Source: a virus | IMG/VR virus record: IMGVR_UViG_3300025890_000123 | Coordinates: 1 to 27,461 of that record | Strand: one strand, 5' to 3' | Length of the DNA: 27,461 bases | Part shown: positions 1-27,461 of the stretch, one piece after another | Layout of the letters: each line of letters opens with the position of its first letter | Numbering within the stretch: position 1 is the first letter of the stretch | The notes under the pieces: generated by a model | What the model was told of the DNA's origin: nothing | Seen by the model: only the letters and a program-made list of their open reading frames with translations | Database searches by the model: none | Translations under genes and position numbers: made by a program

Positions 1-977
1 TAGAAAGCTGAAACCAGAGCATCTGGTCGCAGTACTTTAGCACCGTATACGTGCAGACCACGTACAATGTCACCAAAACTATCTGGGTCACGAATAACCT
101 CAGTGCTAGTAATAGTCTGAGCCGTAGCTGTAGAAGACATATGACCAGCAAGACATTGACCAGCAGCGTTAGACGTTGCAGCAATGTTATTAGTTTTGTA
201 CATGTCAAATCCACGCAGCTTACCAGAGCTTACCAAACCATTACGGATGGAGCCTTGACCAGCGTTGTAGTCAACAGACAAGAGCTTAGAAGAACTTTGT
301 ACAAGGACTTCGTAGAACTCTGGATTAGCCAAGAACCAACGACCTTCTTCAGGAACATTAGCTTCGTCTAGAAGACGGGCCATGTGAGAAAGAACGTCAA
401 TAGGATCATGCTCGCCTGAAGCAAAACCGATGTCCAAGTTACCAGTACCGTCAAAAGTACCACCAGCAAGGTCAGTTGCGCTGTCAGAACCAAGAATGTG
501 GTTCGGGCTTGCTGCAGAAACGCCTGCGATCATAGAAGCAATTACACCTTCGTCAAAAGCATCACGCAAAGCGTAAGCTGCAGAAGAGGTTGCTACGTCA
601 CGGAAGTTTACATGCGACATGTTTGTTTCAATATCATCAACGATGAACTTAAATGCGTTAGCAGTATCAACAACCAAAGTTACTTCTTGGTCGGTCAATT
701 TAGTCTGCGTTACATCAGCACCACGCTCATACTGGTAAACAGTAATTTCGGGTTCTTTGATGATTCGTACAGTATCGCCAAAGGCAGAGATTTCACCAGC
801 ATAGTCAGTGTTCGTAATAGCTTCCGCTACTGAAGACTTCCTAAAGAAGTTGAGTACTTGCTTTGAATATACTTTTGGTAGGAAAAACGAGTTAGTTTGT
901 CCTGATACAGAGTTACCAAAGTTACCGTTGGTGTCTGTAGATTGTTCAAAAAATTGGTCTGATTGGTTATAAGCCAT
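1..977 (-). CDS. Major capsid protein, 3' end cut by window edge
   Basis: The minus-strand reading frame begins with ATG at 977 (MAYNQSDQFFEQSTDTNGNF...) and stays open to base 1, giving about 325 residues without a stop. An AGGAG ribosome site lies 9 bases before the start. The N-terminal part (ending in a stretch with AEAITNTDYAGEI, SAFGDTVRI and PEITVYQYERG) and the later EEGRWFLANPEFYEVLV segment look like major capsid proteins of tailed phages that adopt the HK97 fold. It assembles the procapsid shell. It follows the scaffold-like gene by 26 bases, which is the usual order. The C-terminus lies outside the window. It could in principle be another abundant head protein, but position and sequence make coat protein the best reading. 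Confidence 0.85.
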   Translation of the reverse strand, partial: MAYNQSDQFFEQSTDTNGNFGNSVSGQTNSFFLPKVYSKQVLNFFRKSSVAEAITNTDYAGEISAFGDTVRIIKEPEITVYQYERGADVTQTKLTDQEVTLVVDTANAFKFIVDDIETNMSHVNFRDVATSSAAYALRDAFDEGVIASMIAGVSAASPNHILGSDSATDLAGGTFDGTGNLDIGFASGEHDPIDVLSHMARLLDEANVPEEGRWFLANPEFYEVLVQSSSKLLSVDYNAGQGSIRNGLVSSGKLRGFDMYKTNNIAATSNAAGQCLAGHMSSTATAQTITSTEVIRDPDSFGDIVRGLHVYGAKVLRPDALVSAF

Positions 978-1003
978 GTTATATTACTCCTAAGTAGAAA
1001 AGA

Positions 1004-1870
1004 TTATCCTCTACGAACTCTTCCCTCTTCCATAGCAATTTTGATTTCATCTTCGTGTCTATCAAATTGATCAAGGGACATTTTCGCTATTTCACTTTCC
1101 GTCCAGATCTTAGCTTCTTTAGCATCTACATTGGTTGTTTTAGTAGATACCATATCTGCTGCAGAACCACCTTGCGGCTGTCTGTTACCTGAACGTCTTT
1201 TGCGAGAACCTTGTCCTTTACCAGTTTCTAATTTATAAAGATCTAAAGCTTTAACGGCTAAAGTAACATTATTAGGATTATTGTAGATCCAATCTTGTAT
1301 CTGATCAGGTTGTTCCTGTGCCCACTCATGAAAGCTATCGTCTCCTCTGATTTGATCAAAGTCAGGATGTCTTTCTTGAAGAGCCGACTCAGCTTCTCGC
1401 GCTGCAATCTCTGCTTCCCGTTGTTCAATAACAGAAAGTTTAGATCTTAGTGCTTCTACTTCTTGTTGGCTTCTCATATGAGCTACAGTTTCTACTGTAT
1501 CATATAGATCAGGGTATTCAGTTCTAAAGCGGTCTAAGTCCTCTTGAGACTTAGGAGCTTGATACTGAGGTTCAGCTTCTTTAGCCTGCTCCCTAAGTTC
1601 TTGCTCTGTGCGCTTAAACTCTGAAAGTTTCTGATCATAATGTTTCTTTAAATCATCATAGCGTTTCTTATAATTAGTACTTGGTTCATCCTCAGAAGAA
1701 GGGGCCTTTTTCCGGGTGGCCTTCTGCTGTTGAGGTTCGTTATCATTATCATCTTCATAATACAAACTCTCAGCCGCGCTAGGTGTTTGCTTTCTTTCCT
1801 GCTTGTGCCAAGGTTTACGTGCATTATATGGATTTGATACTTCTTCCTCTTCGTATGCCTGTTCTGACAT
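1004..1870 (-). CDS. Capsid scaffolding-like protein
   Basis: This 288-residue protein is strongly charged and mostly predicted helical. It has an acidic N-terminus (MSEQAYEEEEVSNP), a basic KKRYDDLKKHYDQKL region and a long coiled-coil-like middle (VEALRSKLSVIEQREAEIAAREAESALQ in two pieces), then a short basic tail ending EEGRVRRG. This composition and the position between portal and capsid genes fit a scaffolding protein that templates procapsid assembly and is later removed. I place the start at the ATG at 1870, because GGAGAG stands five bases upstream; an in-frame ATG at 1921 would add 17 residues. No protease motif is visible in it. The role is inferred from order and composition, not from a recognised domain. 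Confidence 0.7.
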   Translation of the reverse strand: MSEQAYEEEEVSNPYNARKPWHKQERKQTPSAAESLYYEDDNDNEPQQQKATRKKAPSSEDEPSTNYKKRYDDLKKHYDQKLSEFKRTEQELREQAKEAEPQYQAPKSQEDLDRFRTEYPDLYDTVETVAHMRSQQEVEALRSKLSVIEQREAEIAAREAESALQERHPDFDQIRGDDSFHEWAQEQPDQIQDWIYNNPNNVTLAVKALDLYKLETGKGQGSRKRRSGNRQPQGGSAADMVSTKTTNVDAKEAKIWTESEIAKMSLDQFDRHEDEIKIAMEEGRVRRG

Positions 1871-1974
1871 GGTTCTCTCCTTTTCTACGGGGCTTGTTTC
1901 TTGCAAGGTAGCCAATTTCAAACGTCTTTAAAATCTGGGGCTTGATACTACAAGGTAGCCGTACTATTGTTTTA

Positions 1975-2775
1975 TTACCGTCTTCCTCCCATAAGGCTTG
2001 GCATTTGATTAGCAGATATCATAGACTGAGCTACAAGATCTTCATCCTCTTCTTCCAACGGTTGACTAGGGTTTTCTAGCAAACCACCCATCTGGTAAGT
2101 TGAACGCGTTGTTACACCACCACTAGCTTTTCTTTCGGCATCGTCCATCATTGTCTGAAGGTTGTCTGCTCCAATCTCGCTAGTAGCTTCTTCTGTGACT
2201 ACAAACTCACCATCGCTTAATCGCGCAGGTATTGAGTCTGAGACACCTGTTCCGGGGCCTTCAACTTCTCCAGCTCCCGAAAATTCTGATGCAGTCGTTA
2301 CGACCTTATCAAAAATCTCACTAAGCCTTGGATCTGATTCCAAAGCTCCCATTAAATATTCTTGTTCACCATCGTCTAGGGATTCTCCTAGTACATAGTC
2401 CATGTAGCCTTCTTCCATTTCATCATCTGGTAGCTGAGATGATTCTGCATTTGCTTGCTCTTCTGGAGTGAAAGTATCTACTGGCATTGACTGTTTTTCT
2501 TCCTCTAAAGCCATACCCATTTCAGGGGCTACAAGCATTGATGCACCGCCTTCTGCGTTTTTCTTTCTAGGAAATAGTTCTTTATCTATGTCTTTCTGCC
2601 CTTCCTGCTTTGCTTGCCATTTGTAAGCTTCAGTTATCTCAGCATCGGACAAATTATATTTATCTTTTTTCCCAGCTTCTACAATTTCAATAATAGATTT
2701 AAATTGCGCCTCTTCAGTAGCTTTAACGTCACTGCCTTCTGCGTAATTATCTCTTTTTAACATACTATTGGGCAT
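1975..2775 (-). CDS. Acidic virion-associated protein of unknown function
   Basis: The 266-residue product is acidic and low in aromatic residues. The segment around residues 170-205 (GPGTGVSDSIPARLSDGEFV followed by VTEEATSEIGADNL) is a motif I recognise from many phage structural genes, where GTGxSDSIPAxLSxGEFV recurs in head and tail proteins. The N-terminal 60 residues are charged and helical. The gene lies between portal and scaffold and overlaps the preceding 77-residue gene by 11 bases (the ATG at 2775 precedes that gene's stop codon). A structural or assembly role is likely; the exact job is unknown. Confidence 0.65.
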   Translation of the reverse strand: MPNSMLKRDNYAEGSDVKATEEAQFKSIIEIVEAGKKDKYNLSDAEITEAYKWQAKQEGQKDIDKELFPRKKNAEGGASMLVAPEMGMALEEEKQSMPVDTFTPEEQANAESSQLPDDEMEEGYMDYVLGESLDDGEQEYLMGALESDPRLSEIFDKVVTTASEFSGAGEVEGPGTGVSDSIPARLSDGEFVVTEEATSEIGADNLQTMMDDAERKASGGVTTRSTYQMGGLLENPSQPLEEEDEDLVAQSMISANQMPSLMGGRR

Positions 2776-2998
2776 CTCTTCTCTCCATTTCTGCTTTAAC
2801 GCTTTCCTTTAGCTGCTCTAGTTTAACCAGAGAATTCAGCTTCCCCTGACTGCGGTACAGCTCCAGTTCCGATGTTGCCACCGCCAGTACCTGTTGCTCC
2901 AAGGTCTTGGCCCTGTGGAGGTACTCCTTCAGCGGCTCCCATAGCTCCGGGTTGTTCACCAGTGGGGCCAGCTTCCGCGCCAGTTGCTTGTCCAGCAT
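2765..2998 (-). CDS. Small helical protein overprinted on the portal 3' end
   Basis: A 77-residue frame starts at ATG 2998, inside the portal gene but in a different frame, and continues 58 bases past the portal stop. The product (MLDKQLARKLAPLVNNPELW..., ...SELELYRSQGKLNSLVKLEQL) is a well-formed amphipathic helical protein that resembles small conserved phage proteins encoded near portals. The portal residues encoded by the same DNA are Gly/Ala/Pro/Gln-rich and low complexity. Third positions in the 77-residue frame are very G/C-rich (CTG, GCC, GTG, AAC), unlike the rest of the window, which suggests this frame is under selection. A TAGGA sequence lies about 10 bases upstream of the ATG. 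Function unknown; probably a virion or assembly factor. Confidence 0.65.
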   Translation of the reverse strand: MLDKQLARKLAPLVNNPELWEPLKEYLHRAKTLEQQVLAVATSELELYRSQGKLNSLVKLEQLKESVKAEMERRDAQ

Positions 2999-4994
2999 TA
3001 TTTTGCATTCCTATAATTTGAGCCATCAATGCTGCTTCTTCAGGATCGTTGATCAATTCATCTGGATCAAGATCAAGGCTGTAAGCGAGTTCACTGATTA
3101 GCTTGTTCATTTTAATGAAAGGTGCAATAGCAGGATTCTGTGCAGTCTGTAAGAACATTGTCAGTCGTTGACTTCTAACTTCTTTCTGCATTAGGCTATT
3201 AGTACCCGTAGCTTTTACTTCTAGATCACCTTTAACATCTAACTTAGACTCTAGGAATTGCATGTTCCACTGGAAGTATGCTTCACCCATAGGCTTAAGT
3301 AAGAAGTCATCAAGATTCTTTATTACTGTTTTAATATTAAGAGATGCTGCGCCAAGTAGCATAGACATACCTGAAGCAGTTCGTGTCATACTCTGGACAC
3401 CTGTTTGACCATGTGAATAGCTTGGAATACCTGTTTGTTCATCTGCAAGCTGTCTGAACTTGTCAAACATCATCATGTTTTCTTGTGAGGTATTAGGAAA
3501 CTTTAAGCCATTGATAGCTTGTCCGGGCATTCCTGCTTGTCTGCGGAAAACCTTGCCGGGATATATTTCCATACTTTGACCACCCACAAGAGCAGTCTCG
3601 TCTACATCAAAGACAAGTGATCCTGATAACGCTAGATTGTCTATTGCCATACGAGCATGACCATTCATGATCTTTTGAGAATCATCCATATTCTCTGCAA
3701 CCCCTATGCCAAAAAAGCTATAAGGATTACGCTCATAAGGAAAGGCATGATAAGGCAACCTGAAAGGCGTAAAAGGATTTATTACTGCTCTTAACATTTG
3801 ACCGTTGCAGATCCAAGCGTTTACTTGTACTTCATCTAGGTCATCTACTTCCTCTGGTATATCCATACCAACTTGGCGAGCATACTCAGCGTCTATTACT
3901 CCCCAATACTCTAGAACCTCAAACTGTCCTGATCCTTCTTCGCCTGTGCGATGGTCATCTTTCAGCTCTTGTTCATAATCCTTTTCTTCGTAATTAGGCC
4001 CCATCATTAAGGCTTCACGAATTGCATCTTTATCAAAATATGGCATCTTCGCCAAAGATCGTATCTTAGTACGATTCATTCTGTGTCTATGAAATATATA
4101 CTCTGCTTCGTTTATGTTTGTAGCATTAGGATCTGGGAAAAAATCCCATAAGCTGACAAACTCAATACGAGGGACGCGCACATCCACTGGAGAATATTTT
4201 CTATCTCCTTCTTCATTCTCTTCCCACCTACTCAGGGTCTTATTAAAGTTAAATGGCCCTTTTACTATGCCTGTGCCAAACAAGGCTGATTCAAAGAGAG
4301 CATTACGTATTTCACTGGCTCCGTTTGATTCTTCTATCTGATCGTGTATTAGTTTTTCTAAACGCCTTGCGGCTTCTTTAGCCGGACTTACTTGAAGAGC
4401 TTGAGGATTAGGACTAGGCCCATCAACTAACTTTTCTTCTGCGGCTTCTTCAAGAGATGTTTCTTCAAAGCCTCCTGAGCCAAAAGTTGCTCCCGGCTTA
4501 AGAACCTTTCCGTCTCCTGCGAAACCAACATCATAAGGGTTAGCTTCTTCTTCTTTCTTAGCAGGAAACTCTTCGGCACTTGTTTCAATCCCCGGTAAAG
4601 GGTTTTGAGGGTCTAAGTGAGCATACTCGCTAATACCTTCTGGTACTTTAGTTTCTGAGATACCAATAGGAAACTTATTAGCACCAAAGATAACATCAAC
4701 TAACTGTCCGAAAGCAGCAAGTACTTTTGTCTTTGTTACTTTAACAAATATTCTAGATTTTTCAGATTCTCTAAAACGTACATTTTTACCATATAAACCA
4801 CGATAGTTGTGGTAAGCTTCTAGCCATCGTCTTTCGTCTAAGTCTCTGGCGCTTTCTGCTTGCTCATAACGATCCATAATAAGACCAACAAAGTTATTAC
4901 GCAAAGACTCTTCTAAAGTCAATTGCATACCTTGTTCTTCTTCTACCTCTTCAAAGTATAGACCGTTAGCTGTTAGACTGTTTTGTTCTGACAT
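2823..4994 (-). CDS. Portal protein
   Basis: This 723-residue protein is the size of large podovirus portals and lies directly after the terminase region. N-terminal helical residues (FVGLIMDRYEQAESARDLDE, then RRWLEAYHNYRGLYG) and the central segments SLWDFFPDPNA, HAFPYERNPYSFFGIGVAEN, QKIMNGHARMAIDNLAL and RTASGMSMLLGAASLNIKTV are typical of phage portals that form the dodecameric ring at the capsid vertex. Residues 110-190 form an acidic insertion (KEEEANPYDVGFAGDGKV). The last ~60 residues are Gly/Ala/Pro-rich and share DNA with an overlapping gene. The start at 4994 has only a weak ribosome site and begins with the same MSEQ residues as the scaffold gene. Confidence 0.88.
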   Translation of the reverse strand: MSEQNSLTANGLYFEEVEEEQGMQLTLEESLRNNFVGLIMDRYEQAESARDLDERRWLEAYHNYRGLYGKNVRFRESEKSRIFVKVTKTKVLAAFGQLVDVIFGANKFPIGISETKVPEGISEYAHLDPQNPLPGIETSAEEFPAKKEEEANPYDVGFAGDGKVLKPGATFGSGGFEETSLEEAAEEKLVDGPSPNPQALQVSPAKEAARRLEKLIHDQIEESNGASEIRNALFESALFGTGIVKGPFNFNKTLSRWEENEEGDRKYSPVDVRVPRIEFVSLWDFFPDPNATNINEAEYIFHRHRMNRTKIRSLAKMPYFDKDAIREALMMGPNYEEKDYEQELKDDHRTGEEGSGQFEVLEYWGVIDAEYARQVGMDIPEEVDDLDEVQVNAWICNGQMLRAVINPFTPFRLPYHAFPYERNPYSFFGIGVAENMDDSQKIMNGHARMAIDNLALSGSLVFDVDETALVGGQSMEIYPGKVFRRQAGMPGQAINGLKFPNTSQENMMMFDKFRQLADEQTGIPSYSHGQTGVQSMTRTASGMSMLLGAASLNIKTVIKNLDDFLLKPMGEAYFQWNMQFLESKLDVKGDLEVKATGTNSLMQKEVRSQRLTMFLQTAQNPAIAPFIKMNKLISELAYSLDLDPDELINDPEEAALMAQIIGMQNNAGQATGAEAGPTGEQPGAMGAAEGVPPQGQDLGATGTGGGNIGTGAVPQSGEAEFSG

Positions 4995-5005
4995 AAATAT
5001 ACCGT

Positions 5006-5452
5006 TTATAAAGGTTTAGACACACTCATACTAACACCAAGTCCATGTGCGTTTTTATTTACACCTGCTCCAAATGTAGTTCCCTTTCGTGTAGTCTTTT
5101 GATACCCTAGACTGTAATTAGTACCGCCTTTGTTTTTATCAGCAGTAGCACTAAAAGACCCTTTTGAAATCCTTACGCTAGTATTCTTCCCGTAGTTATC
5201 TCTTCGCTGTTGGGCTTCAATAGAAAAGCCGCCCTTATCCATACCGCCACCTATAGTTGTAGCTGTATAGCCTTTATTATCTTTATAAATACTTGCAGAA
5301 CCTTTTAAACCTTTGCCTTGTACAGATCCAGTTACATTAGCACTAGCATTATTGTTATTACCACGCGCTCCAGCTTCTATAGAGGCTACACCGTTATAGC
5401 TTGTTTTTTTAACAGTACCACCATTATTATATTTTATTCTTGATTTTTTCAT
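5006..5452 (-). CDS. Gly/Ser/Asn/Lys-rich repetitive protein between terL and portal
   Basis: The 148-residue protein is basic and dominated by Gly, Ser, Asn, Lys and Thr, with alternating short segments such as GSVQGKGLKGSASIYKDNKG, FSIEAQQRRDNYGKNTSVRI and GSFSATADKNKGGTNYSLGY. The pattern of hydrophobic-polar alternation every second residue between glycines suggests a string of beta-strands, perhaps a beta-barrel or fibre-like fold, rather than helices. There is no signal peptide. AAGGG lies seven bases before the ATG at 5452. I do not recognise a family. Location within the packaging/head operon suggests a virion component. Confidence 0.6.
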   Translation of the reverse strand: MKKSRIKYNNGGTVKKTSYNGVASIEAGARGNNNNASANVTGSVQGKGLKGSASIYKDNKGYTATTIGGGMDKGGFSIEAQQRRDNYGKNTSVRISKGSFSATADKNKGGTNYSLGYQKTTRKGTTFGAGVNKNAHGLGVSMSVSKPL

Positions 5453-5468
5453 AAACAGCCCTTAAACT

Positions 5469-7304
5469 TTAATATCCAAAATCTGCATCTGCAGGTGTAT
5501 AAGCTTGCTCAAGACGTATGTGCCTTAACTGAGCAAGAGGATCGTTTACTCTTGGCCTAGACATAATAAGATACCTTAAGGCATCATATGCGTGGTCAGG
5601 CGCATGAGTATCAACATCTTCAGGGTTTGACTTATCCAGAGGAATGCCTTGAAGTTCGCGTATCAGGCTGGGACAGCTACTAAATATTTGTATTCTTGGT
5701 CTTCCGCTTGGCTGTAACCTCAGGTATTCGTGAATCTGTATCTTACCCTGTATTCTATTCTTATCCGCTCTACGCAGCTTGTGACCTTGTCGTACTAATG
5801 TTTCTCCGACTGTTGGGCCTGTAGTACCTGTTCTAGACCAAGCTGCAGTATCTAAAACTCCTTGGACAGACATAGGATCTTCTAGTTCCATCTCTGTTAT
5901 CTTATAGCCTAAATCTTCACCAGTAAGACCCTTTTTATACAGTTCACGGTAGACTATCAATGTACCGTCACTAGGATCAATTGTAGCCCATATACAGGCT
6001 GATTCACTGGCGTAACCATAGTCAATACCTTTAACTCTGTCCCAGTGTATAGGGATCTCAAATGGTGGTATGACATGTTCTTCTATACTAAATTCGGTAA
6101 AAGCTGCCCCCTCGTTAACGTCCCAATTACCTTCTAATAGCTGCTTGCGTTGCGTAGGAGGCAAAGCTTTAAGCATCTGCTCGTAACGTCCATCCGTTGC
6201 TAAGAATGGATTGTCTTCTAAACGAGCTGGTATAAACTTACGTGTTAATCCATCTTTACCTACAAAGCTTTTGTCAGGTTCTGATGGTTGTATATACCTA
6301 TTCTTTACCCAGTGTGCACCAACACCACCGGGGTTAGCAGTACAACGCATATAAGGCGTTATCTCGCTATCTGTTGTTCTTAGTCGTGAAGCTAAGTAGT
6401 TCCAACTAAACTCAGTAGGAAGGTGAGTAATCTCATCAAAGCCTATCCAACTGTATGCTTGTCCCTGATAGCGATATACATCTGCATCTCTTTCAAGGAA
6501 ACCAAACTCTATCTTAGCACCGCTAGGGAAGTTCCAGAGCTTTTCTACTTCCCTATATTTACAACCGGGAAAAGCTTTGGGATATAATTCCCTTGACTTA
6601 TCTATTAACTCTCGCAGTTCTGGCATAGACCTTCTAATAATTAAAGCCCTGTGAGCAGCTCTGTGAGCGTATCTGAGGGGGTCTACGAGCATAGCGTAGG
6701 ACTTTCCACCCCCTGCAGCTCCTCCGTATAACACATCCGTCTCTGCGGCTGCTAGGAACTCTGTCTGAGGCCCTTCATTCGGAGCAAAAATAACATTGTC
6801 CTGTACTTCAGCTTTTACATTTTGAGGAAGTGTTTCTAGGTCAATAACCTTACCTTCCTTTGTTACAGCTTCTGCAGGCTCGTCAAGCTTTTTAAGTACT
6901 GTCGTTTTTCTTTTTAACTGAGTCTTTGCTTTAGTCAGCTTCTTTTCTAAACTTTTAACAGTGTCTTTCTTTTGTTTAAAAGCTTTCTTAGCACTCATCT
7001 TAGCTTTAACTTCAGAGTGATAAGTGTACTGTCTAGTGGCTTTACCGCCTGCTTTTTCTAAGTAGTTCTTTAAAGTCTGATGCGATATCTTTGCATCGTC
7101 TCCTAGTTTACTTCTTATAAATACTAGACCCTCTCTTAAGGAGGATATAGACTCGTCTAAAAGACCATTGACAGCTTCTTCTAAAACTTCTAAATACCCC
7201 GGAATAGCCTCCAACATATTAGTTTCTTTGTTGTGAGCATATCCAAAAGGTATTACGCCTCTACCTTTGGGCTTAGTCTTCGGGTATAGTGTATTCTGCG
7301 TCAT
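5469..7304 (-). CDS. terL: Terminase large subunit
   Basis: This is the packaging motor ATPase and nuclease (611 residues from ATG 7304). The Walker A motif GGAAGGGKS lies near residue 195 and the Walker B motif SWIGFDE near residue 287. The RNase H-like nuclease half follows, with KGIDYGY near 428, GVLDTAAW near 485 and DHAYDALRY near the C-terminus supplying the expected acidic residues. The first ~90 residues (GRGVIPFGY..., SSLREGLVFIRSKLG, ISHQTLKNYL) form an extra domain, followed by a very basic coiled linker (about residues 98-145). The start is inside terS, overlapping by 32 bases, so translation is probably coupled; a TTG at 7310 is an alternative start. Confidence 0.95.
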   Translation of the reverse strand: MTQNTLYPKTKPKGRGVIPFGYAHNKETNMLEAIPGYLEVLEEAVNGLLDESISSLREGLVFIRSKLGDDAKISHQTLKNYLEKAGGKATRQYTYHSEVKAKMSAKKAFKQKKDTVKSLEKKLTKAKTQLKRKTTVLKKLDEPAEAVTKEGKVIDLETLPQNVKAEVQDNVIFAPNEGPQTEFLAAAETDVLYGGAAGGGKSYAMLVDPLRYAHRAAHRALIIRRSMPELRELIDKSRELYPKAFPGCKYREVEKLWNFPSGAKIEFGFLERDADVYRYQGQAYSWIGFDEITHLPTEFSWNYLASRLRTTDSEITPYMRCTANPGGVGAHWVKNRYIQPSEPDKSFVGKDGLTRKFIPARLEDNPFLATDGRYEQMLKALPPTQRKQLLEGNWDVNEGAAFTEFSIEEHVIPPFEIPIHWDRVKGIDYGYASESACIWATIDPSDGTLIVYRELYKKGLTGEDLGYKITEMELEDPMSVQGVLDTAAWSRTGTTGPTVGETLVRQGHKLRRADKNRIQGKIQIHEYLRLQPSGRPRIQIFSSCPSLIRELQGIPLDKSNPEDVDTHAPDHAYDALRYLIMSRPRVNDPLAQLRHIRLEQAYTPADADFGY

Positions 7305-7734
7305 TATCAACTGTTACTGCTGCTTTAGCAGGTAGAATAAATAAAGACCCTTGGCTAGATTCATCTACCTTATGATTTATGTCAATGCGGTCAGCTTTTC
7401 CTAAGCCTATACGGTCTAGGATAGTCTGAGCAGCTTGTATCTTCACATTGGACTGTGGGATAGCATGTTCTGCTTCCATTACTTCTACCAGCTTAAAAGC
7501 TGCTTTAGGTGCAGATTGTGCTAGGACATCAGAGGCTAAGTCTATCATTTCTTGTTTAAGTGCTTTTACGACTTGAGGATAGCTTCCTTCGGAGTAACCT
7601 GCCAATTCTGCTGCTTGTTTTGGATCACCTCCTGTTGTAAGTAGGTTTTCTAAAAAACTTTGCTGCTTTTCCGTATACTCTCTTTCTATCTTCTGAGAGT
7701 TACGAGGTAAATATTTAGATACATGTTGAGTCAT
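7273..7734 (-). CDS. terS: Terminase small subunit
   Basis: The 153-residue product has the features of a small terminase: an N-terminal helix-turn-helix region (EKQQSFLENLLTTGGDPKQA then AELAGYSEGSYPQVVKALKQ) expected to bind the packaging site, followed by helical oligomerisation sequence (KLVEVMEAEHAIPQSNVKIQ, AAQTILDRIGLGK) and an acidic tail that would contact the large subunit. It is the first gene of the leftward unit and overlaps terL. The predicted promoter -10 box ends only seven bases before the ATG at 7734, so the mRNA would be leaderless or nearly so, and no ribosome site is visible upstream. Confidence 0.85.
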   Translation of the reverse strand: MTQHVSKYLPRNSQKIEREYTEKQQSFLENLLTTGGDPKQAAELAGYSEGSYPQVVKALKQEMIDLASDVLAQSAPKAAFKLVEVMEAEHAIPQSNVKIQAAQTILDRIGLGKADRIDINHKVDESSQGSLFILPAKAAVTVDNDAEYTIPED

Positions 7735-7741
7735 GAGATAC

Positions 7742-7770
7742 AGTATACAGCATTATTAAGCAGTTGTCAA
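7742..7770 (-). promoter_or_regulatory. Consensus sigma70-type promoter for the leftward late unit
   Basis: On the minus strand, TTGACA (7765-7770) is separated by exactly 17 bases from TATACT (7742-7747). The -35 is a perfect match and the -10 matches five of six consensus bases. It points into terS. The expected transcription start is at or within one or two bases of the terS ATG. Confidence 0.8.
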
Positions 7771-7828
7771 GTAATATTTTATCAATTCCTTACGGAATCT
7801 TGTTTTTTAATTAACAATAAAATAACAC

Positions 7829-7857
7829 TTGACAGAATAACAAATCAACTGTATACT
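7829..7857 (+). promoter_or_regulatory. Consensus sigma70-type promoter for the rightward early unit
   Basis: TTGACA (7829-7834) is followed after exactly 17 bases by TATACT (7852-7857), the mirror partner of the leftward promoter 58 bases away. The next rightward gene starts about 700 bases downstream, so transcripts from here would have a long AT-rich leader that includes the 17-bp repeat array. Confidence 0.75.
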
Positions 7858-8087
7858 AAGTAACGTACTTTAAAGCTTTTACCGATAATAAGTCCTATAC
7901 AACAACTATAAACAACACTTTAAAGCTTTAAAAGCTTTTAAATAGAGAGCGCAACTGTTTCTACCCTTCTAAAGCTTCTACCCCTGCACGACGATATCTT
8001 TTGTTATTATCCCCCGTCTCTTCCCAAGATTCCCCCAATATTGACAGCTTTAAAAGTTTTGAAAATGTACGACCACGTATTACACGC

Positions 8088-8105
8088 GGGGGGAGGGGGT
8101 GGTGG
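8088..8105 (+). other. G-run, possible G-quadruplex
   Basis: A run of 16 G residues interrupted by one A and two T stands in otherwise AT-rich DNA (GGGGGGAGGGGGTGGTGG). The tract lies about 20 bases before the 17-bp repeat array. It could fold as a G-quadruplex on the plus strand, although the last G pairs are only two long. Confidence 0.5.
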
Positions 8106-8124
8106 TCACCTGCCTACCCCTAAT

Positions 8125-8226
8125 GAGAATGACTCTCAAATGCGAATACTTCTCAAACGTTAAAGATTCTCAATTGCGAATACTTCTCAAACGCGAATAC
8201 TTCTCAAACGTTAACAATAATCATTC
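8125..8226 (+). repeat. Tandem 17-bp iteron-like array
   Basis: Six consecutive 17-base units can be laid end to end. Units at 8142, 8176 and 8193 are identical (GCGAATACTTCTCAAAC). Units at 8125 (GAGAATGACTCTCAAAT) and 8159 (GTTAAAGATTCTCAATT) are diverged copies that keep the TCTCAA core. The unit at 8210 is more degenerate and resembles the 8159 one. Such arrays often bind a replication initiator or a regulator along one face of DNA. Position between the divergent operons supports a regulatory or origin role; neither is shown. Confidence 0.7.
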
Positions 8227-8562
8227 TCACACTTTTAAACCTTTCAAATATTCCCCCACTTTTAAAAGGGTCAAAGATTTGCGCCCAATATTTACAAGAT
8301 TTTAGAAGCTTTAGAAGTCTAACAATCCCTACCTATATTTTGTTATATTCTAAACTTTCACCCTTTTAACCTTTTAATTCCAGTTAGTTATAGAATATTC
8401 TCACCTATTCCCAATAGTTCAACTATTCCCCTGATATATTCCAATCTGGAATACTTTTAAAGTTTTAAAACCTTCACTATATCTCCACTTTTATTCCATA
8501 ACTTTTCATGTTTTTATTGCTTTAATGCTACTTCACTAATTAATACAAGATAGGTTGAAGTT

Positions 8563-9117
8563 ATGGATAGTTTAAACGTTGATGTAATAGAAGTTGAAGA
8601 AGTAGCGATAGAAGAATTAAACGAGGTTGTTTTTAATTCTGTATATTCCAACTCATTCGCGCAAGCTGCGGAGGTTGCCGATAATCTCGCCGAAGCTGTC
8701 AGGATTATGTTGAATGATCCTACTAACAAGGACTCACTGGCATACTTTGAAGATGGCGCATATGAATGCAAACAAAATGGCGAAGACGGCGCGAGGCATT
8801 ATGCGGTATTAAACGCAACATTGCGCCGCCAATCTGAAAAATTAGCGAAAGATAAAGATTGCACTCACATTGATGCGCCCTTATCGCTGAAAATGGTTGA
8901 TGGTGTTCCCAAAATTCAAGAGGCGAAAGTAAAAGACAAGCCAGAAACAGAAGGCGAGTCTAGCGAGGGCGAAGGCAGCGAGCCAGAAGCAAGCGAGTCA
9001 TCAATAAAAGATAAGTTTACTGAAACTTGTAAAGTGTTCGCACGTAGTGCAAGCGATGAAGATTTACAACTAGCGATTCAAATTATTGTTAACTTTAAAA
9101 ATCTTCCAAAACAGTAA
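8563..9117 (+). CDS. Acidic protein of unknown function, first rightward gene
   Basis: The 184-residue product is acidic. The N-terminal ~30 residues are Val/Glu-rich (VDVIEVEEVAIEELNEVV), the middle is helical with scattered charged residues, and residues 125-147 form a Glu/Ser/Gly-rich linker (ETEGESSEGEGSEPEASESS) before a C-terminal helical segment ending in NFKNLPKQ. I recognise no family. Codons such as GCG and GGC are commoner here than in the replication genes downstream, hinting at a different history. The ribosome site is weak (AGGTTG). A first-transcribed, acidic protein could be a host take-over factor or DNA mimic, but nothing in the sequence proves this. Confidence 0.65.
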   Translation: MDSLNVDVIEVEEVAIEELNEVVFNSVYSNSFAQAAEVADNLAEAVRIMLNDPTNKDSLAYFEDGAYECKQNGEDGARHYAVLNATLRRQSEKLAKDKDCTHIDAPLSLKMVDGVPKIQEAKVKDKPETEGESSEGEGSEPEASESSIKDKFTETCKVFARSASDEDLQLAIQIIVNFKNLPKQ

Positions 9118-9129
9118 TAGACTGTATAG

Positions 9130-9155
9130 CTTGACCCGCTTTTAATAGGGTCAAG
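9130..9155 (+). terminator. Hairpin after the first rightward gene
   Basis: CTTGACCC (9130-9137) and GGGTCAAG (9148-9155) form a perfect 8-bp stem with a 10-base loop, starting 13 bases after the stop codon. No U-run follows, so it is either a weak or factor-dependent terminator or an mRNA 3' stabiliser. Confidence 0.5.
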
Positions 9156-9156
9156 T

Positions 9157-9204
9157 CTATCAATAGATTTTAACATGTTAAAAAATGTTAGAGTCTATTG
9201 ATAG
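9157..9204. promoter_or_regulatory. Nested inverted repeat with 16-bp palindrome, operator-like copy 1
   Basis: The perfect palindrome TTTTAACATGTTAAAA (9168-9183) abuts CTATCAATAGA (9157-9167), whose exact inverted copy TCTATTGATAG lies at 9194-9204. The palindrome core recurs at two other intergenic places in the early region, as expected of a dimeric repressor's binding site. No promoter is clear next to it. Confidence 0.6.
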
Positions 9205-9379
9205 GCTTTCAAATAAGTCTAGCGATTGAGAGGCCCTCAATTTGTATGCTCTGTATAAAATTTGGTTAAGTTCAATTGTCGGGATAGCAACCGATAGAAC
9301 GACTCGTAAAAAAGCACGGATAACGGACTAATACCGTTGGCTGTGTGGTTGTGGTGTGGACTATGTGATTTCAGTCAAA

Positions 9380-9393
9380 TTTAACATGTTAAA
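9380..9393. promoter_or_regulatory. Palindrome TTTAACATGTTAAA, operator-like copy 2
   Basis: A perfect 14-bp palindrome identical in its core to the sites at 9168 and 12224. It lies in non-coding DNA about 300 bases upstream of the next gene. Confidence 0.6.
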
Positions 9394-9530
9394 ATTGAAG
9401 TGAATGGAAAAATACGAGCACTAACAAAACACAATCATACAGACTGTTAAAGTGTAGAATTATCCAGTAGATAATATCTTACATTCCCTAGCAGGATTCA
9501 GAAACAGTATTAGAAAGTGAAAGCGGAAGC

Positions 9531-9559
9531 CAGTCAACAAATTGGAGAGCGAGTATAAT
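9531..9559 (+). promoter_or_regulatory. Possible promoter before the 81-residue gene
   Basis: A perfect TATAAT (9554-9559) is preceded, 17 bases upstream, by CAGTCA, a weak -35 match. It would start transcripts near 9566, just before a repeated leader segment. Confidence 0.35.
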
Positions 9560-9568
9560 ATTTGACAT

Positions 9569-9646
9569 AAAAAAGACAGCAAACAATCAACCATGTTATC
9601 TTTAAAAGTAGCGTGGTTTTTTGTGTGTTGTTTTAATATGGCACAG
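9569..9646 (+). repeat. Imperfect leader repeat, copy 1
   Basis: This segment begins AAAAAAGAC and ends TGTGTTGTTTTAAT-(8 bases)-ACAG-like sequence, and aligns imperfectly with 9941-10010. The TGTGTTGTTTTAAT part (9624-9637) is identical in the two copies. AACCA and TGGTT followed by T residues can pair inside it. Confidence 0.45.
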
Positions 9647-9660
9647 AACCAAAAACAAAC

Positions 9661-9681
9661 TAACTTTAAAAAAAGGAAATA
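9661..9681 (+). repeat. 21-bp translation-leader repeat, copy 1
   Basis: The segment starting TAACTTTAAA and ending in AAGGAAATA carries the ribosome site of the gene at 9686. It matches 10231-10251 at 20 of 21 positions. Confidence 0.6.
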
Positions 9682-9685
9682 CCTG

Positions 9686-9931
9686 ATGGATACGTCAAAA
9701 GTAAAAGTAGTAACAAATCGTCCTGCACCAAAGCGTAAAACTCAACCGTCTTCTAAATGGAGAGAATTACTTACACCAATGAAGCGTGGTCACTGGTTTG
9801 AGGTGAAGTGTAACACTCAAGACAAGACATATAATAGAGTGTGCGCCGCTGCTAATACATATTGCAGAGGCCGCTATACGTTTTACAAAATAGCAAAGGG
9901 CCGCTACGTTTTTGAAATAAACAAGGGTTAA
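9686..9931 (+). CDS. Small basic protein of unknown function
   Basis: I choose the ATG at 9686 because AAGGAAA stands just upstream, giving 81 residues; the same frame stays open from 9593 but that extension has no ribosome site. The protein is strongly basic (MDTSKVKVVTNRPAPKRKTQ) with a compact C-terminal part, residues 25-80, containing WRELLTPMKRGHWFEV, VCAAANTYCRGRYTFYKIAK and GRYVFEINKG. This looks like a small folded domain that could bind nucleic acid, similar to short early proteins of other marine podoviruses. It is the only clearly basic small protein near the palindromic sites, so it is a candidate for a regulator, but that is conjecture. Confidence 0.65.
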   Translation: MDTSKVKVVTNRPAPKRKTQPSSKWRELLTPMKRGHWFEVKCNTQDKTYNRVCAAANTYCRGRYTFYKIAKGRYVFEINKG

Positions 9932-9940
9932 ACCAGAAAC

Positions 9941-10010
9941 AAAAAAGACTGTACAACACTGCTCATATTTAATAGTGTGGGCTTTGTTGTGTTGTTTTAA
10001 TTTGTAACAG
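9941..10010 (+). repeat. Imperfect leader repeat, copy 2, with hairpin
   Basis: This copy of the segment at 9569-9646 contains ACAACAC (9953-9959) and GTGTTGT (9989-9995), a perfect 7-bp stem ending in a T-run. It lies 10 bases after the stop of the 81-residue gene, so it may act as a terminator or attenuator. Confidence 0.45.
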
Positions 10011-10016
10011 GGCGGG

Positions 10017-10170
10017 ACAGTGCAGGACTGTAAATCCTGTGTGGCATATTTATATGCACCCTTAAAGCTGTTTGCCGTGGCGCTAGTGTGACTTGATGAA
10101 TCACTAACCACGAACTGCTACACGCCTCAGTATGGCGTTAAACTGCTACTTTGACGCTGATGTAGGGTTG
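10017..10170 (+). ncRNA. Possible structured RNA
   Basis: Consecutive stem-loops can be drawn: CAGGA-CTGTAAA-TCCTG at 10023-10039 (shaped like a tRNA-Tyr anticodon arm), GCATAT-TT-ATATGC soon after, ACGCC-TCAGTAT-GGCGT at about 10121-10137, and a 10-bp stem with wobble pairs from CTGATGTAGG to CCTGTATCAG at about 10157-10184. No canonical tRNA D-arm, T-arm or acceptor stem is found. It may be an untranslated leader with regulatory folds or a small RNA. Confidence 0.35.
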
Positions 10171-10230
10171 CAAACCTGTATCAGTATTGAGTAGACCTGA
10201 GCATGTCTTTAAACTGCTTACACTTTAAAT

Positions 10231-10251
10231 TAACTTTAATAAAAGGAAATA
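10231..10251 (+). repeat. 21-bp translation-leader repeat, copy 2
   Basis: This is the second copy of the leader seen at 9661-9681, differing at one base. Its AAGGAAA is the ribosome site for the gene starting at 10255. Confidence 0.6.
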
Positions 10252-10254
10252 AGC

Positions 10255-10701
10255 ATGGCGATTTTAGATGTATGCGACTTGGATATGATAACAAAGGAAG
10301 ATATTCTGGCCTTAGTATCTTTCCGCAGAACCTTAAACGGCAAACTAGTTATTGCCGCTGTTCACGGTGATATTAAAGGGAAAGTTCGGGGCAATATTGA
10401 AGGTGACCTTGAAGGGAATATCAATGGCGATATTACAGGCGGTGTTAGGGGCAGTGTCGGTGGGCATATTAGAGGCGATGTCTTGGGCCATATAAAAGGT
10501 GCTGTCTGGGAGAGTGTCAGCAATGTTCACGGAGATGTAAAAGGTAATGTCTGGGGCGATGTAGAAGGAGATATTCACGGTAATGTGAAGGGCAGTATTG
10601 ATGGTAATATCTGGGGTGATGTAAAAGGTAATGTTTGCGGTAGGGTAACCAAGGAATTTCATGAACAGGAATGGGATGATATGTTTGGAGGAAAAGAGTA
10701 A
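10255..10701 (+). CDS. Tetrapeptide-repeat protein (G-[DN]-[IV]-x)
   Basis: After a 36-residue non-repetitive N-terminus (MAILDVCDLDMITKEDILAL...), residues 38-131 consist almost entirely of about 23 four-residue repeats, such as GDIK, GKVR, GNIE, GDLE, GNIN and GDVK, with Gly first, Asp/Asn/His second and Ile/Val third. One short break occurs around residues 84-92 (WESVSNVH). A Glu/Asp-rich tail (FHEQEWDDMFGGKE) ends the protein. Such spacing suggests a stacked beta or collagen-unlike solenoid with an Ile/Val core. Similar Gly-Asp/Asn-Val strings occur in other phage proteins of unknown role. The gene has its own ribosome site and overlaps the next gene by one base (TAATG). Confidence 0.75.
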   Translation: MAILDVCDLDMITKEDILALVSFRRTLNGKLVIAAVHGDIKGKVRGNIEGDLEGNINGDITGGVRGSVGGHIRGDVLGHIKGAVWESVSNVHGDVKGNVWGDVEGDIHGNVKGSIDGNIWGDVKGNVCGRVTKEFHEQEWDDMFGGKE

Positions 10702-10910
10702 TGATTTACTATACATGGGGTGATGGTTCAGGAGGATGGCACAGCCAAACGATGAAACACTTTAGAACTGTACCACAGGAATCTCTAAAGTATATTATAT
10801 GGGATTGTCAACGGGCCTTAGAAGCGATGCCAGACAATCCTAAAGCAGGACAGTATCAGGATGAGATCCTGTATGCTGCAATGGAACTAAACCGACGAAA
10901 GGGAAAGTAA
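10701..10910 (+). CDS. Small conserved phage protein of unknown function
   Basis: The 69-residue product (MIYYTWGDGSGGWHSQTMKH...) has a Trp/Gly-rich start and a helical second half containing LKYIIWDCQRALEAMPDNPK and AGQYQDEILYAAMELNRRKG. The second half resembles small proteins found next to gp88-like genes in other podoviruses. It begins in the stop codon of the repeat protein gene (TAATG) with GGAGGA upstream, and the following gene starts on the next base after its stop codon, so the three genes are probably translated as one unit. Function unknown. Confidence 0.65.
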   Translation: MIYYTWGDGSGGWHSQTMKHFRTVPQESLKYIIWDCQRALEAMPDNPKAGQYQDEILYAAMELNRRKGK

Positions 10911-11744
10911 ATGATTACATTATATGACGTTATTGAAAGCGACAAGATAAACGACAACGCTAAAAACTGGGCATTGGAAAATATAGAGTACTTAAAAAAG
11001 CCAATGAAATTATTCGGCTCATCACAAAAAGTAGAAAAGGGATCAGACAAGTTTAATACTTATATCTTATATCTACAGCCTGCGGATAAGGTAGCGACAC
11101 AATCGCTCTGTGTCTTTGCGGATGACGCGGGATGTAAAAACCCATGCTTAATTAGTAGCGGACAATTAGGTATGTCAGTCGGACAGAACGCAGCGACTAA
11201 GCGCACGATACTAATGTTACTGCGGCCAGAGTGGTTCAACGAACAGCTCTTAATTGAAATTGATAAGGCAGAAACCAAGGCTTTGCGGGACAATATCCCT
11301 GCGTTGTTTAGATTAAATGGTACAAGTGATATCGACTTTGGTAGCATTATAAAACAACGTCCTGCTAGTATGTTTTACGATTACACAAAAGTATTAGGTA
11401 GAGTTAGAAAGAATAAGCTTACCAACTATGATTTAACTTTTAGCGGGTCAATGTATAGTGATCAATCAAGAGCGGCATTGAAAAAAGCAGTGAAGCGTGA
11501 TTACAGGATAGCTGTAGCAGTCAACACAAAAGGCATACAGCGTGACCCGTTACAAGTACCGACAAGGTTTATGTCATTCGACAAAACCGATTTAAGACAT
11601 CTTGACAAGGCAGGTATCGGACTGTTAAAACGTAAAGGCTCTAGCATATCAGAGAGAATAGCAGAAAATTCAAAAGCTAATTCATTCTTTGTAACTAGCG
11701 CAAACGTGACTGCTTTTAATAAGATAATAGCAACAGCAACATAA
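10911..11744 (+). CDS. Gp88-like phage protein
   Basis: The 277-residue protein resembles the gp88-like family (named from mycobacteriophage gene 88; also common in marine phages). The recognisable order is ADKVATQSLCVFADDAGCKN with PCLISSGQLG (Cys-rich, about residues 59-88), a conserved KRTILMLLRPEWF segment, then FRLNGTSDIDFG, SMFYDYTKVLGRV and NYDLTFSGSMYSDQ. The clustered Cys residues could bind metal. The biochemical role of the family is unknown to me. It is preceded by an AAGGGA ribosome site and directly follows the 69-residue gene. Confidence 0.75.
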   Translation: MITLYDVIESDKINDNAKNWALENIEYLKKPMKLFGSSQKVEKGSDKFNTYILYLQPADKVATQSLCVFADDAGCKNPCLISSGQLGMSVGQNAATKRTILMLLRPEWFNEQLLIEIDKAETKALRDNIPALFRLNGTSDIDFGSIIKQRPASMFYDYTKVLGRVRKNKLTNYDLTFSGSMYSDQSRAALKKAVKRDYRIAVAVNTKGIQRDPLQVPTRFMSFDKTDLRHLDKAGIGLLKRKGSSISERIAENSKANSFFVTSANVTAFNKIIATAT

Positions 11745-11776
11745 CACTACACTTATCTAACTGGAGAAAGAAAACT

Positions 11777-11950
11777 ATGAAAACACTTATTGAATTTAAA
11801 ATACTTTGCGACTGTCACGATTGGTACTATGAGCGGACAGAAGATCCTCACGTATACGAAAGAGGTAGAAAGAATAGAGAGTACCTTGAAAAGATTATGC
11901 GTGAAGGTGGAGAAGAGTATGCACGAATTTATTTTAGTTACGAATCATAA
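11777..11950 (+). CDS. 57-residue protein of unknown function
   Basis: The frame from ATG 11777 encodes 57 residues (MKTLIEFKILCDCHDWYYER..., ending ARIYFSYES). GGAGAAAG is located upstream and the next gene follows after 20 bases with its own AAAGGAG. It is charged, with an aromatic cluster (HDWYYERTEDPHVYERG) and a helical C-terminal half. An overlapping frame at 11790-11987 lacks a ribosome site and looks random, so this shorter frame is preferred. No family recognised. Confidence 0.55.
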   Translation: MKTLIEFKILCDCHDWYYERTEDPHVYERGRKNREYLEKIMREGGEEYARIYFSYES

Positions 11951-11970
11951 ACAAAAGGAGATACATCACA

Positions 11971-12165
11971 ATGAAAACAGAAACTGAACTAACACTGCAA
12001 GAGATACTTGAACTACTTAGAAAAGAGATTGATATCTACAACGCTACTACTTGGAGGACAAACGTAAAAGATATCTCAAACGATGATAGATCATGGTACG
12101 ATTCTTCTGTTGCAGAAAGAACAGAATTCTATCTATCAAATGCTAGTTTGATGAATAAATATTAA
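11971..12165 (+). CDS. 64-residue protein of unknown function
   Basis: MKTETELTLQEILELLRKEI begins a short acidic, helical protein preceded by a good AAAGGAG ribosome site. It ends in YLSNASLMNKY. No membrane segment or motif is visible. It is the last gene before a 111-base gap containing the third operator-like palindrome. Confidence 0.6.
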   Translation: MKTETELTLQEILELLRKEIDIYNATTWRTNVKDISNDDRSWYDSSVAERTEFYLSNASLMNKY

Positions 12166-12223
12166 ATAGTTTTGCGTGATGCTTGACTATCACCAGAATC
12201 TATGCTACCCTAATTCACATATA

Positions 12224-12237
12224 TTTAACATGTTAAA
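12224..12237. promoter_or_regulatory. Palindrome TTTAACATGTTAAA, operator-like copy 3
   Basis: Third perfect copy of the 14-bp palindrome, 40 bases before the DUF932-like gene. A possible weak promoter lies just upstream (TTGACT, 17 bases, TACCCT at 12183-12211), so bound protein could affect initiation here. Confidence 0.6.
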
Positions 12238-12276
12238 ACAACTTATTAACTTAAAACTAAAAAGGAAGTTATAAAA

Positions 12277-13209
12277 ATGACTAACATCATTCAACTCAAC
12301 AGCCAACAACGCCACATTGATATGCTACCTGACGTAGGAGAACTACCCGTTATAACAAGCAGCCCTTTAAGGTTTGTTAACCATGCAGGTGATCTTGTTA
12401 CTGATCCCAATAGAAAAGTTATAACAACTACAACAAGTGATGAGGTTATCAACGTTGTAAAGAATGGTTTTACTTTTGAAAACAATCAACCTGCAGATGT
12501 GCTAAGGATGTCAGAGTCTTTGTTACTTCAGTCAGGTATATCATTGAAAAATGTAACAAGAGAAGTTCAGCTTGCGCCTAATGGTTCTAAGATGACCATC
12601 AAGTATACTTTTCCAGACTACATTGTTGACCTTGGAAACGGTGACGAAACTCAGTTCCAGATATTGTTTTATAACTCTCACGATGGTGCTTGGAGCTTTA
12701 CTGTTAGAGCCGGAGCGGTACGTATGGCATGTCTTAACTTGCAAGTACATGTAAGCGACATCTGTATGTTCAAAGCAAAGCATACGCCTAGCATCAACCC
12801 TGATCACGCTAGACGTAAGATGGTCGCAGCCATTCAACACTTCCACCTAGAAGGTGAGCGTTGGTCACGTTGGAAAGAGCAGTCTGTTACAAACCGCCAA
12901 GCCTTTGAAACCTTTGCCGCTGCTGCAGGATGTAAGATTGTTGCTGCTAGTCCAGAGCTTTCAATGCTAGAGCTGTTGTCAGACAAGCGAGTCTTTACTA
13001 ATCGCAGCTTGATGTACATGTGGAATCAGTACACTACCAACGAGCAAAAGGTTCTTGGTTCTAACGAGTGGGCCGTATACAATGCGCTTACACATTGGTC
13101 AACGCATGCTCCGGCAGGCCGCAAGACTAATGTTAACAATGAACTTGCTACCGCTGTACGTAGGCAGGAAGCTGTACGGGGTGCAATAGCAACGAGGTTA
13201 GCAGCATGA
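12277..13209 (+). CDS. DUF932-like phage protein
   Basis: The 310-residue protein has the pattern of DUF932 proteins found in phages and plasmids: an N-terminal region preparing a beta domain, FQILFYNSHDGAWSFTVRAG followed by AVRMACLNLQVHVSD (about residues 128-162), FKAKHTPSINPDHARRKMVA and a long helical C-terminus with RSLMYMWNQYTTNEQKVLGS and NEWAVYNALTHW. The family has been linked to DNA transactions, but its activity is unproven. AAGGAAG lies eight bases upstream of the ATG. It opens the middle operon, preceded by an operator-like palindrome. Confidence 0.75.
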   Translation: MTNIIQLNSQQRHIDMLPDVGELPVITSSPLRFVNHAGDLVTDPNRKVITTTTSDEVINVVKNGFTFENNQPADVLRMSESLLLQSGISLKNVTREVQLAPNGSKMTIKYTFPDYIVDLGNGDETQFQILFYNSHDGAWSFTVRAGAVRMACLNLQVHVSDICMFKAKHTPSINPDHARRKMVAAIQHFHLEGERWSRWKEQSVTNRQAFETFAAAAGCKIVAASPELSMLELLSDKRVFTNRSLMYMWNQYTTNEQKVLGSNEWAVYNALTHWSTHAPAGRKTNVNNELATAVRRQEAVRGAIATRLAA

Positions 13210-13541
13210 GTACATCCTTTGCTAACGCTGCAAAAATAATTAAGAGAGAAGTTTCTGAGCTTATAGATAGAATGAATAACATGAAAGGATCACAGTATTA
13301 TTTTAACTGTGACAACAAAGGAGATTCAATTGATTGTATATATACGGATGGTGATAGCGGTGGTCTGCATATTCACGGCTTCTCAGAAGTTTTTGAGAAC
13401 GAAGGAGGTGTTACTATTCAAATGATTGGAGACGTACACTATTGTGATGTAGAAATAGACGACCTAATATTTATTTTAACTAGCATTAAAAAGTTTCAGA
13501 AAGAAACTGAGCAACGTATATATGAAGAGGAGCTAGACTAA
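13206..13541 (+). CDS. 111-residue protein of unknown function
   Basis: The ATG overlaps the TGA of the DUF932-like gene (ATGA), so translation is coupled. The protein is acidic, starts with a helix (FANAAKIIKREVSELIDRMN), has a central beta-like section (YYFNCDNKGDSIDCIYTDGD with GGLHIHGF) and ends in a charged helix (FQKETEQRIYEEELD). No family or catalytic motif recognised. Confidence 0.6.
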   Translation: MSTSFANAAKIIKREVSELIDRMNNMKGSQYYFNCDNKGDSIDCIYTDGDSGGLHIHGFSEVFENEGGVTIQMIGDVHYCDVEIDDLIFILTSIKKFQKETEQRIYEEELD

Positions 13542-13804
13542 TGGCTATGATAGATAAGAAGTTTGCGGATATTATTCTTGAAGCGTACTACTGGGATCAC
13601 AAGCTAGTAGACAATGTAGTGACACGTAAAAACAAAGTAGTTCTAGCGCGTATAGTGCTGTACAAAGACTACGAATACGGAAGCACACAATTATCTGAGG
13701 TAATGACTCTGCGTAATAATCTGGTTGAGGCGTACAGTAATCATCCTGATAACGAAGTATGCGTAGAGCTTATTATAAAAGAGGAGTTCGTAAACGTATG
13801 CTAG
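13541..13804 (+). CDS. 87-residue protein of unknown function
   Basis: Begins in the stop of the previous gene (TAATG) after a GAGGAG ribosome site. The sequence MAMIDKKFADIILEAYYWDH and VELIIKEEFVNVC suggests a small mixed alpha/beta fold. It carries no recognisable motif. The 3' end overlaps the next gene by seven bases. Confidence 0.55.
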   Translation: MAMIDKKFADIILEAYYWDHKLVDNVVTRKNKVVLARIVLYKDYEYGSTQLSEVMTLRNNLVEAYSNHPDNEVCVELIIKEEFVNVC

Positions 13805-14211
13805 TTAAAACTGAAATAGGAATAAGAGGTAGAACAGATAGAAGGTACGTATATAATAACGGCCACGAGGCGTTACTTATAGAAAGAGATTGGGGCTACG
13901 ACGATAGAGGATTAGAGTTAATTGTTTATCAATATAACAGACCTTACTCTGAAGAAGCTTTAGTACGTGACATCCATACAGGACTCTCAGAGTTTGAAGC
14001 TCAGAAGATTCTTAAAGAGGTACAGGCTTTTCCTATGCTCTCAGGTCTAGCCTTTGCGCTTAAGCACTGGGAAGAATACTTCATTGATAGTGACGATGAT
14101 TGGACTGATGAGATAGCCGATATACTGCAAAAAGCAGGAGAAGATTTAGGACTTGAAGGTGTTACAATGGAGCCAGAGTTTTATCATAAGGACGAGGACG
14201 AAGGCATCTAA
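13798..14211 (+). CDS. 137-residue acidic protein of unknown function
   Basis: I place the start at ATG 13798, inside the stop region of the previous gene (ATGCTAG), with GAGGAG upstream; an in-frame GTG at 13759 would add 13 residues but sits deep in the previous gene. The N-terminal half is beta-rich (KTEIGIRGRTDRRYVYNNGH), the C-terminal half helical and very acidic (EEYFIDSDDDWTDEIADILQ, ...EFYHKDEDEGI). No family recognised. Its stop codon lies inside the first copy of a 19-base direct repeat. Confidence 0.55.
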   Translation: MLVKTEIGIRGRTDRRYVYNNGHEALLIERDWGYDDRGLELIVYQYNRPYSEEALVRDIHTGLSEFEAQKILKEVQAFPMLSGLAFALKHWEEYFIDSDDDWTDEIADILQKAGEDLGLEGVTMEPEFYHKDEDEGI

Positions 14212-14252
14212 TAGAAAGCCTATGTACCAGTTAGGCATCTAACAGAAAGCCT
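14203..14252 (+). repeat. 19-bp direct repeat at the end of a gene
   Basis: GGCATCTAATAGAAAGCCT at 14203-14221 recurs with one base changed at 14234-14252. The first copy supplies the last two codons and stop codon of the upstream gene; the second is non-coding. AGGC and GCCT at the ends of each copy could form a short stem. Confidence 0.6.
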
Positions 14253-14279
14253 TAGTTATATAACCAAGGAGAAAGAAGA

Positions 14280-14525
14280 ATGAACGTCAGCATAGATTGG
14301 GACACTGCAGAAAGGATTGGTGTTAACTACATCAAAGAATCTTATATTACTTTACTTGAAACAATGGAAGGCTATGATAGTAGTAGTCAACTACCTAGAC
14401 AAAAGAGCCAGTGGCAGCAGGACATACCTACTGTCATCAGCTTTCATGAAATTTTAAGATATTTATTACCGGAGGAAGAAGCTAATGAATTCATTAATAG
14501 TCAAAGCAAAACGTACATTCGCTAG
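14280..14525 (+). CDS. 81-residue protein of unknown function
   Basis: MNVSIDWDTAERIGVNYIKE starts a small, mainly helical protein preceded by AAGGAGAAAG. A hydrophilic patch (SSSQLPRQKSQWQQD) separates two predicted helices. The 3' end overlaps the next gene by 41 bases, so the two may be coupled. Similar short proteins occur in early regions of other podoviruses, but I cannot name a family. Confidence 0.55.
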   Translation: MNVSIDWDTAERIGVNYIKESYITLLETMEGYDSSSQLPRQKSQWQQDIPTVISFHEILRYLLPEEEANEFINSQSKTYIR

Positions 14526-14682
14526 AATCAAGTCAGTAACTGAGGGATTCTTTAACGATATAGCCTCAGGTTATATTACAAAAAAAGAAAAGAAGGTTGT
14601 ACTTTTATTTATATTTATAGTACTATTACTTTCTATCGCCTTACCTGTAGGAGCAGCACATTGGGTATTAAAGTTGAACTAA
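14485..14682 (+). CDS. Small single-pass membrane protein
   Basis: The 65-residue protein has a basic N-terminal half (MNSLIVKAKRTFARIKSVTE), then a strongly hydrophobic segment at about residues 39-56 (VVLLFIFIVLLLSIALPVG), and a short tail. KKEKK before the segment predicts a cytoplasmic N-terminus. GGAGGAAG lies seven bases upstream of the ATG. It overlaps genes on both sides. It may act at the host membrane; a lysis role is less likely because the lysis genes are in the other operon. Confidence 0.6.
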   Translation: MNSLIVKAKRTFARIKSVTEGFFNDIASGYITKKEKKVVLLFIFIVLLLSIALPVGAAHWVLKLN

Positions 14683-15299
14683 TAGATACAATGGGAAGTG
14701 ATCTAACTGTCGTGAACAGTGCGAGAGTTTCCTTCAGTAATGTGTCTGACACTTTTAAAGATAAAGACAAAGGTCTTATAAATTACTTAGCGAAGCACGA
14801 TCACTGGACTCCTTTTGCTCATGTGCAATTACAGTTTAGAATTAAAGCTCCTGTATTTGTAGCAAGACAGTTAGTCAAGCATCAAATTGGAATGGTCTGG
14901 AATGAAGTCAGTAGACGATACGTTGATAGCGACCCTGAGTTCCACCATCCTGAAGCATGGCGCAAGAGAGCGGCTGATAAAAAGCAAGGCTCATCTGATG
15001 AGTTGTTTGAAGGTAAAAGGTTTGACGCACGATACAAAGACCTTATGCTTCAAGCGGCTGCTGTCTTTGATAACATGATAGCAACAGGAGTAGCACCAGA
15101 GCAGGCGCGTATGGTTCTTCCTCAATCCATGATGACTGAATGGATATGGACAGGATCACTTGTTGCCTTTGCTAGAGTAGTTAAACTAAGAGCTGCTGCC
15201 GATGCTCAGCTAGAGTGTCAATGGATAGCCAATATGATTGATGAAGAAATTAAACAACGTAAAGAACTTAAACATTCTTGGAGTGCACTATGTCAATAA
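14661..15299 (+). CDS. thyX: Flavin-dependent thymidylate synthase
   Basis: This 212-residue enzyme would make dTMP from dUMP using methylenetetrahydrofolate, FAD and NADPH. The typical pattern is clear: MGSDLTVVNSARVSFSNV, KHDHWTPFAHVQLQFRIKAP, VFVARQLVKHQIGMVWNEVS-RRY, ARMVLPQSMMTEWIWTGSL and LRAAADAQLECQWIANMI. The RHR-x7-S motif is non-canonical: NExSRRY is kept, but the RHR position reads KHQ with an apparent extra residue. The start is TTG at 14661, with TAGGAG upstream; it keeps the conserved N-terminal strand (KVELID). ATG 14691 would remove it. It overlaps the membrane-protein gene. Confidence 0.9.
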   Translation: MGIKVELIDTMGSDLTVVNSARVSFSNVSDTFKDKDKGLINYLAKHDHWTPFAHVQLQFRIKAPVFVARQLVKHQIGMVWNEVSRRYVDSDPEFHHPEAWRKRAADKKQGSSDELFEGKRFDARYKDLMLQAAAVFDNMIATGVAPEQARMVLPQSMMTEWIWTGSLVAFARVVKLRAAADAQLECQWIANMIDEEIKQRKELKHSWSALCQ

Positions 15300-15493
15300 G
15301 AACTAATCTATTTGTACATGATACAAACACGATCAGTATTAAAAAATGTAACGCAGGAGAAGATGGAGTAGGACAATTACAAGACTCTTGGGACATCATA
15401 ATAAAAGATAAAGATGGTCACGAAGTAAGAGTATACTGTTGGGGTGACGATGCTAAATTAAAAATAGACATGATAGCGGAGGAGGAAGACTAA
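15290..15493 (+). CDS. 67-residue protein of unknown function
   Basis: Starts at ATG 15290 within the stop region of thyX (ATGTCAATAA), with TTGGAG just upstream. The product (MSIRTNLFVHDTNTISIKKC...) is likely a small beta-rich protein with an acidic end (DMIAEEED). Its last base is the first base of the next ATG. No family recognised. Confidence 0.55.
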   Translation: MSIRTNLFVHDTNTISIKKCNAGEDGVGQLQDSWDIIIKDKDGHEVRVYCWGDDAKLKIDMIAEEED

Positions 15494-15750
15494 TGAGCAA
15501 CACTAACGAAGAAGGATGGGTTGAAGGCATGGAAGACTTCTACATGTCTTTCGACGATCTCTGGTCTAGAATGTTTGTTATGTCTTTGGGGACAGAACTA
15601 CCTGATAACATAGTAAAGAACAGCTTCTTTTCTTTCATAAAAGAGCGTTGCATGGAAACAAAAGGGTATCTATTTGCATCAGAAGATGATATGATCAGCC
15701 TCTTTCCTGAGTTCTTAAATGAAATAATAATCGCAGGAGGTAAAGCGTGA
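15493..15750 (+). CDS. 85-residue protein of unknown function
   Basis: Coupled to the previous gene by TAATG with GGAGGAAG upstream. It is acidic and mostly helical (MSNTNEEGWVEGMEDFYMSF, later FFSFIKERCMETKGYLF and FPEFLNEIIIAGGKA). No domain recognised. The end overlaps the following gene by four bases (GTGA). Confidence 0.55.
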   Translation: MSNTNEEGWVEGMEDFYMSFDDLWSRMFVMSLGTELPDNIVKNSFFSFIKERCMETKGYLFASEDDMISLFPEFLNEIIIAGGKA

Positions 15751-15965
15751 CCAGAACTATAAGAGTCTCTCAAAAAGATTTCTTTGCTTTTAAAATAAAG
15801 CACGAGGGTCTTTTATATACCGATAAAATAGCAACCAAGTTACACACCATTGAGGAGGATGGTACTTATGTCATAAGCTTTGGAGAAGGTATCTCAGAAG
15901 ATGCCTACGAACTGTACGAACAATTTATCACAAACCAAGGAGATACAATTAATGAAGATGATTGA
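15747..15965 (+). CDS. 72-residue protein of unknown function, GTG start
   Basis: GTG at 15747 overlaps the previous stop (GTGA) and follows GGAGG by six bases. The product (MTRTIRVSQKDFFAFKIKHE, later YELYEQFITNQGDTINEDD) looks like a small mixed alpha/beta protein. It overlaps the SSB-like gene by 14 bases. No family recognised. Confidence 0.55.
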   Translation: MTRTIRVSQKDFFAFKIKHEGLLYTDKIATKLHTIEEDGTYVISFGEGISEDAYELYEQFITNQGDTINEDD

Positions 15966-16431
15966 CGGGATTCCCCAAATCATACAAGGCACTTGCTACT
16001 ACGCTCACGTAGGAGAACAGCCTATACCTGACTACTCTGAGAAGCAGCAAGAAGGCTCCGGTAAGTTTGGTTGGGAGTTAAATCTAGCTGTATCAGCGGA
16101 AGACTTTGAACGCTTCCAACGTGCAGGGTTTAACGTAGGTCTCAAACCTGCGGGAAAAGCTAAGTATACTGAAGACAACGTGATTACTTTTTATAAGTAT
16201 CATGCAAATAGTAACGGCTCTATTAATCTGCCGCCTATTGTAGTTGACGGTGACAAGAACAGTTTCTCTGGGCTGATAGGTAATGGCTCAACGGTAGCTG
16301 TACAATGGGCTCCAATGGTATATTACAAAGGCAAGTTCAAACGACCACTGCTAAACGCTGTTCAAGTCATTGACTTGGTAGAAGTAGGCGAAGCAGCCAC
16401 ACCATTCACAGAAGAGGAGATTGCATTTTAA
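15952..16431 (+). CDS. Probable single-stranded DNA-binding protein
   Basis: The 159-residue protein is of the size and position of phage ssDNA-binding proteins, just before the primase-helicase. Its order of segments (GKFGWELNLAVSAEDFERFQ, AGFNVGLKPAGK, ENVITFYKYHANSN-like section, LPPIVVDGDKNSFSG, LIGNGSTVAVQWAPMVYYKG and LLNAVQVIDLVEV) matches an OB-fold family common in marine podoviruses, functionally comparable to T7 gp2.5. The C-terminus is acidic (TPFTEEEIAF), ending in Phe as in many SSBs that bind partner proteins through their tail. The start at 15952 has AAGGAG nine bases upstream; 15958 is a second in-frame ATG. Confidence 0.65.
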   Translation: MKMIDGIPQIIQGTCYYAHVGEQPIPDYSEKQQEGSGKFGWELNLAVSAEDFERFQRAGFNVGLKPAGKAKYTEDNVITFYKYHANSNGSINLPPIVVDGDKNSFSGLIGNGSTVAVQWAPMVYYKGKFKRPLLNAVQVIDLVEVGEAATPFTEEEIAF

Positions 16432-16668
16432 ATGGCACAATATACTTTTAAAACCGAAGACGGTTTGTACGATGTTGAGAAGTTGAATGACACTGCAAAG
16501 ACTGCATTCAATTACTTGGCTGAAATACAGACCGAAGTACAAGGCCTTTCCAAAAGGATAGATGTTCTTCAGGCAGCGTCATCAGCTTATAACGCTGCTA
16601 TCATGGACAATCTAAATGATGAAGCCATGATAGAAGAAGAAGAGGTAGCTCAACTAGAAGAGGACTAA
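16432..16668 (+). CDS. Small DUF6447-like protein
   Basis: The 78-residue protein starts on the base after the previous stop. YDVEKLNDTAKTAFNYLAEI followed by QGLSKRIDVLQAASSAYNAA is the two-helix pattern I associate with DUF6447-type phage proteins. The C-terminus is highly acidic (MIEEEEVAQLEED). The role is unknown; its position between SSB-like and primase genes suggests a replication accessory factor. Confidence 0.55.
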   Translation: MAQYTFKTEDGLYDVEKLNDTAKTAFNYLAEIQTEVQGLSKRIDVLQAASSAYNAAIMDNLNDEAMIEEEEVAQLEED

Positions 16669-16673
16669 AGAGG

Positions 16674-18347
16674 ATGGCGTTTAAAGAAACCCACCTTCCT
16701 TGTTCTTCTTGCGGCAGCAGCGATGCACTCTCTATCAACTACGATGGGAGTGCACGTTGTTTTAGCTGCAATGAGTACACAAGGAACTATGAGAAACCAA
16801 CGGAAAATACAATGCCAATAGTTAACAACAACAACATCAAGAACGACCCCGCATCCTTTGCAAAGGAAGGGCAGTATGCAGCCTTAAAGGATAGATCAAT
16901 CACAATGGAAACCGCCAAGAAGTATGGTGTTAAAGTAACCTTTGACATCAACGGCGAAACTCACAAACACATCTACCCTTACCACGACAGCGAAGGAGAA
17001 GTAGCACAGAAAGTTAGATTCGTTTCCTCCAAAGGTTTTTCTTGGCAGGGAAGGAACAATAGGGCAGGTCTATTTGGAATGCAGCTCTTCAAAGAGGGCG
17101 GCAAGTACATAACAATTACTGAAGGAGAGTGTGACGCTATGGCAGCATACGAACTCCTTGGTTCTAAATGGCCCGTAGTTAGTATTAAATCTGCAAGCAC
17201 TGCAGAGAGAGATGTAAAAGATAACTTAGAATATCTTGAAAGCTTTGAAAACGTAGTCATTGCTTTTGACATGGACAAGCCCGGAAAGGAAGCTGCGCGT
17301 AGAGTAGCTAGACTTCTGCGTCCTAGCAAAGCAAAGATTGTTACCCTGCCAGAAGGTTACAAAGACCCTAATGATTTACTAAGAGATAACAAGCACTCTA
17401 TCTTTGTTCAATGCTTCTGGGACGCAAAGACTTATACTCCTTCTGGAGTTTTAAATGTTTCGGACAACCGTGAGAAGTATAAGAACAGAGAAAAGAAACC
17501 TTCTATCCCTTATCCTTGGCAAGGTCTTAACGAGAAGTTAGAAGGACTACGGCAGGGAGAGCTTGTAACACTTACAGGTGGTACAGGTTTAGGTAAGACC
17601 AGTGTAACGCGGGAACTAGAACACTGGCTAGTAAAGCATACTACCGATAACGTAGGCATCATTGCTCTTGAAGAAGATTGGAGGCGTACCATTGACGGCA
17701 TCCTTTCTATTGAGGCCAATGCTAAACTACACATTGACAGAATCAGAGAGCAGTATACTGACGAAGAGTTAGATGGATTCTTTGATGTACTATACGATGG
17801 CGAGAACAGAAACAGAGTATGGGTACACGCACATCACGGAGCCAATGACATTGATTCTATCTTCAGTAAGCTACGCTTTATGATAGTAGGCTGTGAATGT
17901 AAATGGGTTGTAGTAGACCACTTGCATATGCTTGTATCTACTAGCTTAGAAGGTGATGAACGCAGATCAATTGATGCAATCATGCACCGCTTAAGAACCC
18001 TCGTAGAAGAGACAGGCGCAGGTCTTATATTAGTATCACACTTGCGTAGGATTGATGGCAACAAAGGACACGAGAACGGTATTGAGACAGGCTTAAGCCA
18101 CCTTAGAGGCAGCCAAAGCATCGCTCAGTTATCCGATTCTGTTATTAGTCTTGAACGTAACCAACAATCTGATGACCCTGTAGAATCTTCCACCACTAGG
18201 ATAAGGGTGTTGAAGTCTCGTTACACTGGTGACGTTGGTGTAGCTAGTCACTTGCTTTTTGATAATGAAACAGGTAGGCTCGCAGAGATTGAAACAGATG
18301 ACGTATCAAACAACAGCGAAGAAGAAGTCGTACTAGGATTTGAATGA
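16674..18347 (+). CDS. Primase-helicase, T7 gp4-like
   Basis: A 557-residue replicative primase-helicase, near T7 gp4 in length (566). Residues 10-32 form a Cys4 zinc ribbon (C10, C13, C29, C32) for template recognition. The Toprim primase core has TEGECDA near 149-155 and AFDMDKPGK near 197-205. After a linker, the DnaB/RecA-like helicase has Walker A GGTGLGKTS at 302-310, Walker B WVVVDH at 411-416, the H-loop SHLRR near 455-459 and LRGSQSIAQLSDSVISLERN near 477-496. It unwinds DNA ahead of the polymerase and makes primers. The polymerase gene starts inside its stop (ATGA). Confidence 0.95.
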   Translation: MAFKETHLPCSSCGSSDALSINYDGSARCFSCNEYTRNYEKPTENTMPIVNNNNIKNDPASFAKEGQYAALKDRSITMETAKKYGVKVTFDINGETHKHIYPYHDSEGEVAQKVRFVSSKGFSWQGRNNRAGLFGMQLFKEGGKYITITEGECDAMAAYELLGSKWPVVSIKSASTAERDVKDNLEYLESFENVVIAFDMDKPGKEAARRVARLLRPSKAKIVTLPEGYKDPNDLLRDNKHSIFVQCFWDAKTYTPSGVLNVSDNREKYKNREKKPSIPYPWQGLNEKLEGLRQGELVTLTGGTGLGKTSVTRELEHWLVKHTTDNVGIIALEEDWRRTIDGILSIEANAKLHIDRIREQYTDEELDGFFDVLYDGENRNRVWVHAHHGANDIDSIFSKLRFMIVGCECKWVVVDHLHMLVSTSLEGDERRSIDAIMHRLRTLVEETGAGLILVSHLRRIDGNKGHENGIETGLSHLRGSQSIAQLSDSVISLERNQQSDDPVESSTTRIRVLKSRYTGDVGVASHLLFDNETGRLAEIETDDVSNNSEEEVVLGFE

Positions 18348-20161
18348 TGAGCAGATTAGTATTTGACATAGAGACAGATGGTCTTGATGCTACTAAGATA
18401 TGGTGTATTGTCGCTCAAGATGTAGACACTAAAGTAATATATACCTACGGCCCTGATCAGTTACAGGAAGGTTACAATCTTCTTGATTCTGCTGACTCTT
18501 TAGTAGGCCATAACATAATAGGATTCGACATCCCTGTAGTACAAAGGCTGATGAATAAACCTGACTTCTCTAAGGATAAAAAGATTATAGATACTCTTGT
18601 ATTATCTAGACTCTTTAACCCTGTAAGAGATGGTGGTCATAGTCTTAATCAATGGGGACATACTCTTGGATTTAATAAGCTTGACTTCAAAGAGTTTGAC
18701 GCTTACACGGCTGAGATGTTGGACTACTGTGTAAGAGATGTTGAATTAAATACTGCTGTATACTTTGAACTACGCGAACAGAGTAGAGGATTCTCACCGC
18801 TGTCCGTAGACATTGAGCATCAGGTAGCAGCTATAATGAAGGATCAAGAGGCTCGCGGCTTCTTCTTTGATGGGCCTAAAGCAGAGATGCTGTTAGCTCA
18901 GATAAGAGAACGCATGACTGCATTAGACAGAGAGACTAGAGAAGTCTTTCTTCCTAAGATAGTAAAGCTTAAACTGTACCCTCGTTATACTAGTACTGGT
19001 GCTATCTCTAAAATAGCTGACAGAGAAGAAGCTTATATCCTTAAGCAGAAGTTTGATACTATGGTAGAGGCAGAGAAATACTCTGGTGTTAGATTAACAG
19101 AGGAAGAGTATGCTTTATTCTCTGAAAAGAATCACGCTGTTCCATTGCACATCACAAGGACAACGACTATTGATCTTAACCTAAGCTCTCGTAAGCAAAT
19201 AGGAGAATACCTTATTGACTTTGGTTGGAAGCCTGACGAGCATACGGTCACAGGCAGACCAGTTGTTAACGAGAAGACCTTAAGTAAAATAAAAAACATA
19301 CCTCAAGCAGAGCTTATCAAAGAGTTCTTCCTGCTTCAAAAGAGAGAAGGACAGATTAAGTCATGGCTTGAAAAGGTAGAAGACGATAGCCGTGTACATG
19401 GATACGTGATACCTAATGGAACCATCACAGGACGCATGACACATCGCGAGCCTAACATGGCTCAAATACCTAGTCTTAAATCTGAGTACGGAGAAGAGTG
19501 TCGCTCCTGTTGGACAGTACCTAAAGGCTGTAAACTTGTAGGCATTGACGCTAGTGGTCTTGAGTTGCGGATGCTTGCTCACTATATGAATGATGAGGCA
19601 TACACTAATGAAATCCTTAACGGAGATATACACACCACTAATCAAAAACTTGCAGGGCTTAAATCAAGAGATCAGGCTAAGACTTTCATCTATGCACTCC
19701 TATACGGAGCAGGAGATGAGAAGCTTGGAAGCGTGGCGGGAGGAGGTAGGAGAACTGGCGAAAACCTTAGAAGATCGTTCTTTGATAATCTCCCATCATT
19801 TACAACTCTTAGACATAAAGTTATCAGAGCAACAGAAAAGAAAGGATTCTTAAAAGGTCTTGATGGCAGGAAGCTGACAGTGCGTAGCGAACACAGCGCA
19901 CTTAATACATTGTTACAGGGTGCAGGAGCTATCATGATGAAGCAAGCTCTTGTTATCTTAAACAAGAAGATAGCCCACTTAGATGCTCACTTTGTTGCCA
20001 ACGTCCATGACGAATGGCAGATAGAAGTAAGACAAGATCAAGCAGAAGAAGTTGGTAGGCTTGGAGTAGAAGCAATCGTTGAAGCTGGTAAAGTTCTAAA
20101 ACTTAACTGTCCTCTTGACGGGGAATACAAAGTAGGAGATAGCTGGAGTGAAACACATTAA
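18344..20161 (+). CDS. DNA polymerase I-type (family A) replicative polymerase
   Basis: The 605-residue protein joins a 3'-5' proofreading exonuclease to a family A polymerase, as in T7 gp5. Exo I is FDIETDGL (D8, E10), Exo II GHNIIGFDIP (N57, D62) and Exo III YCVRDVEL (Y128, D132). Polymerase motif A is GIDASGLELR (D402), motif B RDQAKTFIYALLYGAG (R442, K446, Y450) and motif C NVHDEW (H555, D556). Tyr450 aligns with T7 Tyr526 and E. coli Pol I Phe762. It is about 100 residues shorter than T7 gp5, so the thioredoxin-binding loop may be reduced. Translation is probably coupled to the primase-helicase gene. Confidence 0.95.
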   Translation: MMSRLVFDIETDGLDATKIWCIVAQDVDTKVIYTYGPDQLQEGYNLLDSADSLVGHNIIGFDIPVVQRLMNKPDFSKDKKIIDTLVLSRLFNPVRDGGHSLNQWGHTLGFNKLDFKEFDAYTAEMLDYCVRDVELNTAVYFELREQSRGFSPLSVDIEHQVAAIMKDQEARGFFFDGPKAEMLLAQIRERMTALDRETREVFLPKIVKLKLYPRYTSTGAISKIADREEAYILKQKFDTMVEAEKYSGVRLTEEEYALFSEKNHAVPLHITRTTTIDLNLSSRKQIGEYLIDFGWKPDEHTVTGRPVVNEKTLSKIKNIPQAELIKEFFLLQKREGQIKSWLEKVEDDSRVHGYVIPNGTITGRMTHREPNMAQIPSLKSEYGEECRSCWTVPKGCKLVGIDASGLELRMLAHYMNDEAYTNEILNGDIHTTNQKLAGLKSRDQAKTFIYALLYGAGDEKLGSVAGGGRRTGENLRRSFFDNLPSFTTLRHKVIRATEKKGFLKGLDGRKLTVRSEHSALNTLLQGAGAIMMKQALVILNKKIAHLDAHFVANVHDEWQIEVRQDQAEEVGRLGVEAIVEAGKVLKLNCPLDGEYKVGDSWSETH

Positions 20162-20642
20162 AATTTCTAAGTCTTTTATAGACAAAGCTAAAACTAAATC
20201 TAATCAGATGGGTCAGCTAAGAAACTCTATAACAAAAGGAGCAGGAAATGTTCACGGCTTTTTAGGGGAGCTTATTACTGCTGAAGAGCTGGAAGCTGAA
20301 GAAAGAAATACTTACGACTATGATATAAAATTAAATAATTTAACAATTGACGTTAAAACTAAGAGAGTAAACACTCCTCCTAAAAGTTTTTATGAATGCT
20401 CAATAGCAGCATTAAACACAAAACAAAAATGTGACTTTTATGTTTTCACAAGAATCTTAAAAAACATGGAATCAGGTTGGATACTAGGATATCTTTCAAA
20501 GGAAGATTATTTTAAAAAAGCAACCTTCCTTAAAAAAGGAACGGTAGATCCTTCTAATGGGTGGACGGTTAGTACTGACTGTTACAACCTGCCGATATCA
20601 GACTTAAAAAGCATAGAGGAATTAAAACATGAAACCAATTAA
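20148..20642 (+). CDS. PD-(D/E)XK nuclease-like protein, GTG start
   Basis: The 164-residue product has a nuclease-fold signature: GFLGE at 37-41 with E41, then YDYDIKLNNLTIDVKTK at 56-72, where D68 and K70 fit the D-x-K part of the motif, and later CDFYVFTRIL and SGWILGYLSKEDYFKKATFL. This pattern is conserved among phage proteins that look like restriction-type nucleases. The GTG at 20148 overlaps the polymerase end by 14 bases. Substrate unknown; DNA processing or host DNA degradation is possible. Confidence 0.6.
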   Translation: MKHIKISKSFIDKAKTKSNQMGQLRNSITKGAGNVHGFLGELITAEELEAEERNTYDYDIKLNNLTIDVKTKRVNTPPKSFYECSIAALNTKQKCDFYVFTRILKNMESGWILGYLSKEDYFKKATFLKKGTVDPSNGWTVSTDCYNLPISDLKSIEELKHETN

Positions 20643-20937
20643 GATAACAGATACTAAACCTAACCACGATCCAAACAGAGTAGGAGACTTAGCAGAACAC
20701 TATGCTATTACATGGCTATGGGACAACGGCTATCACGTATTCAAGAACTGTGGTTGCACAGGCCCTATAGATATAGTAGCATTAGATCCAGAAGGAAAGG
20801 TTATTCTTATAGATGTTAAGTCTTACAAAGACGGCAGGCTTTCAGCTAAGACTCCATTGCAAAAGCAGTTAGGCGTTCAATACCTTCACTACAATTCAAT
20901 TACACGCAAGTGTAGATTCGTGAGGCATCGCAAATGA
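20629..20937 (+). CDS. PD-(D/E)XK Holliday-junction-resolvase-like nuclease
   Basis: The 102-residue protein shows the compact nuclease fold used by archaeal resolvases and related homing nucleases: GDLAEHYAITWLWDNGY (E23), GPIDIVALDPEG (D48), ILIDVKSYKDGR (D62, K64) and then a basic C-terminal segment (QYLHYNSITRKCRFVRHRK). All catalytic positions are present. It overlaps the previous nuclease gene by 14 bases and the next by four. The likely role is cleavage of branched DNA or other processing during replication. Confidence 0.7.
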   Translation: MKPIKITDTKPNHDPNRVGDLAEHYAITWLWDNGYHVFKNCGCTGPIDIVALDPEGKVILIDVKSYKDGRLSAKTPLQKQLGVQYLHYNSITRKCRFVRHRK

Positions 20938-21797
20938 AAACATTAGAAACATTAATACCTGACATCTATGAAGTACTTGATGGTCTTAACAGCGACAAAG
21001 GCATAGACATATCAGAAGAGCTGATGGAAGACTTTCTATATAATATGAAAGACGCTCTTGAAGGTTGGTCAACGCCTCACCTGCAGTCAAAGACTATACG
21101 TATGTCTAATGTAGGAAGACCTTTACGCCGCGTATGGTATGACATGAAGGACACAGACTCTAGCTCTTCTAAAAAAGATATGCACCCTTCTAACTTTATT
21201 AAGTTTCTGTACGGTCATCTACTTGAGCAGATAGCTATACTTCTTATCAAGCTGTCAGGACATAAAGTAACTGCCATGCAAAAGGAAGTAGAGGTTGACG
21301 GCATCAAAGGACACATGGACTGTAAGATTGATGGTGAGGTTGTTGATATTAAGACTGCATCAAACTTCTCCTTTAAGAAGTTCTCTGAAGGAACCTTAGT
21401 AGACGATGATCCTTTTGGTTATATGGCGCAGCTTGCAGGTTACGAAGAAGCAGAAGGTACAGAGGATGGAGGCTTCTTTGCTATCAACAAAGAGTCAGGA
21501 GAGATATGTTTATTCAGACCGGGAAACTTATCTAAACCTAATATAAGAACTAAGATAAACAATATCAAAGAGTCCTTAGAAGTAGATGAACCTCCTGCCA
21601 TATGCTATCCTCCTGTACCAGAGGGAAAGAAAGGCAACCTTAGACTAGCGACAGGCTGCGTATACTGCCCTCACAAAGCTAAGTGTTGGAAAGATTCTAA
21701 CAACGGTAACGGACTTAGAGCTTTTAAATATTCAAACGGAGTCAAGTACTTTACTCGCGTTATATCTATGCCAAAGGTTATGGAGATACCTTTATGA
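20934..21797 (+). CDS. Cas4/RecB-like exonuclease with Cys cluster
   Basis: This 287-residue protein has the PD-(D/E)XK core of RecB-type exonucleases: GHLLEQ (E98), GIKGHMDCKIDG (D129) and EVVDIKTAS (D138, K140), followed by the conserved QLAGYE. Cysteines at 224, 242, 245 and 251 (ICYPP; GCVYCPHKAKCW) are spaced as in Cas4 and AddB nucleases, where they hold an iron-sulfur cluster. It sits in the slot of the T7 gp6 exonuclease and may resect DNA ends, degrade host DNA or remove primers. Overlaps with both neighbours show coupling. Confidence 0.85.
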   Translation: MKTLETLIPDIYEVLDGLNSDKGIDISEELMEDFLYNMKDALEGWSTPHLQSKTIRMSNVGRPLRRVWYDMKDTDSSSSKKDMHPSNFIKFLYGHLLEQIAILLIKLSGHKVTAMQKEVEVDGIKGHMDCKIDGEVVDIKTASNFSFKKFSEGTLVDDDPFGYMAQLAGYEEAEGTEDGGFFAINKESGEICLFRPGNLSKPNIRTKINNIKESLEVDEPPAICYPPVPEGKKGNLRLATGCVYCPHKAKCWKDSNNGNGLRAFKYSNGVKYFTRVISMPKVMEIPL

Positions 21798-22075
21798 ACA
21801 GAAGACTATCTAAAAGAATAAACAATAAAGCTTCAGAGATTGCTGTTGAATGGCTCAAGAGCATGATACCTGAGTCAGAAGCAGACACAGTAACCTCAAA
21901 GAATATACCACGCGACAACCCCTGCGCTTACAGAAACGGAGTAGCTTACTCAGTCCCTTACTCTTTTAAAGGTGCAAAGAGAATCATTAAGATCTTAGTA
22001 CGCAGAGGAAAGGATTTAAATGATATCACTATGCAGGATATAGAACAGCGTGTAAGGAGTACACAACGATCTTAG
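21794..22075 (+). CDS. 93-residue basic protein of unknown function
   Basis: Starts inside the exonuclease stop (ATGA). The product is basic (MNRRLSKRINNKASEIAVEW, KGAKRIIKILVRRGKDL, IEQRVRSTQRS) and helical at its ends with a polar middle. It could bind nucleic acid, but no motif is clear. The stop codon overlaps a further reading frame that continues to the endonuclease I gene. Confidence 0.55.
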   Translation: MNRRLSKRINNKASEIAVEWLKSMIPESEADTVTSKNIPRDNPCAYRNGVAYSVPYSFKGAKRIIKILVRRGKDLNDITMQDIEQRVRSTQRS

Positions 22076-22242
22076 AATCTATTCCTGATATAGATAGTGA
22101 ACCAGAGCTTACTATAATAGAGCTTGCTAGATTCTTTATCACAAATAATGGTAGCATGGAGCAAGTGCCTACTGAATTAATCCAACAACTTCTAATTTTA
22201 TTAGAGCTAGAAGTTATAAAAAGAGAAGGTGTTATACACTAA
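22069..22242 (+). CDS. Probable 57-residue protein with a non-canonical start codon
   Basis: The frame open between 22024 and 22242 has no ATG, GTG or TTG near its 5' end, yet it fills exactly the gap between two tightly packed genes and ends in TAATG with the next ATG. AAGGAG at 22054-22059 lies nine bases before ATC at 22069 and six before ACG at 22066, either of which could start translation. The product (LESIPDIDSEPELTIIELAR, FFITNNGSMEQVPTELIQQL, LILLELEVIKREGVIH) is acidic and helical. An alternative is a much shorter protein from ATG 22156. Confidence 0.5.
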   Translation: MLESIPDIDSEPELTIIELARFFITNNGSMEQVPTELIQQLLILLELEVIKREGVIH

Positions 22243-22685
22243 TGAAAAGAAAGCCTAGACAAAGAAGACCTATAGAAAAAGGTAAGCCCAAAGGATACGA
22301 CTCTAAATGGGAAAAGACTTTACACGATACAGTCCTACAAGATTGGATACACCACGATGGTAAGGTTCCTTATGTTATAGAACACAACTATCATCCTGAT
22401 TTTACTAAAAGGATAGGGCGCAAAAAGATTATCATTGAAGCCAAAGGTAGATTCTGGGACTACGCTGAGTTTACTAAATACATATGGATTCAAAAAGCTT
22501 TACCTAGTAGCACAGAACTGGTATTCTTATTTGCAAATTCATCAGCGCCTATGCCTCAAGCAAAGAGACGCAAAGACGGTACTAAGAGAAGCCACGGAGA
22601 ATGGGCATCTGATAACGGCTTTAGATGGTTTACTGTTGATACATTACCAGAAGAATGGAGGAGTGAAAGTGAAACAAAAGACTAA
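22242..22685 (+). CDS. Endonuclease I, T7 gp3-like junction resolvase
   Basis: The 147-residue enzyme follows the T7 endonuclease I pattern, cutting Holliday junctions and branched DNA. Candidate catalytic residues are E24 (YDSKWEKTL), D53 (NYHPDF), E66 and K68 (IIIEAKG), at nearly the same spacing as in T7 gp3 (E20, D55, E65, K67). The end also resembles T7: HGEWASDNGFRWFTVDTLPE and EW. A basic N-terminus (KRKPRQRRPIEKGKPKG) precedes the core. It may also degrade host DNA to nucleotides used by RNR and ThyX. Overlaps the next gene by 17 bases. Confidence 0.9.
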   Translation: MKRKPRQRRPIEKGKPKGYDSKWEKTLHDTVLQDWIHHDGKVPYVIEHNYHPDFTKRIGRKKIIIEAKGRFWDYAEFTKYIWIQKALPSSTELVFLFANSSAPMPQAKRRKDGTKRSHGEWASDNGFRWFTVDTLPEEWRSESETKD

Positions 22686-22980
22686 AAGATGGCTCGCCTT
22701 AGATGATGCAACGCCTGCAGATTGGGACAGCATACAACAGAGTACTAGCCCACAGTGGGATGTCGTAGCTAAACCAGAACATTACAACAGCGGTGACATT
22801 GAGTGCATAGACGGTATAGAAGCTATGTTAACTAAAGAAGAGTTCATCGGATATTTAAGGGGTAACAGTCTTAAGTATCGTTGGAGATATCCTTATAAGA
22901 ATGGAACGGAGGATCTAAGGAAGGCAGCTTGGTACGAGGAAAGACTGCTTAAAACTTTAGAAGCTGATGAAGATGGATAA
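22669..22980 (+). CDS. DUF3310 protein, T7 gp1.7-like nucleotide kinase family
   Basis: GTG at 22669 follows GGAGGAG; GTG 22663 is another option. The 103-residue protein carries the DUF3310 pattern KPEHYNSGDIECIDGIEAML then FIGYLRGNSLKYRWRYPYKN and EDLRKAAWYEERLL. T7 gp1.7, a member, is a nucleotide kinase, so a role in nucleotide supply fits the neighbours ThyX and RNR. The N-terminal 30 residues are polar and unlike the core. Confidence 0.8.
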   Translation: MKQKTKRWLALDDATPADWDSIQQSTSPQWDVVAKPEHYNSGDIECIDGIEAMLTKEEFIGYLRGNSLKYRWRYPYKNGTEDLRKAAWYEERLLKTLEADEDG

Positions 22981-23158
22981 CAATTACGTAGATAGAAAGA
23001 CTGAAAGAAGAACCAGATACAATAGAAAAGTAAAAGGTAAAGTAACAAAAGATAACAAGAACTTTAAAAACATTCGCTTAGAAGAACTAAGGAAACAGGA
23101 CGCAAACGAGGAGTTATTAGATAATGGATCAGTACCAACAATACATACACAAGAGTAG
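22967..23158 (+). CDS. 63-residue very basic protein
   Basis: The frame begins at ATG 22967 (second ATG at 22973) within the DUF3310 gene's end and overlaps the RNR start by 35 bases. The product is extremely basic at its N-terminus (DRKTERRTRYNRKVKGKVTK) and acidic later (LRKQDANEELLDNGS). It is likely helical and may bind nucleic acid. No family recognised; coupled positions support it being real. Confidence 0.5.
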   Translation: MKMDNNYVDRKTERRTRYNRKVKGKVTKDNKNFKNIRLEELRKQDANEELLDNGSVPTIHTQE

Positions 23159-24995
23159 ATACGCACGTTACATAGATGATGAAAAGCGCAGAGAAGAATG
23201 GGGAGAAACAATTAATCGATATCTTTCTTTCTTTGTTGAGCGCGGTCAGATCAACGACGAAGAAGCAGTAGAACTTTTCAACGGTATAGCAGATCAAAAG
23301 GTAATGCCTTCTATGCGCTGCATGATGACAGCAGGAGCAGCCTTACACCGCGACAACGTAGCAGGATTTAACTGCTCTTACCTTCCTATTGATAGCCCTC
23401 GCTCCTTTGACGAGCTTATGTACATCCTTCTGTGTGGCACAGGCGTAGGCTTTAGCGTTGAACGTGACTACGTTAATAAGCTTCCTGAAGTAGCTGACAG
23501 CTTTCACGATACTGATTCTACTGTTGTTGTATCAGATAGTAAGGTTGGATGGGCTAGTGCTTTCAGAGAACTAATAAGTCTTCTTTATGCAGGTAAGATT
23601 CCTAAGTGTGACCTCACTAGAATACGTCCGGCGGGTGCTAGGTTAAAAACCTTTGGCGGTAGAGCAAGTGGCCCACAACCTTTAGCAGAGTTATTTAATT
23701 TTGCTGTTGAACTCTTTAAAGCTGCAGCAGGACGTAAGCTTACTTCATTAGAATGTCATGACTTAGTATGTAAGATTGCAGATATTGTTGTTGTAGGTGG
23801 TGTACGTAGATCAGCCCTTATTAGTTTAAGTAACGTTACTGATAACCGCATGGCTAACGCTAAGAACGGTGAGTGGTACTTAGGCAACGGTCAAAGAGCT
23901 TTAGCTAATAATAGTGCTGTCTACTCTGAGAAGCCTGACTTTGATACATACTCTTCTGAGATGAAGAGACTATACGATTCTAAGTCTGGAGAGCGTGGAA
24001 TCTTTAGCCGTATTGCAGCTCAAAAGGTTGCAGCACGTAACGAGAGACGCGATGCTACACATAAGTTTGGTACTAATCCTTGTTCAGAGATCATTCTACG
24101 ACCTTATCAGTTCTGTAATCTCTCTGAGGTTGTAGTAAGAGATGATGACACTGCTGAAACTTTAAAAGAAAAGGTAAGACTCGCTACAATTCTAGGTACT
24201 CTTCAATCAACAATGACTGACTTTAGATACCTCCGTAATATCTGGAAAAGGAATACAGAAGAAGAGGCTTTGCTAGGGGTTTCTATGACAGGTATCATGG
24301 ACTGTAAGCTCACCAATGGATCTACGGGTGAAGCAGCCCTAGGAACGCTCTTAGAAGCCCTCAGAGCCGTTGCAGTGGACACAAACAAAGAGTGGGCATC
24401 TAGGTTAGGGGTCAACCAATCAGCCGCCATAACGTGCGTGAAGCCGTCTGGTACGGTCTCTCAATTGACAGATAGTGCTAGTGGAATACACCCAAGGTTC
24501 AGCGAATATTATATTAGAACTGTAAGAGCTGATAAGAAAGACCCTCTTGCTACGGCTATGATAGAGGCAGGCTTTCCTCACGAGGAAGATGTAATGAATG
24601 CTTCTAACTGGGTGTTTAGCTTCCCGCAGAAAGCACCTAATAAAGCTGTTACAGTTGAAAGCATGGGCGCTATGGAACAGTTAAAGCTGTGGAAAGTTTA
24701 TCAAGATAGTTGGTGTGAGCATAAGCCTTCAATGACTTGCTATTATAATGATGATAACTTCTACTCTGTATGTCAGTGGATATGGGAAAACTTTGACAGC
24801 GTTAGCGGTATCAGCTTTCTACCTGAAGCGGAGCATGTATATAAGCAAGCACCGTATCAGAAAATAGACAAAGCAAATTATATGAAACAAATTAAGGAAC
24901 TTCCTAAAGATTTTGAGTGGGATATAGAAGAGCTAGATGATAACACTGAAGGTGCACAAACCTTAGCATGTGTTGCAGGAGTGTGCGAGATATGA
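23124..24995 (+). CDS. nrdJ: Class II (adenosylcobalamin-dependent) ribonucleotide reductase
   Basis: The 623-residue enzyme would reduce ribonucleoside triphosphates using a radical from vitamin B12 cofactor. Redox and radical residues are visible: C84 (NCSYLPI), C320 with N318 and E322 (NPCSEI) and C331 (QFCNLSE), and a C-terminal Cys pair C616 and C621 (CVAGVC) that would take electrons from thioredoxin, as in Lactobacillus leichmannii. PSGTVSQLTDSASGIHPRFS marks the family. It is shorter than L. leichmannii's enzyme (739), mainly lacking insertions. GAGGAG lies 10 bases before the ATG at 23124. A B12 source from the host is required. Confidence 0.93.
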   Translation: MDQYQQYIHKSRYARYIDDEKRREEWGETINRYLSFFVERGQINDEEAVELFNGIADQKVMPSMRCMMTAGAALHRDNVAGFNCSYLPIDSPRSFDELMYILLCGTGVGFSVERDYVNKLPEVADSFHDTDSTVVVSDSKVGWASAFRELISLLYAGKIPKCDLTRIRPAGARLKTFGGRASGPQPLAELFNFAVELFKAAAGRKLTSLECHDLVCKIADIVVVGGVRRSALISLSNVTDNRMANAKNGEWYLGNGQRALANNSAVYSEKPDFDTYSSEMKRLYDSKSGERGIFSRIAAQKVAARNERRDATHKFGTNPCSEIILRPYQFCNLSEVVVRDDDTAETLKEKVRLATILGTLQSTMTDFRYLRNIWKRNTEEEALLGVSMTGIMDCKLTNGSTGEAALGTLLEALRAVAVDTNKEWASRLGVNQSAAITCVKPSGTVSQLTDSASGIHPRFSEYYIRTVRADKKDPLATAMIEAGFPHEEDVMNASNWVFSFPQKAPNKAVTVESMGAMEQLKLWKVYQDSWCEHKPSMTCYYNDDNFYSVCQWIWENFDSVSGISFLPEAEHVYKQAPYQKIDKANYMKQIKELPKDFEWDIEELDDNTEGAQTLACVAGVCEI

Positions 24996-25204
24996 AGAAG
25001 GAAGGTAATCTAATCTCCTTTAAAGTCCTTATAGATGAGCGAGGGTTAATAAATACAGAGCTTAGTTTCTTTCCTGAAGATCAGATAAAGAAGGTTTTTG
25101 CAGACCCTTATACGCAGAACTATATTAGAACCATACTACGCGAGGGTCATTTAAAACTTGACCCTTTACACCTTTACTTAGAAAAACAACTACAGGCATT
25201 ATAA
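24992..25204 (+). CDS. 70-residue protein of unknown function
   Basis: Starts at ATG 24992, overlapping the RNR stop (ATGA), with GGAG 10 bases upstream; GTG 24968 in the same frame would add eight residues inside nrdJ. It is probably helical and mixed-charged (MKKEGNLISFKVLIDERGLI, FFPEDQIKKVFADPYTQNYI). Small genes following RNR are common in phages, but no family is recognised. Confidence 0.55.
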   Translation: MKKEGNLISFKVLIDERGLINTELSFFPEDQIKKVFADPYTQNYIRTILREGHLKLDPLHLYLEKQLQAL

Positions 25205-25205
25205 A

Positions 25206-25421
25206 ATGGAAGAATTCTTTTTTAATCCACAACCAGAAACAAGGCTATCTACTATACTACGTATTAATTCTGAAATTATAACGGCACTAGCCACAATGGA
25301 GTTAGCCGAAGAAAACATAGAAAGTATTACAGAGCTTTTAAAGAAGCACTCAGACTTTGTGATAGATACTTCTGTTAAAGTTTTAAAAGCAGAGAGACTA
25401 GATATAAAGATAGTAAAGTAA
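25206..25421 (+). CDS. 71-residue protein of unknown function, last rightward gene
   Basis: Begins one base after the previous stop and is acidic and helical (MEEFFFNPQPETRLSTILRI, ITALATMELAEENIESITEL). The ribosome site is weak, so translational coupling is likely. It ends at 25421 in a short palindrome that also contains the stop of the opposing gene. Confidence 0.55.
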   Translation: MEEFFFNPQPETRLSTILRINSEIITALATMELAEENIESITELLKKHSDFVIDTSVKVLKAERLDIKIVK

Positions 25422-25428
25422 TTTACTT
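25416..25428. other. Palindrome at the convergent junction
   Basis: AAGTAA-T-TTACTT is an inverted repeat centred on the single base between the two converging genes, and it provides the stop codon (TAA) for both. It is short for a terminator, and no long U-runs flank it. Confidence 0.5.
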
Positions 25429-25677
25429 CTTTGACTTAGCCCCCGAACACTTCCAACGCTTACGTGATAAGTTGTTGGGAGTATTAGGATCGTTCTGCTT
25501 CTTCTTAGGTAGTCTCTTCTTAATGCCTAAGCTTCTTGCACAGTAGCTGTCGCCTTTAGAGGTTCCCGGCTTAACTCTAGCGCCACCACCTTTAGCTTTA
25601 CCCGCTTGTCCGTAGCTAACCTTCTTACCGGATGCTGTTACCTTTACCTTTGCTTTACCTTTCCTAGGTTTTGCCAT
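25423..25677 (-). CDS. Small Lys-rich basic protein A
   Basis: This 84-residue protein is about one quarter Lys plus Arg. It has a Gly/Lys start (AKPRKGKAKVKVTASGKKVS), GQAGKAKGGGARVKPG, and a recognisable TSKGDSYCARSLGIKKRLPK followed by DPNTPNNLSRKRWKCSG. The latter pattern is familiar from many marine phage genomes. It is highly soluble and unlikely to be enzymatic; a DNA-binding, virion-internal role is plausible. GAGGAA lies eight bases before its ATG. It is the distal gene of the leftward cluster. Confidence 0.7.
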   Translation of the reverse strand: MAKPRKGKAKVKVTASGKKVSYGQAGKAKGGGARVKPGTSKGDSYCARSLGIKKRLPKKKQNDPNTPNNLSRKRWKCSGAKSKK

Positions 25678-25746
25678 TTAAATATTCCTCTTCTTTTTTA
25701 TCTAACCAAATCATAATTAATAATAATAAAGATACTGTTAAAACCT

Positions 25747-26004
25747 TCACGTTTTTCTATACTTTCTAGTCTTAGCCGCAGTCTTCTTAGGCTGCTTGCT
25801 GTGCTGCTTACCTGCTTTTGTATCCTTACGCTTCTTAGCGGTTGTCTTAGCGTACTCAGAAGAGCTGAGAGCGTCTCTAGCCTTTTTAGGTAAGTACCTT
25901 TCTCCTGTTGCTTTAGGCCCTTGAGTAGATGGCTTACCTGACTTAGTACCCCACTTCTGCTTTGTCCAAGCTTTTAAAGACTTCTGAGACTTTTTAAGCG
26001 CCAT
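25747..26004 (-). CDS. Small Lys-rich basic protein B
   Basis: The 85-residue product is very basic: SQKSLKAWTKQKWGTKSGKP near the start, ERYLPKKARDALSSSEYAKT in the middle, and KAGKQHSKQPKKTAAKTRKY at the end. The W-x6-K-S-G-K-P and QHSKQPKK elements are shared by small phage proteins of unknown role. Its ATG overlaps the stop of the next upstream basic protein (TAATG), so both are translated together. Confidence 0.7.
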   Translation of the reverse strand: MALKKSQKSLKAWTKQKWGTKSGKPSTQGPKATGERYLPKKARDALSSSEYAKTTAKKRKDTKAGKQHSKQPKKTAAKTRKYRKT

Positions 26005-26183
26005 TACTTGTACCCTCCACCTTTAGCTTTATATTCTTTAGCAAGCATCTGCGCTTTACGTGCTGACCATTGACCTGCTTTACCACCTTTTGATCCTGCT
26101 TTGATCTTGTTAAAAAGATTCTTACGCATAGTAGGCTTAGTATAATTACCCGCTTTGTTAACAGTAGATTTTTTCTTTGCCAT
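26004..26183 (-). CDS. Small Lys-rich basic protein C
   Basis: A 59-residue protein (MAKKKSTVNKAGNYTKPTMR, KNLFNKIKAGSKGGKAGQWS, ARKAQMLAKEYKAKGGGYK) encoded between the coiled-coil membrane protein and basic protein B. GAGG precedes its ATG by about six bases. The GGKxGQWSARKAQxLAKEYKxKGGGYK pattern occurs in other tailed phages. The function is unknown; it may be a virion or DNA-associated protein. Confidence 0.7.
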   Translation of the reverse strand: MAKKKSTVNKAGNYTKPTMRKNLFNKIKAGSKGGKAGQWSARKAQMLAKEYKAKGGGYK

Positions 26184-26190
26184 AGTTACC

Positions 26191-26646
26191 TCATTTTTTA
26201 AATATAAACATAAGAAGACTTAGTATAACGCCAAATGAAATAACAGCAGAGGTTAATACTACACCAATTGTTTTTAAAAGCTTTATATTCTCGCGTCTTC
26301 TAATCCTAGCTCTTTTAAGCTGCTTCTCGTGTTCAAGCCTAGACTCTTCTACTCTTGCCATGATCTCGTTATAATCTTTAGTAAGACCCTGCATCATCAT
26401 AGAGTCCTTGAGCTGCTGATTAAACATCTTAAGCTGCCTCTTGGCGAGTTGTATTTGCATAGAGTCCTTTACAGAAAGCCTTCCTACGTACTTACTTTCT
26501 ACGTCTTGAACAGCTTCATTGGCTGTAGCATAACGACCCATCACATCACCTAGATCACTAGCATGCCCACCTGTTTCTTTAATAGTGGATATAGCATCGT
26601 TAAGCCCCTTGATGACTGATATAACTGTAGCGACTTCTGCAATCAT
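26191..26646 (-). CDS. Coiled-coil protein with C-terminal membrane anchor
   Basis: The ATG at 26646 lies in the stop of the preceding gene (TGATG), giving 151 residues; a GTG at 26664 is possible. The first ~110 residues are helical with MIAEVATVISVIKGLNDAIS and long charged helices (LAKRQLKMFNQQLKDSMMMQ, VEESRLEHEKQLKRARIRRR), followed by a hydrophobic segment at 124-148 (IGVVLTSAVISFGVILSLLM). The basic stretch before it places the bulk in the cytoplasm. It belongs to the lysis cluster and could be a holin-associated or virion membrane protein; a spanin would normally have an N-terminal anchor. Confidence 0.6.
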   Translation of the reverse strand: MIAEVATVISVIKGLNDAISTIKETGGHASDLGDVMGRYATANEAVQDVESKYVGRLSVKDSMQIQLAKRQLKMFNQQLKDSMMMQGLTKDYNEIMARVEESRLEHEKQLKRARIRRRENIKLLKTIGVVLTSAVISFGVILSLLMFIFKK

Positions 26647-26795
26647 CAGTCTTTCTTGTTCCACAGTTCAAAGAGTACTTTTACTTTCTCTTTGATGGTT
26701 TCTATATCACCGTGCATCTTAGCTAAGACTATAACTAAAGTAATAAAACCCATAAACATGGGCCAAGTAGCATTTACAAACTCCATAGCTGTCAT
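26646..26795 (-). CDS. Small single-TM protein in the lysis cassette
   Basis: A 49-residue protein (MTAMEFVNATWPMFMGFITL, VIVLAKMHGDIETIKEKVKV, LFELWNKKD) has one membrane segment at about residues 7-26 followed by an amphipathic charged helix. It starts inside the holin stop (TGATG) and ends inside the next start (TGATG). By size and layout it may be a second holin, antiholin or pinholin-like protein. The exact function is not resolvable from sequence. Confidence 0.6.
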   Translation of the reverse strand: MTAMEFVNATWPMFMGFITLVIVLAKMHGDIETIKEKVKVLFELWNKKD

Positions 26796-27199
26796 CACTT
26801 ATCCCTGTGTACTGAGTTCTTTTTCTCGTAAGTTCTCATAGCACCTAGTCCAAGCATTCCCATCAGCACAGGCATCATGGTTTCCAAGGGTACAAGAGGT
26901 ATCACGATATCGTACTCAAGGAGAGCCAGAACAAAGTTGCTGAAAGGGATAGTAATAAAGTTACCAAACATACCTAAGCCACAAGTCCAACCAATAAAAG
27001 GTCTCCACCCTGCTACAAATAATGAATTGTGTGCTGCTTCTACTTTGTTAACCTCAAGCTGACCCTTAGCAAGCTCTTGAGCATGATTCTGAGCCATTGT
27101 AGCAACTTCATGCGCTAACGCAGCCTTCTGATCCTTATCCTCTATAAACTTGTCTAGAAGACCTGTGACAGGCCCTATAAGAGCGTTTAAAATAGTCAT
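26795..27199 (-). CDS. Three-TM holin (GTA holin family-like)
   Basis: The 134-residue protein matches the pattern of the GTA holin 3TM family: an N-terminal segment (NALIGPVTGLLDKFIEDKDQ), the helix LAKGQLEVNKVEAAHNSLFV, then the core AGWRPFIGWTCGLGMFGNFI and two more hydrophobic stretches (FSNFVLALLEYDIVIPLVPL; PVLMGMLGLGAMRTYEKK). Such proteins permeabilise the inner membrane so endolysin reaches peptidoglycan. It starts immediately after the endolysin stop and overlaps the next gene by one base. Confidence 0.8.
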   Translation of the reverse strand: MTILNALIGPVTGLLDKFIEDKDQKAALAHEVATMAQNHAQELAKGQLEVNKVEAAHNSLFVAGWRPFIGWTCGLGMFGNFITIPFSNFVLALLEYDIVIPLVPLETMMPVLMGMLGLGAMRTYEKKNSVHRDK

Positions 27200-27461
27200 C
27201 TAATAACTCCATACCCAAGGTCGCGTTCTACCGCTTTCCCACTCAAGATCATCTAAGTGTATAAATCTAGTAGCGCCTTTTTGATTAACACCAATACCTG
27301 TCATTCCTATTCTGATAGCAGCATCTAAAAGCTTGTAAGCTGCTTCACCTTTAACAGCAATATCTATAGCTCTACCAGAAGGATGTGATCCCGGTTTACT
27401 TTTCTTAGCTTCTATCGGATGATCCTTGCAACGGTAACCAGAGGTAACAACAAAAGGAAAT
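27200..27461 (-). CDS. Endolysin, peptidase M15-like, 5' end cut by window edge
   Basis: The last 86 codons show the M15 D-Ala-D-Ala carboxypeptidase/endolysin pattern: VTSGYRCKDH, the zinc-site SHPSGRAIDI (His and Asp), the central IGMTGIGVNQKG, and RFIHLDDLEWE with the third His. These fit a Zn2+-dependent peptidase cleaving peptide stems of peptidoglycan. The stop at 27200 is one base from the holin ATG. The start lies to the right of the window. Confidence 0.85.
   Translation of the reverse strand, partial: FPFVVTSGYRCKDHPIEAKKSKPGSHPSGRAIDIAVKGEAAYKLLDAAIRIGMTGIGVNQKGATRFIHLDDLEWESGRTRPWVWSY

Follow-up and report, generated by a model that had tools for sequence, protein, structure and literature searches.

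Proteins of the pentapeptide repeat family have a five-residue A(D/N)LXX period and form a right-handed quadrilateral beta-helix with four repeats per coil; the pentapeptide-repeat coil of SV2C comprises 20 residues. Bactofilins are also beta-helical; each coil takes up 16-18 residues, and Gly sits at the turns (PMC4372379). T4 gp5 carries an octapeptide VxGxxxxx motif (PMC4576200). The window analyzed here, a viral record of 27,461 bases (IMGVR_UViG_3300025890_000123), encodes a protein with a four-residue unit, G-[DN]-[VI]-x. This protein resembles the pentapeptide repeat proteins (Rfr fold) in its D/N residue and inward hydrophobic residue, and it is predicted to coil in the same right-handed, four-sided way with four units to a turn, but its unit is four residues long instead of the five of A-[DN]-L-x-x, and a Pfam search with it gave no match to the pentapeptide repeat family.

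The protein displayed 13 four-residue units from residue 38 onwards, followed by the three-residue unit NVH (residues 90-92), which moves the register by one, and 10 further units ending at residue 132 (Table 1). Gly occupied the first position in 22 of the 24 units and I, V or L the third position in 23 (I or V in 22 of the 23 complete units). Of the 24 units, 15 carry D or N at the second position; the remaining ones have S, H, K, G, A or R there. A Gly/aliphatic score that permits a single register shift came to 46, whereas 20,000 shuffled sequences averaged 17.8 +/- 1.7 and none exceeded 27. DNA self-identity reached 0.51-0.56 at lags of 12, 24 and 36 bp, against 0.22-0.31 for lags that are other multiples of 3. 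The tetrapeptide repeat is real, and both the near-invariant Gly and Ile/Val and the 12 bp DNA period noted in a preliminary description of the sequence were confirmed. That description had counted about 23 units over residues 38-131; the repeat itself stands, but the count becomes 24 units over residues 38-132, one of them a residue short and another, ESVS, lacking Gly.

Table 1. Coordinates of the repeat gene, its parts and its downstream neighbours in the window.
Feature	Position	Strand	Basis or remark
Shine-Dalgarno-like AAGGAA	10243..10248	+	sequence, ahead of the repeat-gene ATG
Tetrapeptide-repeat protein gene, 148 aa	10255..10701	+	ORF and homologues
N-terminal module, residues 11-37, helix and beta-hairpin, predicted solenoid cap	10285..10365	+	AlphaFold pLDDT 85-93; held-out profile; dN/dS 0.14 against L169
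24 tetrapeptide units G-[DNS]-[VI]-x, residues 38-132	10366..10650	+	repeat statistics and models
Register break at units ESVS and NVH, the latter a residue short	10510..10530	+	also present in L169 (GSVNNVH)
C-terminal tail QEWDDMFGGKE, residues 138-148	10666..10698	+	matches the mid-part of a separate downstream ORF in L169
Downstream ORF, 69 aa	10701..10910	+	overlaps the repeat-gene stop codon; no family match (Pfam, PHROGs)
GP88-like gene	10911..11744	+	Pfam PF17338, E 8e-23; phrog_1617, E 2e-38

The polymerase and terminase of the window were closest to those of the Pelagibacter phages HTVC103P, HTVC104P and HTVC115P (48% and 65-68% identity, respectively). Its late genes (terminase, portal) are on the minus strand, and the plus strand carries the replication and nucleotide genes. 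Within this block the repeat gene lies near the start, an early-type context that supports the earlier suggestion of an early gene. The parts of HTVC103P and HTVC115P that were searched contained no run of three or more tetrapeptide units, and the gene therefore looks accessory. The preliminary description had also proposed co-translation with the gp88-like gene. The 69-residue ORF lies between the two, and no gp88 match was seen beside the repeat gene of a syntenic relative, L169, indicating that the linkage is not conserved and is incidental.

Some non-coding features of the window were recorded as well. At 7742-7857, between the late and early genes, there are two promoter-like sites, one per strand and facing outward, with the same hexamers (TTGACA-17-TATACT, 11/12 matches); the promoter scan total for this region was not above chance. 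An imperfect 17-base tandem repeat in five copies at 8122-8210, between the divergent gene blocks, is a possible origin or regulatory site. The non-coding leader of the repeat gene (9932-10254) folds better than its shuffles (z -2.88), is part of a stretch 91% identical in L169 and had no match in Rfam. The tRNA search returned nothing.

A close-relative search with the single window protein found nothing, an alignment search gave no conserved stretch, and the one tblastn match of the 38-residue N-terminus was put down to chance. Repeat-bearing proteins whose N-termini also matched were detected by tblastn in S-SKS1 and Octadecabacter DB virus 2. Family ORFs were then collected by pattern scans of IMG/VR, which give lower bounds: at least about 90 distinct family ORFs were found in viral contigs, with 6-85 units and a median of 17 among the matches listed. 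A conserved N-terminal module of about 35 residues followed by 6-85 units was found in at least 83 phage ORFs, and a helix-like motif, loosely defined, preceded the repeats in all 83 listed ORFs with a complete 5' end. An N-module profile trained with each cluster (45% identity) held out detected 61 of 63 N-modules at E < 0.01, that of the window protein included, although some N-segments retain a few irregular repeat units, which can aid detection. Among 967 neighbour ORFs, such profiles matched 0 to 2.

Three members came from isolate phages, namely SWZG_00239 of Synechococcus phage S-SKS1, DB2_74 of the Octadecabacter virus and gp10 of Roseobacter phage CRP-6. All of these are annotated only as hypothetical and share the N-module and tetrapeptide units with the window protein, but differ from it in repeat number and C-terminal end. 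The CRP-6 member, of 65 residues, adjoins thymidylate synthase and lies upstream of primase and polymerase. Among 84,980 prokaryote species genomes, the pattern scan gave 102 stretches, one of which had the N-module; this sole convincing member, L258, is from a Planctomicrobium MAG. Pfam, PHROGs and NCBIfam hold no model of the family and gave matches to the repeats alone, and searches of the literature turned up no description of a tetrapeptide-repeat family in phages. The proteins thus make up a widespread, large and apparently uncatalogued phage family. Its members keep the same period and regularity, as the preliminary description had anticipated for homologues, and they are common in viral metagenomes, contrary to its view that period-4 repeats are rare.

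Tandem paralogues were present at L065, L078 and L094. In L046 (193-786) and L168 the repeats are followed in the same frame by a DUF3310 domain. Similar tetrapeptide strings without the N-module occurred in proteins of Clostridia and other MAGs (L254, L255, L260, L295, L313, L317), several of them near 500 residues. Two further bacterial tetrapeptide-string proteins (L297, L325) have a C-terminal G-K-x-W motif resembling the GRKW end of cyanophage-type members. The two best plasmid matches (Lactococcus, Enterococcus) were on the strand opposite to an annotated gene and were dropped. Many other pattern matches were filtered out as chance DNA repeats, GGVT, PGPV or VSGL strings, or tail fibres.

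Gene context was analyzed within 5 kb of 95 family loci. In raw, uncorrected counts, polymerase was a neighbour at 26 loci, DUF3310 at 21, primase-helicase at 15, exonuclease at 12, RNR at 12 and ThyX at 10, and metallophosphoesterase was also recurrent; terminase occurred at 9 of the 95. The genes neighbouring the family are replication and nucleotide genes, not virion genes. This context bears on the idea that the protein is a virion spike or fibre piece, akin to the triple-stranded beta-helix of T4 gp5 or to tail fibres with GNVT strings. The window protein does share with these the Gly/Val alternation and D/N on the surface, it matched phrog_430 (baseplate hub and tail lysozyme) at E 1.3e-6, and tail-fibre and gp5 matches appeared among isolates. 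The phrog_430 match, however, lies on the repeats only and spans profile positions 398-501 of 868, without the gp5 OB-fold and lysozyme domains. The gp5 helix is trimeric, belongs to a large tail protein and has a period of 8 (VxGxxxxx; PMC4576200), whereas the window protein is a stand-alone protein with its own N-module and a period of 4, encoded beside replication genes. Across the family, Ile alternation adds a weak eight-residue component to the period of 4. Taken together, a virion role appears highly improbable.

The relative L169 is syntenic with the window, with flanking DNA 90-96% identical and adjacent ORF proteins 100% and 98.6% identical, and its repeat gene encodes roughly double the number of units. 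In an alignment of 131 codons between the two genes, dN/dS was 0.54 for the repeats and 0.14 for the N-module, which is under purifying selection. Identity at unit positions 1 to 4 was 22/23, 12/23, 17/23 and 10/22: the positions predicted to point inward are kept, while those predicted to point outward vary. The last 11 residues of the window protein match the mid-part of what is, in L169, a downstream ORF of its own (L169:6411-6703), and the C-terminus of the window protein is therefore probably a deletion fusion.

The single-chain AlphaFold model of the window protein (24 sequences) had a mean pLDDT of 69.7, with 85-93 in the N-module and 58-79 in the repeats. That of the relative L202 (also a single chain, 15 sequences) reached a mean pLDDT of 87.5 and a pTM of 0.68 as the best of five, and may be optimistic, since the other four had pLDDT 64-71. 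It consists of an N-terminal helix and hairpin, repeats with one strand residue in every four, and a C-terminal helical hairpin. For both models the best superposition was on bactofilin 6rib (window protein, Z 11.2, rmsd 2.0 A, 88 residues; L202, Z 9.0, 2.5 A, 94 residues), although Z values near 9-11 can reflect a shared arrangement only. A Foldseek search with the window model gave no significant match to any solved structure. On SV2C (5jlv), 72 residues of one model aligned to 89 and 75 of the other to 91, a ratio of 0.81-0.82 that is close to 16/20 and suggests 16-16.5 residues, or four units, per coil. Left-handed beta-helices in the fold lists aligned only at rmsd 9-11 A, and the models were therefore taken as right-handed. 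RTX and ice-binding proteins in the same lists were set aside, as only 8 of about 1,770 residues at the exposed position 4 are Thr and no ladder occurs at lag 3 or 4.

Independently of the models and with duplicates masked, adjacent units carried Ile together at position 3 less often than expected (z -4.7) and units two apart more often (z +4.6), with no bias for units three apart. This points to an even number of units per coil, against a 12-residue triangle, and fits a 16-residue coil and an eight-residue period equally. An N-capped right-handed beta-solenoid, roughly four-sided and with about 16 residues per coil, is fairly likely from the models, in agreement with the tight beta-solenoid of the preliminary description. 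A low-complexity expansion, mostly disordered and without a defined fold, would account for the modest confidence of the window model and the drifting copy number. It would leave unexplained the conservation of positions 1 and 3 beside variable positions 2 and 4, the Ile alternation, the conserved N-module and the ordered L202 model, and we regard it as a very poor prospect.

The likeness to bactofilins raises the alternative of a polymer, in which units stacked end to end would form filaments organizing replication or the infected cell. Besides the structural match of the models, bactofilin (PF04519) was the best, though weak, Pfam match of the window protein (E 0.019), and in 30 of 78 members the chain stops no more than 8 residues after the last unit, which may leave the C-terminal end open. 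The score nevertheless stayed below the gathering threshold (15.6 against 27.9 bits), the strict period of 4 and the location in a phage accessory gene set the protein apart, the conserved N-terminal cap would block one end, and 25 of 78 members have long C-terminal tails, one of them modelled as a helical hairpin. We consider such a polymer unlikely.

A predicted four-sided rod that resembles pentapeptide-repeat proteins could also imitate DNA, as the gyrase inhibitors MfpA and Qnr do; DNA mimicry was one of the two roles suggested in the preliminary description. The repeats are mostly mildly acidic (family median -8 per 100 repeat residues), some members reaching -19 per 100 residues, but others are neutral or positive, and the net charge of the window protein is only -3 over 94 repeat residues (-8 over all 148). 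No charged stripe was found at the four-unit coil spacing. DNA mimicry is thus quite improbable. Nor did any surface ladder recur at a spacing of four units across the family; like the missing charge stripe, this argues against one ligand face shared by all members.

The reading we prefer, tentatively and as plausible but short of probable, is an early accessory four-sided solenoid that binds and blocks a host protein. From the association with replication modules, the accessory and phage-restricted distribution, the fast diversification, the tandem paralogues and the conserved cap, we infer an intracellular binding protein that would be expressed early. The conserved helix and beta-hairpin would cap the solenoid at its N-terminus, with Gly (position 1) and Val/Ile (position 3) facing inward and positions 2 and 4 on the surface. 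Length would shift through gain and loss of units and the surface positions would diverge fast, so that the exposed face of a modular rod could be retuned. Blocking that host protein while the phage replicates may serve takeover of the cell or counter-defence. PADLOC defence models, a library of defence and not counter-defence proteins, gave no match.

These results define a phage family that is unnamed in the searched libraries and is a probable four-residue addition to the beta-solenoid repeat proteins. Such a very regular, short solenoid would be of interest to protein designers, and its design, simple and variable in length, allows the evolution of the surface and its binding to be tested directly. 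More speculatively, and as a possibility we hold to be rather unlikely, the phage-restricted superfamily of tetrapeptide solenoids may represent recognition rods that evolve readily as phages and hosts compete, in which the N-cap would stay fixed while units were added and the surface changed rapidly to suit host targets differing by phage.
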